64,000 bases of DNA, taken from NCBI GenBank assembly GCA_902558545.1, contig CACEEJ010000002.1, forward strand, positions 33,276 through 97,275, given 5' to 3'. The DNA comes from an uncultured Pelagibacteraceae bacterium (GTDB lineage Bacteria; Pseudomonadota; Alphaproteobacteria; Pelagibacterales; Pelagibacteraceae). A program made the position numbers and the translations under genes. A model generated the notes under the pieces. It saw only the letters and a list, made by a program, of their open reading frames with translations. It was not told the origin of the DNA and ran no database searches. Below, piece after piece: positions 1 to 64,000 of the stretch; positions within the stretch are counted from its first letter, which is position 1; every line of letters starts with the position of its first letter.

Positions 1-44
1 CTTTTTTCTTATCTTTTAAAAAGTTGATGATAGAAGCTTAATGA

Positions 45-1121
45 ATGATTAAACATCAAATCAAATCTTATCTAGAAAATGCTAAGCAAGTATTTTCAAT
101 TAAATTTATTTCTGTTCTGATAATTTCTTTTCCTAGCGCAATTATTGCTGACTATTTTAATATTCCTTTAGCTTGGTTTTTGGGACCTATGATTGTTACT
201 TCAATTGCTGCTTTATCAGGTCTAAAAATCATTATGCCTAAAATAGTATTAAGTTTTATCTTGATAATTTTAGGTTTGCATATTGGAAATTACATAGACC
301 AAAATCTATTTAATCAAATGCTTGATTGGATTTGGACTTCATTAATTATGTTAATCTATATAATTATTTGTATTTTAGTTGTTGCTAAATACCTTCAAAA
401 ATTTGCAAGTTATGGTGAAAAAGCCTCAATATTTTCAGCAGCACCTGGTGCACTGGGTCCTTTAATGATTTTAGCAGAAAATGAAAAAACAGATTTATCT
501 CAAGTTGCAACTTCTCACTTAATTAGATTAATAATCATAATAACTGTCATTCCATTTATTATAGTTAATAATACTGACAACAATGTTTTGTTAAATGATG
601 ACTTCAATTATTTCGCTCAAAATCATTTAAATTTAATTTTACTTATTATTGCATCTTTGTTTTTTATTTTTGTTTTTGATAAAATTAGAATTCCTGCAGC
701 TTTACTATCTGGAACATTATTTGCGAGTGGTTTGTTACAAATTGCAGATATAGCATCATATAAATTACCAGATGATACGGTAAATTTTTGTCTACTAATA
801 CTTGGCTCTTCAGTTGGTTGTAGGTTTGCTGAAAAAACTGTTAAAGAGATAGCTAATAATTCTCTTCATAGTATTGTAGCTACTACTATTTTGGTAGTAT
901 TAGGTTTAGCTGCAGCCTATATTGCAACATTTTTTGTTGAGACAAATATTTTAACTCTAATTTTATCTTTTAGTCCTGGTGGAATTTATGAGGTTGCAGT
1001 TATAGCAATTGCATTTGATTTAGACCCAGATTTTGTTGCTTTTCACCATATAATAAGATTACTTTTCATACTTTTCACAGTTCCTGTATTTTTAAGAATA
1101 ATTGAAAAAATTAAGAAATAA
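45..1121 (+). CDS. AbrB-family multi-TM membrane protein (putative transporter)
   Basis: Hydrophobic ~10 TM ORF with AbrB/DUF duplication-like PLAWFLGPM and SFSPGGIYEVAVIA motifs. Confidence 0.75.
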   Translation: MIKHQIKSYLENAKQVFSIKFISVLIISFPSAIIADYFNIPLAWFLGPMIVTSIAALSGLKIIMPKIVLSFILIILGLHIGNYIDQNLFNQMLDWIWTSLIMLIYIIICILVVAKYLQKFASYGEKASIFSAAPGALGPLMILAENEKTDLSQVATSHLIRLIIIITVIPFIIVNNTDNNVLLNDDFNYFAQNHLNLILLIIASLFFIFVFDKIRIPAALLSGTLFASGLLQIADIASYKLPDDTVNFCLLILGSSVGCRFAEKTVKEIANNSLHSIVATTILVVLGLAAAYIATFFVETNILTLILSFSPGGIYEVAVIAIAFDLDPDFVAFHHIIRLLFILFTVPVFLRIIEKIKK

Positions 1122-2052
1122 TTTCAGAAAGTCTTTCAAAAACTTTTTCTGCTGAAAGTTTAGATAATTCAGGAGCTTGTATTGCTTTAAAATTTTCCCT
1201 TTCGATACTTACTTTAAAAGGAGTTGTATGAGATCCAAATAAAGCAATTCCTTTGGATCCTAAGTGTGCTGTCATATGTGCTGGTCCAGTATCGTTTGCA
1301 ATAACAAATGAACTATCTTTAATTAATGATGCTAACTGAGAAATATCTAAAGCTTTACCATTATCTAAAACACAAAGTGCATCAATACTTGATACTTCTT
1401 TAATTTCACTTGGCCCAGGTGCAATTACTACTTTAAATTTGTTATCTGACTTTTCATTAATCATAGCAATTAACTCATTATAATAAGGCCATTTTTTTGA
1501 AGTTAAATGAGGTGAGCAAAATGGAAAAAGAAGAATATATTTATCTAATTGATGGTGATTTTTTATTTGAGATATGTCAGTTGTGCTCCATGAAAAATCA
1601 GGTTTTAAAGTATGATTTGTATTTATGCCTGAACTTTTTAATTGATAATCAAATCTAGACAAAACAGATTCTTTATCAAAATCTTCTTTTGTAGTTCCTT
1701 CGGGTAATGTTGTATCAGTAGATGACCAAGTATCTTTTGTTGCTTTTGGAAATAAAATTTTTTTATAAAAAGCTGTTCTACTTGAGTTCTGTAGATCATA
1801 AACTCTAGAAAAATTATATTTTTTTATGTTTTTCATTAATGAATATAAGTAAATTAGGTTCAGTCTTGATAATCTCTTATCTAAAATTACATCAGAAATA
1901 TGTGGATTTTTTTTAAATAAATCAAAATACGGTTTGGTTGTTAGTAAATAAATTTCATCTTCTTTGTGATTCTCAGAAATATCTTGAATTGCACCACAAG
2001 CTTGAGCTATATCACCTAAAGATCCATGTTTAATGATTAAAATATTAGACAT
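1111..2052 (-). CDS. Glycosyltransferase family 9 (heptosyltransferase-like)
   Basis: ILIIKHGSLGDI N-terminus and SSFVIANDTGPAHMTAHLG motif typical of GT9. Confidence 0.85.
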   Translation of the reverse strand: MSNILIIKHGSLGDIAQACGAIQDISENHKEDEIYLLTTKPYFDLFKKNPHISDVILDKRLSRLNLIYLYSLMKNIKKYNFSRVYDLQNSSRTAFYKKILFPKATKDTWSSTDTTLPEGTTKEDFDKESVLSRFDYQLKSSGINTNHTLKPDFSWSTTDISQIKNHHQLDKYILLFPFCSPHLTSKKWPYYNELIAMINEKSDNKFKVVIAPGPSEIKEVSSIDALCVLDNGKALDISQLASLIKDSSFVIANDTGPAHMTAHLGSKGIALFGSHTTPFKVSIERENFKAIQAPELSKLSAEKVFERLSEIIS

Positions 2053-2084
2053 ATTATTAACAATTTAACATAGTATTAAATTTA

Positions 2085-2474
2085 ATGAATAAAATTATAG
2101 TAGAAGTATCTGTAGGTGAGCTTTTAGACAAAATTTCAATCTTGGAAATTAAAAAAGAAAAAATTAAAGACCCTGAAAAACTAAAATTTATATCAAATGA
2201 ACATTCGATTCTTAAAAATCAATTAGAAAAAAATGTTAAATCTGACGATAAACTAGATAAATTATTCCAAGATTTAAAAGAAATTAATTCCAAGTTGTGG
2301 GTTATAGAAGATGAAAAAAGAGATTGTGAAAAAAATAAGGACTTTGGTGATAAATTTATAAAATTATCTAGAGATGTTCATTTTTTAAATGATGATAGAG
2401 CAAAAATAAAATTAGAAATTAATAATCACACTGGATCAAGTATTAAAGAAATTAAAGAATATACTAGCTACTAA
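2085..2474 (+). CDS. DUF6165-like protein
   Basis: VEVSVGELLDKISILEIKKEKI start typical of DUF6165; next to GT9. Confidence 0.65.
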   Translation: MNKIIVEVSVGELLDKISILEIKKEKIKDPEKLKFISNEHSILKNQLEKNVKSDDKLDKLFQDLKEINSKLWVIEDEKRDCEKNKDFGDKFIKLSRDVHFLNDDRAKIKLEINNHTGSSIKEIKEYTSY

Positions 2475-3252
2475 AAACTTTAGGAAACCAATCATCTCTC
2501 ATCAAATCTCCCGTTTTTAAATTAATTCCATCAAATGGAGGTGAAGTTGGCCCTCCTCTATCAATATATTTTACATCATCTCCTATAAATCGCATCGAAA
2601 ATGCTCTTCGTGATTTAGAAGAATTGTTTCCTGTTGAACCATGTACAATTTTAAAATTAAATAAAACAGCATCACCCAAACTTAATTCTGGAATTAAAAT
2701 ATTTTCTTCAAATTCTTTTAATGGCGGTAAATCCATGAAAGAACTATCATCATCATACCAAGATTGGTTATTTGACCATTTTGTAGGTCTAATTAACTTT
2801 GGCCATTTGTGAGATCCTAAAATTAATTTAAGATTATTTTTCAGATTAACTTCATCTAATGGAATCCAAAAACTTCCAGTATCGTTTCCATCAACACAGT
2901 AATAAGGCATATCTTGGTGCCATGGAGTTTCTTTATGGGTACCTGGATCCTTTATAAAAATGTGTTCATGAAAAATTTGAGTAGATTTAGAATTAGTTGC
3001 TTCTGCAACTATTTGAGCTCCCAGTGAATTATATAAGCAATCCTTAAATTCTTCTATCCTTTCCCAGTTGCAATAATCCTCAAAAAATCTTCCTTTATCA
3101 CTACTTACATTTTCTCTACCGTGCTTACTTGGATTATCTAATACTTTTTGAAATCCTTTTCTAAGTGGTTCAATCCAATCTTTAAATATATCCTTAATTA
3201 TTATTACACCATCGTTTTGATAATCATTAATTTGTTTGTCTGATAAAAACAT
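2464..3252 (-). CDS. Phytanoyl-CoA dioxygenase family protein
   Basis: PWHQDMPYY (HxD) and VHGSTGNNSSKSRRAFSMRF motifs. Confidence 0.85.
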   Translation of the reverse strand: MFLSDKQINDYQNDGVIIIKDIFKDWIEPLRKGFQKVLDNPSKHGRENVSSDKGRFFEDYCNWERIEEFKDCLYNSLGAQIVAEATNSKSTQIFHEHIFIKDPGTHKETPWHQDMPYYCVDGNDTGSFWIPLDEVNLKNNLKLILGSHKWPKLIRPTKWSNNQSWYDDDSSFMDLPPLKEFEENILIPELSLGDAVLFNFKIVHGSTGNNSSKSRRAFSMRFIGDDVKYIDRGGPTSPPFDGINLKTGDLMRDDWFPKVFSS

Positions 3253-3254
3253 TT

Positions 3255-3932
3255 TTATTGCTGAAAGCTGTACTTTTTTTCCAAATATTTAATCACATTA
3301 TGAATAATAAAGGTCATGAACAAATAAATTCCACCAGCAACAATAAATACTTCTATTGGTTTAAAAGTTGTTGAAATTATATATTTAGCAACACCTGTTA
3401 AATCCATTAGAGTAACTGTACTTGCAAGTGAAGTGCCTTTCATCATTAATATTATTTCATTTCCATATGCTGGAAGTGATTGTCTTATCGCAATTGGAAT
3501 TTGAATTTTATAAAAAATTATTTTGTTTGATATTCCTAAACTTTTTCCAGCTTCAATAATACCTGGTTTTATTGTTTGAAAAGCTGATCTTAAAATTTCA
3601 GAAGTATATGCGCCAGTATTTAAAGTAAATGCTATTATTGCACACCAGTAAGGTTCTTTTAAAATAACCCATAGAAATGTTGTTCTTAAATATTCGATTT
3701 GTCCTAACCCAAAATAAATTATAAAAATTTGGACCAGTAATGGTGTTCCTCTAAATATGTATGAATAGCCATAAGCAAATTTATTGATAAATATATTTTT
3801 ATTTAATCTTAAAATTGCAAAGAACAGACCTAGGAATAACCCAAAAAATAATGATGCGGATAATAATTTTAAGGTAATTACTGTTGCTCCTAAAAGTTTG
3901 GGGAAACTAGTGATCATTAAATCAAAATCCAT
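3255..3932 (-). CDS. Polar amino-acid ABC transporter permease (HisM-like)
   Basis: GTPLLVQIF, EAGKSLGIS; tandem with second permease and SBP. Confidence 0.88.
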   Translation of the reverse strand: MDFDLMITSFPKLLGATVITLKLLSASLFFGLFLGLFFAILRLNKNIFINKFAYGYSYIFRGTPLLVQIFIIYFGLGQIEYLRTTFLWVILKEPYWCAIIAFTLNTGAYTSEILRSAFQTIKPGIIEAGKSLGISNKIIFYKIQIPIAIRQSLPAYGNEIILMMKGTSLASTVTLMDLTGVAKYIISTTFKPIEVFIVAGGIYLFMTFIIHNVIKYLEKKYSFQQ

Positions 3933-4624
3933 TAATACCCCCTACTATACCTAACTTCTAACTTGTTAATTAATTTCATACTCATGTAAGTAAGCAAAAG
4001 ATATAAAACGGCAGCAAATGAATAGAAGAATAATGGATCTCTAGTAGATCCTGCAGCAATATAAGATTGTCTCATTATTTCAACTAATCCTGTAACTGAA
4101 ATTAGAGAAGTGTCTTTTAAAGTTATTTGCCAAACATTACTTAAATTTGGAATAGCTAACCTTAGCATTTGAGGTAAAATTATTTTATAAAATTGCCCAA
4201 ACTTATTTATTCCAAGTACCTTTGCAGCTTCAAATTGACCTTTGTCTATTGATTGAATTGCTCCCCGAAATACTTCTGTTGAATAAGCTCCAGAAATAAT
4301 ACCAATAGCCATTGCACCTGTAATGAATGCATTTATTTCTATATATTCATAATAACCAAAAATAGAAGCTACATACATAATGGCTCCACTTCCTCCAAAA
4401 AAGAAAAGGTATATTACTAGTAATTCGGGCACTCCTCGAATAACTGTTGTATAGAAATTCCCGATTAAATTTAAAGTTTTATATTTTGAAAGTTTTAAAG
4501 GAGTAAAAATTAATGCAAAAAGAAAACCAACTAACATTGCTGTAATCGATACAGCAATTGTCATTAGGGTTGCGTAAAATAATTCATCACCCCAACCTGT
4601 TTTACCAAATGCTAGAAGTTCCAT
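3932..4624 (-). CDS. Polar amino-acid ABC transporter permease (HisQ-like)
   Basis: VIRGVPELLVIYLFF, EAAKVLGI; 1-nt overlap with following permease. Confidence 0.88.
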   Translation of the reverse strand: MELLAFGKTGWGDELFYATLMTIAVSITAMLVGFLFALIFTPLKLSKYKTLNLIGNFYTTVIRGVPELLVIYLFFFGGSGAIMYVASIFGYYEYIEINAFITGAMAIGIISGAYSTEVFRGAIQSIDKGQFEAAKVLGINKFGQFYKIILPQMLRLAIPNLSNVWQITLKDTSLISVTGLVEIMRQSYIAAGSTRDPLFFYSFAAVLYLLLTYMSMKLINKLEVRYSRGY

Positions 4625-4629
4625 ATAGA

Positions 4630-4656
4630 TTGGCGACTATATATTATAGTCGCCAA
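4630..4656 (-). promoter_or_regulatory. Perfect 12-bp inverted repeat (loop 3) between SBP stop and permease start
   Basis: TTGGCGACTATA-TAT-TATAGTCGCCAA; ends 5 nt before the permease ATG (minus strand). Confidence 0.8.
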
Positions 4657-4668
4657 ATCTAAAATAAA

Positions 4669-5520
4669 TTACATAGAAACGTCGTCGTTAAACCATTTGA
4701 TAGCTAGTTTACTAATAATTCCTTGTTTTCTAGCTTTATCAATTGCTTTATTAAAGTCTTTAAGAAGTTTGGCATCTCTTTTACCAATTGCATCATCTCC
4801 ACTTTGTCTAATACCAACACCTACACCGCCTCCAAAAGCACCACCTGAAAAATTAGGACCAACAGTAACGACTGCTTTTCCAGATGCCTCTGCATACTCT
4901 ATAAATGAAGCTTTTGCAGCTAATGCTACATCACATCTTCCTGATGTTAAATCTAAATTAACTTCATCTTGAGTTTTGTAAGTTCTTACATTTACACTTC
5001 CTACATCACCTGACTCTAAGAAGTTTTGGTGAATTGTTCCTGTTTGCGTACAAACAGTTTTTCCAGATAAAGCAGCTGTAATTGTTTTTAGTGCTTTTTT
5101 AACATCTGAAGAACTTCTATCCAAATTTATTGCAGCAGGAGTGTCCATGCCCTCTAGATTTGATCCTTTCATTACAGCAAGGGTAGCAGGTTCAGTCGCA
5201 TAACCTTGTGAAAAAGTAATTGTCTTTTGCCTTTCAGCGGTAATTGACATTCCAGCCATTATTGCATCAAACTTTCTCATTACTAGAGCTGGTATCATAC
5301 CATCCCAGTCTTGTTCAACGATTGTACACTCATACTTCATAATTGCACAAAGTTCTTGAGCAAGCTCTACCTCAAAACCAATAAGATTGCCTGAAGCATC
5401 TTTTGAATTCCATGGAGGGTAAGCTCCTTCAGTTCCAATTTTTATTTTTTCAGCAGAAACATTTCCTATGATAAATAAAGAAGCAAGAACTGTTAAAATA
5501 GTTTTTTTGAATATATTCAT
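4669..5520 (-). CDS. Amino-acid (Lys/Arg/ornithine/octopine-type) ABC transporter substrate-binding protein
   Basis: Signal peptide; KIGTEGAYPPWNSKDASGNLIGFEVELAQELC. Confidence 0.9.
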   Translation of the reverse strand: MNIFKKTILTVLASLFIIGNVSAEKIKIGTEGAYPPWNSKDASGNLIGFEVELAQELCAIMKYECTIVEQDWDGMIPALVMRKFDAIMAGMSITAERQKTITFSQGYATEPATLAVMKGSNLEGMDTPAAINLDRSSSDVKKALKTITAALSGKTVCTQTGTIHQNFLESGDVGSVNVRTYKTQDEVNLDLTSGRCDVALAAKASFIEYAEASGKAVVTVGPNFSGGAFGGGVGVGIRQSGDDAIGKRDAKLLKDFNKAIDKARKQGIISKLAIKWFNDDVSM

Positions 5521-5579
5521 TATTTTCTCCTTTAATTAAGAAGAATTATTTCACAAATTTAAATAAGAAAAAAGAAAAA

Positions 5580-6620
5580 TTAGTGATTAATTGATGATGA
5601 AAAATTCCAAGAACAATCAAAACTAGGTATGTAAACTCTTGATAATTTTGCATTCCCAAAATTTTGATTAAAAACATTTAACCAATTTTCAACCTGATGT
5701 GGTTTTTTGTCTTGACTACCGACTTGAGCCGTTATAACTCCTTTGGGTTTTAAAATTCTGACTAATGAATCCATATTTTTTGCAGCTAAATCTATACAAA
5801 ATTGATCGTCATTTAAATCAACAAAAATATGATCATAAGTATCATCACCAACTGATTTAACACTTTCGAAAGCATCACCCCAAACACATTTTACTGAATT
5901 TTTTTCAGTTGCTTTTTTTCCAATATCTCCAAGGTGTTTATTACAAACATCTACAACTTCAGGATCAAGTTCGTACCAATCGATAAAGTTAAAATTTTTT
6001 GAAATACATTCTCTTGCTACTCCACCATCACCACCACCTATGATAGCAGCTCTTTCATTATCTTTGTTTAAATTTAAACCAGAACCTACAAAGGTTGAGC
6101 TGTATAAATGCTCATCAGTAGCAGCAACTTGTATCTCGCCATCTATAAATAAAGACTTACCAAATTGTTCTAAGTCTAAAATTTCAATATGCTGACCTAC
6201 TTTAGATTTAAAATCTTCTAAAACATCATTTACTACGTAAGATTTTTGTAAACCTGGTGAGCTATAAATATCATGATAAAGAGATTTTGTGTCTCTATTA
6301 AATTCTTTTTTAACTATTCTTTTATGTACAAATTCTTTTTTTATAATATCAATTGCAACTGATGGACTTACTTTACCACAAGTAAAGAAATCAAAACTAA
6401 TAATGCCTTTTTCAGGAAATGTATGAAAACTTATGTGGCTTTCAGCTAATAAAGCTAAAATTGTAAATCCTTGTGGTTCAAATTTATATTTTGAAATATT
6501 TAAAATTGTAACTTTTGCAGCTTTTGCAATTTCGTTAATCACTTTTTCAAAAACAGATGGATCATACTCTTTAGTAGTTCCAATTATATCAAGAGTTATA
6601 TGTTCTCCAACTTTGGTCAA
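5580..6620 (-). CDS. speD-speE fusion: Fused S-adenosylmethionine decarboxylase (SpeD) - spermidine synthase (SpeE)
   Basis: SpeD ESHISFHTFPEKG (pyruvoyl Ser region) at N-term; SpeE IIGGGDGGVARE and VDLNDD at C-term. Confidence 0.9.
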   Translation of the reverse strand: MTKVGEHITLDIIGTTKEYDPSVFEKVINEIAKAAKVTILNISKYKFEPQGFTILALLAESHISFHTFPEKGIISFDFFTCGKVSPSVAIDIIKKEFVHKRIVKKEFNRDTKSLYHDIYSSPGLQKSYVVNDVLEDFKSKVGQHIEILDLEQFGKSLFIDGEIQVAATDEHLYSSTFVGSGLNLNKDNERAAIIGGGDGGVARECISKNFNFIDWYELDPEVVDVCNKHLGDIGKKATEKNSVKCVWGDAFESVKSVGDDTYDHIFVDLNDDQFCIDLAAKNMDSLVRILKPKGVITAQVGSQDKKPHQVENWLNVFNQNFGNAKLSRVYIPSFDCSWNFSSSINH

Positions 6621-6624
6621 TTTA

Positions 6625-7284
6625 TTATCCCTTTTTATAACCTTTAACTTTTTCTAATATTTTTTGCATTTCTGCAAAAGATAGATTCTTTGGTTGTCCA
6701 AGTTTTAGTGCAAGAAAGTATTGATGGCAAATATTTTCTAATTCTTGTGCAAGTTCAAATGCCTTGCTTAAAGTTTCTCCAAATGCAATCTGACCGTGAT
6801 TTGCCATTAAACATGCTTTCCTATTTTCAAGAGCTTTAATTATATTGTTGGATAATTCTTTTGTACCAAAAGTTGCATATTCTGCACACTTAATATCCTC
6901 ACCACCCATTAATGCTATCATGTAATGGAAAGGTGGTATTGGTTTCCTGTGAGTTGAAATTGCAGTAGCATGAGTCGAATGAGCATGAACTATAGCTTTT
7001 GCCTCTCTTTTACTTTTATAAATGTCCTGATGAAATCTCCATTCAGAAGATGGGTTTAATCCAGAATTAAAAATTTTTAGGAAATCATATTCCTTTTCAT
7101 TTGATAAAAAGACTATGTCTTCTTCTTTTAAGTTTTCATATTTAATTCCAGATGGAGTAATATAAAATCCATCTTCGCCGTCTATTTGGGCTCTAACAGA
7201 AATGTTACCTGATCTTAAAGGGGATAAATTAGTACTATTAAGCCTTTTTGAAAATTCAATAACTTCTAGCTTTTTGTTGTTCAT
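6625..7284 (-). CDS. Class II aldolase/adducin family (FucA-like; candidate 5-methylthioribulose-1-phosphate aldolase)
   Basis: LSPLRSGNISVR...ITPSG, VHAHSTHATAIS, NHGQIAFG. ORF opens at 7353 but MNNKKLEVIEF (start 7284) looks like the real start. Confidence 0.8.
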   Translation of the reverse strand: MNNKKLEVIEFSKRLNSTNLSPLRSGNISVRAQIDGEDGFYITPSGIKYENLKEEDIVFLSNEKEYDFLKIFNSGLNPSSEWRFHQDIYKSKREAKAIVHAHSTHATAISTHRKPIPPFHYMIALMGGEDIKCAEYATFGTKELSNNIIKALENRKACLMANHGQIAFGETLSKAFELAQELENICHQYFLALKLGQPKNLSFAEMQKILEKVKGYKKG

Positions 7285-7340
7285 ATAAAAAATACTTGAT
7301 TTTAAAGCTGATAAATAACAAACTATACAAAAAATAAAAC

Positions 7341-8702
7341 ATGTCAGATACAATTAAATATTTTTTAGAAGAAAGCAAAATGCCAAAAACTTGGTATAAT
7401 ATTGCTGCAGACCTTCCTAAGCCTCTAGATCCAGTTTTACATCCAGGAACTCTTAAACCTATAGGTCCAGACGATTTAGCACCATTGTTTCCAATGGCTT
7501 TAATTGGACAAGAAGTTTCTCAAGATAGAGAAATTGAGATACCTGAACCAGTTAGAAATATTTATAAACAATGGAGACCTTCTCCACTTTACAGAGCAAG
7601 AAAATTAGAAAAACATTTAGATACACCTGCAAAAATTTATTACAAGTATGAGGGTGTAAGTCCTTCAGGTAGTCACAAACCTAATACAGCTGTTGCACAG
7701 GCATTTTATAATAAAGAAGAAGGTACAAAAAAAATAACTACCGAGACTGGTGCTGGGCAATGGGGAACTTCACTTGCTTTTGCATGTAAACTTTTTGGAA
7801 TAGAGTTAGATGTTTATATGGTTAAAGTTAGTTTTGAACAAAAACCATATAGAAAATTAGTAATGCAAACATATGGTGCAAGATGTGTTGCAAGTCCATC
7901 AAATGAAACTGATAGTGGAAAAGCTATTTTAACAAAAGACCCTAGCAACACTGGTAGCTTAGGTATTGCTATTTCTGAGGCGGTTGAGATGGCTGCAAAA
8001 AATCCTGATACCAAATATGCGCTTGGTAGTGTTTTAAATCATGTTCTAATGCATCAAACGATTGTTGGTAATGAGGCGTTACTTCAAATGGAAATGGCTG
8101 ATGATTACCCAGATATTTTAGTTGGTTGTACAGGTGGTGGAAGTAATTTTTCAGGTTTAGTTTTTCCATTCATAGGTAAAAATTTTAGAGAAGGAAAAAA
8201 TACAAGAGTAATAGCTTGTGAACCAAAATCTTGTCCTTCACTAACAAAAGGTAAATTTGTTTATGATTTTGGTGATACAGGAAGATTAACACCATTAATG
8301 AAAACACATACTTTAGGATCTCAATTTATTCCTCCAGCAACACACTCTGGAGGGTTAAGATATCATGCTATGGCTCCAATGGTTAGTCATCTAAAAGAGA
8401 TAGGTGCAATCGAAGCAAAAGCATATGGTCAAAAAGAATGTTTTGAAGCAGGAGTAAGTTTTGCAAGAACTGAAGGCATAGTTCCTGCTCCCGAAGCAAC
8501 TCATGCTGTTAAAGGTGCAGTTGATGCAGCATTAGAATGTAAAAAGAATGGAGAGTCTAAATCAATTCTCTTTAACCTTTGTGGACATGGTCACTTTGAT
8601 ATGAAAGCTTACGGTGATTTCTTCGAAGGAAATTTAGCTGAAGATAAATTTGATCAAGCAAGTGTTGATAAAGCTTTGGAAGAATTACCAAAAATTGCTT
8701 AA
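7341..8702 (+). CDS. TrpB2-type (tryptophan synthase beta-like) PLP enzyme
   Basis: GSHKPNTA (PLP Lys), ETGAGQWGTSLA, GCTGGGSNF; stand-alone, no trpA in window. Confidence 0.88.
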   Translation: MSDTIKYFLEESKMPKTWYNIAADLPKPLDPVLHPGTLKPIGPDDLAPLFPMALIGQEVSQDREIEIPEPVRNIYKQWRPSPLYRARKLEKHLDTPAKIYYKYEGVSPSGSHKPNTAVAQAFYNKEEGTKKITTETGAGQWGTSLAFACKLFGIELDVYMVKVSFEQKPYRKLVMQTYGARCVASPSNETDSGKAILTKDPSNTGSLGIAISEAVEMAAKNPDTKYALGSVLNHVLMHQTIVGNEALLQMEMADDYPDILVGCTGGGSNFSGLVFPFIGKNFREGKNTRVIACEPKSCPSLTKGKFVYDFGDTGRLTPLMKTHTLGSQFIPPATHSGGLRYHAMAPMVSHLKEIGAIEAKAYGQKECFEAGVSFARTEGIVPAPEATHAVKGAVDAALECKKNGESKSILFNLCGHGHFDMKAYGDFFEGNLAEDKFDQASVDKALEELPKIA

Positions 8703-8710
8703 TTTAAAAA

Positions 8711-9814
8711 TTGAGTCTAATAAAACCATTTAGCGGAATAAGACCAAAAAAAAAGTTTGCAAAGCAAGTTACTTCTCCAAACTTAAGTTATCTTAATAAT
8801 TACAAACTAACCAAAAAATTAAATTTTGTTAATTTATTAAATGCTTCAAGCATCCATGAGTCAAAAAAAATACTTCGAAGTCTTAATGAAAAAGGTATTA
8901 TTCAACAAGACCAATCAGATTATTTCTATTTATATCGAATTACATATAACAAGAAAAAATTGCTTGGGATAGTTGGAAAAATTAATTTAGAGAATTATGA
9001 TGACAAAAAAATATTAGGTCATGAAGAAACTTTTGTAGAAAGGATAAAAAAAAGAAAAGAACAATTATTTAAATTTAATAGTCAAATAAGCCCTATATAT
9101 ACAACGTATAAGTCTAAACCAAATTCTTTAAAAAAATTAAATAATATTTTTAAATATAAGCCAGATTATAATTTTATATCTGAGGATAAGTGTAGGCATG
9201 AACTTTGGGTAATTAAAAAACTAAAAACAGAAAAATTACTTAAAAAGTATCTTAAAAATATTAAGAAAATATACATATGTGATGGACACCATAGGATACA
9301 AGCGATGTTAAAAAGTAAAAAAAAAATTGCCCCTATGATAATAGCTTTTCCTGATAATCAGGTAAATATATTAGATTATAATAGAGTTATAAAAACCAAT
9401 TTAAAATTTGAAGAAATTAAAAAAATAATTTCAAAAAACTTTACTTTTAATGTCTCTAAAAAAAATAACCAACTTAAACAAAACCAAATTGAAATGTATG
9501 CAAAAAGAAGGTGGTATACAATTAAGCCATTTAAACAATCAAAAGAACTAGATGTAACTATATTGAGAAAATTAATATTAAATAAAATTTTGAAAAATAA
9601 AAAAAATATTAAATTCGTATCAGGTTTCAAAGGTAAAAAAGTTTTAGAAAATTATGTAAATTCTAAAAAATATAATTTAGCATTTAAATTATATCCTACT
9701 AATATTTCACAAGTTTTATCTTTTGCTGAAAAGAAAAAATATATGCCACAAAAATCTACGTGGTTTCACCCAAAACCACTTGATGGATTAATTTCATCTA
9801 AAATTATTTCTTAA
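8711..9814 (+). CDS. DUF1015 family protein
   Basis: KPFSGIRPKKKFA start, ICDGHHRIQAML motif; alternative (TTG/non-ATG) start. Confidence 0.75.
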   Translation: MSLIKPFSGIRPKKKFAKQVTSPNLSYLNNYKLTKKLNFVNLLNASSIHESKKILRSLNEKGIIQQDQSDYFYLYRITYNKKKLLGIVGKINLENYDDKKILGHEETFVERIKKRKEQLFKFNSQISPIYTTYKSKPNSLKKLNNIFKYKPDYNFISEDKCRHELWVIKKLKTEKLLKKYLKNIKKIYICDGHHRIQAMLKSKKKIAPMIIAFPDNQVNILDYNRVIKTNLKFEEIKKIISKNFTFNVSKKNNQLKQNQIEMYAKRRWYTIKPFKQSKELDVTILRKLILNKILKNKKNIKFVSGFKGKKVLENYVNSKKYNLAFKLYPTNISQVLSFAEKKKYMPQKSTWFHPKPLDGLISSKIIS

Positions 9815-10877
9815 ATAATTGTTTTAAACCATCAGATGAAGCTTCTGAAATCCCTCTTTCAGTTATTAATCCAGTAACATATTTTGCAGGCGTTACATCA
9901 AAAGCTAAATTCATAGCTTTACTTTTAGATGGGTATATCAAAACTTTCTTAATTTCATTATTCTCATCTATACCTTCAACATGAGATAATTCCTCTGAAT
10001 TTCTTTCTTCAATGGGAATATCTTTTGCATCTTTGATGCCCCAATCAATTGTTGAGCTTGGAAGAGCCACATAAAAAGGAACGTTATTATCATGGGCAGC
10101 TAATGCCTTAAGATAAGTTCCAATTTTATTACAAACGTCTCCATTGGATAAAGTCCTGTCAGTACCTACAATACACATATCAACTTCACCCCTCTGCATT
10201 AAAATACCCCCTGTATTATCTGCAATAATTGTGTTTGGAATTTCCTCTTCGTTTAATTCGTATGATGTTAAGTTTGCACCTTGATTTCTTGGTCTTGTTT
10301 CGTCTACCCATACATGAACTGGTATTCCTTTTTTATGAGCATGATAAATTGGTGATGTTGCTGTGCCCCAATTAATAGTTGCTAACCAACCTGCATTACA
10401 ATGTGTTAATATGTTTACTGTGTCTTTCTTTTTATTATAAATTTCTTCAATTACTTTTAATCCATTAATACCAATATTTTCACAAAACTTTTCATCTTCA
10501 TCACATATTTCTTTCGCTTCAGTTAGGGCAATACTTAATATTTGATCACTATTAATTCCTGATAATTTTTTCATCATACGATCTACAGCCCATTTTAAAT
10601 TAATAGCGGTAGGTCTTGATTGAATTAACTCTTCTGCACTTTTTTTTATAAATTCAGGATTATTATTTTCTTGAACTGCCAAAGCTAGACCATAAGCTGC
10701 AGTTCCACCAATTAGAGGAGCGCCTCTTACCTCCATTACTTTAATTGCATTAATAGCATCTTTTACTGTCTTTAATTCTTTAATTGTAAATTTGTGAGGA
10801 AGTTTTGTTTGATCTATTATTTTTATAATATTATTTTCAAACCAAATAGTACGATATTCTTTTCCATTAATTTTCAT
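9804..10877 (-). CDS. mtnA: S-methyl-5-thioribose-1-phosphate isomerase
   Basis: VMEVRGAPLIGGTAAYG, LTHCNAGWLAT, DETRPRNQGANLT, GTDRTLSNGDVCNKIGTY. Confidence 0.93.
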   Translation of the reverse strand: MKINGKEYRTIWFENNIIKIIDQTKLPHKFTIKELKTVKDAINAIKVMEVRGAPLIGGTAAYGLALAVQENNNPEFIKKSAEELIQSRPTAINLKWAVDRMMKKLSGINSDQILSIALTEAKEICDEDEKFCENIGINGLKVIEEIYNKKKDTVNILTHCNAGWLATINWGTATSPIYHAHKKGIPVHVWVDETRPRNQGANLTSYELNEEEIPNTIIADNTGGILMQRGEVDMCIVGTDRTLSNGDVCNKIGTYLKALAAHDNNVPFYVALPSSTIDWGIKDAKDIPIEERNSEELSHVEGIDENNEIKKVLIYPSKSKAMNLAFDVTPAKYVTGLITERGISEASSDGLKQLFKK

Positions 10878-10879
10878 CT

Positions 10880-11785
10880 TTAAAAAATGCCATTTAAATA
10901 TTTAATTAAATCCTTATTTCTCTTTTCATACTCTGCGTAACATTTAGTTAGAGTTATTCCATGATAATTATTCGTAGGATCTGCTTTTTTGCAACCGGAA
11001 TTAGTTAAATTTACAAATTTAACTGAATTTATACTCTTAAATAAAGAATAGTCATTTGGAGAATTAAAATGATCTTTATCATGTGCAACAATAATTGCAT
11101 TTATTTGAGATAAATCTTTTACAAAACCATAATATCTTACGTCTTCCCACCAAGGCCAATCTTTTCTATTTTTAACAGTTCCACCAGCTCCTGGATTAAG
11201 ACCTATTACACCTTTCACCAGCTTGGGGAATTCTGCTTTTATTTTTATTGACTGCCAGCCACCTGATGAATGACCAGCAAGAATAATATTCTTAAATCCT
11301 TCTTCAATAAAACTATCAACTTTATCTTTTATAACTCTTCTTCTTTGGTTTTGTTTTTGTTTGTTAATTAATGGAATTCCATCTCTGTCTTTTAATTCTA
11401 AAGCTAATTTTCCATTTTTTTCATGAGCTTTCCACATTTTAGTTTGCTCTTTTTTTGACCATCCTTTTGCACCTGTGCATAAACGATATATTTTTACTTT
11501 GAAATTTTTAATGTTTACATCATGTAAGTCTCTTATAACTTTGGGAACATTGTTACCTGGATTTGTACATTTATCACTTTTTTGATCATTATCTGAGCCA
11601 TGATTGTAAATAATTAAAATTGAATTTTTTTTGTCTTTTATTTCGTTCTCGGAATAGATTTTTCCTTTGCTGTCTATAAATCCGTTATCTTTAGAAAATT
11701 TTTTAAGATCTTTATCAAATTTTGAGTTTGAATAAGCATTGGTTAAGAAAAAACTAATAATTAAAGAAATTAATATTCTCTTCAT
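10880..11785 (-). CDS. Secreted alpha/beta hydrolase
   Basis: Signal peptide MKRILISLIISFFLTNAYS; nucleophile elbow GHSSGGW; 4-nt overlap with mtnP. Confidence 0.75.
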   Translation of the reverse strand: MKRILISLIISFFLTNAYSNSKFDKDLKKFSKDNGFIDSKGKIYSENEIKDKKNSILIIYNHGSDNDQKSDKCTNPGNNVPKVIRDLHDVNIKNFKVKIYRLCTGAKGWSKKEQTKMWKAHEKNGKLALELKDRDGIPLINKQKQNQRRRVIKDKVDSFIEEGFKNIILAGHSSGGWQSIKIKAEFPKLVKGVIGLNPGAGGTVKNRKDWPWWEDVRYYGFVKDLSQINAIIVAHDKDHFNSPNDYSLFKSINSVKFVNLTNSGCKKADPTNNYHGITLTKCYAEYEKRNKDLIKYLNGIF

Positions 11786-12654
11786 TTTAATAAAACTCTA
11801 CCAGCAACGGTTTTGAGTTTCTCAATTGTTTTTTTAGTTCTTTTTTCAGGTGCTGTTATTATTGCTACATCTAAACAATTATTAGTAGGATCATGAGGAT
11901 CAATATGACTTTCAAAATTATCAATCAAATTTTTAATCATAATTTTTGCTTTTTCAGCGTTACCTAACAAAACTTTAATCACTTGCTGTACATCAACATT
12001 TTCATGATCTGGATGCCAACAATCAAAATCTGTAACCATGGAAACTGAGGCATATCTAATTTCTGCCTCTCTTGCGAGTTTTGCTTCAGGCATGTTAGTC
12101 ATTCCAATAACATCTGCTTTCCAAGATCTATATAAATTGGACTCTGCTAATGTGGAAAATTGTGGTCCTTCCATAACGACATATGTTCCATTTCTTTGAT
12201 AGTCTATATTTGATTTTTTAATTGCTTCTTCACATGCATTCATTAACCCATTGGAGGTTGGATTAGCCATTGAAACATGAGCAACAATCTCATCATCAAA
12301 AAAAGTTTTATTTCTTGCAAAAGTTCTATCAATAAACTGATCTACAATTACAAATTTTCCAGGAGGTAAATTTTCTTTAAGAGAACCTACTGCTGATACT
12401 GAAACAATATCTGTGACGCCTAATTGCTTGAGTGAATCTATATTTGCTCTAAAATTTATATTAGATGGAGAAACAAAGTGCCCCCTTCCGTGTCTGGGTA
12501 AAAAATAAACTTCCTTACCATTATATTTAGTTTTTAAAATCTGATCAGATGGTTTTCCCCAAGGGGTTTTTAAATCAAGTAATTCTCTATCTTTAAATTC
12601 CTCAACATCATAAAGACCACTGCCACCAATAATTGCTAATTTATTTGTTGTCAT
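11782..12654 (-). CDS. mtnP: S-methyl-5'-thioadenosine phosphorylase
   Basis: IIGGSGLYDV, FLPRHGRGH, PSNINFRANI, VVMEGPQFSTLAES, VIGMTNMPEAKLAREAE. Confidence 0.93.
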   Translation of the reverse strand: MTTNKLAIIGGSGLYDVEEFKDRELLDLKTPWGKPSDQILKTKYNGKEVYFLPRHGRGHFVSPSNINFRANIDSLKQLGVTDIVSVSAVGSLKENLPPGKFVIVDQFIDRTFARNKTFFDDEIVAHVSMANPTSNGLMNACEEAIKKSNIDYQRNGTYVVMEGPQFSTLAESNLYRSWKADVIGMTNMPEAKLAREAEIRYASVSMVTDFDCWHPDHENVDVQQVIKVLLGNAEKAKIMIKNLIDNFESHIDPHDPTNNCLDVAIITAPEKRTKKTIEKLKTVAGRVLLK

Positions 12655-12695
12655 AATTAAAAATATATTTATTTATACTTTTATAATTAACTATT

Positions 12696-13223
12696 ATGAA
12701 CCTAAAAAATTATATTAGATCTATTCCTGATTATCCAAAAAAAGGTATTTTATTTAGAGATATTACAACTTTAATTAAAGATAAGAATGCTTTTGCTGAA
12801 ACAATAAATCAGATAGTTGAAAGATCTAAAAAATATAATTTTACTAAAATTGCAGCAATTGAGTCTCGAGGTTTTGTTTTTGCATCTGCTGTATCTTATA
12901 TTTTAAAAAAACCATTTATAATGTTGAGAAAAAAAAACAAATTACCGGCCGAAGTTCATACAATAGATTTTGAATTAGAATATGGCACTGCAACAATTGA
13001 AGTACACAAAGATTCTTTTGATAAAAATGACAGTGTATTAATTATAGATGATCTAATAGCAACTGGAGGAACGGCTGAAGCAGCAGCAGAATTAGTTAAG
13101 ATCTCAAAAGGAAAAGTCGCTGCTTTTATTTTTGTTATTAATTTATTTGATTTAAATGGTTCAGAAAATTTAATTAAAAAAGGTTATAAAATTGAGAATT
13201 TAATTAATTTTCCTGGACATTAA
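12696..13223 (+). CDS. apt: Adenine phosphoribosyltransferase
   Basis: IRSIPDYPKKGILFRDITTL, ESRGFVFA, VLIIDDLIATGGTAEAA. Confidence 0.95.
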   Translation: MNLKNYIRSIPDYPKKGILFRDITTLIKDKNAFAETINQIVERSKKYNFTKIAAIESRGFVFASAVSYILKKPFIMLRKKNKLPAEVHTIDFELEYGTATIEVHKDSFDKNDSVLIIDDLIATGGTAEAAAELVKISKGKVAAFIFVINLFDLNGSENLIKKGYKIENLINFPGH

Positions 13224-14269
13224 TTTTTAAAGTTTTTTATAAAATTTTTGAATATTTTTTTATTACCTTTCTCATTAAAATGTACATCATTTTCAAAATA
13301 ATATTTTAAAATAACAGATTCTCTTGTTGAATAATTTATCTCTTCAAAAAAGTCTGTAAAATTATTAAAAAAAAACTCACATTTATTTAAACAGAAATTA
13401 TCCATCAGATTTACAATTTTTGAGTTTACATTGTCATACATAATTTGACTAGGCCAAGGATAAATTCCAACGGACATTTTAATATTATTCTGTTCAAGTA
13501 AAAGATAAATCATATTCATTAATTCCATTGATTTGTTAATTTCTTCTTCACTAAAAATATCATTATTAAAAGTCCAAGAACTTTTTTCATGGCAATAATC
13601 TAGATATCCACACTTATTTAATATTTTTTTTTCTTTAGTAAATTTAGGAATTAAATCATTTTTAATTTTTTTTGATGAATAGGACAAAAATGGAAAACTC
13701 GATTTTAAGCGCTTTTGAATTTTTGATAATAAAATAGATTTTTTTCTTGTAACAATATTATCTATTAAACGATATTTGCGATTATCATCATAAACATCAC
13801 TTATATCAAAATAAATAATAACCCTATTAAATTTATAATCATTATCTATAAGATATTTTAATTTTGAAAAATAAATAGTAGGTGAATAAGAAACAACACC
13901 TAAATTTGCAATTTTATAATTACTTAAATAATTTGATATTTGACCAACAAATGTATTTTTATACTCAAGACCAACTCCTTCAGTAAAACTATCGCCAATA
14001 AATGCAATATCAAATTCTCTAGTATTTGAATTAGTCTTCTCACAAAAATTTCTAAATGAATTTTGATCAGTGCAAAATAAATAATTTTCTCCTGGTACCC
14101 ACTCCAAACTTGCATTAAAATTTTTTTTTAAATCATGATCATAAACATTATGATTTAATGTAGGATTAATTTTCTTTGATGTAAAATTTAAAAGATACGA
14201 ACCAAACAATAGATCAATTAGCAAAGCTAAAAAAATTGTTATTCCAAGAATAATAAATATTTTTTTCAA
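13220..14269 (-). CDS. SGNH/GDSL-like hydrolase with N-terminal TM anchor
   Basis: FIGDSFTEGVGL block I; N-terminal TM; DVHFNEKGNKKI. Confidence 0.7.
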   Translation of the reverse strand: MKKIFIILGITIFLALLIDLLFGSYLLNFTSKKINPTLNHNVYDHDLKKNFNASLEWVPGENYLFCTDQNSFRNFCEKTNSNTREFDIAFIGDSFTEGVGLEYKNTFVGQISNYLSNYKIANLGVVSYSPTIYFSKLKYLIDNDYKFNRVIIYFDISDVYDDNRKYRLIDNIVTRKKSILLSKIQKRLKSSFPFLSYSSKKIKNDLIPKFTKEKKILNKCGYLDYCHEKSSWTFNNDIFSEEEINKSMELMNMIYLLLEQNNIKMSVGIYPWPSQIMYDNVNSKIVNLMDNFCLNKCEFFFNNFTDFFEEINYSTRESVILKYYFENDVHFNEKGNKKIFKNFIKNFKN

Positions 14270-15126
14270 TTTATAATTTTATTTTTTTTTGGCCTGTACC
14301 AAGATTTTCTACCAATTAATGAATTATAAGTACCTGAAAATCTCATAGAGTAAATTGTTTTTTTGATTTGGTTAGAAACAATTGAATAATATAAAATTTT
14401 AAATAATTGAAAAATTGATATAAAGAAAAATTTAAAATAAACATAAAAAATATTTGAAAACTTTTTTTCAAAATAAACCTTTGACCACATCCAATGCCAA
14501 TTTCTGCATTTCTCATATTCAAAGCCGATAGCTGATGATTTGGCACCTAAATGAGAAACTTTGGAAAATCTACTTATATAAATTTTTTCTTCTGCTATTT
14601 TTAGTCTTTTACATAAATCAATGTCTTCTAAGTATAAAAAAATTTTTCTATCAAACATTCCAATGTCAATAATTTTTTTCTTATTAAATAACATTGCAAA
14701 ACCCTTTACAAATTCTACTTCGAAAATTTTTTTTTTTATAAATCCTTTTTCAATTTTAGTTCCATAATTTTTATCATTTGAAATTGGTGATAATATTGAA
14801 AAATTTTTATTTAAATTATTTATTGCTTCTAATAAATTTTTTTCACAATTTTTATTTAATATGACGTCAGGGCTAAGTATAAAAACAAATGGAGTTTTTG
14901 ATTTTTTTAAAATAATGTTATTACCTAAACCATATCCTGTATTTTCTTTTGACAAATAAACTTTAATCTTTGGATATTTCTTTAAAATTTTTTTTTTTAA
15001 AATAATATCATTTGAGTTATCTAAAATAATTATTTTTTTTATTTTTTTTATGCTCTTAAGACAATTAAAAATAACTTTTTCACTTTTATAGCTAACAATG
15101 CCAATAGTAATTTGATTATAATTCAT
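14266..15126 (-). CDS. Glycosyltransferase family 2
   Basis: ITIGIVSYKSEKVIFNCLKSI, IILDNSND, ILSPDVIL. Confidence 0.82.
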   Translation of the reverse strand: MNYNQITIGIVSYKSEKVIFNCLKSIKKIKKIIILDNSNDIILKKKILKKYPKIKVYLSKENTGYGLGNNIILKKSKTPFVFILSPDVILNKNCEKNLLEAINNLNKNFSILSPISNDKNYGTKIEKGFIKKKIFEVEFVKGFAMLFNKKKIIDIGMFDRKIFLYLEDIDLCKRLKIAEEKIYISRFSKVSHLGAKSSAIGFEYEKCRNWHWMWSKVYFEKKFSNIFYVYFKFFFISIFQLFKILYYSIVSNQIKKTIYSMRFSGTYNSLIGRKSWYRPKKNKIIN

Positions 15127-15161
15127 TTATAGATACTTAATATATTATATTGTCATAAATA

Positions 15162-16184
15162 ATGAAAAAATATTTAATTGTTACAGGTGGATTGGGTTTT
15201 ATAGGTAGTAATTTCATTAAACTATTAATAAACAAAAAATATTCTATAATTAATATTGATAAAATTTCTTACTCTTCAAATTTTTATAATTTAAGAGATT
15301 TAAGTAAAAATAAAAATTATAAATTTATTAAATGTGACATTAATAATAAAAAAAAACTAATTAAAATATTTAATAAGTACAAACCGCTCTGTATTTTTAA
15401 TTTAGCAGCTGAGACACATGTTGATAGATCAATTGACTCTGCAAAACCATTTATTAAAAATAATATAGAAGGTGTATTTAATTTACTTGAAGCATTTAAA
15501 AAATATTATAATAAAAACAAAAAAACAAAATTAATTCATGTTTCCACTGATGAGGTTTATGGAGATATACTTCGAGGAAGAACAAGTGAAAGGTATCCAT
15601 ATAAACCAAGCTCTCCTTATGCTGCTAGCAAAGCTTCATCTGATCATCTAGTATTTTCATATATAAGAACTTATGGTATACCGGCAATAATCACAAATTG
15701 TTCAAATAATTATGGACCTGGGCAGCACCCTGAAAAATTAATTCCAAAATTGATTTATAATATTTTAAACAATTTACCTTTACCAATTTATGGAAAAGGA
15801 AAAAATTCAAGGGAATGGATTTTTGTAACTGATCATTGCGAAGCACTTTTTAAAATTTTTAAAATGGGTAAATTGGGCGAATTTTACAACATTGGATCAA
15901 ATAAAAATTATAATAATTTAGAAATGACAAAAAAAATTTTAACTATTGCAAAAAAATATATAACGGTTGGAAATAAAGTAAAAATTAATTTTATAAAAGA
16001 CAGACCTGGTCATGATATTAGGTACGCACTTAATAGCAAAAAAATAAGTAAAGATTTGAATTGGAAAACATCAACCAACTTGCAACAAGGTCTTAAAAAA
16101 ACATTTTTATGGTATATTTCAAATTATAAATTTTTTAAATCTATAAATAAAAAACAAATTACAAAAAGGTTAGGCAATTTATGA
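15162..16184 (+). CDS. rfbB: dTDP-glucose 4,6-dehydratase
   Basis: TGGLGFIGSNF, AAETHVDRSID, VSTDEVYGD, YAASKASSDHLV. Confidence 0.93.
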   Translation: MKKYLIVTGGLGFIGSNFIKLLINKKYSIINIDKISYSSNFYNLRDLSKNKNYKFIKCDINNKKKLIKIFNKYKPLCIFNLAAETHVDRSIDSAKPFIKNNIEGVFNLLEAFKKYYNKNKKTKLIHVSTDEVYGDILRGRTSERYPYKPSSPYAASKASSDHLVFSYIRTYGIPAIITNCSNNYGPGQHPEKLIPKLIYNILNNLPLPIYGKGKNSREWIFVTDHCEALFKIFKMGKLGEFYNIGSNKNYNNLEMTKKILTIAKKYITVGNKVKINFIKDRPGHDIRYALNSKKISKDLNWKTSTNLQQGLKKTFLWYISNYKFFKSINKKQITKRLGNL

Positions 16185-17062
16185 TTAAAAAAGGAATAAT
16201 ATTAGCTGGAGGAAAAGGAACAAGAATGAGTCCTCTGACTAAAGCTGTAAATAAACAATTGTTACCTATTTATGATAAACCTTTAATTTTTTATCCTTTA
16301 TCAATTTTAATGCTATGTAAAATAAAAGATATTCTAATAATTGTGAATAAAGGACAACTTGATCAATATAAAAAATTAATACCAGATGGAAAAAACTTGG
16401 GCATAAAAATTACCTTTAAGGAACAAGATAAACCTAGAGGCTTACCTGATGCATTCATTGTTGGTGAGGATTTTATAGGGTCCAAAAATGTGGCTATGAT
16501 TTTAGGAGATAATTTTTTTTACGGACAAAGTTTATCTGATACTTTAAGAAAATGTACTGCATTAAAAAATGGAGCTAAAATTTTATTACATAAAGTTGTT
16601 AAACCAGAACTTTTTGGTGTAGCAAAAATAGATAAAAAAACAAAAAAAATTAAAGAAATAAAAGAAAAGCCAAAAAAATTTATATCTGACCATGCAATAA
16701 CTGGTTTGTATTTCTTTGATAGTAATGTTGTCAAATTTGCAAAAACTTTAAAACCATCTAAAAGAAAAGAATTAGAAATAATTGATCTATTAAATAAATA
16801 TAAAAGGAAAAAAAAACTTACAGCAGAATATTTAGGTAGAGGTGGTGCATGGCTAGATACTGGCTCTATTAGTGATTATTACAAAACATCTAATTTTGTT
16901 CAGGCTGTGCAAAATAGACAGGGTGTAAAAATTGCCTGCCTTGAGGAGATCGCATTTATAAATAAATGGATTGGAAAATCTCATTTGAAAAATCAAATTA
17001 AATTTTATGGTAATTGTGATTATTCAAATTATTTAAAAAGTATAATTAAGAAAAGTGTATAA
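16181..17062 (+). CDS. rfbA: Glucose-1-phosphate thymidylyltransferase
   Basis: GIILAGGKGTRMSPLTKAVNKQLLPIYDKPLIFYPLS, LGDNFFYG. Confidence 0.95.
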   Translation: MIKKGIILAGGKGTRMSPLTKAVNKQLLPIYDKPLIFYPLSILMLCKIKDILIIVNKGQLDQYKKLIPDGKNLGIKITFKEQDKPRGLPDAFIVGEDFIGSKNVAMILGDNFFYGQSLSDTLRKCTALKNGAKILLHKVVKPELFGVAKIDKKTKKIKEIKEKPKKFISDHAITGLYFFDSNVVKFAKTLKPSKRKELEIIDLLNKYKRKKKLTAEYLGRGGAWLDTGSISDYYKTSNFVQAVQNRQGVKIACLEEIAFINKWIGKSHLKNQIKFYGNCDYSNYLKSIIKKSV

Positions 17063-17912
17063 AATATTATTTACAGGCGGAACAGGTTTTATTGGATCAA
17101 ATATTTTAAAAAATATTCGGTTAAACCATATAGTTTACGTTATTCAAAAAAAAGAATCGAAATCCACGATTTTTAAAAGTAAAAATATTCAAATTATTAA
17201 ATTTAATAATTATAATTCGTTAGCTACCAAACTAAAAAAAATTAAAGTAGATGCCGTTATACATTGTGCAACACATTATAAAAAAATTCATAATTCATCT
17301 GATTTAAAAAAATTTGCAGAGTCAAATATTTTATTAGGTAACATAATTTTAGAAAATATAAAAAATATGGGTGTAAAAAAATTTATAAATTTTACAACAA
17401 CATGGGGAAGCTCCGAAGCTATTTTAAACAATCCAAAAAATTTATATGCTGCATATAAAAATAGTTTCAACTGTTTAATTGATTTTTATAAAAAAAAATT
17501 TCCTTCAGTAAGATTTATAGATTTAGTAGTTGTAGATACTTATGGTCCTAATGATAAAAGAGAAAAATTAATAAACGTTCTAAAAAAAAATTATAATAGT
17601 AATAAAATTACAAAAATTATCTCAAAAAACTTATACATTAATTTAGTTAATGTAGAAGATGTAGTGGATGCGATAAAGATAACACTTAAAAAAAATATAA
17701 AAACTGGAAAATATATTTTAAAAAACACTAATTTTCTAAGTATTTTAAAATTGATAAATTATATCAACAAAAACTCAAATAGAAAAATCAAAGTCAAATG
17801 GCTATCAAGTATTAAAATTAAAGATAAATTTTTAAAGTATAAAATATTAAAAAGTTGGAAACCGAAAAAAAGTAATATAGAAAATATCAAAAAATTAATC
17901 ATAAATTATTAA
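17055..17912 (+). CDS. NAD-dependent epimerase/reductase (possible NDP-hexose 4-ketoreductase)
   Basis: FTGGTGFIGSNI; YAAYK (YxxxK); located in rfb cluster. Confidence 0.8.
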   Translation: MYKILFTGGTGFIGSNILKNIRLNHIVYVIQKKESKSTIFKSKNIQIIKFNNYNSLATKLKKIKVDAVIHCATHYKKIHNSSDLKKFAESNILLGNIILENIKNMGVKKFINFTTTWGSSEAILNNPKNLYAAYKNSFNCLIDFYKKKFPSVRFIDLVVVDTYGPNDKREKLINVLKKNYNSNKITKIISKNLYINLVNVEDVVDAIKITLKKNIKTGKYILKNTNFLSILKLINYINKNSNRKIKVKWLSSIKIKDKFLKYKILKSWKPKKSNIENIKKLIINY

Positions 17913-17922
17913 AATTAAAACA

Positions 17923-19125
17923 ATGAAAAAAGTTTATTATGGAAAAGCTGTATACGATAATAAAGAAATAAATGCTGTTTTAAATGTTCTAAAAAAAAAT
18001 AGCTTATCTTTAGTTGACGGACAAAATGTAAAAAAATTAGAAAAAACAGTAGCTAAACTATTTGGAAAAAAATATGGACTGATGGTAAACTCGGGGTCAT
18101 CTGCTAACCTGCTTGCAATAGCATCTTTAAATTTTAAAAAAGGATCTGAAATCATAACTCCAAACCTAACTTTTTCGACAACAGTTGCTCCAATCTATCA
18201 GTTAGGACTTAAACCACACTTTATCGGCGTAGAAAAAAATAAATTTTTAGCTGACACTTCTCAAATTGAAAAATGCATCAACAAAAAAACTGTTGCGTTA
18301 ATGATACCTAATCTTCTAGGTAACATTGCAAACTGGAAAAAAATTCATTCGATTGCAAAAAAATATGATTTAAAAGTAATAGAGGATTCAGCTGATACAA
18401 TTGGATATACTATTAATAGAAAAAGTACTGGTAATTATTCTGATATTACAACAAATAGTTTTTATGCCTCACATATAATTAATGGTGCTGGTACTGGAGG
18501 TATAGTTTGTTTTAATGACTTTAAATTGTACCAAAAAGCGAAATTACTTAGGGGCTGGGGTAGATCTTCAGCTCACTTTAATGAGTCAGAAAGTATAGAA
18601 AAAAGGTTTAAGGTAAAAATTTCTGGAATTGATTATGATGCTAAATACATTTTTGCTGATATGGGATATAATTTTCTACCTTCAGAAATATCTGCCGCTT
18701 TTGCATTAGAGCAAATAAAAAAATTAAATAATAATATAAAAATAAGAAACAAAAATTTCGATAAATTAAAAAAATTTTTTGGAAAATTTAATAATCTTTT
18801 TTATCTACCTGAACAATACACAGGTGTAAAAACTCCATGGCTTGCTTTTCCATTGGTTATAAAAGAAAATAAGTTTTTTAATAGAAAGCAAATGCAAATT
18901 TTTTTTGAAAAGAACAATATTCAAACAAGAACTATCTTTACTGGAAATATTTTAAGACAACCAGTGATGAAAAACCGTTTATATAAAAAACATCCAAAAT
19001 GTGATTATGTTGCGAACAATGTAATGAAAAATGGTATTTTGCTTGGTTGTCATCAGGGAATGAAAAAAAATGAGATAAAATATATCTGTGATATATTTAA
19101 TAAATTTATTAAAAAGTGCAGTTAA
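17923..19125 (+). CDS. DegT/DnrJ-fold PLP enzyme of the E1/RfbH/ColD 3-dehydratase type
   Basis: SFYASHIINGAGTGG has His at the PLP-Lys position; TRTIFTGNILRQPVMK; lacks Fe-S cysteines. Confidence 0.8.
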   Translation: MKKVYYGKAVYDNKEINAVLNVLKKNSLSLVDGQNVKKLEKTVAKLFGKKYGLMVNSGSSANLLAIASLNFKKGSEIITPNLTFSTTVAPIYQLGLKPHFIGVEKNKFLADTSQIEKCINKKTVALMIPNLLGNIANWKKIHSIAKKYDLKVIEDSADTIGYTINRKSTGNYSDITTNSFYASHIINGAGTGGIVCFNDFKLYQKAKLLRGWGRSSAHFNESESIEKRFKVKISGIDYDAKYIFADMGYNFLPSEISAAFALEQIKKLNNNIKIRNKNFDKLKKFFGKFNNLFYLPEQYTGVKTPWLAFPLVIKENKFFNRKQMQIFFEKNNIQTRTIFTGNILRQPVMKNRLYKKHPKCDYVANNVMKNGILLGCHQGMKKNEIKYICDIFNKFIKKCS

Positions 19126-19652
19126 TAAAAACTAAATTTAAAGGTTTAATTATTTACAAAAGACCATCTTTTATAGATTCAAGAGGTTATTTTAGAGAAT
19201 TATTTTTAGAGAAAATTTTAAAAAAAAAATTTGTTTTTGATTATTTCTCCTTATCTAAAAAAAATGTAATTAGAGGTATCCACATGCAATTAGTTAAGCC
19301 TCAAGGTAAACTAATAACTGTATTGTCAGGGAAAATTTTTGATGTTAGCGTTGATTGTAGACCAAACTCTAAAACTTTTGGTAAATACTTTTCAATTAAG
19401 CTATCTGAAAAAAATAATACTTCACTATATATTCCAGAAGGATTTGCTCATGGTTTTTGTAGCCTATCTGACAATACAATTCTTCATTATAAATGTACAA
19501 ACTATAGAAACAAGAATTCAGAAGTAGGAATTATATGGAATGATAAAGATTTAAAAATCAAATGGCCAGAGAAAAAATATATAATTTCTGCTCGAGATAG
19601 AAAAAACCTGCCCTTTAAACAATTTATAAGCGAAAAAATTATAGAAAAATAA
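19116..19652 (+). CDS. rfbC: dTDP-4-dehydrorhamnose 3,5-epimerase family
   Basis: RGIHMQL, GKIFDVSVDCRPNSKTFGKY, FAHGFCSLSD; non-ATG/overlapping start. Confidence 0.9.
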   Translation: MQLIKTKFKGLIIYKRPSFIDSRGYFRELFLEKILKKKFVFDYFSLSKKNVIRGIHMQLVKPQGKLITVLSGKIFDVSVDCRPNSKTFGKYFSIKLSEKNNTSLYIPEGFAHGFCSLSDNTILHYKCTNYRNKNSEVGIIWNDKDLKIKWPEKKYIISARDRKNLPFKQFISEKIIEK

Positions 19653-19721
19653 TGCTTAAAAACTTATCCACAAGGCATATATTCATTTGAATTTAATCAT
19701 TTACCTTATAATTTTAGACTA

Positions 19722-20756
19722 ATGAGGATAGAGGAAGAAATAAAGTTAGATTATTCAGATGTTCTATTTAGACCTAAAAGAAGCACTTTAAAAAGTCGTA
19801 AAGACGTAAATTTATTAAGAACATATAGATTTAAATACAGTAAAAATGAGTGGTCTGGAATTCCAATTATGGCAGCCAACATGGATGGTGTTGGTGAGTT
19901 AAATGTTGCTGAAAAATTAAATGAATATGGAATGATTACATCTTTAACAAAACAACATGATGTAAAAAAAATTAAACAAAATAAAAATATTAAAAAAATA
20001 TATCCTAATATTGCACTTAGCGTTGGTATCAAAAAAGAAGATTTTCAGAATCTCGATAAAGTATTAAAAGAATTTAGTTTTTTTAAATTTATTTGTATAG
20101 ATGTTGCCAATGGATATACAGAACATTTTACTAATTTTATTAAATCAGTACGAGACAAATACCCCACTAAAACAATTATTGCTGGTAACGTAGTAACAGC
20201 CGATATGACTCAAGAATTGGTTTTAAGTGGAGCAGATATTGTTAAAGTCGGAATTGGACCTGGAAGTGTTTGCACAACAAGAATTCAAACTGGGGTTGGT
20301 TATCCTCAATTAAGTGCTGTAATTGAATGTGCTGATGCAGCACACGGACTTGGTGCTCATGTAATAGCAGATGGCGGATGCACATGTCCTGGTGATGTTG
20401 CAAAAGGTTTCGGAGGTGGTGCAGATTTTGTAATGCTTGGCGGGATGCTAGCTGGACATGATGAGGGAAATGGGAAAATTGTAAAAGTTAATGGAGAAAA
20501 ATATATAGAATTCTATGGATCTAGTTCAGAAGTTGCTAATAAAAAACACTATGGTGGATTATCAGATTATCGAAGTAGTGAAGGAAGAAAAGTAAGGGTA
20601 AAATATAGAGGCAAAATTAACGATACTATTTTAAATATTCTTGGTGGTGTAAGAAGTAGTTGCACTTATGTTGGTGCCCCTTCACTAAAACAATTAAGTA
20701 AATGCACAACATTTGTTAGAGTATCCAATCAATTTAATGATAGTTTAATTAAGTAA
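19722..20756 (+). CDS. guaC: GMP reductase
   Basis: IMAANMDGVG, KVGIGPGSVCTTRIQTGVGYPQLSA, MLGGMLAGHDE. Confidence 0.93.
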   Translation: MRIEEEIKLDYSDVLFRPKRSTLKSRKDVNLLRTYRFKYSKNEWSGIPIMAANMDGVGELNVAEKLNEYGMITSLTKQHDVKKIKQNKNIKKIYPNIALSVGIKKEDFQNLDKVLKEFSFFKFICIDVANGYTEHFTNFIKSVRDKYPTKTIIAGNVVTADMTQELVLSGADIVKVGIGPGSVCTTRIQTGVGYPQLSAVIECADAAHGLGAHVIADGGCTCPGDVAKGFGGGADFVMLGGMLAGHDEGNGKIVKVNGEKYIEFYGSSSEVANKKHYGGLSDYRSSEGRKVRVKYRGKINDTILNILGGVRSSCTYVGAPSLKQLSKCTTFVRVSNQFNDSLIK

Positions 20757-20757
20757 T

Positions 20758-21276
20758 TTACTTTTCAAACTTGAAATCTTTTATATTTGTAGTTTCATAT
20801 TTCTCAAAAGGCATATGTATCCATGGAGAATCTTTTAAATAGTCTACAGAATAATCTGGTTTAAATTTTGAGGTTGATTTATGCCATATAACTGCAGTTT
20901 TAATTTTTTCGTCTAAATAAAAGCCATAAAAATGCTCTAACCATTTAATACTTTTGATTAAAGTTTTTCCAGAGTCGGCTAAATCATCAACCAATAAAAC
21001 ATGCGAACCTAAATTTGGTGTAGTTTTTGCTAAATCTCTTGAAAAAGTAAACTGTCCTTGTTGATTTTTAATATCATCACTATCACCATGGTAAGACTCG
21101 ACAGATAAGATGGCTAGAGGGACATTAAAAAGTCTACTAAAAACATCCCCTACTCTTAATCCACCTTTTGCAATACAAATAATTTGATTAAATTTTAAAT
21201 TATCTTCATGAACTTTTTTAGCTAATTGCTCTATCTTATTATGATAATCTTCCCAAGTTATGTAAATATCTTTCAT
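20758..21276 (-). CDS. Phosphoribosyltransferase (xanthine/hypoxanthine type)
   Basis: HVLLVDDLADSGKTL PRPP motif; ORF track start 21309 overlaps the tRNA, MKDIYITWED (21276) is the likely start. Confidence 0.82.
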   Translation of the reverse strand: MKDIYITWEDYHNKIEQLAKKVHEDNLKFNQIICIAKGGLRVGDVFSRLFNVPLAILSVESYHGDSDDIKNQQGQFTFSRDLAKTTPNLGSHVLLVDDLADSGKTLIKSIKWLEHFYGFYLDEKIKTAVIWHKSTSKFKPDYSVDYLKDSPWIHMPFEKYETTNIKDFKFEK

Positions 21277-21282
21277 ATTTTT

Positions 21283-21359
21283 TGGTAGCGGGAAGTGGGA
21301 TCGAACCACTGACCTCGGGCTTATGAGTCCCGCGCTCTAACCAACTGAGCTACCCCGCC
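21283..21359 (-). tRNA. tRNA-Met (CAT anticodon, elongator-like; Ile2 not excluded)
   Basis: Reverse complement GGCGGGGTAGCTCAGTTGGTTAGAGCGCGGGACTCATAAGCCCGAGGTCAGTGGTTCGATCCCACTTCCCGCTACCA; cloverleaf fits, CCA encoded. Confidence 0.95.
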
Positions 21360-21428
21360 TTAATTGATAAATAGTTTTATAATACAAATCTTTATTGTTT
21401 CAATAAACTTTTTAAATCAAAAACGAAA

Positions 21429-21638
21429 CTAAATAATAAAATAAATAGCTAACGAACTAACTAAACCAGCTAAAATTATTGAAAAAAGAATTCTTTTTTT
21501 TAATGTTCTTTTTTGATCTAATCGAACTCTGTTTAGTAAAATATTTACATTAGTGGTTTTAATCTTACCTATGTCTAAATTTTTATTTGATGCAATATCA
21601 GAATTAAATAATGAAGTATCTTGTTGGTTTTTTTTCAC
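21429..21638 (-). CDS. Small tail-anchored membrane protein, unknown
   Basis: 69 aa, C-terminal TM, NVNILLNRVRLDQKRTLKKR motif shared with 31551..31748. Confidence 0.6.
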   Translation of the reverse strand: MKKNQQDTSLFNSDIASNKNLDIGKIKTTNVNILLNRVRLDQKRTLKKRILFSIILAGLVSSLAIYFII

Positions 21639-21687
21639 ACCTTATTTAATCAGCTAATCAACTTAATTACAATGAAATTAAAAAAAA

Positions 21688-24132
21688 CTAAATTTTTCTA
21701 AAATCTTTTGTATTTAGTGGTTTTGAAAGAATTTCGATTGGATATTTGATTTTCTCAACCTCTATGAATAAATTTTTATCTTTAAGTGTATCTACTGTAT
21801 TTCCTGAATTAACATAGCCAAATGATAAATTTTTATCAAAGCAGAATGAATAATTTCCTGAAGTTGTTCTTCCAATAATTTTATCATTTAAATAAATAGG
21901 CTCTTCATGTAACAACAAAGGTTGACCTGGTTTACTATCTTTTAATGTAAACATCATCATTGTTTTATCTAATGGCTTATCTTTAATTTTTAACAAAGCG
22001 TCTTTACCTATAAAATTAACATTTTTTTTATAGCTTATTGTAAATTGTAAACCTGCTTGATACTGATTTTCTTCTGGTGAAATGTCATGACCCCAATGTA
22101 AAAAACCACTTTCCATTCTCATTATATCCATTGCGTGCATACCGCAGTGAGATAAGTCAAAGTTTTTACCTTCACTAGTTAAAATTTTATATAAATCCAA
22201 AGCATTCTCTTTATTAACATATAATTCAAATCCAAGCTCACCAACATAAGATATTCTTTGTGCCCAAACTTTAATTTTATGTATATTGATATATTTACCT
22301 AATCCAAATTTAAAATTTTCTGGAGTAAAGTCATCACTGCTTATTGTTTTGATCATATTTCTGCTTTTAGGACCAAATAAACCAAGACAACAAATATCTT
22401 CTGTAACATCAGTAAATTTTACATCTTTAGATAAATATTTAAGGATATGATATTTATCTCTTTCTCTAGTTGCTGCTGAACTAACTATTCTAAAATGATT
22501 TTTATCAATACAGACAACAGTTAGATCTGTTTCAATACCACCGTCCTCATTTAGCATGTGTGTATAGACAGATTTGCCAATTTCATTTTTAATGTTAGCT
22601 GTACAAATTTTTTGTAAATCGCTATGAGTTTTCTCACCCTTTAATTCAAATTTTGAAAAAGTTGAAAAATCAAAAAGCCCAACATTTTTTCTAGTATTTA
22701 TTGTTTCATGTTTTGCAGATGGGTACCAATTTTGATAATTAAAACTATATTCATATTCTGATTTTTCTCCTTTTAAGGAATACCACATAGGTCTTTCAAA
22801 CCCACCTGCTACACCAAAACATGCACCAGCTTTTTTTAACTCATCATGATAAGGTAATAATTTTTCATTTCTTGAAGTTTTGTGTTGTTTATAAGGCCAA
22901 TGCATACCATATAAATCCCCTAGGGTTTCAGTAACCCTATTCATGATAAATTTTTTAGATGAATGAAACTTTTGAAATCTTTTAATATCTAGCGAAAATA
23001 AATCCTCATTTATATGACCATTAATCATCCATTCTGCAATTACTCTTCCTGCTCCACCAGAACTTGCAATTCCAATACTATTAAAACCACAACATGTGTA
23101 GAGATTTTTTACCTCTGGTGTTTCTCCAAGTAAATACTGTGTATCTGGTGTAAATGATTCAGGTCCAGAAAAAAATTTTCTTATACCTGCGTTTTCCAAC
23201 ATTGGAAGTCTGTGAAAAGATTTTTCAAGGTAAGGTTCGAAGTGATCAAAATCATCAGGAAATTCTCCAAACGAAAAATTGTCAGGAACTCTTCCACTAT
23301 CTTTAAAAGCAGGTTTTGCATTAGGTTCAAAAATCCCTACCAACATTTTTCCGGCATCCTCTTTTAAATATAGACAAGCATTGTAATCCCTTAAAACAGG
23401 TAAATCTTTGGGAAGATCTTTCATTGGTTCGGTAATTACATAGAAATGCTCATTAGGATATAGCGGAACACTAACACCAATATCTTCTCCTATTTGTCTA
23501 GACCACATTCCTGTAGCTAAAACAGCATATTCGCAATCAATTTTTCCTTGGGAAGTTTCAACACCATATATTCTTTTATTTTTTACTAAAATTTTATTTA
23601 CTGGTGATTTCTCAAATATTTGAACACCCAACATTTTAGCAGCTTTAACCAATACATTGGTTACTCCTACAGGATCTGCCTGACCATCTTTTGGCATATA
23701 AACACCGCCAACTAGATCCTCATTTTTTACTACTGGATATAGTTCTTTTATTCTTTGTTGGTTTAAAACCTCAACTTCAACATTAGATAATTGTGCTGTA
23801 GTAGCTTGTCTTAATAATTCCTGCATCCTTTCTTTAGATGATGCAACTGTTATTGCTCCATTTTGTTTAAGACCAGTTGATAATCCTGTTGTTTTTTCTA
23901 GCTCTTTGTAAAGATCTAAAGAATATTTTCTTAATTTAGTAATTGTAGAAGTAGCTCCCAATTGACCTATTAATCCAGCAGCATGCCAAGTTGTACCTGA
24001 GGTTAATTGATCTCTTTCTAATAAAACTACATCTTTCCATCCATACTTAGCTAAATGATAAGCGCAAGAGGTACCAGCAACGCCACCTCCTATTACAACT
24101 ACCTTAGCGCTTGAAGGATAGTTTTTTTCCAT
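21688..24132 (-). CDS. FAD-dependent oxidoreductase fused to GcvT domain (dimethylglycine/sarcosine dehydrogenase-like)
   Basis: VVIGGGVAGTSCAYHLAKYGWKDVVLLERDQLTSGTTWHAAGL; C-terminal GcvT-like SYVGELGFELYV. Confidence 0.9.
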   Translation of the reverse strand: MEKNYPSSAKVVVIGGGVAGTSCAYHLAKYGWKDVVLLERDQLTSGTTWHAAGLIGQLGATSTITKLRKYSLDLYKELEKTTGLSTGLKQNGAITVASSKERMQELLRQATTAQLSNVEVEVLNQQRIKELYPVVKNEDLVGGVYMPKDGQADPVGVTNVLVKAAKMLGVQIFEKSPVNKILVKNKRIYGVETSQGKIDCEYAVLATGMWSRQIGEDIGVSVPLYPNEHFYVITEPMKDLPKDLPVLRDYNACLYLKEDAGKMLVGIFEPNAKPAFKDSGRVPDNFSFGEFPDDFDHFEPYLEKSFHRLPMLENAGIRKFFSGPESFTPDTQYLLGETPEVKNLYTCCGFNSIGIASSGGAGRVIAEWMINGHINEDLFSLDIKRFQKFHSSKKFIMNRVTETLGDLYGMHWPYKQHKTSRNEKLLPYHDELKKAGACFGVAGGFERPMWYSLKGEKSEYEYSFNYQNWYPSAKHETINTRKNVGLFDFSTFSKFELKGEKTHSDLQKICTANIKNEIGKSVYTHMLNEDGGIETDLTVVCIDKNHFRIVSSAATRERDKYHILKYLSKDVKFTDVTEDICCLGLFGPKSRNMIKTISSDDFTPENFKFGLGKYINIHKIKVWAQRISYVGELGFELYVNKENALDLYKILTSEGKNFDLSHCGMHAMDIMRMESGFLHWGHDISPEENQYQAGLQFTISYKKNVNFIGKDALLKIKDKPLDKTMMMFTLKDSKPGQPLLLHEEPIYLNDKIIGRTTSGNYSFCFDKNLSFGYVNSGNTVDTLKDKNLFIEVEKIKYPIEILSKPLNTKDFRKI

Positions 24133-24134
24133 TT

Positions 24135-25253
24135 CTAATGTTTGATAGCTTCTCCAGGTTCTACAAAATTATGTCCAAAGACATCAGCAACTGCTTTATA
24201 AGTTACTTGACCTTTATGAACATTTAACCCTGCTAAAAAGTTTTTATCTTCACTTAATGCTTTTTGATAACCTTTGTTAGCAAGCTTAACTAAAAAAGGT
24301 AATGTTGCATTATTTAATGCCAATGTTGAAGTTCTAGGAACACCGCCTGGCATATTTGCTACACAATAGTGTACTACATCATCAACTATATAAGTTGGAT
24401 CTCCATGTGTTGTAGGTTTACTTGTTTCAACACATCCACCTTGATCAATAGCAACATCAACGATAACCGAACCTCTTTTCATTGTTTTAATCATTTCTTT
24501 TGTAATCAATTTTGGTGCTTCTGCACCTGGAATTAATACTCCGCCAACTAAAAGATCTGCCTCAGCAACTAGTTTGTCTAAATCGGTTTTATCACTTTGT
24601 TCTGGTATAATTTTATCTCCAAACATTTCAACAAGTTGTTTTAATCTAGCCTCTGATTTATCTACAATATGAACCTTTGCTTGCATACCAGTTGCGATCA
24701 CAGCAGCATTTTCTCCAACAACTCCTCCACCCAATATAACTACTGTTCCGCCTGTTACACCTGGTGCACCACCTAACAACAAACCTCTACCACTTTGGTT
24801 TTTCTCTAGACAATGAGCACCTGCTTGTACTGACATTCTTCCTGCAACAGCACTCATTGGAGCAAGTAATGGTAATCTTCCATTATCATCCGTTACAGTT
24901 TCATAAGCAATATTAATACTTTTAGATTTTATTAAACCCTCAGTTAATTCTTTTGCTGCAGCTAAATGAAGATAAGTATATACGATTTGATTTTCTCTAA
25001 TCATATCAACTTCTATCTTTTGAGGTTCTTTAACTTTAACAATTATTTCTGCATCATTAAAAATATCAGCTGCGGTATCAGCAATTTTAGCTCCAGCTTT
25101 TATATATTGGTCGTTATCAAAACCAGCTTCAAACCCACCGTTGTTTTCAACTAAAACTTCATGACCCTCTGAAACTAAAGTTTTAACACTATCAGGAGTT
25201 AAACCAATTCTATTTTCTTGTGGTTTTATTTCTTTGGGAACTCCAATTTTCAT
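24135..25253 (-). CDS. ald: Alanine dehydrogenase
   Basis: MKIGVPKEIKPQENRIGLTPDSV, MSAVAGRMSVQAGAHCLEK, VDVAIDQGGCVETSKPTTHGDPTY. Confidence 0.95.
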   Translation of the reverse strand: MKIGVPKEIKPQENRIGLTPDSVKTLVSEGHEVLVENNGGFEAGFDNDQYIKAGAKIADTAADIFNDAEIIVKVKEPQKIEVDMIRENQIVYTYLHLAAAKELTEGLIKSKSINIAYETVTDDNGRLPLLAPMSAVAGRMSVQAGAHCLEKNQSGRGLLLGGAPGVTGGTVVILGGGVVGENAAVIATGMQAKVHIVDKSEARLKQLVEMFGDKIIPEQSDKTDLDKLVAEADLLVGGVLIPGAEAPKLITKEMIKTMKRGSVIVDVAIDQGGCVETSKPTTHGDPTYIVDDVVHYCVANMPGGVPRTSTLALNNATLPFLVKLANKGYQKALSEDKNFLAGLNVHKGQVTYKAVADVFGHNFVEPGEAIKH

Positions 25254-25262
25254 AAACGAAAA

Positions 25263-26609
25263 TTAATTCTTTTTACTTTTTGCGTAATTTGTTATTCCAG
25301 TTCGAAGTTTTTCAATAATCTCATCAATATGTTTTTTTTCACAAATAAACATTGGAGCAATGATTAAACAATCACCAGTAGCTTTGAAATTTACCCCTGC
25401 TTCATAGCAATGTTTGAAACAAGTAAATCCAGCAGCACCTGGTTTTTTATCCATAACAATATCAATTCCACCCATCATTCCGTATCCTCTGATGTTATCA
25501 ACAACATCGATATCTTTTAAAGACATTAAACCTTCTTGAAAATAAGGCGCTAAATTTTTAGCTCTGTTAAAAATATCATCTTTTTCAATGATATCTTGCA
25601 CAGCTAATCCAGCGGCTACAGAAATTGGAATTCCTGAGTAAGTATATCCATGGAATAATTCAATTGTTCCTTTAGGAGCATTTTCAGCAATAGCATCATA
25701 AATATCTTCTTTACATGCAACAACACCCATTGGACTAATTCCATTTGTAGTAGCTTTTGCCATTGTCATCATGTCTGGAGTTACTCCATATTCTTGTGAT
25801 GCAAATGGAGAACCCGTTCTTCCCCATCCTGTGATTACTTCATCAAAGATTAAAAGTATTCCATGTTTATCACAAATCTCTCTTAATCTTTGTAGATATC
25901 CTTTTGGTGGAACTAATGTACCTGTTGATCCTGCAATAGGTTCAACAATACATGCTGCTATATTTTCAGCTCCAAAGTTCATACAAATTCTCTCTAAATC
26001 TTCTGCTAACTCAACACCAGTTTCTGGTTGACCACTTACAAACTTGTGTTCTGGCAAATGTGTATGTCTCATGTGGACAACACCTGGCATTAAAACACTT
26101 GCAAAAGTTTTAACATTATTAACCATACCTCCAACTGAAGTCGCACCAATATTCATTCCGTGGTAACCTCTTTCTCTACCAACAAATCTAAATCTTTGGC
26201 TATCACCTCTTGCTCTGTGGTAAGCGATTGCAATTTTAATTGCAGTTTCAACAGCAGTAGAACCACAAATAGTATAAAACATTCTATTCAAGTTTCCTGG
26301 AGTATGTTTTGAAATTCTAGTCGCTAATTCAAATGATCCACCAAAACCTTGTTGGAAAGGTTGACAATAATCTAAAGTTTTTAATTGGTTTGTTATTGCT
26401 TCAATAATTTCTTCTCTACCATGACCCAAAGGATTACAAAATAATCCTGAGCTTGCATCTATTTGAGTTTGACCTTGATGGTTTTTTAAATACACACCTT
26501 TAGCTTCAACAATTAATCTTGGGTTCTCTTTAAAATCTTTGTTAGATGTAAATGGCATCCAGTGCTCATTTAAAGAATTTGGAATTGCTGTTTTATTTTG
26601 TGTGCTCAT
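25263..26609 (-). CDS. Class III omega-amino acid/taurine:pyruvate aminotransferase
   Basis: HWMPFTSNKDFKENPR, AYHRARGDSQRFRFVGRERGYHG, LIFDEVITGWGRTG; next to tauABC and ald. Confidence 0.9.
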   Translation of the reverse strand: MSTQNKTAIPNSLNEHWMPFTSNKDFKENPRLIVEAKGVYLKNHQGQTQIDASSGLFCNPLGHGREEIIEAITNQLKTLDYCQPFQQGFGGSFELATRISKHTPGNLNRMFYTICGSTAVETAIKIAIAYHRARGDSQRFRFVGRERGYHGMNIGATSVGGMVNNVKTFASVLMPGVVHMRHTHLPEHKFVSGQPETGVELAEDLERICMNFGAENIAACIVEPIAGSTGTLVPPKGYLQRLREICDKHGILLIFDEVITGWGRTGSPFASQEYGVTPDMMTMAKATTNGISPMGVVACKEDIYDAIAENAPKGTIELFHGYTYSGIPISVAAGLAVQDIIEKDDIFNRAKNLAPYFQEGLMSLKDIDVVDNIRGYGMMGGIDIVMDKKPGAAGFTCFKHCYEAGVNFKATGDCLIIAPMFICEKKHIDEIIEKLRTGITNYAKSKKN

Positions 26610-26790
26610 AAAAATTTTTTCTAAAAAATATTTTAATTTAATCTTAAGGCCTCTTTAGACTAAAATAAATGGATTAACTACCACATTATTGACACAACTA
26701 GGGATTGTATAAGTTTCTTTTTTTGTTTTACTTCAGAGACAATTTGAATTTAAATATCCAGAATTTAATTAATTAAACATAGGGGAATAA

Positions 26791-27732
26791 ATGAAAAAAA
26801 TACTAAGTTTTATTCTAGGATCTATTTTTGCACTTAACCTATCAATTTCAGTTGCTAATTCAGCTGCAAATGAAGTTAGAGTTGCATACTTTCTAGAATG
26901 GCCAAGCCCAAATTTAGAAGACATGCAGAAAAAGAATTTTGCTAAAGCTCTTGGTGTTCCAGTAAAATGGACAAATTTCACTAATGGTGGAGCAATGACT
27001 GATGCAATGTTAGCAGGAGATATCGATATTTCTTACTCACAAGGATTAGTACCTTTTATCAATGCTGTAAAATCAAATGCACCTATCAAATTAGTTGATA
27101 TTGCGATGGAATACGGAATGGGTGGAACTACTTGTGTTACATCTAACGCTTCTGGAATTACAAAAGCAAATGCTACTGAACTAGAAGGTAAAAAAGTTGC
27201 TGTTCCATTAGGAACAATGGCTGAATACGTTTTTGATGAAAGTATGAAAGTTGTTGGTGCTGACAGAGGTAAAATGGATATTATTCAAATGGACCCAGAA
27301 GAAGGTGCTGCTGCATTAGTAAGCGGTGATGTTGTAATGGCATGTTTATTTGGTGGTAATTCTATCAAAGCAGCAACTGCAGTTGGATCAAGACTTTTAA
27401 CTGTAGATGAAGCTAGAGCAGCTGGTATCTTAGGTATAGATATTACATCTGTTACAGATAAATTTATGAAAGAAAACCCAGGTATGTTAAGAACTTTCAT
27501 CGAGGTAACTCATGAAGCTAATGCTAGATACAAAGCTGGTAAAGCTGACATGAACGCTATGGCGAAAGCCTCAGAAATGACAGTTGCAGATATGAAAGAC
27601 ACTTTGAGTGGTTTCAAATTCTTAACTCCAGAAGAAACAAAAGCATCTATGGAAAGTGGTAACCTTGATGGTTTCCTAAAAGGAATGGGAACTCCAGGAG
27701 GAGCTGTAGATACAAGTTTCTTACCTTTATAA
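26791..27732 (+). CDS. tauA: Taurine ABC transporter substrate-binding protein
   Basis: Signal peptide; VRVAYFLEWPSPN, VPLGTMAEYVFDESM; followed by SsuB/TauB and permease. Confidence 0.88.
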   Translation: MKKILSFILGSIFALNLSISVANSAANEVRVAYFLEWPSPNLEDMQKKNFAKALGVPVKWTNFTNGGAMTDAMLAGDIDISYSQGLVPFINAVKSNAPIKLVDIAMEYGMGGTTCVTSNASGITKANATELEGKKVAVPLGTMAEYVFDESMKVVGADRGKMDIIQMDPEEGAAALVSGDVVMACLFGGNSIKAATAVGSRLLTVDEARAAGILGIDITSVTDKFMKENPGMLRTFIEVTHEANARYKAGKADMNAMAKASEMTVADMKDTLSGFKFLTPEETKASMESGNLDGFLKGMGTPGGAVDTSFLPL

Positions 27733-27754
27733 TTTTAAGGGTTTAAAACTTTAT

Positions 27755-27792
27755 AAATAGGCACTGATTTTATAATTGGTGCCTATTTTTTT
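27755..27792 (+). terminator. Intrinsic terminator/attenuator between tauA and tauB
   Basis: AAATAGGCAC...GTGCCTATTT 10-bp stem followed by T tract. Confidence 0.85.
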
Positions 27793-27818
27793 TATCAAAT
27801 TTCTAATATAAGACAGTA

Positions 27819-28616
27819 ATGAGTGATCTGATTTCTCAAAATCTGAACATGATTTTCAAAACTCCAAAAGGAGAAACAGTTCATGCCTTAAAGGATGTAA
27901 GCTTTACTTTAAAAAAAGGAGAATTGCTTACAGTTCTTGGTCCTTCTGGTTGTGGAAAAACAACTTTATTAAATATTACTGCTGGATTTTTAAGACCTAC
28001 CTCAGGAAAAATAACACTAAATAATAATGAGATAGATGGACCCGGTGTTGAAAGAGGAATGGTTTTTCAACAAGGTGCTTTGTTTGAATGGTTAACAGTA
28101 GCTGAGAATGTAAATTTTGGACTTAGGATGAAAAAAGAAAATCCTGAAGTTACAGCTAAGAAAGTTGATGAATGGTTAGATATAGTTGGACTTAAAGGTT
28201 TTGGTAACACACCAACTTATCAATTATCTGGTGGTATGCAGCAAAGAGTTGCGCTTGCAAGATGTTTAATCAATGATCCTGATTTGATTTTAATGGATGA
28301 ACCATTAGGTGCATTAGATGCGTTAACAAGAGAAAAGATGCAGTCTTTAGTTTTAAAGATTTGGAAAGAAACAGGAAAAACTATCATCTTAATTACTCAT
28401 TCTGTTGAAGAAGCATTGTTACTTGGAGAAAGATTATATGTAATGGCGCCAAGACCAGGGCGTATACATAAAGAGTATAATCTTCCATTTGCTGAAATGG
28501 GTCTTACACAAGATTTAAGAGAAATAAAAAAAAATAAAGAATTCTCATCTACAAGAGAAGAAATTTTATCCATGATTTGGAATATGGAAGAAGAAATAAT
28601 GGGGAAAGATAATTAA
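27819..28616 (+). CDS. tauB: Taurine/sulfonate ABC transporter ATP-binding protein
   Basis: GPSGCGKTT, LSGGMQQRVALARCL, LILMDEPLGALD. Confidence 0.9.
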   Translation: MSDLISQNLNMIFKTPKGETVHALKDVSFTLKKGELLTVLGPSGCGKTTLLNITAGFLRPTSGKITLNNNEIDGPGVERGMVFQQGALFEWLTVAENVNFGLRMKKENPEVTAKKVDEWLDIVGLKGFGNTPTYQLSGGMQQRVALARCLINDPDLILMDEPLGALDALTREKMQSLVLKIWKETGKTIILITHSVEEALLLGERLYVMAPRPGRIHKEYNLPFAEMGLTQDLREIKKNKEFSSTREEILSMIWNMEEEIMGKDN

Positions 28617-30541
28617 TGTTAACTCAATTTGTAACCATATTAATTATCGTTTCTGTTATTGGCTGTATTCTTTATGGAAGAAGATTAATTAGAACTGAAA
28701 AAGTTGATGCCGTATTTGGTAATCCAGAAAGAGCAAAAGGTGGAACACACTGGGTAATAGTTGGAACTAGTGCAATTCTCATGTTGTGGCTTTATTATTC
28801 ATGGGATATCGCAAAAGGCTTCTATCCAAAATCAGCAAATGAATTATGCCAAGTTGCTAAAATTAATGAGTCATTATTAGGATTAAAATATCAATTTCCT
28901 ATTGAAGAAAGAGAATTCAAAAGTACATCAATTATAAAAATCGAAAATAAAAACCTTAAAAAAATTGCTAATGAAATAAATGGATCTCCAGATGTAGATG
29001 ATCAGCAAAAAACAATTCTAGTAAGCTATATAGATAGAACTTCAAAATTAATTCCTTTCTTAACAAGTGAAGAACTAATGGAAATGGAAACTAAAATTAA
29101 AATCAAAGAAATGACTGAGGAAATTAAACTTCTAAGTTCAAATTTCCAAAATAAAGATTATCCTTTCGAAACAGATGCTCAGAAAACCGAAAGACAAAAG
29201 CTTATTGATGAACAAGGTGGTTGGGGAATAACAACAATAGATTCTGGAAGTGGTTCTATAGAAAATACAATAGAAATACCAACTGCACCGCAAACAAATA
29301 GAGGTTTAAAATTTGCTGCAGCAGCTGCTGAACTTAAAATTATTGATGATAAATTTTTTAAACTAAGAAATCATAATCCACAGTTCAAAAATGCAATTAA
29401 ACAACTTAAAGATGACATTAAAGCATATAGAAAAAGTTTAGATGATAATCAGGAAATCGCATCCGATTATGCAAAGAACATAGTTAAAATTGCTAGAAGA
29501 ATAGAATTTGCAAGTATCTATCCCCCTAATGCATTAAATGAAATGCAAGAAGCAATAATTGAGTTTGATGAATTGCAAAATAAAGAACAAGGTGGATTGA
29601 GATTAATTGATGTCCTTTTATTTCCTGCTGGAACAATTGTTGCAAGTGGACCTACATGTTCAGAACAAGGATCAGGAAGATGGTTACCAAAACCATCTGA
29701 TACATTTAATAAATTCATTTTGATGTCAAAACCAAGTGTTGGCTACAAAAACATTCCTCTTTTATGGATTGAGATGGTTGATGTGAGTAAAATGATAGGG
29801 TTTATTTTACCAGATTGGATAGCAGATATATTGCCTGGTGAATATCCGGTGCATACTAAAGATGGAATTGTAAAAGAAAACTTTAAAAGCAATGTATTAA
29901 AAGTTGTTACAGGTGACTTTAAATTATTTAAAATACCTGTCCCATACGGACATATTTGGGATTCTTTTTTAAGAGTATTTTTAGGATTAATCTTCGGTAT
30001 TATAATCGGTGTACCTTTAGGATTATTTATGGGCCTAAACAGATTTGCAAAAGGTTTCTTCGATCCGTTAATAGAACTTTACAGACCTGTTCCTCCTCTT
30101 GCATGGGCACCTTTGATTATTTCTGTACTTGGAATTGATAACTCTGGAAAAGTATTTCTATTATTTATGGTCTCATTATCAATAATGATTATTTCTGCAA
30201 GAGCTGGTGCATCGGGAACACAACTCTCAAAAATACATGCAGCCCACTCATTAGGAGCTACAAAAAAACAAATATTAAGACATGTAATTTTCCCAAATTC
30301 ACTTCCTGAAATTCTAACAGGTATTAGGGTGGCTGTTGGTATGTGTTGGGGAACACTTGTTGCTGCAGAGTTTTTAGCAGGTACAACAGGTATCGGTTTT
30401 GTTGAAAATGTTGCTAAAAAGTACTTCCAATACGAAGTAATTTGGATAACGATATTTATTATGGGTCTGTTAGGTCTTTTATTTGATATTACACTAAGAA
30501 AAATAATAGATAAAACTATTCCTTGGCGTGGTAAAGGATAA
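28616..30541 (+). CDS. tauC: Taurine/sulfonate ABC transporter permease with large N-terminal periplasmic insertion
   Basis: C-terminal RPVPPLAWAPLIISVLGI permease core; first ~430 aa atypical. Confidence 0.85.
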   Translation: MLTQFVTILIIVSVIGCILYGRRLIRTEKVDAVFGNPERAKGGTHWVIVGTSAILMLWLYYSWDIAKGFYPKSANELCQVAKINESLLGLKYQFPIEEREFKSTSIIKIENKNLKKIANEINGSPDVDDQQKTILVSYIDRTSKLIPFLTSEELMEMETKIKIKEMTEEIKLLSSNFQNKDYPFETDAQKTERQKLIDEQGGWGITTIDSGSGSIENTIEIPTAPQTNRGLKFAAAAAELKIIDDKFFKLRNHNPQFKNAIKQLKDDIKAYRKSLDDNQEIASDYAKNIVKIARRIEFASIYPPNALNEMQEAIIEFDELQNKEQGGLRLIDVLLFPAGTIVASGPTCSEQGSGRWLPKPSDTFNKFILMSKPSVGYKNIPLLWIEMVDVSKMIGFILPDWIADILPGEYPVHTKDGIVKENFKSNVLKVVTGDFKLFKIPVPYGHIWDSFLRVFLGLIFGIIIGVPLGLFMGLNRFAKGFFDPLIELYRPVPPLAWAPLIISVLGIDNSGKVFLLFMVSLSIMIISARAGASGTQLSKIHAAHSLGATKKQILRHVIFPNSLPEILTGIRVAVGMCWGTLVAAEFLAGTTGIGFVENVAKKYFQYEVIWITIFIMGLLGLLFDITLRKIIDKTIPWRGKG

Positions 30542-30557
30542 ATGTTAAGGGGATGAA

Positions 30558-31562
30558 ATGAAGACCCCACTTTTAAAAAAACAAGTCATTAAAATATTCC
30601 AAAAATTTGGTCTAAGCAAAGATCATGCTTTAATTTCTACTAATGCATTAATTAATGCAGAATTAGTTGGTGCTTATGGACATGGTTTATCAAGACTTAA
30701 AATGTACTGTGATCGAATTTCTAAAAAAGTAATTAATCCAAAACCAAAAATTAAAATTAAAAAAATTTCTACTTCAATTTCTCACATTGATGCAAATAAT
30801 AGTATAGGTTTTGTTGCAGCTGATTTAGGAATTAAAACTGCAATTAAACATGCACAAAAAACTGGAATAGGAATGGTAGCGGTTAAAAATAGCGGTCACT
30901 ATGGTTTGTCTGGTTATTACGCAGAACAAGCAGTAAAGAAAAATTTAATTACAATGATCTATACAAATGCTCCTCCAGCAGTTGCACCACATGGTGCATT
31001 AAAAACATTGTTTGGGACAAATCCAATTTGTTTTGGATCCCCTACTGGTTCTAAAGTTCCATTTATTTTAGATACATCAATTTCAATGATTAATAGAGGA
31101 AAAATTAGAGTTGCAGCAAGAAACAATCAATCAATTCCTGCGGGAGTTGCTTTAGATAAATTTGGCAAACCAACTACAGATGCAAAAAAAGCATTAGCAG
31201 GGGTACAATTACCAATTGCAGGTTTTAGAGGTTCGGGACTTGCTTGGATGGTAGATATTTTAAGTGGAGTTTTAACTGGAGGAAATCACGCAGGTAGAGT
31301 TAAAGATCCTTTTGATGATTTTTCAGGTCCACAAAATATTGGACATTTATTCATTACTTTTAAAGCAAATTTATTTCAAAAAAATTATAACCAACGAATT
31401 AAAGATAATATTAAAACAATAAAAAAACTTCCTAAGATAAAAGGTGTTAAGGAAATAATGTATCCAGGACAAAATAAATATGCCCGGTATAAAAATAACT
31501 CAAAAAAAGAAATTTCTATACCGGATATAATAAAAAAAGATTTGGAAAACTTAATAAGTTAA
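30558..31562 (+). CDS. Malate/L-lactate (Ldh_2)-family dehydrogenase; possible sulfolactate/ureidoglycolate-type
   Basis: GAYGHGLSRL, NSGHYGLSGYYAEQAV, LFGTNPICFGSPTG. Confidence 0.85.
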   Translation: MKTPLLKKQVIKIFQKFGLSKDHALISTNALINAELVGAYGHGLSRLKMYCDRISKKVINPKPKIKIKKISTSISHIDANNSIGFVAADLGIKTAIKHAQKTGIGMVAVKNSGHYGLSGYYAEQAVKKNLITMIYTNAPPAVAPHGALKTLFGTNPICFGSPTGSKVPFILDTSISMINRGKIRVAARNNQSIPAGVALDKFGKPTTDAKKALAGVQLPIAGFRGSGLAWMVDILSGVLTGGNHAGRVKDPFDDFSGPQNIGHLFITFKANLFQKNYNQRIKDNIKTIKKLPKIKGVKEIMYPGQNKYARYKNNSKKEISIPDIIKKDLENLIS

Positions 31563-31748
31563 CATCGTTAGAGCACCCAAAGAAACGATAACTGATGATA
31601 AAATTATTGTTCGTTTAACTTTTTCCTTCTTTTTTTCTTCTAGAAGTCTTTGCTTTAGAACATCCACGTTAACTCTTTTTGGAGTTTCGACATATTGAGA
31701 GGGGGTCTCTACAATCTCGGATGTTCTATGTAAGCTTTCTGTACTCAT
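31551..31748 (-). CDS. Small tail-anchored membrane protein, unknown
   Basis: 65 aa, C-terminal TM, NVDVLKQRLLEEKKKEKVKR motif related to 21429..21638. Confidence 0.6.
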   Translation of the reverse strand: MSTESLHRTSEIVETPSQYVETPKRVNVDVLKQRLLEEKKKEKVKRTIILSSVIVSLGALTMLTY

Positions 31749-31835
31749 ATTTCGTTTATAAGTTTAATTTTAATCATTATTAGTTTAATTTTTACATACT
31801 AGGGTTGTCCAAAATGGGTTGACTCTAATATTGCT

Positions 31836-31870
31836 TTTGTTCATATTGGGTTTTTTTTTAAAATATGAAC
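31836..31870 (+). promoter_or_regulatory. Candidate promoter plus inverted repeat over start codon of the regulator
   Basis: GTTCATATT...AATATGAAC (31839-31847/31862-31870) includes ATG at 31865; TTGACT (31819) -17 nt- CATATT upstream. Confidence 0.45.
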
Positions 31871-32827
31871 ACAATACCAAGTATTTCTGAACATATTGAT
31901 GAGAAGGTAATCAATAAAGTAATTCAAGATAATTTTGCCGCACTGGCACCCGCTTATTTTACTTTAACAAGTAACTGGTTTGTAAGAGCCTATGATCATT
32001 ATAAAGACATAGATAAGTTTGTCCTAATTATATATTTGATACATCAAGACCTTATATATTTCAGACAAAATGGAGTAAAAATTAACTACGACACATTTTA
32101 TAAAGATAAACCAATCGAAATTAATAAAATTAATATTTCAGACATCTCAAAAGATCTAGGAATTCCTAAAGAAAGTATTAGAAGAAAAGTTTTAGAATTA
32201 GAAAAACTAAAAGTAATTAAAAGAATTGGTAAGAAAATGTTTGTTGTTCGAGACACACTTTACTCAGCTAAAGCAGTCGATACTCTTACAGAGGTTGCAA
32301 ATATCTTGTATGAATTTAATAAAATTTTAAAAAAGGAAAAATTAGTAAATGAAGTTTATTCTCATAAAGAAATTATATTAGCAATAAAAGAAAATTTTTC
32401 TTACTGCTTGTATCAATTTAATAAATTTTGGTTTATTTTTATAAAAAGATGGAGAGAAGAATTAAAGGATTTAGAAGTTTTTGCAATCGGCATGGTTGTG
32501 CTAATAAATACAATTAAAAATCCAAAATTTACTCCAAAAAAACCAAATTTAGACTCATATAGAAAAGAGATTCAGGGATCAGATAAAAGAGGAGTTAATG
32601 CCATGTCAATTTCTGAGATAACTGGTATTCCTAGACCTACAGTTGTTAGAAAAATAAAATATTTAGTTGATAAAAAATTTCTTCATATAAATGAAAAAAA
32701 ATTAATTACATACAATGCTAAAGATAGTGCTTTTGTAACAACAAAAGGAATGGTGAATAAAAATATGCTTAGCTTAAGCCATTTTATTTATAAAGTTTTT
32801 AATCAAATAAGAATAATCAATACTTAA
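31865..32827 (+). CDS. Transcriptional regulator with two winged-HTH segments
   Basis: NISDISKDLGIPKESIRRKVLELEKLKVIKRIG and AMSISEITGIPRPTVVRKIKYLVDKKFLHI. Confidence 0.72.
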   Translation: MNTIPSISEHIDEKVINKVIQDNFAALAPAYFTLTSNWFVRAYDHYKDIDKFVLIIYLIHQDLIYFRQNGVKINYDTFYKDKPIEINKINISDISKDLGIPKESIRRKVLELEKLKVIKRIGKKMFVVRDTLYSAKAVDTLTEVANILYEFNKILKKEKLVNEVYSHKEIILAIKENFSYCLYQFNKFWFIFIKRWREELKDLEVFAIGMVVLINTIKNPKFTPKKPNLDSYRKEIQGSDKRGVNAMSISEITGIPRPTVVRKIKYLVDKKFLHINEKKLITYNAKDSAFVTTKGMVNKNMLSLSHFIYKVFNQIRIINT

Positions 32828-33675
32828 TTAGACTTTCTTAAAAAATAAATAAAAATAAATCCTGTTATATACATGATTAGTGCATAAGCACCTGTTGGTA
32901 ATGCATACAATATATCAGTACCAAATATTTGGGTAGAGACAAATAATGCTAACGTACCATTTTGTAATCCACATTCTAAAGCAATACACTTCATTTGTTT
33001 AACACCTGAAGCAAAAGCTTTTGCAATGTAATATGCGATGACCATCATTGAAATATTTAAAATTAAAGCAATTAGGCCTGCTTGTTTAATAAAGCTAATA
33101 AAATTTTCTCTTTCTGAATAAAAAGCCGCTACAAAAAACACAGCAAACAAAATAATATTGAGTTTATTAAATATTTCAACTTTAGAGGATATAAAATTTT
33201 CAGCAAATTTTCTGATAATCATTCCTAATATTACAGGTACTGTCACAACTAAAAACATTTTTAAAGCTATTCCTGTCATTGAAATGTTTTGAGAGACTTC
33301 TGTTATCCCTAACATGTCTGCAGATGTAAAGATTATTAAAGGAACAGTGATAATACTTAATAAACTAATAACAGCTGTTAAAGATATTGATAATGCAACA
33401 TCACCATCAGCAAATTTTGTCATTACATTAGATGTTACACCTCCTGGAGCTGCAGCTATAATCATAACCCCTATTGCTATTTCAGGCGGTGTTTTTAAAA
33501 TTAAAATTAATATGTATGCTACAATTGGAAGAATTATTAATTGAGAAATAAAACCAACTATAAAATCTTTTGGTGCTTTGAATACTCTTCCAAAATCTTC
33601 TAGCTTTAATCCTAGGCCTAAGCCTAACATTATCAGAGCCAAAATGATTGGCGCTATCTTAGTTACAATCTCCAA
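32824..33675 (-). CDS. Bile acid:sodium symporter family transporter
   Basis: MLGLGLGLKLEDFGRV, AAAPGGVTSNVMTKFADGDVALS, ALECGLQNGTLAL. Confidence 0.88.
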   Translation of the reverse strand: MEIVTKIAPIILALIMLGLGLGLKLEDFGRVFKAPKDFIVGFISQLIILPIVAYILILILKTPPEIAIGVMIIAAAPGGVTSNVMTKFADGDVALSISLTAVISLLSIITVPLIIFTSADMLGITEVSQNISMTGIALKMFLVVTVPVILGMIIRKFAENFISSKVEIFNKLNIILFAVFFVAAFYSERENFISFIKQAGLIALILNISMMVIAYYIAKAFASGVKQMKCIALECGLQNGTLALFVSTQIFGTDILYALPTGAYALIMYITGFIFIYFLRKSN

Positions 33676-33829
33676 TGACTTCCCCCTCTTAAAAAAAATT
33701 ATACAATATTTTTAATTTAATAACTAAAATAAATTTTAAACCTAGAAGTGAATTTCGTAATAAAATAGTAACAATTTTTAATAAAACATATTAACTTTCA
33801 GAACAATATAACTTTAGAGAGAGGAAATA

Positions 33830-34867
33830 ATGAAAAATCTAATCAAGATAGCATCTATTGTCCTTCTTTTTTCAATAACATTGTTTGGTCTTACAAACAA
33901 AGCTTCTGCAGCAAAATTAACTTTATATTGCAGTGTAGAAATTGATGTTTGTGAAATGCTTGAACAAGCTTATGAAAAAGAGACAGGCACAAAAGTTGCA
34001 ATGACAAGAGCAAGTAGTGGTGAAACTTTTGCTAAAATTAAAGCAGAAGGATCTAATCCAAAAGGAGATGTTTGGTTTGGTGGAACAGGTGATCCACATT
34101 TAACAGCTGCTCAGGAAAATTTAACAGAGAAATATAAATCAAAACATTTCGATGATTTATTACCTGCAGCTCAAAACCAAGCTAAAAATGCTGATTATAA
34201 ATCTGTAGGGATTTATGTTGGTGCATTAGGTTTTGGATACAATAAAGATCTTTTAGCTAAAAAAGGTCTTCCAGCTCCAAAATCATGGATGGACTTAACA
34301 AAACCTATTTATAAAGGTGAAATCCAAGTAGCAAATCCTAATTCATCTGGAACTGCTTACACAACTTTAGCTACAATTCTTCAAATTTTTGGAGAAGATA
34401 AAGGTTGGGATTACATGAAAAAACTTCATGCAAATATAAATACTTACACAAAATCTGGTTCTGCTCCAATTAAAGCGACTGGAAGAGGTGAAAACTTAAT
34501 TGGTATTTGTTTCCAACACGATGGTGTGAAACAAACTAAAAAAGGTTTACCTGTTGTAACGGTATCTCCTGCTGAGGGTACTGGTTATGAGGTTGGATCA
34601 ATGAGTATTATTGCTGGGGCAAGAAATATGAAGGAAGCTAAGAAGTTTTATGACTGGGCATTAAGTCCTGCAATACAAACTATGGTTTTCACTTCAGGAA
34701 AATCTTTGCAAGTACCATCAAATACTAAAGCAAAAGCTGATCCTGATGCTCCAGATTTATCTACAATAAACTTGATTGATTACAATTTTAAAGTTTATGG
34801 AGATAAAGCTACTAGAGCGAGCCTGTTATCCAAGTGGGATAACGATGTATCTGTAATTCCTAGATAA
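33830..34867 (+). CDS. ABC transporter substrate-binding protein, AfuA/FbpA (Fe3+ / phosphorylated or anionic ligand) family
   Basis: Signal peptide; LYCSVEIDVCEMLEQAYEKETG, NPNSSGTAYTTLATILQ. Confidence 0.82.
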   Translation: MKNLIKIASIVLLFSITLFGLTNKASAAKLTLYCSVEIDVCEMLEQAYEKETGTKVAMTRASSGETFAKIKAEGSNPKGDVWFGGTGDPHLTAAQENLTEKYKSKHFDDLLPAAQNQAKNADYKSVGIYVGALGFGYNKDLLAKKGLPAPKSWMDLTKPIYKGEIQVANPNSSGTAYTTLATILQIFGEDKGWDYMKKLHANINTYTKSGSAPIKATGRGENLIGICFQHDGVKQTKKGLPVVTVSPAEGTGYEVGSMSIIAGARNMKEAKKFYDWALSPAIQTMVFTSGKSLQVPSNTKAKADPDAPDLSTINLIDYNFKVYGDKATRASLLSKWDNDVSVIPR

Positions 34868-34879
34868 TTTTAGGAATTA
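34854..34879 (+). promoter_or_regulatory. 9-bp inverted repeat spanning SBP stop codon and abutting permease start codon
   Basis: TAATTCCTA-GATAATTT-TAGGAATTA then ATG at 34880. Confidence 0.7.
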
Positions 34880-37078
34880 ATGAGAGGACTCGTTATCTGT
34901 TGGATGCTCATAGGAGGATTGGGCTTCCTAGTCTTTCCATGGTATGTAACAGGTGACGGGTTTTTCTCAATAAACTGGATACTAGAATATTCTTTAGAGG
35001 ATTATGGTTCTGTATTACCTCAAGTATTTATAAATAAAAAATATTGGCTTTTACCAATATTACTTCCTCTAATTTTTCCTTTATCAACATTTAAATTAAA
35101 TCAGAACAATCCGATATATTCTAAAATTTTCTTATACTCAGGGTTAATTGGTTTTTTTTACTTTTTTCTTCAGGGATTTTCTATTGGTATAAGAGGATGG
35201 AATTTTGAAATTTTACAATCTATTTTTGGTGATGTAGAAAATCAATTTGGTGTTGGTTCAGGTGCAGTTTTAACTTGTTGTACATTTGTATTTTATATCA
35301 CTCATGGTCTTTCAGCACGTGGGTGGTTGAATGGGGATAATTTTATAGTTGGAAGTATAGGTAGTATTATAATTTTAGTTTCAACTTTTGTATTTTTTCC
35401 AATTTTCAGAATGTTTGCAGTTGCTTTTAAAGGAACCGAAGGTGGATATGAAATAAGTAATTTTTCAGACAAAATATTTAATAAAGGAATTTGGGGGCTG
35501 GATTGCCTTTATAGTGATTATGCTTGTGGTGTTTTTTGGAATACTGTTACTATGGGTACACTCACTGCATTTTCATCAACAATTTTGGGGTTAGCTTTTG
35601 CTTTATTAGTTGCAAGAACTAGTTTCAGATTTAAAAAAACAATAAGAGTATTATCTGTATTACCAATAATTACTCCACCATTTGTAATTGGATTAGCGAT
35701 AATAATTTTATTTGGAAGAACTGGTGTTGTGAGTTCGTTTCTTGAATGGGGATTTGACATTGAACCTTCTAGATGGATTTATGGTTTACCAGGAATATGG
35801 TTTGCCCAAACACTTGCTTTTACCCCTATTGCATTTTTAGTTTTAATTGGTGTTGTTGAAAGTGTCAGTCCATCTATGGAAGAAGCATCTCAAACCTTGA
35901 GGGCTTCTAAATGGCAAGTTTTTAAAACAGTTACCTTACCATTAATGAGACCTGGAATAGCAAATGCGTTTCTACTTGGTTTTATAGAAAGTTTAGCAGA
36001 CTTTGGTAACCCTTTAGTACTAGGAGCAGAATACGATGTATTATCTACTGAAATATTTTTTGCAATTGTTGGCGCACAGTACGATGAAACTAAAGCAGCA
36101 ATACTAGCTATGATTTTATTATCTGTTGTTCTAGTAGTATTTTATTTACAAAACCAATGGTTAGGAAAAAAATCCTATATTTCAATTTCAGGCAAAGGAG
36201 ATAGTGGTGTTCATCCAGAGCTTCCAAATAAAACAAAATGGGTAATTTATTCAACTGTGCTTCCGTGGGCTTTATTGACATTTATAATTTATGTAATGAT
36301 CATGTTTGGTGGATTTGTAGAAATGTGGGGTGTCGATCATAGCTTTACATTAAGACATTATATTGAAGCTTTTAGTGTTGATTGGGTAAAAGAGAGAGGT
36401 TTCTTATGGACAGGAACTGCTTGGAATTCCTTTAATACTACATTTACGATTGCTTTAATTTCCTCTTTACCGACTGCTGCAATAGGAATTTTAACTGCAT
36501 ATCTTCTAACAAGACATAAGTTCAAAGGAAAAAATGCTTTTGAATTTGGTACGATGTTGAGCTTTGCAATACCTGGTAGTGTTATCGGTGTAAGTTACGT
36601 TTTTGCTTTTAATGTTCCTCCTCTTGAAATAACAGGAACTGGAATAATCTTAGTGATTGCATTTGTATTTAGAAATATGCCTGTTGGAGTTAGAGCAGGA
36701 ATAGCTGCTATGAACCAACTTGATCCACACCTAGATGAAGCTTCATCGACTTTAAACGCTTCTAGCGCCCAAACATTTAGGAATATAATACTTCCTTTAC
36801 TTAAGCCTGCCATTACAGCATCTTTAGTTTTTAGTTTTGTAAGAGCCATGACGGCAATTAGTGCAGTTATCTTCTTAGTAAGTGCAAATTATGACTTGGC
36901 TGTTTCTTACATTCTGGGAAGATTAGAAAATAATGACTACGGCCTTGCAATAGTGTATTCATCTGCTTTAATTGTAGTAATGCTGATTACAATTACATTA
37001 ATGCAATTAATAATAGGAAAACGTAAATTAGGAAGAAGAGATCAAGCCGCCGGAATTTTACAAGGAAATTTAGGATAA
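34880..37078 (+). CDS. ABC transporter permease, AfuB/FbpB two-domain type
   Basis: Two binding-protein-dependent permease EAA-type motifs (EEASQTLRASKWQ; DEASSTLNASSAQ). Confidence 0.88.
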   Translation: MRGLVICWMLIGGLGFLVFPWYVTGDGFFSINWILEYSLEDYGSVLPQVFINKKYWLLPILLPLIFPLSTFKLNQNNPIYSKIFLYSGLIGFFYFFLQGFSIGIRGWNFEILQSIFGDVENQFGVGSGAVLTCCTFVFYITHGLSARGWLNGDNFIVGSIGSIIILVSTFVFFPIFRMFAVAFKGTEGGYEISNFSDKIFNKGIWGLDCLYSDYACGVFWNTVTMGTLTAFSSTILGLAFALLVARTSFRFKKTIRVLSVLPIITPPFVIGLAIIILFGRTGVVSSFLEWGFDIEPSRWIYGLPGIWFAQTLAFTPIAFLVLIGVVESVSPSMEEASQTLRASKWQVFKTVTLPLMRPGIANAFLLGFIESLADFGNPLVLGAEYDVLSTEIFFAIVGAQYDETKAAILAMILLSVVLVVFYLQNQWLGKKSYISISGKGDSGVHPELPNKTKWVIYSTVLPWALLTFIIYVMIMFGGFVEMWGVDHSFTLRHYIEAFSVDWVKERGFLWTGTAWNSFNTTFTIALISSLPTAAIGILTAYLLTRHKFKGKNAFEFGTMLSFAIPGSVIGVSYVFAFNVPPLEITGTGIILVIAFVFRNMPVGVRAGIAAMNQLDPHLDEASSTLNASSAQTFRNIILPLLKPAITASLVFSFVRAMTAISAVIFLVSANYDLAVSYILGRLENNDYGLAIVYSSALIVVMLITITLMQLIIGKRKLGRRDQAAGILQGNLG

Positions 37079-38133
37079 TGAAAAAAGCAGAAGTAAAGTT
37101 TGAAAATATAACAAAAAAATTTAATGAAACTACAGCAGTAGATAATGTTAGCTGTAAATTTGAAGCTGGAACTTTAACTACTTTGCTTGGTCCATCTGGT
37201 TGTGGAAAAACTACTTCACTAAGAATTATTGCAGGTCTAGAAAGAGCTACCAGTGGTAAAATATTAGTAGATGATGAAGACGTAACATTATTGCCTGCAA
37301 CTGACAGAGATGTATCAATGGTATTTCAATCTTATGCTTTGTTTCCACATATGAGTGTTCTTGAAAATGTTTCGTATGGCTTAAAAATGGTCAATGTAAA
37401 TAAGGAAGAATATATTCAAAAATCTTTAGAAACTCTAAAATTGGTAAATTTAGAGGGGTATGAAAACAGGATGCCATCAGAACTATCTGGTGGACAGCAG
37501 CAAAGGGTTGCGGTTGCAAGAGCAATTGTGTTGGAACCAAAAGTACTGCTTTTCGATGAACCTCTTTCTAACTTAGATGCAAAATTAAGAAGACAAGTAA
37601 GAGAAGATATTAGAGAAATTCAACAAAAATTAGGAGTTACAACTATTTATGTAACCCATGACCAAGAAGAAGCGTTAGCTATTTCTGATAAAGTTATTGT
37701 GATGAATAATGCAGTCATCGCTCAAGAAGGTAGTCCAAAAGATCTTTATAATTCTCCACAAAATAAATTTGTAGCTAATTTTATAGGTGATGCAAATGTA
37801 GTAAAAGCTGAAATCTTAAATAAACAATCTAACTCTTATGATTTAAAAATAGCTGAAATGAATATTAAAATGCAAAGTGATAAAGATTTTGAAAAAACTG
37901 TTTCTGTAGCGCTTAGACCTGAAAAAATTTCAATTAATAAAGATAAAAAAGAAAATTCTATTCATGCAACTGTAAATAATGCTTCATTTGTGGGAAGTAG
38001 CTATCAATATATATTAAATTCAAATGCTGGGAAACTGTTTGTAATTTCTGGAGAAACAAATGACATATTTAGAGTTGGAGAAGAAGTCTTTTTAAGTATA
38101 AATGACCAAGAAGTAAAAATTCTTAACGATTAA
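37078..38133 (+). CDS. ABC transporter ATP-binding protein (AfuC/FbpC/PotA-like, TOBE)
   Basis: GPSGCGKTT, LSGGQQQRVAVARAI, LLFDEPLSNLDAKLR. Confidence 0.92.
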   Translation: MKKAEVKFENITKKFNETTAVDNVSCKFEAGTLTTLLGPSGCGKTTSLRIIAGLERATSGKILVDDEDVTLLPATDRDVSMVFQSYALFPHMSVLENVSYGLKMVNVNKEEYIQKSLETLKLVNLEGYENRMPSELSGGQQQRVAVARAIVLEPKVLLFDEPLSNLDAKLRRQVREDIREIQQKLGVTTIYVTHDQEEALAISDKVIVMNNAVIAQEGSPKDLYNSPQNKFVANFIGDANVVKAEILNKQSNSYDLKIAEMNIKMQSDKDFEKTVSVALRPEKISINKDKKENSIHATVNNASFVGSSYQYILNSNAGKLFVISGETNDIFRVGEEVFLSINDQEVKILND

Positions 38134-38138
38134 ATATT

Positions 38139-39050
38139 ATGCTATCAAGTAAAGAAATTATATGCCCAAATAACCTTCTGGATTTAGCTCATAAAAAAAA
38201 AGGTGTTAAAGTTGCTGTTGTAAATGCAGGAAAACCTTTGCCAATGTTATCCATTCAAGATGCGGTAAATGAAAATCTAATTGAACCTATTTTTATTGGT
38301 CATGAAGTTGAAATACAAAAATGTGCTGAAGATATTAAATGGGATATTTCTAAATACGAACTTATTCATGAACCTGTAGAGAATGATACGGCTAAAATTG
38401 CTGCTAAACTTGCAAGTGAAGAAAAGATTAAAATAATTGTCAAAGGACACATTCATACTGATGTTCTTATGAAAGAGGTTTTAAAACGTGAATATAATTT
38501 GTTGGGCAAAACAAGACTAAGTCATATTTGGCATATGAGTATTGGCAAAGATGATAAACCGCTAATAATCACTGATGGAGCATTAAATGTATTGCCCAAT
38601 GTAAAAACTAAAATGCATATCTTGAAAAATGTAATAAATTTTTCACACAGAATAGGAATAGAAAGACCAAAAATATCTGTTTTATCAGCAACAGAGGAAG
38701 TTTTAGAAAGTGTACAAAGTTCAATTGAAGCAGCAGAAATTACAAAGTTAGCTAAAGAAGAAAATTTAAATGCTGATGTTTTTGGTCCTTTAGCATTTGA
38801 TAATAGTATTTCAAAAAAATCAGCAGCAATAAAAGGAATTAAAAATTTAGTTGCTGGTGAGGCAGATGTATTGTTAGTGCCGAGTGTAGAAACTGGAAAT
38901 GCTTTGGTAAAAATGCTTATCTATTTTAGTGGTGCATGTGCCGCAGGGGTTGTCGTTGGTGGGAAAGTTCCTGTGGTTATAACTAGCAGATCTGATGAAG
39001 CTCAGGCACGATTAGCTTCTATTGCAGCTGCCGTTGTTGCATTAGATTAA
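38139..39050 (+). CDS. Phosphate acetyl/butyryltransferase family
   Basis: IVKGHIHTDVLMKEVL, ITDGALNVLPN, VPSVETGNALVKML, ITSRSDEAQARLASIA. Confidence 0.85.
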   Translation: MLSSKEIICPNNLLDLAHKKKGVKVAVVNAGKPLPMLSIQDAVNENLIEPIFIGHEVEIQKCAEDIKWDISKYELIHEPVENDTAKIAAKLASEEKIKIIVKGHIHTDVLMKEVLKREYNLLGKTRLSHIWHMSIGKDDKPLIITDGALNVLPNVKTKMHILKNVINFSHRIGIERPKISVLSATEEVLESVQSSIEAAEITKLAKEENLNADVFGPLAFDNSISKKSAAIKGIKNLVAGEADVLLVPSVETGNALVKMLIYFSGACAAGVVVGGKVPVVITSRSDEAQARLASIAAAVVALD

Positions 39051-39125
39051 TTCTAAGTTAAGCAAACCTATTGAATTCGTAGCTTTTATACTCTATTAAA
39101 GAGGCTCAAAAAAAAGGAAGCGATA

Positions 39126-40412
39126 ATGGCAATACAATATTTAAAAAAATCACCAAAAACATCATCAACAGATGACACCAAAACAAGAGAGATAGTTGAA
39201 AATATTTTAAAAGATATTGAAAAAACTAAAGAAGAAGGCTGTAAGGAGCTTTCAAAAAAATTTGATAAATTTGAGGGTGATGTAATCGTTTCCAAAGAAA
39301 AAATTGAAGAGATTAAAAAAAGTTTAGATCAAAAAACTAAAGATGACGTTCAGTTTTCTCATGAAAGAGTTAGAAAATTTGCAGAAGCCCAATTAAAAAA
39401 TTATGGACAAGATTTTGAAGTTGAGCTTTCTGAGGGTTTGTATGCTGGTCAAAAATTAATTCCTGTAAATACTGCTGGATGTTATGTTCCTGCTGGTAGA
39501 TACGCACACATCGCATCTGCTGTGATGAGTGTAACAACTGCAAAAGTTGCTGGTGTTAAAAATATTCTTGTATGTAGCTCACCAAAACCAGGTGTTGGGG
39601 TCCATCCCACTATTGTTTATACAGCTGATCTTTGTGGTGCAGATGTAATAATGAACTTAGGTGGAGTACAAGCAATTGCAGCTATGACAAATGGTTTATT
39701 TGGAAATGCGCCTGCTGACATTTTAGTAGGTCCAGGTAATCAATTTGTTGCTGAAGCAAAAAGAATTTTATTTGGTAAAGTTGGAATAGATTTGTTTGCA
39801 GGGCCAACTGAAATTGCAATAATCGCTGATGAAACTGCTGATCCAGAAATTGTAGCAGTAGATTTAGTTGGTCAAGCTGAGCATGGCTATAATTCACCTG
39901 CTTGGTTATATACAACAAGTAAAGACCTAGCAGAAAAAGTAATGAAAAGAGTTCCAGAATTAATTGCTGAATTACCAGAATTACCAAGAACAAATGCTGA
40001 AGCAGCTTGGAGAGATTATGGTGAAGTAGTGTTATGTGATACTGATGAAGAGATGGCTAAAATTAGTGATGAATATGCACCTGAGCACTTAGAGGTACAA
40101 ACAAAGAATTTAGATTGGTTCCACAACAGACTAAAAAATTATGGTTCTTTATTTGTTGGTGAAGAAACAACGGTTGCTTATGGAGATAAATGTTCAGGAA
40201 CAAATCATATTTTACCTACGAAAGGAGCTGGAAGATATACAGGTGGTTTATTTGTAGGAAAATTTATCAAAACACTAAGTTTCCAAAGAATGACAAAAGA
40301 ATCTACAGAATTAGTTGGAGCTGCAGCTGCAAGACTTTCAAGATACGAGGGTATGGAAGCACATGCAAGAACTGGTGACGTAAGATTGAAAAAATACGGA
40401 TATAAAGGTTAA
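39126..40412 (+). CDS. Histidinol dehydrogenase superfamily; sulfopropanediol 3-dehydrogenase (HpsN)-like
   Basis: AGPTEIAIIADETADPEIVAVDLVGQAEHG, CSGTNHILPTKGAGRYTGGLFVGKFIKTLSFQRMT; no his genes nearby. Confidence 0.8.
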   Translation: MAIQYLKKSPKTSSTDDTKTREIVENILKDIEKTKEEGCKELSKKFDKFEGDVIVSKEKIEEIKKSLDQKTKDDVQFSHERVRKFAEAQLKNYGQDFEVELSEGLYAGQKLIPVNTAGCYVPAGRYAHIASAVMSVTTAKVAGVKNILVCSSPKPGVGVHPTIVYTADLCGADVIMNLGGVQAIAAMTNGLFGNAPADILVGPGNQFVAEAKRILFGKVGIDLFAGPTEIAIIADETADPEIVAVDLVGQAEHGYNSPAWLYTTSKDLAEKVMKRVPELIAELPELPRTNAEAAWRDYGEVVLCDTDEEMAKISDEYAPEHLEVQTKNLDWFHNRLKNYGSLFVGEETTVAYGDKCSGTNHILPTKGAGRYTGGLFVGKFIKTLSFQRMTKESTELVGAAAARLSRYEGMEAHARTGDVRLKKYGYKG

Positions 40413-41671
40413 TTTTTATTTAACACTAAGTCTAAATAAAGAGCTGCTGACCAGGAAAAATTCTTGGCCCCCATAGGTTTAGCACTTTTTCGGGTATAAT
40501 ATTCGTGAAAACCATTTGCCTCTATCATTTGTATCGTTTTTCTTTTAATTTTTTTTGAAAAAGAATTGTCTTTATTCATTAATCCTTTGTAAATAAACCA
40601 ATTACAGTTCACCCAAATCGGACCCCTCCAATACCTTTTTTCCTCAAAACTTTTATGATTGGGTTTGATTGAAGAAAAAAAATATTTATCATTTTTATTG
40701 TGATTTTTAAGACTTTTAATTAATTTCTTATTAATTAAATCGTTATTTAAATCTGCAAAAAGAATAAAATAATTTGTAATCGAAGGTACATAAATTTTTT
40801 TCTTATTTCTTATATCCTTTGAATAAAAAGCTTCTTTCTTTTTGTCATACAACTTTAAAATATTTTTTTCAGTAATTTTGATATAATTACTTATTTTAGA
40901 ACTCTTTAGATTAAACTTATTTAATATTTGAATAAGATCTTTGTTAGCTTTTAAAAATAAAGAATTAAATCCAACATCTACGACATTAAATAAAGAAGAT
41001 TTAAAAATTTTTTTAGGATTATATTTTTTTTTTCTTAAATTATTCTTAATAGATACATATCTATCATAGTCTATATTAAGAGGTCTATGATCTGGATTTA
41101 CAAGTTTATTATCTGCTCTTTTATATTTTAAATTTTTTTCAATAGTTACTTTTTCCATTGGTTCATCCCAAATAGGAGAATTATCATATCCACTTTCCCA
41201 AGGATGAAGAATTGAAACTAGCCCAGTTTTCTTCGGATCTCTAAATTTAATAAACCATTCATGAAATCTAATTATTTTTTTTACAATTTTTTTTACTTCT
41301 TTAGTTTGTTTATTAGATATTTTGTTTTTATCTAAAATCAATTTCAAAATAGTTGATAAAATAGGTGGCTGAGTAATACCTGATGAATGAATTTTATTAC
41401 CACAATTCCAAGCAGTATAATTTGGATAATAGTTTGTATTCGTATCATGAAATAATATGTGAGGAACCATGCCATCTTTCCACTGACCATCTAGCAATGT
41501 TGTTATTTCTTTAAGCGCATGGTTTAAATTAAAATAAGAATAACCTAGTGCTATAAACGCAGAGTCCCAATTCCATTGAGCTGGGTAAAGCTTATTATTT
41601 GTAGGTAAGGTATACCCTTTTCTTCTGTTACCTAGTAAGGTCTTTTGAGCCCTATTAATTAAATTTCTCAT
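40409..41671 (-). CDS. Intracellular glycoside hydrolase, MGH1/GH63-trehalase-like (alpha/alpha)6 fold
   Basis: AQWNWDSAFIALGYS, GQWKDGMVPH, PWESGYDNSPIWD, RGPIWVNCNWFIYKGL; no signal peptide. Confidence 0.82.
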   Translation of the reverse strand: MRNLINRAQKTLLGNRRKGYTLPTNNKLYPAQWNWDSAFIALGYSYFNLNHALKEITTLLDGQWKDGMVPHILFHDTNTNYYPNYTAWNCGNKIHSSGITQPPILSTILKLILDKNKISNKQTKEVKKIVKKIIRFHEWFIKFRDPKKTGLVSILHPWESGYDNSPIWDEPMEKVTIEKNLKYKRADNKLVNPDHRPLNIDYDRYVSIKNNLRKKKYNPKKIFKSSLFNVVDVGFNSLFLKANKDLIQILNKFNLKSSKISNYIKITEKNILKLYDKKKEAFYSKDIRNKKKIYVPSITNYFILFADLNNDLINKKLIKSLKNHNKNDKYFFSSIKPNHKSFEEKRYWRGPIWVNCNWFIYKGLMNKDNSFSKKIKRKTIQMIEANGFHEYYTRKSAKPMGAKNFSWSAALYLDLVLNKN

Positions 41672-42864
41672 TAACCTTTCACACTTCCTGCAGTCAGACC
41701 ACTTACTAAATATTTTTCAAAATAAACAAATATGAATAGTACTGGTAATGTAACAACCACTGAGCCTGCCATTAAATATTGTCTTGGCGTTTCTGCATCT
41801 CCACTTAAATATTGGATAGCCCTTGATAATGTAAATGAATTAGGATTGTCCAAAAACATCAAAGAAAATAAAAACTCATTCCAAGCAATCATAAAAACAT
41901 ACAAAGCTACAGATGAAATTGCAGGAATGCTCAAGGGAATTATAATTTTTGTTATAATTCCAAACCAACTTAATTTATCTAAAATTGCAGCTTCCTCTAA
42001 TTCTTTAGGTATGCTTTTAAAATATCCTTGTAACATATAAATAGCTACTGGAAGAGTTGTTGCTGTATACACAATTAATAAACCTTCTATAGAGTTACGT
42101 AAGCCCAATTGACTAAATATCGTATACAATGGAATAACAAGAACGATTGCAGGGAACATGTATATTATCAGTATAGAAGTAGACAAAAATGTTTTTCCAA
42201 AGAAATTTAATCTTGCAACTGCATAAGCAGCAGGTATTGCAAAAAGAAGTGTGATAATAACTGTACCAACAGAAACAATAGTACTTGTCACTATATATTT
42301 TCCAAATTTATAAGATTTAAAAATTACGAAATAAGATTTAAATAAGTCTTTTATATCTTGTCCGAAGTTTATACTAAAATCTAAAGGATTTACCAACAAA
42401 GCTATTTGAGTTTTAAAACTTGTTACTAACATCATATAAAATGGAAAAAGTATTACAAAAGAGAAAAATAAAATTCCAAATAAAGTTAAGAAGTCGAATA
42501 AAATTACTTGTGTAGAGTGCTCTTCTTTTAAGCCTATAAAAGTATATTTGCTAATTTTATTTGTGAAAAAATATAATATTAAAAATACGCCCACATTATA
42601 CCAAATTGGTAATTTTTGTATTAAGTAACCATCACAAAAAACGAATATGGAAGAAAAAATGATTGCTTTATAAATTGATTTAATTCTGTCACCTATTCCT
42701 AAGTGAGCTAACGATATTAAAAAACCAAATATAAAAATTATTTCTATATTAAAACTATTAATACTTAAACCTTGCAATGTTGCTAATATCTTCCAAATCG
42801 AAATTAAAAAAATTAAGAAAAAAGTAGATATCAATGAAAATAATATTGTATTTTTAGTTCTCAT
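41671..42864 (-). CDS. Sugar ABC transporter permease (MalG-like) with extra N-terminal TMs
   Basis: ELEEAAILDKLSWFGIITKIIIPLSIPAI EAA loop. Confidence 0.88.
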   Translation of the reverse strand: MRTKNTILFSLISTFFLIFLISIWKILATLQGLSINSFNIEIIFIFGFLISLAHLGIGDRIKSIYKAIIFSSIFVFCDGYLIQKLPIWYNVGVFLILYFFTNKISKYTFIGLKEEHSTQVILFDFLTLFGILFFSFVILFPFYMMLVTSFKTQIALLVNPLDFSINFGQDIKDLFKSYFVIFKSYKFGKYIVTSTIVSVGTVIITLLFAIPAAYAVARLNFFGKTFLSTSILIIYMFPAIVLVIPLYTIFSQLGLRNSIEGLLIVYTATTLPVAIYMLQGYFKSIPKELEEAAILDKLSWFGIITKIIIPLSIPAISSVALYVFMIAWNEFLFSLMFLDNPNSFTLSRAIQYLSGDAETPRQYLMAGSVVVTLPVLFIFVYFEKYLVSGLTAGSVKG

Positions 42865-44113
42865 CTACTTTCTTTCCTAAAAGTTTAAAATAAAAAAACA
42901 TAAACATTAAAAGCAACACAACGATTACTATTGAAACAGCTGAGCCCATTCCAATGTCTGATATTGCAAAACCTTGTTGATAAACATTTATCGGTAAAGT
43001 TCTCGTTCCTGATGCGCCTCCAGTTAATAAAAAGACGTCCTCAAATTTATTAAAATTCCATATAAACCTAATCATGAATAAAATCGAAATCACTGCAGTA
43101 ATTTGAGGAAGCGTAATATTAAAAAATTTTTGAAAAGGACTAGCTCCGTCAACATCAGCAGCTTCATATAATTCTTTTGGAATAGCTTGAAGTCTCGCAA
43201 GAATAAATAAAAAGGCTAAAGGGAAATACCTCCAAATTTCAAACATTATAACTGTTGTAAGTGCTAACCTTAATTTAAAATCAAAACCTAAAATACTAAT
43301 TTCAATATATTTTTGTCCAAGAAGGTTTATTGGAGTTTCTATAATTTGATAATTTAATAGTAAACTATTTAACGTACCGCTATTCGGATCTAGTAGAAGT
43401 TCCCAAGTATAAGCTAAAGCTACAACTGGAGCAACATAAGGGAAAAGCAGAACACTTCTCATAAATGTTCTTCCATAAAATTTTTGATTTACCATTTGAG
43501 CAGTTAAAATACCAAATATTATTGAGCCAACTGTTCCAAAAAATGTGTAATAAAACGTTGTAAGTAATAAGTCTACAAATTCATTTTCAAATAAAACCTT
43601 TTTAAAATTTTTGAGAGTAAAGTTAGTATTAAGCAATATGTTGTCAGATTTTCCCTCTAATTTTGGTTTAATTGATTTTAGATTTTTTTTATCTATTTTT
43701 GATCCATCATTTGTTTTAAATAGTACCTGAAAATTTTCCCTATATTTAGCTGGCCAATTTCCAAATTCACATTTCAAGTTATACTTTTTGTAAGAGCATC
43801 TTGAGTCTAAATTTTCAATTTCAAAATTTTTTGGAAAATTATCTTCAAACGAAACATCTCGAATTTCTTGAATTAATGAACTATTTCTTAACTTATATAA
43901 TATTTTTATTTTAGTAGGTTCATCAGAAATAGATTTTACAATTTTTTTTGCTCTTGGTTCTGGAATTCTAATATCCTTTAATTCAACCTCTTTAAAACTA
44001 ATCCAAATATTTGCAAAAATTGGAAATAAAATTATTGAAAAAACTAAAAGGACTGCAGGTAGAGTTAGTATATATGCAGTTTTTTTTTCTGTGTTTGCTA
44101 AAGTATCATTCAT
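42854..44113 (-). CDS. Sugar ABC transporter permease (MalF-like)
   Basis: ELYEAADVDGASPFQKFFNITLPQI EAA loop; periplasmic insert. Confidence 0.88.
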   Translation of the reverse strand: MNDTLANTEKKTAYILTLPAVLLVFSIILFPIFANIWISFKEVELKDIRIPEPRAKKIVKSISDEPTKIKILYKLRNSSLIQEIRDVSFEDNFPKNFEIENLDSRCSYKKYNLKCEFGNWPAKYRENFQVLFKTNDGSKIDKKNLKSIKPKLEGKSDNILLNTNFTLKNFKKVLFENEFVDLLLTTFYYTFFGTVGSIIFGILTAQMVNQKFYGRTFMRSVLLFPYVAPVVALAYTWELLLDPNSGTLNSLLLNYQIIETPINLLGQKYIEISILGFDFKLRLALTTVIMFEIWRYFPLAFLFILARLQAIPKELYEAADVDGASPFQKFFNITLPQITAVISILFMIRFIWNFNKFEDVFLLTGGASGTRTLPINVYQQGFAISDIGMGSAVSIVIVVLLLMFMFFYFKLLGKKVDEN

Positions 44114-44148
44114 AAAAAAAGCGGATAATTTATATTATCCGCTTTTTT
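44114..44148 (-). terminator. 15-bp perfect hairpin with T tract between sugar SBP gene and malF-like gene
   Basis: AAAAAAGCGGATAAT-TTAT-ATTATCCGCTTTTTT; minus-strand T tract runs directly into malF ATG (44113). Confidence 0.9.
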
Positions 44149-44160
44149 AAAATATTTAAA

Positions 44161-45492
44161 TTATTTGAATTTAGCTAATGATTTGTTAATCATATCAACA
44201 GCTTCATCGACATCAATTTGATCATCGATATAAAGTCTAGTAATTCTATTTATAAATTGAGAATTTATGACTTTTGATGCTCTTGATAGTTCACCTTCTT
44301 TAACACCCCATCTATTTGCAGTATCTAAACCAGCTACAATATTATTAATTACATCTGGGTCGTACAGATCTGACAAAGGAGCTTTTCTATCAACTCCAAC
44401 AGGTAGTTTACTCCAAGCTTTTGTGAAAGCTTCAGGGTCGCTTGAATTTCCTCTTCTTACAGGAAATTTACCTTCTGGAGCTATCGATAATGTGCTTGTG
44501 TAACCTTCTTCCATTGAGTACATGATAAATTGTTTAGCTTCATCTGTATCAGCATCAGCTGTTATACCAAAATATCTAACATCTGCCCATGCAGCGCCTT
44601 TTTTATTACTAGGTCCACTAAAATTAGTTATAAAACCAGTTTTAGAAGCTAGTTCAGGTGATGTAGGATCGCTGTTAATTGTTGGTGGAGCCGAGTCTCT
44701 TAAACCAGCAAGCTCATCCATAATGAACGGAGACCAAATAATCATTGGAGTTTTTCCTGCAAAGTAAAGTGCTCTAGATTGTTTCCAGTACAATTCTCCT
44801 GGAGGACTTGCTTTTGCAATTACTTTATAAAACTCTAATGCTTCTTTTAGTTTTTTACCTTGTTTCTTGATACCACCCTTTTTAACAATATTAACCCCAT
44901 TTGCTAAAAGAACGTGCTCTAAAACTTGACTCATGAAATTTTCATCAGTTTTAGTTGCAGCAACAAAACCAAACATTCCGTTTTGTTTTGATAGCTTCTC
45001 AACAGCAGCTACAATGTTTGCATAGCTTGTTGGTGGTGCTAAATCTGCATTTTCAAAAAGGTCTTTTCTATAAACAACCATTTGTGTCCATCCATCAACT
45101 GGAACGGCTGCAATTTTTGAACCTTTTTTTGCCATGTTAAGTGCACCTGGTGCAAATGTATCTTTACCTAATTCTTTAACAACATCATTATTAGCATCGA
45201 CATCTAAAATTCCTGCTTCAGCCCATGGTAATACATATTGCAAAGTATGATAGATCACATCCGGTAAGTCACCTGCTGCTGCAGCAGCTGTAGCTCTAGT
45301 TCCCAAATCTTTTTCTTCTACTGGGATCACATCTACTTTAATACCTGTTTTAGCTTCAAAAGCTTTAGCCATTTCCTCTTGCTTAGCCATTCGGGCAGGC
45401 TGAACTTCTGTAGTCCAAAACTTTATGTCTGCGTAAACAATATTCGAAATAAAAATCGAAATTACGCAAAACATCTTTATTATATTTTTCAT
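44161..45492 (-). CDS. Sugar ABC transporter substrate-binding protein
   Basis: Signal peptide; IKFWTTEVQPARMAKQEEMAKAFEAKTGIKVDVIPVEEKDLG. Confidence 0.9.
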   Translation of the reverse strand: MKNIIKMFCVISIFISNIVYADIKFWTTEVQPARMAKQEEMAKAFEAKTGIKVDVIPVEEKDLGTRATAAAAAGDLPDVIYHTLQYVLPWAEAGILDVDANNDVVKELGKDTFAPGALNMAKKGSKIAAVPVDGWTQMVVYRKDLFENADLAPPTSYANIVAAVEKLSKQNGMFGFVAATKTDENFMSQVLEHVLLANGVNIVKKGGIKKQGKKLKEALEFYKVIAKASPPGELYWKQSRALYFAGKTPMIIWSPFIMDELAGLRDSAPPTINSDPTSPELASKTGFITNFSGPSNKKGAAWADVRYFGITADADTDEAKQFIMYSMEEGYTSTLSIAPEGKFPVRRGNSSDPEAFTKAWSKLPVGVDRKAPLSDLYDPDVINNIVAGLDTANRWGVKEGELSRASKVINSQFINRITRLYIDDQIDVDEAVDMINKSLAKFK

Positions 45493-45636
45493 TTCCCCTC
45501 CTATTAATATTTAAAACTATATTAAAATGATTCTATTTAGCAAATACAAGACTGACACATATCAGGTATGTGATTGATACATATTAATTACTCAAAAAAA
45601 TGGGAAAAATTTGAAATTAGTCAATTATAGGTTGTG

Positions 45637-46692
45637 TTATGATTTTACTCTTTTTCTATTTTCATCAAAAATAAAAATGTCATTTAGATCAAAACCCATG
45701 GAACTTCCTATTTCAACATTGCTTGGAATTTTTGCACTTAATTGGTGTTCATCTTTTTTCATATATGCAATTTTTTCATTACCAAGATTTTCAATTAATT
45801 CTATTTCAGGATTAAAAGTGAATTTTGTATTCTGAATTGCTTTTAAATGTTCGGGTCTAATACCCACAAAATGTTTTGATTTTTTTAATTTTAAATTATT
45901 AAATTGAATTTCATTACCTAACAATTTAATTGTGTTTTCTGAAACAACATTTTCCTCGTTTACTTCTAAAATATTCATTTTGGGTGTGCCTATAAATTGT
46001 GCAACAAAAATATTTGCTGGATCATTATAAATTTCCTCAGGAGTGCCAACCTGCTCAATATTACCTTGATTTAAAATAACTATTCGGTCTGCTAGTGTCA
46101 TAGCTTCTACTTGGTCATGAGTTACATAAATCATATTTGTTTTAATTTGATTATGTAATTTAGATATTTCAACTCTCATTTCTGCTCTCAATGCTGCATC
46201 AAGATTAGATAAAGGTTCATCAAACAAAAAAATTTTTGGATTTCTTGTAATGGCTCTTCCTATCGCCACTCTTTGTCTTTGACCTCCAGATAATTGTTTT
46301 GGTTTTCTCTCTAGTAGTTCTTCAATTTTTAGAATTTTTGCTGCCTGCATTACTTTTGTATTGATTTCTTCCTTTGGTCTTTTTTCAATTTTTAAACCAA
46401 AAGACATATTTTCATATACATTCATATGTGGATAAAGAGCGTAAGATTGAAAAACCATTGCAGTTTGACGTTTTGAAGGATGAAGTTCATTAATTTTTTG
46501 ATCATTAATAAATATTTCGCCATCATCTATTTTTTCTAATCCTGCAATCATCCTAAGAAGAGTTGATTTTCCACATCCTGATGGTCCTACCAAAACAAGA
46601 AATTCATCTTCCTTACCTTGGAGATTAAAATCTTTAATTATCTTATTAGTACCAAATGATTTATGTACACCAGTAAATTTTATGCTTGCCAT
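45637..46692 (-). CDS. Sugar ABC transporter ATP-binding protein (MalK/UgpC-like)
   Basis: GPSGCGKSTLLRMIAGLE, LSGGQRQRVAIGRAI, VGIRPEHL. Confidence 0.93.
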   Translation of the reverse strand: MASIKFTGVHKSFGTNKIIKDFNLQGKEDEFLVLVGPSGCGKSTLLRMIAGLEKIDDGEIFINDQKINELHPSKRQTAMVFQSYALYPHMNVYENMSFGLKIEKRPKEEINTKVMQAAKILKIEELLERKPKQLSGGQRQRVAIGRAITRNPKIFLFDEPLSNLDAALRAEMRVEISKLHNQIKTNMIYVTHDQVEAMTLADRIVILNQGNIEQVGTPEEIYNDPANIFVAQFIGTPKMNILEVNEENVVSENTIKLLGNEIQFNNLKLKKSKHFVGIRPEHLKAIQNTKFTFNPEIELIENLGNEKIAYMKKDEHQLSAKIPSNVEIGSSMGFDLNDIFIFDENRKRVKS

Positions 46693-46717
46693 TTAATTCT
46701 CTATATTTTCAAGAATA

Positions 46718-47470
46718 TTAATCTAAAAAATTTTTTATTAAAATATTAAATTTATCCGGTTGTTCTAAATGAACATTGTGACAACATCCTTTAAAGATTT
46801 CTAAACGGCTATTTTTAATATTTTTATTCAATGTATCAACCTGATCAAAATTATAAGATATATCTTTATCTCCCCAAATAATTAAAGTTTCATTTTTGAT
46901 ATTTTTTAAATTATCAATTCCTCTCCAATTTTTCATAGCAACCAGAGCATTATCAGCTGTTTCTACAGAAACATTACTCACAGCATTTTCACATAAAAAA
47001 TAATTCTTATCTTTATCACCTTTCACAAACCATTTTGGTGGAACTCTTGAAAATGAAACTTTTGTTCCATCTTTTTTTAATTTTTCTCTTGTTTCATCCA
47101 TTGTTTCAAATCTTCCAGGAATATCTCCTATTGATCCTGTAGCAAAACAAATTAATTTATTTACTCTCTCACCAACAATTTTTGTTATTTCTTGAACAAT
47201 CATTCCTCCCATGGAATGACCAATTAAATTAAATTTATCAATTTTTTTTTGATTAAGTATTTCAATTATTTTATTCGCCATATCATTAATAGAGTTTAAA
47301 GATTTTGCATTATAACTTTCACCAAATCCAGGTAAAGCAGGTGCTATAACCCTATAATATTTTGAGAAATAGTTTTTTTGAAAACACCACATTTCAGACG
47401 AACCAAGATATCCATGTACAAAAACAAATGGAAAACCTTTTCCTAAATCGTCTACATAAATATCATTCAT
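46718..47470 (-). CDS. Alpha/beta hydrolase
   Basis: GHSMGGMIVQE nucleophile elbow; VHGYLGSSEMW. Confidence 0.85.
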   Translation of the reverse strand: MNDIYVDDLGKGFPFVFVHGYLGSSEMWCFQKNYFSKYYRVIAPALPGFGESYNAKSLNSINDMANKIIEILNQKKIDKFNLIGHSMGGMIVQEITKIVGERVNKLICFATGSIGDIPGRFETMDETREKLKKDGTKVSFSRVPPKWFVKGDKDKNYFLCENAVSNVSVETADNALVAMKNWRGIDNLKNIKNETLIIWGDKDISYNFDQVDTLNKNIKNSRLEIFKGCCHNVHLEQPDKFNILIKNFLD

Positions 47471-48072
47471 AGTATTTCCTTAATTATATATAAAACCAAA
47501 ATACTCATAAAAGTTATAATAAATATGTTAATAATTCTCCAAACTTTTTTACTTTTAGCATATTTAGATAAATAGTTTGACAAATAACCTAAAGCAAAAA
47601 AAAATAAAAATGAAGCTATAGCTGCACCTATCCCAAAAGCTATTTTTTGATTTAACAAATAATTTTTAGAAAAATTCCCAAGGAAAAAAACTGTGTCTGA
47701 ATAAACATGCGGATTTAGGTAAGTAAATCCAAGAGTTTTTATAAATATATTTATTTTTGAAATATTTGTTAGATCATTACTAAAATTTATATCTGAATAA
47801 TGAGTTTTTATTTTTGAAAAAATGAAGTGAAATAAAAATAATATAAGAAGTATATTTAATATTAATTCAACTGTTTGATTAAAAAGTTGATTAAAATAAT
47901 GAAAAAGAAAGATACCTAAAAATATTAAAATTAAGTCAGATATTGAGCATATTAAACAGACAAGAAATACATGTTGTTTTTTTAAACCTTGTTCAATGAC
48001 AAAAATATTTTGAGCACCAATAGCTAAAATTAAACTTAATCCTGTAAAAAATCCTAATAAAGCATATTCCAT
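47467..48072 (-). CDS. LysE/ArgO family amino-acid exporter
   Basis: GFFTGLSLILAIGAQNIFVIEQGLKKQH, TYLNPHVYSDTVFFLG. Confidence 0.9.
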   Translation of the reverse strand: MEYALLGFFTGLSLILAIGAQNIFVIEQGLKKQHVFLVCLICSISDLILIFLGIFLFHYFNQLFNQTVELILNILLILFLFHFIFSKIKTHYSDINFSNDLTNISKINIFIKTLGFTYLNPHVYSDTVFFLGNFSKNYLLNQKIAFGIGAAIASFLFFFALGYLSNYLSKYAKSKKVWRIINIFIITFMSILVLYIIKEIL

Positions 48073-48081
48073 TAAGACAAA

Positions 48082-49593
48082 TTAAACTCTTTTCTTACCC
48101 TGAACAACTCTATCAAGAATTAACGCAACAAATAAAATTGCAACACCTGCTAAAATTCCTTGTCCAACATTAGCATATTGAAGTGCTTCTAGAACATCTT
48201 GTCCTAATCCTTTTGCACCGATTAGAGATGCAACTACTACCATTGCTAAACTTAACATTACTGTTTGGTTTACACCCGCCAATATAGACGGTGTTGCTAA
48301 TGGTAAATCTACTTTTCTTAATAAATACCATTTAGATGCGCCATAAGCGATTGCAGCTTCTCTAATTGTTTCTGGCACACCTCTTAATCCAAGAACTGTT
48401 AGTCTAACCACAGGGGTTCCTCCAAAAATCATTGTAATAATTACTGCAGCAACTTTTCCTGTTCCAAAGAACGCGATAACTGGAATCATAAATACAAAAG
48501 CTGGCATAGTTTGCATGAAATCCATTATTGGTCTTATCATTGAATAAAACCTTTGACGTCTTGCACAGAAAATTCCAAGTGGAATTCCAATTACAATACT
48601 TAGTACAGCAGCTGTTCCTAGAAGAGCTAAGGTAGTCATTGCTTTTACCCAAAAGCCTAAAAATCCCATGTAACATAAAAATCCTGCTGAATAAATTGCA
48701 GCTCTTGGTCCTGCAGCTAAACCTGTTAAAGTTACTATAGTTGTAATGATCACTATCCACGGAGTTTTTACAAATAGTAATTCTAAGAAATCTAGCACTG
48801 ATCTAATACCAATTGTGATTGCTGTAAATAATGCATCTCCTTTTAAAACTGCGTAATCAAAAATAGTTTCCACCCATTTTATTGAGGTTAATCTTATGTC
48901 TGGATGAGTTGGAAAATCGTCCATTATAGTAATAACGCCAGGAAAACTATAATGTACTACAGAGAAAAACATAATCACTGCTGCAAAAATTGTACTTGAG
49001 ATAAAGTTCTTAGTTTGCATTCCTGGTCTTATTGTTTTGTCTGATAACCATTCTGAATATCTTTTTTCTAAAATAGAATTAGCTAAAATCCCTTGAACTA
49101 TTTTAATTGAAATTAATAAAGCAATGCCAAAAATTGTAATCCAAATTGCAGATGCTTCAATTCTTGCAACTTCATCAATATATCCCTGCATTGCATCTTC
49201 TAAGGATTTAATGTTACGTTTATAAACATCGACTTTATCTGGATTGTTGGTAATGGCTGCTTCTAACTGCTTGTTTCTGAATGCAATTGTAGATTCAACT
49301 TGTTTAATTTTTTCAACAGCATCTTTAGTAATATTTCCAAATAAACCTCTAATAATTTGAACAACTGAAAATGTTTCAATTATTAAAAATGCCAATGCCC
49401 AATTCCATATATTTCTCATTCCAAACCAAATTGGACCTAGAATTCCCGCATATAAGTTAAATGAAAAGGAGAATGAAGGTTTGCTTCCAATTTTTTGAAA
49501 CTCTTTGATGTAATATTCTGGATTTGATTTAACAAAGTCGGTTATTAACTCAGATCTAGTAGGGTTATTAATTTGTTTATTCTCCATCACCAC
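48082..49593 (-). CDS. proW: Glycine betaine/proline ABC transporter permease (ProW-like, extended N-terminus)
   Basis: MDFMQTMPAFVFMIPVIAFFGTG, VNQTVMLSLAMVVVASLIGAKGLG. Confidence 0.92.
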   Translation of the reverse strand: MVMENKQINNPTRSELITDFVKSNPEYYIKEFQKIGSKPSFSFSFNLYAGILGPIWFGMRNIWNWALAFLIIETFSVVQIIRGLFGNITKDAVEKIKQVESTIAFRNKQLEAAITNNPDKVDVYKRNIKSLEDAMQGYIDEVARIEASAIWITIFGIALLISIKIVQGILANSILEKRYSEWLSDKTIRPGMQTKNFISSTIFAAVIMFFSVVHYSFPGVITIMDDFPTHPDIRLTSIKWVETIFDYAVLKGDALFTAITIGIRSVLDFLELLFVKTPWIVIITTIVTLTGLAAGPRAAIYSAGFLCYMGFLGFWVKAMTTLALLGTAAVLSIVIGIPLGIFCARRQRFYSMIRPIMDFMQTMPAFVFMIPVIAFFGTGKVAAVIITMIFGGTPVVRLTVLGLRGVPETIREAAIAYGASKWYLLRKVDLPLATPSILAGVNQTVMLSLAMVVVASLIGAKGLGQDVLEALQYANVGQGILAGVAILFVALILDRVVQGKKRV

Positions 49594-50638
49594 CCTCTAT
49601 TACTGCTTTTAAAAGATCTGATTGTGTAATAACTCCAATGTTTTTTTGCTCATTATTTTTAACAACTAATGGCTTATCTTTTGATTTTGAAACTTCAATT
49701 AATTTACTTAGCAATTCATGCTCATCTACACTTTGTAAATTTTCTTCCAATTTACCATTTAAATTTTGATAACTTTCAACGGTTTGCATAATTGTTTTTG
49801 CCTGAACAACTTTAAGTCTAGAAATTCCTTTAACAAAGTCTGCAACATATTCATCAGCTGGATTAACTACGATTTCTTCAGGGGTACCAATTTGAATTAC
49901 CTTTCCGTCTCTCATAATAGCAATTCTATGCCCTACTCTTACTGCCTCATCTAAATCGTGAGTTATAAAAACTGTTGTCTTTTTCATCTGTTTTGAAAGT
50001 TTGATAAATTCTGATTGAAGCTGTCTTCTAATTAATGGGTCTAATGCACTAAAAGGCTCATCCATTAAAAGTAATTCTGGATCTGCAGCTAGTGCTCTTG
50101 CAAGTCCTACTCTTTGTTGCATTCCTCCAGATAATTCATGAGCAAATTTGTTACCCCAACCTTGTAATTCAACTATTTCTAAAATTTTATTAGCTGCATC
50201 TAAACGATCATTTTTACTTACTCCTCTTATTTCAAGAGGCATTGCAATATTATCTACTACTGATCTATGAGGCATAAGCGCAAAGTTTTGAAAAACCATG
50301 CCTATCTTTTTATTTCTTAGTTCTTGCAAATGATCACGGTCAAGCTGCATTACATCTTGGCCATTTATCAAAATCTTTCCCGATGTAGGTTCTAGAAGTC
50401 TATTTATATGTCTAACTAATGTAGATTTTCCACTACCAGAAAGACCCATCACACAAAATATTTCTCCTTGATTAACATCAAATGAAACATCTGATACACC
50501 AATAACTGAATTGTATTCTTCTAATGCTTCTGTTTTTGAAATTCCTTTATTTTGAATTGCATCTAATGCTTCGGTAGAAGTATTGCCAAACACTTTCCAA
50601 ACATTTTCAATTTTAATAGCTGAACTCGATGAATCCAT
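49577..50638 (-). CDS. proV: Glycine betaine/proline ABC transporter ATP-binding protein
   Basis: GLSGSGKSTLVRHINRLLEPTSG, MVFQNFALMPHRSVVDN, C-terminal CBS remnant. Confidence 0.95.
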   Translation of the reverse strand: MDSSSSAIKIENVWKVFGNTSTEALDAIQNKGISKTEALEEYNSVIGVSDVSFDVNQGEIFCVMGLSGSGKSTLVRHINRLLEPTSGKILINGQDVMQLDRDHLQELRNKKIGMVFQNFALMPHRSVVDNIAMPLEIRGVSKNDRLDAANKILEIVELQGWGNKFAHELSGGMQQRVGLARALAADPELLLMDEPFSALDPLIRRQLQSEFIKLSKQMKKTTVFITHDLDEAVRVGHRIAIMRDGKVIQIGTPEEIVVNPADEYVADFVKGISRLKVVQAKTIMQTVESYQNLNGKLEENLQSVDEHELLSKLIEVSKSKDKPLVVKNNEQKNIGVITQSDLLKAVIEGGDGE

Positions 50639-50661
50639 TTTTATCTTTTATTATAGGAAAA

Positions 50662-50692
50662 TATACTCGGCAATCTTAAATTGCCGAGTATA
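50662..50692 (-). promoter_or_regulatory. Perfect 12-bp inverted repeat between SBP gene and proV
   Basis: TATACTCGGCAA-TCTTAAA-TTGCCGAGTATA. Confidence 0.85.
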
Positions 50693-50706
50693 AATTTATG
50701 TTTAGA

Positions 50707-51668
50707 TTATAGTCCTAACCAACCGTCTACAGTTGATTTATTTGCTTCCATCCACGCTCTAGCAACAGCAGCTGGATCTTTTTTCTCAACTGAAACTGCA
50801 TAAGCCATCGCAGAAACATCATCAGCTGTTAATTGAAAATTCTTAAAGAATTCTACAATCGCTGGTGACTGACTCTCTAAAGAAGTAGCCCAACCGATTT
50901 GAATTTGCTTAAGAGCATCTTTTGATGCAACATAAGATTTCTTATACCAGTCAGCATCTGCTTTAGGTTGAATCATTTTATATTTTGCAGGATCATATTT
51001 TGGTTCTGTTAACATCACTACATCAGCCATTCCCCAAATTGCATGAGGTTTGTAACAATAGAATGCATAACCTTCACCTTTTTTGATTGAGTCTAGTACT
51101 CTTGCATTTTTTACTGCTTCAGCAGCTCTAACTGCTTCAATACCAGCATCATATAAACCATAATCTCTTAATTTAACTTGGTTTACATTTGCAGAAGCCC
51201 AACCATCAGCACCAATCCAAAACTCACCTTTTCCATTGCCATCGCTATCCATAGCTTTAACAACTTCAGGTCTTGCTAAGTCTTCAATTGCTGTAATGTT
51301 CATTTTTTAGCAAACTGTTGTGAAACACAATAACCTTGGTTTCCTTCATAAGGTTTACTACTTAATTTTAAAGTTCCTTTTGGAACTAAATCATTTGTAT
51401 AAGCTTCTTGGTTTGGTAACCAAATATCAGGATGAACATCGATTTCACCTTTTCCTCTATCAATCGCTGCATAAATTGCTGTGTTGTTTCCTGGAACAAG
51501 CTCAGCCTCTCCACCCATTTTATCTGTAACAACTGCTGCTAATAAATTTGCAATAGCTGTAGCACCTGTCCAACCTGGATCTCCAATTTTAACTTTTTCT
51601 GCTTGTGCAGAGAAGATTGCTAAAATTGAGATTAATCCAGCTACAAGTGTAGTTTTAATTATTCGCAT
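50707..51668 (-). CDS. proX: Glycine betaine ABC transporter substrate-binding protein, split into two ORFs by a frame break at ~51303-51308
   Basis: N-half KVKIGDPGWTGATAIANLLAAVV (51300..51668) and C-half NITAIEDLARPEVVKAMD (50707..51303) join across an A6 run. Confidence 0.88.
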
Positions 51669-51776
51669 ATTATCTCCTTTTAAATTTAAAAATTAAGCTT
51701 AACGCGAATAGAGATAGCGAGTCAAAGAAAATTGATATGTAATTATTACAGTGTATATTAGAATTATTATAAAGAA

Positions 51777-52187
51777 CTAATCTGGATTTGAAGTAAGAGT
51801 TTTTATTTCTAAAATATTTTCATTAGGGTCTTTTACAAAAAAAGTCTCCTGCTCATATTTGGTTCCTTTAAATCTCAAATAAGGTTCATCGTAATATTTA
51901 GTACCACTATCTTTTAATCTTTGCTTAAGAGCATCAAAATCTTTTCTAGATAAATGAACTCCAAAATGTGGAACTGATACATTACCCATATCCACATCAT
52001 GTCTTTCATTGTCTAGCTTGTGTTCGCTTTTATGAAGAGTAAGTTCATTGCCCCAAAAATCAACGTCAGCCCATTCTTGTGCAGAATTATCTAATCTACA
52101 TCCTAAAGTTTCGCTATAAAATTTCTTTGCTACTTCTAAATCTCCACAAGGTATCGCTAAATGAAAACAATTAGTATTTTTGTACAT
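51777..52187 (-). CDS. VOC/glyoxalase family protein
   Basis: FHLAIPCGDLEVAKKFYSETLGC; FFVKDPNENILEIKTL. Confidence 0.88.
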   Translation of the reverse strand: MYKNTNCFHLAIPCGDLEVAKKFYSETLGCRLDNSAQEWADVDFWGNELTLHKSEHKLDNERHDVDMGNVSVPHFGVHLSRKDFDALKQRLKDSGTKYYDEPYLRFKGTKYEQETFFVKDPNENILEIKTLTSNPD

Positions 52188-52261
52188 AATAAGACCTTTA
52201 ATATAATAAATTAATCACTATATAAAGCTTGTTTTTAACACAAAATCAAAAAAAAATAATA

Positions 52262-52846
52262 ATGAGTGATTTTTTACAATCAATAATTGATAGAGATCCT
52301 GCGGCGAAATCTAAATTAAGTTTAATATTAACTTACCCAGGTGTTAAAGCAGTATTCTTTCATAGAATAGCTAATTTTTTTAGTACTGCTAAATTTCATT
52401 TGATTGCAAGAATCATTTCTCAATTTTCAAGGTTCTTAACTGGTATTGAAATTCATCCAAATGCAAAAATTGGAAAAAATTTATTTATTGATCATGGAAT
52501 GGGAGTTGTTATTGGAGAAACATCTGAGATTGGTGATAACGTAACTATTTATCATATGGTTACATTAGGAGGAATTGCTCCAAGTATAAATTCAAATGAT
52601 CAACGTAATATGAAAAGACATCCTACTATAAAAGAGGATGTGGTTATTGGCTCAGGTGCACAAGTATTGGGTCCAGTAGTAGTTGGTAAAGGTGCAAGAA
52701 TTGGAGCTAATGCAGTTATAACAAAAGACGTTGCAGAAAATGCTGTGATGGTTGGAATTCCAGCAAGAAGTGTCGGTATTGCTGATAGTGAATTTAAACC
52801 TTATGGAATTACACCTGACAGTGATAAAAAATCAGATAATGAATAA
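52262..52846 (+). CDS. cysE: Serine O-acetyltransferase
   Basis: Left-handed beta-helix repeats; [40 protein letters not shown] start preferred over 52229. Confidence 0.93.
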
Positions 52847-53840
52847 CACACAAAACGATTTTATTTCAGGAATAGGAAATACCCCATTAATTAAATTAAG
52901 AGCAGCATCAGAAATTACTAGATGCAATATTTATGGAAAAGCAGAATTTTTAAATCCAGGTGGATCAGTTAAAGATAGAGCTGCACTTGCTTTAATTAAA
53001 GATGCTCAGGAAAAAAAATTAATTGCTAAAGGTGGAACTGTTGTTGAAGGAACAGCCGGTAACACTGGAATTGGTTTAGGTTTATTAGGAAATTCTTTAG
53101 GTTATAAAACGATCATTGTAATGAATGATAATCAAACCCAAGAGAAAAAAGATCTACTTAGAAATCTTGGAGCTGAATTAAGATTAGTGCCACCTAAACC
53201 TTATAAGGATGATAATAATTTTGTTAAAGTAGCAGCGAGACTTGCAGATGAATTAAGACCAACAAATAATAACGGTGTAATTTGGGCTAACCAGTTTGAT
53301 AATACTGCAAATGCTAAAGGTCATTACGAAGGGACAGGCCAAGAGATTTGGGAACAAACTGAAGGTAAAGTAGATGGCTTTGTATGTTCTTCTGGAACTG
53401 GAGGAACTATTTCTGGTGTAAGTAATGCTCTTAAAGAAAAGAATAAAGATATAAAAATTTATTTATCTGATCCAAAAGGTTCTGCGCTCTATAATTACAT
53501 AAAGAATGGTGAACTAAAATCTGAAGGTGGGTCAATTACTGAGGGAATTGGCTCAAGTAGAGTAACAGCTAACTTTGGTGAAGCTAAAATAGATGATGCC
53601 TATTCGATAGATGATCATGAAGCATTGCCTATACTTTATGATTTAATTCAAAATGAGGGTCTTAGCCTGGGTACTAGTTGTGGTATCAATATTGCTGGAG
53701 CAATAAGAATGGGTAAAGAATTAGGTCCTGGTAAAACTATCGTAACAATTCTTTGTGATAGAAGTGATAAATACGCAACTAAAATGTTTAATAAAAAATT
53801 CTTAGAAGAAAAAGGTCTACCAGTACCTAATTGGTTTTAG
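52839..53840 (+). CDS. cysK: Cysteine synthase A
   Basis: [37 protein letters not shown] track start 52752 overlaps cysE, MNNTQNDF is the likely start. Confidence 0.92.
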
Positions 53841-54253
53841 ATATAAATTTTATCAGCCAATCCGTAACAAAGTATTGCACTTAACAAAGTTAAAATACCT
53901 GGTGCAATAATTCCTTCATTAGATGTTTGTGGAGTATGGCCTAATTTATTTATTTTAATTGTATAAATTCCCACACAAAAAGCTGAAAGGTTTTGTAAAA
54001 ACACTAAATTAAAAAAAGCCCATGTTCCTTGAAGACCGTCAGGTCTAATAAAGCCAACCCAAATCGCCATAGCTACGGCTCCAATAAATAATGATCCGAA
54101 AAATCTTGTCATTCCAGCACCAGTATCGTCAATACCAAACTTATCTAGAAAAGTTTTTGTAGCAAAAACTGTTTGATATGCATAAACAGCAAAAATTATA
54201 AAATGTACTAAAAATACAATTAAATAAAAAATTCCATTAAATTTTTCGATCAT
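53837..54253 (-). CDS. Membrane protein of unknown function (4 TM)
   Basis: Hydrophobic segments; no family recognised. Confidence 0.6.
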   Translation of the reverse strand: MIEKFNGIFYLIVFLVHFIIFAVYAYQTVFATKTFLDKFGIDDTGAGMTRFFGSLFIGAVAMAIWVGFIRPDGLQGTWAFFNLVFLQNLSAFCVGIYTIKINKLGHTPQTSNEGIIAPGILTLLSAILCYGLADKIYI

Positions 54254-54412
54254 ATTAAAACGATATCAAAAATTAAAATTAAATAAAACAATTAATTCAA
54301 TGATTTTTAAAGGCTAAAACTGCATATCTGTCGCGCGATATAAACACGAGAGACTCCAGAATAAAAATGTAACAGTATTAGGTTGCGGTTCAACTATTCG
54401 GAAAGGAATATT

Positions 54413-54901
54413 ATGAGGAAAATAATACTAGCATTAATTTTTACATTAATGCCAATGTCTTCAATATCATTTGCAGATGGTCATAGTGGAAAAATTAGTC
54501 TTGCTGGTTTTTTTGTTGGCGATGCTAAAGCTATTGTGGATGAAAAAGGAAACGTCATGACTTTTACATACGAAGGTCAAAGTGGATTTAATGCAATTGA
54601 AGGTACTTCGTTTGGTGATAATTCATCACATCATTGTATAGGTGCAGGAACAATTCCAGGTAAAGGTTTTGAAATGGGTCATTGCAAAGTAATGTTTATA
54701 AATGGTGACACAGCAATAATTTATTATGAAATAAAATTAGGTTACTCAATGGAAGGTACTTTTAAATGTATCAGTGGTACAGGTAGGTATGAAGGTATCG
54801 AATGCAGTGGAACTACAGGTTACACACAAATTAAGTCTGCTCAGGAAGGTAAAATTCATGCAACGAATTATTATAGGGGCACTTATAAATTAAAAAAATA
54901 G
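54413..54901 (+). CDS. Secreted protein of unknown function
   Basis: MRKIILALIFTLMPMSSISFADG signal peptide; preceded by GGAAAGGA RBS. Confidence 0.65.
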   Translation: MRKIILALIFTLMPMSSISFADGHSGKISLAGFFVGDAKAIVDEKGNVMTFTYEGQSGFNAIEGTSFGDNSSHHCIGAGTIPGKGFEMGHCKVMFINGDTAIIYYEIKLGYSMEGTFKCISGTGRYEGIECSGTTGYTQIKSAQEGKIHATNYYRGTYKLKK

Positions 54902-54910
54902 GAAAATAAT

Positions 54911-55285
54911 ATGAAAAAAATAACAATAACTTTATTCAGTGTTTTGTTTCTAACATCTGCATACGCAGATATGAGTAAAAGCGATAAAGAAAAAGCTTGG
55001 GAATGTAGCGGTATTTACATGGCTAACTATTTCTTACCTTCAGGTGAAACATTTGAATACAGTATGAAAGAAAAATCTATGGCATCAGTAAAAGTTTTAA
55101 AAGCTTATGCTTTAGAAGTAGGAATTCCTGAAAAGGAATGGGATGAAGGCGTAAACAAAGCTGTTGATAAGCATTATGGCTCTAAATTTGACGAGTCTAA
55201 AACTAATGCATGTCACGACTTTGTAAATTCAACAATACCAAATGGAGAAGATAGAGTTAAAAAGGTAGCTCAAACTCTATATTAA
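54911..55285 (+). CDS. Small secreted protein with two cysteines, unknown
   Basis: Signal peptide ending SAYAD; codon use consistent with coding. Confidence 0.6.
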   Translation: MKKITITLFSVLFLTSAYADMSKSDKEKAWECSGIYMANYFLPSGETFEYSMKEKSMASVKVLKAYALEVGIPEKEWDEGVNKAVDKHYGSKFDESKTNACHDFVNSTIPNGEDRVKKVAQTLY

Positions 55286-55304
55286 CAAAAAAAAGGAGGA
55301 AAAA

Positions 55305-55586
55305 ATGAAAGATATACTAGTAGTAGGAAGACTTAAAGAAGGAGCCTTTGAAAAATTTATGGGTTTCATGCAGTCAGATGAAGGTATGGCTGAAAGAAAA
55401 AAAGTTGCAGATGTTAGTAAAACAATTGCTAGCGTTTCACCTGATAAATCAACTGTAATGTTTAAAATTGTAGTTCATGACATGGCAGCACTTCATTCAT
55501 TTATGGATGGATCAAATCCAGTTTCAAAACCTGTATTTGATGAAGTAATGAATGGTTATGAAATTTACGAGTTAGCTAAAGTATAG
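55305..55586 (+). CDS. Small conserved-looking protein (DUF3764-like)
   Basis: AGGAGG SD before ATG; KIVVHDMAALHSFM. Confidence 0.6.
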   Translation: MKDILVVGRLKEGAFEKFMGFMQSDEGMAERKKVADVSKTIASVSPDKSTVMFKIVVHDMAALHSFMDGSNPVSKPVFDEVMNGYEIYELAKV

Positions 55587-55662
55587 TAGAAGACTAAGGC
55601 TACACATGCTGACTAATCTCTGCTAAACTTAGTAATTAAATTGTAAGTAACGAGGAGAAAAA

Positions 55663-56013
55663 ATGGCTGGAATAGAAGTTAAAAGTTTTGATAAAGCAGA
55701 TGAAGTAAATGATAATTTTAATAATGCTAAAATTGAAGCTGTCAAAGTTGGAAACCAAAGATTGATGAAACTTACTTTGCAACCTGGTTGGCAATGGTCA
55801 AAAGATATAAAGCCAACAGTTGGTGGTGATAGCTGCCAAGCAACGCATATAGGAATTATAATTTCTGGAGCTGTTAGTGCAAAACATAATGATGGAACTG
55901 AACTAACTTATAAAGCTGGTGATGCATATTCAATACAACCAGGTCATGATGGATGGGTTGTAGGAGATAAGCCAGCAGTAGTATATGAGTTTCATGGAAT
56001 GTGGGGTGAATAA
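55663..56013 (+). CDS. Cupin-domain protein
   Basis: LQPGWQWSKDIKP, HIGIIISGAVS, YKAGDAYSIQPGHDGWVVGD. Confidence 0.75.
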   Translation: MAGIEVKSFDKADEVNDNFNNAKIEAVKVGNQRLMKLTLQPGWQWSKDIKPTVGGDSCQATHIGIIISGAVSAKHNDGTELTYKAGDAYSIQPGHDGWVVGDKPAVVYEFHGMWGE

Positions 56014-56028
56014 AAAAAAAGGAAAACT

Positions 56029-56349
56029 ATGTCTATATTAGAAAAATACAGTGTTGCACTGAAAAATAAAGATGAAGCAGTAATGAATGAGCTTTTGCAT
56101 GATGATTTTAAATTCACAATGCACAAGTCAGGAAATGTTTTAACCAAAAGTGATGTTATCAAATGGGCAATGAGTGGTGATATTAATCAAGATAAGGTTA
56201 GAATTGTTTATGAAAATGAAGAAGTTGGTATTCACCATGCCTTTGTAACATTTAATGATGGTAATGTTGAGGCGGTAATGGCAGTTTATAAATATGATAA
56301 TGGAAAAATTGTCAGTTTAGAAACTGGTGCTACACCAATTCCAAAGTAA
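56029..56349 (+). CDS. SnoaL/DUF4440-like NTF2-fold protein
   Basis: KYSVALKNKDEAVMNELLHDDFKFTMHKSG pattern. Confidence 0.65.
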   Translation: MSILEKYSVALKNKDEAVMNELLHDDFKFTMHKSGNVLTKSDVIKWAMSGDINQDKVRIVYENEEVGIHHAFVTFNDGNVEAVMAVYKYDNGKIVSLETGATPIPK

Positions 56350-56940
56350 GTGAGTGAAATTGATTTTTATTTTTCGATAGGAAGCACATATACCTATCTA
56401 TCCGTAACTAGAATACTTGATGTTGAAAAACAACATCAAGTAAAATTTAACTGGAAACCTTTTTCAGTAAGGGCAATCATGAAAGAGATGAACAATATTC
56501 CTTTTCCAAAGGATAAAATGAATAAAGTCAATTACATGTGGAGAGATATTGAAAGAAGGTCTGAGGGTTACGGTTTTTTTGCTAAAACGCCAGTTCCCTA
56601 TCCATTATCAGAATTTGATTTAGCTAACCAAATTGCAATCCTTGGTTTTGAAGAAGGCTGGGGAGAAAAATTTGTTATTCTTACTTATAAAAAATGGTTT
56701 CAAGAAGGTAAAGAACCAGCCATCGAACCAAACATTTCCGAAGTTTGCTCAGAATTAAGCTTAGATAAAGATAAAATAATATCTGAAGCAAAAACCTCAG
56801 ATATAGAAACAAAGTACAACGAAAACACAAACTCGGCTCGTGAAAATAAAATATTTGGTAGCCCATCTTTTATTGTAAAAAATGAACTCTTTTGGGGAGA
56901 TGATAGAATGGAAGATGCAATTAAATGGTCTCTTAAATAA
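56350..56940 (+). CDS. DsbA-family 2-hydroxychromene-2-carboxylate isomerase-like oxidoreductase
   Basis: EIDFYFSIGSTYTYLSVTRI, FGSPSFIVKNELFWGDDRMED. Confidence 0.85.
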   Translation: MSEIDFYFSIGSTYTYLSVTRILDVEKQHQVKFNWKPFSVRAIMKEMNNIPFPKDKMNKVNYMWRDIERRSEGYGFFAKTPVPYPLSEFDLANQIAILGFEEGWGEKFVILTYKKWFQEGKEPAIEPNISEVCSELSLDKDKIISEAKTSDIETKYNENTNSARENKIFGSPSFIVKNELFWGDDRMEDAIKWSLK

Positions 56941-56978
56941 TTCTATATATTCTCCTTAAATTCATTTAAAATCTCGCA

Positions 56979-57311
56979 ATGAGTCTTGCAACTTCATATT
57001 TATTTTTAGGCATTGCAGTTTTTTTAGGTGTTACTTCAAATAGTTTTGCGAAAAGTGCGGAAGGTTTTACACTTCTAATTCCAAGTATAATCACCGCTAT
57101 TACAATTGTATTCTGTATGTACGCACTTTCATTGGTAATGAAAAATATACCAATGGGAATTACTTATGCTTCCTTTGCAGGCTTAACAATTATAGCAACT
57201 GTTGTTGTGGGTATAATTAGATTTAATCAAGTACCCAATTTATATTCATTAATTGGTTTAGCTTTTATTATTGTTGGTGTTTTAATGGTTAACCTGTTAG
57301 GTAATAATTAA
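56979..57311 (+). CDS. SMR-family (EmrE-like) small transporter, Glu14 position replaced by Gly
   Basis: YLFLGIAVFLGVTSNSFAKSAEGF; four TMs. Confidence 0.82.
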   Translation: MSLATSYLFLGIAVFLGVTSNSFAKSAEGFTLLIPSIITAITIVFCMYALSLVMKNIPMGITYASFAGLTIIATVVVGIIRFNQVPNLYSLIGLAFIIVGVLMVNLLGNN

Positions 57312-57312
57312 T

Positions 57313-57540
57313 ATGATTAATAAAAAATATGCTCAGCCATTATTCATGATTTTTATGTCCTTTGGCATGAGTGTGATTATGAGTGGCGTTGTAGTTGCTG
57401 TAAACACCGGAGTTACAGATGGCTTTATAGGTAGATGGTTTTATTCTTGGATGTTTGCATTTCCAATTGCATTAATTGCTGCCTTTACAATGGCTCCAAT
57501 AATGAGACCATTAGTTAATAAAATTGCTTCAAAAGAATAA
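57313..57540 (+). CDS. DUF2798 family membrane protein
   Basis: FMIFMSFGMSVIMSGVVVAVNTG, FPIALIAAFTMAPIMRPLV. Confidence 0.75.
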   Translation: MINKKYAQPLFMIFMSFGMSVIMSGVVVAVNTGVTDGFIGRWFYSWMFAFPIALIAAFTMAPIMRPLVNKIASKE

Positions 57541-57542
57541 TC

Positions 57543-57878
57543 ATGAAACCGTTGTTAGGGTATTTATTTTTAGCTAACGGAATTATTTTTGGTATTGCCT
57601 CAAATAGTTTTGCTAAAATTTCTGAGGGATTTACAAAACTAACTCCTTCTGTTCTGTGTATTTTGTTTATGTGTATTACAATGTTTTCTATTGCAAAGGC
57701 TATGTCGGCTCTTCCAGTTGGATTTGCCTACTCTACTTACAGTGGTTTAACAGTTACGGGTGTTGTCCTTTTTGCGGTATTAAAATTTAATCAAATACCT
57801 AATCTTTATGGAATAATTGGAATAATTTTAATTATTATTGGTGTGATAATGGTTAATTATCTTGGACGACTAAACTGA
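57543..57878 (+). CDS. SMR-family small transporter, Glu14 position replaced by Gly
   Basis: YLFLANGIIFGIASNSFAKISEGF; four TMs. Confidence 0.82.
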   Translation: MKPLLGYLFLANGIIFGIASNSFAKISEGFTKLTPSVLCILFMCITMFSIAKAMSALPVGFAYSTYSGLTVTGVVLFAVLKFNQIPNLYGIIGIILIIIGVIMVNYLGRLN

Positions 57879-58228
57879 TATTTTTTTAAAATTTCTGGAA
57901 GCTCATGGCTTCCATCTTCATTTAATTGTAACTCATATTCGTTAACAACCGTGCTAGTATCTAAAGGTGAGTATAAATGAGGATACATATCTCCATTAGA
58001 TGCTTGTTCCCATAATAAATGTTCAAGCTTAAAAGCATTTACTCTTAACAAAACTAGATTTTCTTTTTTGAGGTAATGTTTGTTTAAAGTTTCCTCTACC
58101 TGATCTTCTTCTGAAAAGTGAATATATCCATCTTTAAGATCTTTTTCTGACCCACCATAAGTTCCAGATTTTTTGGCCTTTTGCCACTCATCTTTATCTA
58201 TAACTTTGAAAATAAATTCTAAATTCAT
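57857..58228 (-). CDS. DUF952 family protein
   Basis: IFKVIDKDEWQKAKKSGTYGGSEKDLKDGYIHFSEEDQVEETLNKH. Confidence 0.85.
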   Translation of the reverse strand: MNLEFIFKVIDKDEWQKAKKSGTYGGSEKDLKDGYIHFSEEDQVEETLNKHYLKKENLVLLRVNAFKLEHLLWEQASNGDMYPHLYSPLDTSTVVNEYELQLNEDGSHELPEILKKYQFSRPR

Positions 58229-58229
58229 T

Positions 58230-58793
58230 TCACCAAGAAGAATTTGGACCTTTTAAGAATTCTATTTCTTCTTCAGTAGATTCTCTTCCTAAAATTTCAT
58301 TTCTATGAGGATATCTATGAAATTGTCTGACTACTTTTGTATGATCTTGCCAAAACTTTTTTATTTCATTGTATCCTTCGTGTTCTCTTAAATATTTGTT
58401 TAGCAAGTAATAAGCCATTTCATGATCACTAATTTCCTCACTATGAATTAAAGGTATCAACATAAATAATCTTTGATTTACATTCATAGCTTCTAAATAA
58501 CCTGAATAAACCGCATCGTTTACAATCAATCTAGTTTTTTGATCTTGGACAAAAGCTTTTTTGTCATTTCTAAACATATTTCTTGAAAACTGATCGAATA
58601 AAATTACTAACGCTAAACAACTCATAGGATTATCTTGCCAATCATCATATTCATTTTGACAAGCAAGTTCATAATCTTTTAAAAAATTATCTTTAATTTT
58701 TTGATCAAAATTTTCATCTTTTTTGAACCGCATTTCAGAAGGAGTTTCTTTAAACCAGAAATCTAGAATTGCTTGTGCTCTTTCCGGTATCAT
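58230..58793 (-). CDS. DUF924 family protein
   Basis: ILDFWFKETPSEMRFKKDENFDQKIKDNF, LVILFDQFSRNMFRND. Confidence 0.88.
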   Translation of the reverse strand: MIPERAQAILDFWFKETPSEMRFKKDENFDQKIKDNFLKDYELACQNEYDDWQDNPMSCLALVILFDQFSRNMFRNDKKAFVQDQKTRLIVNDAVYSGYLEAMNVNQRLFMLIPLIHSEEISDHEMAYYLLNKYLREHEGYNEIKKFWQDHTKVVRQFHRYPHRNEILGRESTEEEIEFLKGPNSSW

Positions 58794-59596
58794 TCAGCTA
58801 ATGGTTTTAATAATTTTAAAATCTTTTTATGATTGGTTTTATTGTTTGAAACAATAATATTTCCTCCAACAACAGGGTTTTTGTTGCCCCATGTCGTTAC
58901 TATTGCTCCTGCTGCTCTTACAATTGGCATTATAGGATGAATATCCCAAATCTTGTTCGCACATTGTGCAACCATTTCAAGTCTGCCTTCTGCTAATTGA
59001 CAATAAGTCAATGCATCAAAACAAGGAAACTGCATTCTTTTTATAAATTTTTTAATTTTAGATTGCTGTCTTAAAGTTAATTGATTGTGAAATGCAGCAG
59101 CTAATTTTGCATTCGTAAAATTTAATTTTGAATTAACTTTAAGTTTTTTTTTTTTATTATTTTCAAATACATATGCAGAATTTTTATTCACATTTAAGTA
59201 ATATTTTCTCATTTTAGGAAAATTTGCTAATCCTAAAATTGGTTCTCCATTGTAATTTAATGAAATGAGATTACTCCAACTAGGATTACCTACAACATAT
59301 GATCTAGTTCCATCAATTGGATCTATCACCCAAGAAAATTCACTTTTAGTATTTTTGTGACCATATTCCTCACCTATAATTTGGTGATTTGGAAATTTTT
59401 TTGAAACTTTAGACCTTATGAATTTTTCAAATGCTTTGTCTGATGTTGTTACAGGATCGTAACCTTTGTCTTTCATCTTATTGGTTATCTTAAATGGCCT
59501 GTCTAACTTGGCGTAATAAAACTTAGTTAAATCTTTAGCAAGTTGATTTAAAAAGCTTGCATATATTGGATATTTTTTTGTATCAAATTTTTTCAC
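58790..59596 (-). CDS. Inositol monophosphatase family (histidinol-phosphatase-like)
   Basis: IIGEEYG, WVIDPIDGTRSYVVGNPSW. Confidence 0.87.
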   Translation of the reverse strand: MKKFDTKKYPIYASFLNQLAKDLTKFYYAKLDRPFKITNKMKDKGYDPVTTSDKAFEKFIRSKVSKKFPNHQIIGEEYGHKNTKSEFSWVIDPIDGTRSYVVGNPSWSNLISLNYNGEPILGLANFPKMRKYYLNVNKNSAYVFENNKKKKLKVNSKLNFTNAKLAAAFHNQLTLRQQSKIKKFIKRMQFPCFDALTYCQLAEGRLEMVAQCANKIWDIHPIMPIVRAAGAIVTTWGNKNPVVGGNIIVSNNKTNHKKILKLLKPLAE

Positions 59597-59663
59597 AATG
59601 AACTCTTACTATTTAATTTATGTTGATTAAAGTTAAATTTTAAATAATCCTTAGCTTACTATT

Positions 59664-60767
59664 ATGAAAATTGAGCTAGTTGAAAATAAGGTCTATTTTA
59701 ATAATGGGTCTGAAAAAAAAGAAATTCACCCATTCTGGTTAAGAGAAAGAGTTAATGGTGAGGAGTATTTAGATAAAGGAACTCAGCAAAGACTTTTTGA
59801 TCCTACCTTTTTAAGTAATGATGTTTCAATAAATAAAGTAAAACTTAATGAAAAATACTTAGAGGTTGATTTTAATGATGGTGTTAATTCAAAATTAGAA
59901 ATTGATAAAATTACTTCTGAATTTTCAAAAGAAGATATTGTAATAAAATCTATTGAAAAAACCAAATGGGACTCTTCTTTAAAAAATATAAAAAATTTTA
60001 AATACCAAGAAAATTTTTACGAAAGTAAAGAGATGCACGATCTACTTGTTTTGTTTTACAAACATGGTTTTGTAATAATTAAAAATATTCCAACATCTAA
60101 AAATTATATTTTGGAATTTGCAAATTCTATAGGAAGTGTTCGAAGAACAAATTTTGGTGAATATTTTAATGTAAAATCTAAACCTGATCCAAACGATCTT
60201 GCTTATACGTCATTGGCATTAGCGCCTCATACTGACAATCCTTATAGAAATCCTGTACCATGTATTCAGCTTTTGCATTGTATAGAAAGTAAAGTTTCAG
60301 GAGGATTATCAACTTTAGTAGATGGTTATACAGTTACTGAAGATTTAAAAAATCAATATCCAGAATTTTATAAAATTTTAACTGAAGTAAAAGTTAGATT
60401 TAGATTTATAGATAAAGAGGTAATTTTAGAAACTATCTCTCCTTTGATTGAACTAAATGAGGATAAGAGTTTCAAGCAGGTAAGATTTAGTCCTAGATTA
60501 GACTATGTTCCAGTTTTAGAAAAAGAAAAATTAGATCTTTACTACCAAGCAAGAAAAAAAATATCCGAAATGTATAATTCAGATAAATATAGAATTGAAT
60601 TCAAACTCGAGCCAAAAGACTTAATGATGATGGATAATCATAGACTTCTCCATGGAAGAACAGCTTATGAGTCAAAAGAAGGTGAGAGATTTTTACAAGG
60701 TTGTTATATTGATTACGATAGTACTGAAGGAAAACTTAGACACTTAAAAAGAAAGTTTAATCTTTAA
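59664..60767 (+). CDS. TauD/TfdA-type 2OG dioxygenase, gamma-butyrobetaine dioxygenase-like
   Basis: APHTDNPYRNPVPCIQLLHC, MMDNHRLLHGRTAY; DUF971-like N-terminus without cysteines. Confidence 0.85.
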   Translation: MKIELVENKVYFNNGSEKKEIHPFWLRERVNGEEYLDKGTQQRLFDPTFLSNDVSINKVKLNEKYLEVDFNDGVNSKLEIDKITSEFSKEDIVIKSIEKTKWDSSLKNIKNFKYQENFYESKEMHDLLVLFYKHGFVIIKNIPTSKNYILEFANSIGSVRRTNFGEYFNVKSKPDPNDLAYTSLALAPHTDNPYRNPVPCIQLLHCIESKVSGGLSTLVDGYTVTEDLKNQYPEFYKILTEVKVRFRFIDKEVILETISPLIELNEDKSFKQVRFSPRLDYVPVLEKEKLDLYYQARKKISEMYNSDKYRIEFKLEPKDLMMMDNHRLLHGRTAYESKEGERFLQGCYIDYDSTEGKLRHLKRKFNL

Positions 60768-61344
60768 ACAAATTTTCTATTTGCGCTTCAGCCTCTTTGA
60801 TGGATTTTTCATAATCTAGTGCCATTTGGTCTGCACTAATTATATCTACTTTTTCTATACCAAAAAAGTTAAGAATAAATTTTAACCAAGGAGTTAAAAA
60901 ATCTTCTGAACTATTTAGTTTTGTTCCTCCAGAAGTAATAACTAGATATGCATGTTTATTTTTTAACAATCCCTCTCTTCTACCATTTGGTTTAAATCTA
61001 AAAGTTTCACCTATACGAGCAGCTAAATCCGACCAAGCTTTAAGAGTTGCTGGTGGTCCATAATTATAAATTGGTGCTGAAATTATAATGATATCACTCT
61101 CTTTTAATTCTTTTACAAGCTTATCAGAAAGCTCAAACATTTTTTTATGTTCTTCTGTTTGGTCTTTTTCATCAATATTCATTCCAGATTCTGTAAGCCC
61201 ACTTACAAAAAGCATCTCATCATCTAAATCTCTATAAATTACTTCATCTTCTGGTTTTTTAATTTTATCTAAAAGTTTTTTTGCTAAAGCTCTTGAGGTA
61301 GAGCCTTTTTTTCGAGCACTGGAGTCTATTTGATAAATCTTCAT
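60757..61344 (-). CDS. FMN-dependent NADH azoreductase / flavodoxin-fold NAD(P)H dehydrogenase
   Basis: IDSSARKKGSTSRALAKKLLD, APIYNYGPPATLKAWSDLAARIGETF. Confidence 0.88.
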   Translation of the reverse strand: MKIYQIDSSARKKGSTSRALAKKLLDKIKKPEDEVIYRDLDDEMLFVSGLTESGMNIDEKDQTEEHKKMFELSDKLVKELKESDIIIISAPIYNYGPPATLKAWSDLAARIGETFRFKPNGRREGLLKNKHAYLVITSGGTKLNSSEDFLTPWLKFILNFFGIEKVDIISADQMALDYEKSIKEAEAQIENLFKD

Positions 61345-61353
61345 TTATTCTTT

Positions 61354-62061
61354 TTATCCGAATTTTTGCATAAAAGGAAAGATTTCAATTATATAAAATC
61401 CAATTGCTTGTAATTGATTGGTTAAAATTAAAATACCTGTAACTAAAAGAGTTATTCCACCAATTTTTGAAATTAAATTTATGTTTTTCTTAAAATTTTT
61501 AGAAAATAATAAGAACCTTTGAATTAAGTATCCAGATAAAACAAAAGGAATAGCAAGACCTAATGAATAAGAAATCAACAAGATTACAGCTCTTGATAAA
61601 GTTTCTTCAATAGATGCTAAAGCTAAAATTGAACCTAAAATTGGACCAATACATGGTGTCCAGCCAAAACCAAAAGCAACACCTATAATATATGGAAAAA
61701 GGATATTTCTTGATTCTTTTGCATCAAACCTTTTTTCAAAATTTAAATATGGAATATTGATAATTCCAATTAATTGAAGAGAAAAAATTATAATAATTAT
61801 TCCTGCTGAAATTCTTAACACCTCTGAATTTTGTAATAGCGCCTGTCCCAAAAAAGATGCTGATGCACCTAAAAGAACAAATACAGTTGAGAACCCTAAA
61901 CAAAATAAAATTAATGGAAAAAAATTAATTTTTTTTTGATTTAAAATTTCTTGTAAAGATTGGCCAGAGATATAAGAAATATATCCAGGTATTAAAGGTA
62001 AAACACATGGAGATAAAAAACTTATAAGTCCTGCTCCAAAAGCAATTAAGTATTCAAACAT
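61354..62061 (-). CDS. ccdA: Cytochrome c biogenesis protein CcdA
   Basis: FLSPCVLPLIPGYISYISG, GFGWTPCIGPILGSILALA. Confidence 0.92.
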   Translation of the reverse strand: MFEYLIAFGAGLISFLSPCVLPLIPGYISYISGQSLQEILNQKKINFFPLILFCLGFSTVFVLLGASASFLGQALLQNSEVLRISAGIIIIIFSLQLIGIINIPYLNFEKRFDAKESRNILFPYIIGVAFGFGWTPCIGPILGSILALASIEETLSRAVILLISYSLGLAIPFVLSGYLIQRFLLFSKNFKKNINLISKIGGITLLVTGILILTNQLQAIGFYIIEIFPFMQKFG

Positions 62062-64000
62062 TTATCCAGTATTTTTCATTGCTGCAGAAATACCTGCAAT
62101 CGATGTCATTAAAGCATCTTCAAGAAATTTTTTATCTAAATTTTTATATTTTTTATTTGTTAATTTATTCATTACATTTGCCTGCAGTATATTTAGCATC
62201 TCCGTATAATTATTTCTTATAAATAAAGCTTTTCTAAATTCTTTTCTCTCTTTTACCACTTCTCTGGGGGTAATTTTATTGTGCAATTTGACCAGTGCCT
62301 CAAATTGAAATCTTAATTTTTTACCAATTCTTTTTAATGAGGCATCAGCTAAATTATTTTCATAAATAACTGATATTTCTGGATCCACCTTAGAAATTAC
62401 CATATCTAAAATATCCATTGTTGATACAAAGTATGGCCAATTTCTTTCCATGTCAGTCATTATTCTTTTAAACTTTTTAATTGAACCATATCTAAGTGCT
62501 TCGGTTGTACCAAGCCAAGCGGGTAACATTAATCTAATTTGTGTCCAAGCAAATACCCAAGGAATAGCTCTTAAACTTTGAATGTTATCAACATTCTTTC
62601 TTTTGGTTGGTCTTGATCCAATTGCAAGTTTTCCTAGTGATTTATGTGGCGTAACTGTTTTGAAGTAACGAATAAAATCCTCACTTTGATTAAGATATTT
62701 TCTATATGAAGATGTAGAAATTTCTGACATTTTTTGAATTAATTCACGCCAATTGGTTTTTGATCTTGGTGGAGGATTTAAAGAAGCATCCATTACAGAA
62801 CCGATATAGCTACAAAGGTTGTATTCAGCTAAGGGTTTGTATCCATACTTTTGTTGAATCACCTCACCTTGATCAGTAATTCTTATTTTGCCATTAACTG
62901 TTCCTGAAGGTTGTGATTTTAAAGTAGCCTGAATAGGTCCGCCTCCTCTTCCTGGAGATCCACCTCTACCATGGAAGAAAACAAGATCTATTTTATATTT
63001 TTTAGCTAAACTTCTAAGCTCCTCTTGAAGTTTATATTGATGCCAACTCGCAGATAATTTTCCAGCATCTTTACTAGAATCAGAATATCCAATCATCACT
63101 TCCTGCTTTGAATTAATCATTTTTCTATACCATGAAAGTTTGAATAGATTTGTCATTACTCCACTAGCATTTTTTAAATCATCCAAAGTTTCAAAAAGTG
63201 GCACAACTCTTAATAAATTTTTGTTTTGTGCCTGCATTTGTAAAAAATAAACAGATAAAATATCAGATGCCGTTGAGGTCATTGATATTACATATGCGCC
63301 TAGGCACTCAATTGGTGTTTTTGCTATCTGTTTGAAAGTATTCCAAACTTCTTTATTTTCTTTATCTTTTATTTTTATTTTATCTACAAAAAATTTTTTT
63401 TCTTTTATAGATTTATTTAATAATTTTACTTTTTTCTATTTCATTTAAAAAAGAATATTTTATATTTTTTTTCTTTTTAAAAATTTCGTTTAAAAGTTTT
63501 TCATGTCTATCTGCCTCTTGTCTTATATCTAATCTTGCTAAATTAATTCCAAAGCACCTGACTCTTCTCATTAAATCTAATAGGTCTGAATTTGCAATAT
63601 ACTCTCCTCGGTTTGCTTTTAATGATTTTCTTACTTCTCTTAATGGAATTGTTATTTCATTTTTATTTTGAATTAATCTAAATCTGCATCGTTATTTAAA
63701 TGATTTTCAATTAATTGATGAGTTAGTCTTACCTTGTCTCTAATTGGTCTCAAATAAACTCTATAAGGTTCATAGCTATTTCCTGTTGCTCTTTTAATTT
63801 TTGTAGAGCATTCTTCCATTGATAAATCTTGTATTAATTTAGTCAGTTCTTTCTCATATAATTTTGCAGCTTGCCATCTAGAAAATAAAATTACCTTCTT
63901 TGTAACTTCAGCTGTTACATTAGGATTTCCATCTCTATCTCCCCCCATCCATGATCCAAATTGAATTGGATTAAAATCACGAGGTAAATCTTTCTTTAAA
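62062..64000 (-). CDS. ppc: Phosphoenolpyruvate carboxylase, partial (runs off window) with two frame breaks
   Basis: GSWMGGDRDGNPNVTAEVT, MIGYSDSSKDAGKLSASWHQY, FFHGRGGSPGRGGGP; frame changes near 63673-63678 and 63430-63435. Confidence 0.9.

Follow-up and report, generated by a model that had tools for sequence, protein, structure and literature searches.

Gene content of the locus

The window, a stretch of 64,000 nucleotides from the genome of an uncultured SAR11 bacterium (Pelagibacteraceae, contig CACEEJ010000002.1), contains a gene cluster in the order RmlB, RmlA, SDR, candidate 3-dehydratase and RmlC (Table 1), which recurs in SAR11. The candidate gene begins with ATG and encodes a protein of 400 amino acids, and the opposite strand is closed over this interval. 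Within five genes of the homologs at 80 SAR11 loci, members of the RmlC family (40 loci), RmlA (34), SDR (32) and RmlB (31) were detected, RmlC mostly immediately downstream and the SDR immediately upstream in about 32 of the 80; these context genes are missing around about half of the SAR11 copies and most of the viral copies.

Table 1. Position of the candidate 3-dehydratase gene, its active-site motifs and the neighboring sugar genes in the window.
Feature	Position	Strand	Evidence
RmlB, dTDP-glucose 4,6-dehydratase; predicted substrate source	15162..16184	+	TIGR01181, 410.6 bits, cut-off 365
RmlA, glucose-1-phosphate thymidylyltransferase	16181..17062	+	TIGR01207, 349 bits, just below cut-off 361
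SDR (Epimerase family), YxxxK (YAAYK); predicted 4-ketoreductase	17055..17912	+	
His-type DegT/DnrJ/EryC1 enzyme, SH clade; predicted Fe-S-free NDP-4-keto-6-deoxyhexose 3-dehydratase	17923..19125	+	
EDSADTIG, residues 154-161; D155 at pyridine-N position, A157 in E1 Cys193 column	18382..18405	+	alignment
Active-site loop SFYASHIINGAGTGG, residues 179-193; His184 at the place of the PLP Lys	18457..18501	+	
WGRSSAHFNESESIEKRFK, residues 212-230; without Cys, equivalent of E1 cluster loop WGRDCxC...C	18556..18612	+	alignment
RmlC-type dTDP-4-keto sugar 3,5-epimerase; predicted to epimerise C5 (or C3/C5) in this pathway	19116..19652	+	TIGR01221, 189 bits, cut-off 156

A rhamnose pathway was considered and rejected, as no RmlD scored above cut-off in four gene-bearing genomes, a result whose reading as absolute absence is limited by the 83% completeness of the genome containing the window. 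At four related SAR11 loci (L032, L039, L042, L080), an additional gene encoding a putative methyltransferase of roughly 400 amino acids, with a weak match to UbiG only, lies beside the 3-dehydratase gene, and three of these loci have two RmlC copies next to it.

Regarding protein family, the candidate matches Pfam PF01041 (DegT/DnrJ/EryC1; 250.8 bits, cut-off 19.8), and its nearest NCBIfam model is RfbH (303.8 bits, under the curated cut-off of 423). With a profile of close relatives, the best PDB match was E1 (292 bits), followed by ColD (240 bits) and other sugar transaminases (188 bits or less), while PDB 9wvy, named a 3-dehydratase, gave 133 bits, within the range of the Lys aminotransferases. 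The AlphaFold2 model (pLDDT 92) was matched by Foldseek to E1 (TM 0.90), then to ColD (0.85), with perosamine synthase also among the matches; the structure prediction suggested in the initial annotation thus came out in favor of an E1/ColD-like fold.

Active site and cluster ligands

The window protein belongs to a group termed here the SH clade after its SFY[A/G]SH motif, the alignment of which comprises 177 members, 99 cellular and 78 from viral contigs. The initial annotation had noted His in place of the PLP-binding Lys and the replacement of all four [2Fe-2S] cysteines of E1, and both observations hold in the alignment. H184 of SFYASHIINGAGTGG falls in the column of E1 H220 and ColD H188, which is His in 177/177 SH-clade members and Lys in 22/22 aminotransferases, so that the Schiff-base Lys of the DegT sugar aminotransferases is absent. 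A Schiff-base Lys elsewhere was also sought and rejected: the only near-invariant Lys columns of the clade are K241, which E1 has as well, and K49, which is far from the motif in sequence.

The E1 cluster columns C193, C251, C253 and C261, all Cys in 51/51 E1-clade rows, read A157, S216, H218 and I225 in the window protein. Across the SH clade, Cys occupies the C193 column in 3 of 177 rows, and the other three columns contain mostly Ser/Gly, Thr and other non-Cys residues, Cys not being among the common ones. A substitute set of cysteines was likewise rejected, no Cys column exceeding about 62% in the 177 aligned members. This cysteine/His pattern is not a product of chance or sequencing error because it is common to 177 homologs from many genomes and viral contigs. 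One subgroup (L190, L191, L281) has the motifs SFSIFH and EDSCDT, with Phe preceding the His and Cys at the E1 C193 column; no sugar genes were recognised in its surroundings.

Other residues combine features of both known types. S59, R336 and G341-N342, common to nearly all His-type enzymes and not to the Lys aminotransferases, are retained, and the SH clade mixes E1-like F84, D158, F339, K241 and WGR with ColD-like S183, which precedes His184 as in ColD, and H377. The second His of the E1/ColD pair (HH) is Ile (I185) in the window protein, and its loop from the His to GG is longer than those of ColD and E1; the geometry of the catalytic base may therefore differ from that of both enzymes.

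Phylogeny and distribution

The relatives came from SAR11 and further alphaproteobacterial genomes, viral contigs and E1-bearing genomes, the viral ones being recovered with an alignment as query, as a single-sequence viral scan gave none. In the tree, which contains no SpnQ sequence, the His-type enzymes are all united in a single clade apart from the Lys aminotransferases (support 100/99). Within it, the SH-clade and E1 members make up complete and mutually separate groups (100/100 and 100/99, respectively), with ColD as a third group. The window protein lies outside both the E1 and the ColD clades. The view taken in the initial annotation of an E1 with replaced cysteines does not agree with this placement: since the E1 clade is complete without it, the window protein did not arise from an E1 of that clade by loss of the cluster, and a degenerate E1 was rejected.

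The sister grouping of the SH clade and ColD has support of 91/79 only, and topology tests left the alternatives SH+E1 (AU p 0.27) and E1+ColD (AU p 0.10) standing beside it. As ColD also has no cluster, loss of the Fe-S cluster in the SH clade is no more likely than its gain in E1, and the SH clade offers a natural experiment on cluster gain or loss.

Presence of the gene varies across the order: it was detected in 17 of 147 Pelagibacterales genomes at E<=1e-100. A deep His-type branch (L264, G479:C1), with the sequence SFHVAHNITTGEGG, was placed outside E1, ColD and the SH clade by one tree; a second tree joined it weakly to E1. In one viral contig (L163:4786-7101), two 3-dehydratase-like genes stand in tandem, their products sharing about 25% and 43% identity with the window protein.

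Reductase genes and CDP-glucose operons

No E3-type gene adjoins the window gene, as had been noted before, and PF00175 (NAD_binding_1, E3-type reductase) was detected neither anywhere in the 83% complete genome itself nor in a complete relative. The domain is missing from 10 of 12 SH-clade genomes (this one and 9 of 11 others) and 13 of the 15 Fe-S E1 genomes have it, four of them within a few kb of E1. Its absence is not decisive as evidence, since 2 of the 15 E1 genomes also have no PF00175 and SAR11 genomes are small.

In three small alphaproteobacterial genomes (L316, L319, L320), in which PF00175 was not detected, the SH-clade gene directly follows RfbF-RfbG, in the slot of E1, with the glucose-1-phosphate cytidylyltransferases and CDP-glucose 4,6-dehydratases all above cut-offs. 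Genome G254 contains an SH-clade member together with an Fe-S E1 (L282) and PF00175 proteins. The dTDP sugar proposed in the initial annotation agrees with the dTDP-type operon of the window, but confinement of the lineage to dTDP sugars is not supported, as these three cellular members lie in CDP-glucose operons.

Viral loci

Two viral groups carry the gene, the more distant (clade B) at about 41% identity. A ThDP enzyme gene is found nearby in 19 of 58 clade-B viral loci, 15 with a member of an acetolactate-synthase-like family and four with a PDH-E1-like pair. The ThDP protein of locus L122 matches JanthE best (PDB 8rph; 558 bits, the runner-up scoring 269), and the rare CDG motif of JanthE (PMC12188165) is present in more than half of the members of the acetolactate-synthase-like family. 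The known acceptor of the YerE/JanthE-like class is a 4-keto-3,6-dideoxy sugar: YerE and ErwE use CDP-4-keto-3,6-dideoxyglucose, to which ErwE couples 4-hydroxy-2-oxo acids (PMC12247030). The viral ThDP neighbors thus fit a 3-deoxy-4-keto sugar as product, as contextual support of an independent kind.

At L122 (5995-11752) and L125, genes encoding the 3-dehydratase, an RmlB-like protein, a JanthE/YerE-like ThDP enzyme, an acetaldehyde dehydrogenase and a 4-hydroxy-2-oxovalerate aldolase follow in a row, the last two families scoring above cut-offs in the L122 proteins, which were scanned. The aldehyde dehydrogenase and aldolase genes are consistent with ErwE chemistry, and the row looks like a phage-borne, erwiniose-like pathway of branched-sugar synthesis. 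At four other viral loci (L140, L143, L146, L167) PanB, ketopantoate hydroxymethyltransferase, adjoins the ThDP enzyme and the 3-dehydratase (identified by scanning the L140 protein, and by membership of the same sequence cluster for the others), and an unusual branch donor may be produced by these loci. At L124, L130, L131 and L135, a pair of short genes close to the 3-dehydratase has the look of a split gene; in L124 the first matches the PDH E1 alpha subunit and the second was judged from sequence alone.

Proposed function and alternatives

Regarding function, no SH-clade member of known activity was found in the open-access literature. Judged by sequence, removal of the 3-hydroxyl of an activated sugar is most likely the reaction of this enzyme, which is encoded by the SAR11 bacterium, many relatives and many uncultured marine phages. 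From the sequence features, clade, predicted fold, operon and missing reductase domain we infer an activity, amino donor, substrate, order of steps and product as follows. An amino donor, probably L-glutamate, would convert PLP to PMP, and this would react with the C4 ketone of the dTDP-4-keto-6-deoxyhexose made by RmlB to form a ketimine; His184 would then take the C4' proton and the C3-OH depart. With no [2Fe-2S] cluster or reductase, the unsaturated adduct would be hydrolysed to dTDP-4-keto-3,6-dideoxyhexose, ammonia and PLP, after which RmlC would epimerise C5 and the SDR reduce C4, to yield a dTDP-3,6-dideoxyhexose destined for surface polysaccharide. The same logic of 4,6-dehydratase, PLP-dependent C3-dehydratase, epimerase and C4-reductase has been demonstrated for the GDP-3,6-dideoxyheptoses of Campylobacter (PMC10440746). 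As neither cluster ligands nor a reductase domain were detected, ColD-style hydrolysis appears the most economical reading, and this part of the initial proposal, with the His-type DegT fold and the dTDP-sugar operon, is retained. The window protein is thus likely to be a PMP-dependent 3-dehydratase of nucleotide sugars, belonging to a third lineage in addition to E1 and ColD, with hydrolytic release and here acting on a dTDP sugar.

The shared fold family and the labels of Pfam (DegT/DnrJ/EryC1) and PHROG ('aminotransferase') would also suit a sugar 4-aminotransferase in which the C4 ketone receives the amino group of PMP and His or some other base does the work of Lys; SpnQ can transaminate when its reductase is missing (PMC8987622), so the His alone does not exclude amino transfer. 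Such an activity is nevertheless improbable in view of the invariant His and the lysine pattern described above, the separation of the SH clade from every Lys enzyme in the tree, the YerE/JanthE-like ThDP neighbors and the occupation of the E1 position in CDP operons. Equally doubtful is a different PMP reaction on these sugars (for example epimerisation at C3 or C5, or isomerisation), or 3-dehydration after RmlC on dTDP-4-keto-L-rhamnose: RmlC adjoins and the order of steps is not readable from sequence, but epimerisation is already covered by RmlC, and the characterised His-type relatives named in the literature found (E1, ColD, SpnQ and the Campylobacter C3-dehydratases) are all 3-dehydratases (PMC8987622, PMC10440746). 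Least probable of all is an E1-like reductive release with electrons given directly by free ferredoxin or flavodoxin, which the ferredoxin-type domains of the genome and the E1-like residues would allow, but which would proceed with no cluster ligands, conserved substitute cysteines or NAD_binding_1 reductase domain, whereas hydrolysis requires no extra partner.

Beyond the 3-dehydratase in the window, the evidence leans, with less assurance, towards a third PMP-dependent lineage, shared by streamlined marine bacteria and phages of the sea, that does the work of E1 and E3 on CDP- and dTDP-sugars without Fe-S cluster or reductase and feeds pathways of 3,6-dideoxy and, in phages, branched-chain sugars. 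This predicts that SAR11 surfaces carry 3,6-dideoxyhexoses and that marine phages synthesise branched sugars.

Comparison with known 3-dehydratases

E1/RfbH (Yersinia CDP-6-deoxy-L-threo-D-glycero-4-hexulose 3-dehydrase, PDB 3bcx) is the top profile and fold match, and shares with the window protein the catalytic His, F84, D158, F339, K241 and WGR...YD.K, while in three genomes the SH clade takes its place in RfbF-RfbG-X; unlike E1, the window protein has a single His and no [2Fe-2S] cysteines, E3-type reductase or N-terminal extension, and belongs to a separate clade. With ColD (GDP-4-keto-6-deoxymannose 3-dehydratase, PDB 2gms) and the Campylobacter GDP-heptose C3-dehydratases it shares the Ser-His pair (S183-H184), a GxH motif near the C terminus, the lack of an Fe-S cluster and, by prediction, the hydrolytic release; in ColD the intermediate is hydrolysed and PMP regenerated from glutamate (PMC8987622). 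It differs from these enzymes in the sugar type of the gene context (dTDP in the window operon, dTDP or CDP across the clade, versus GDP), in D158/F84/F339 versus E/W/other, in its longer active-site loop and in its separate clade. SpnQ (dTDP-4-keto-2,6-dideoxyglucose 3-dehydratase) acts on a dTDP sugar, as predicted here, but has a [2Fe-2S] cluster and ferredoxin/flavodoxin reductases, and both E1 and SpnQ require cluster and reductase (PMC8987622). The described CDP- and dTDP-sugar 3-dehydratases, E1 and SpnQ, thus work with an Fe-S cluster and electron partners, hydrolysis in the literature found being limited to the GDP-sugar enzymes of the ColD type (PMC8987622, PMC10440746), and an Fe-S-free lineage in the slot of E1 makes it testable whether C3 deoxygenation of CDP- and dTDP-sugars needs iron and electron transfer.
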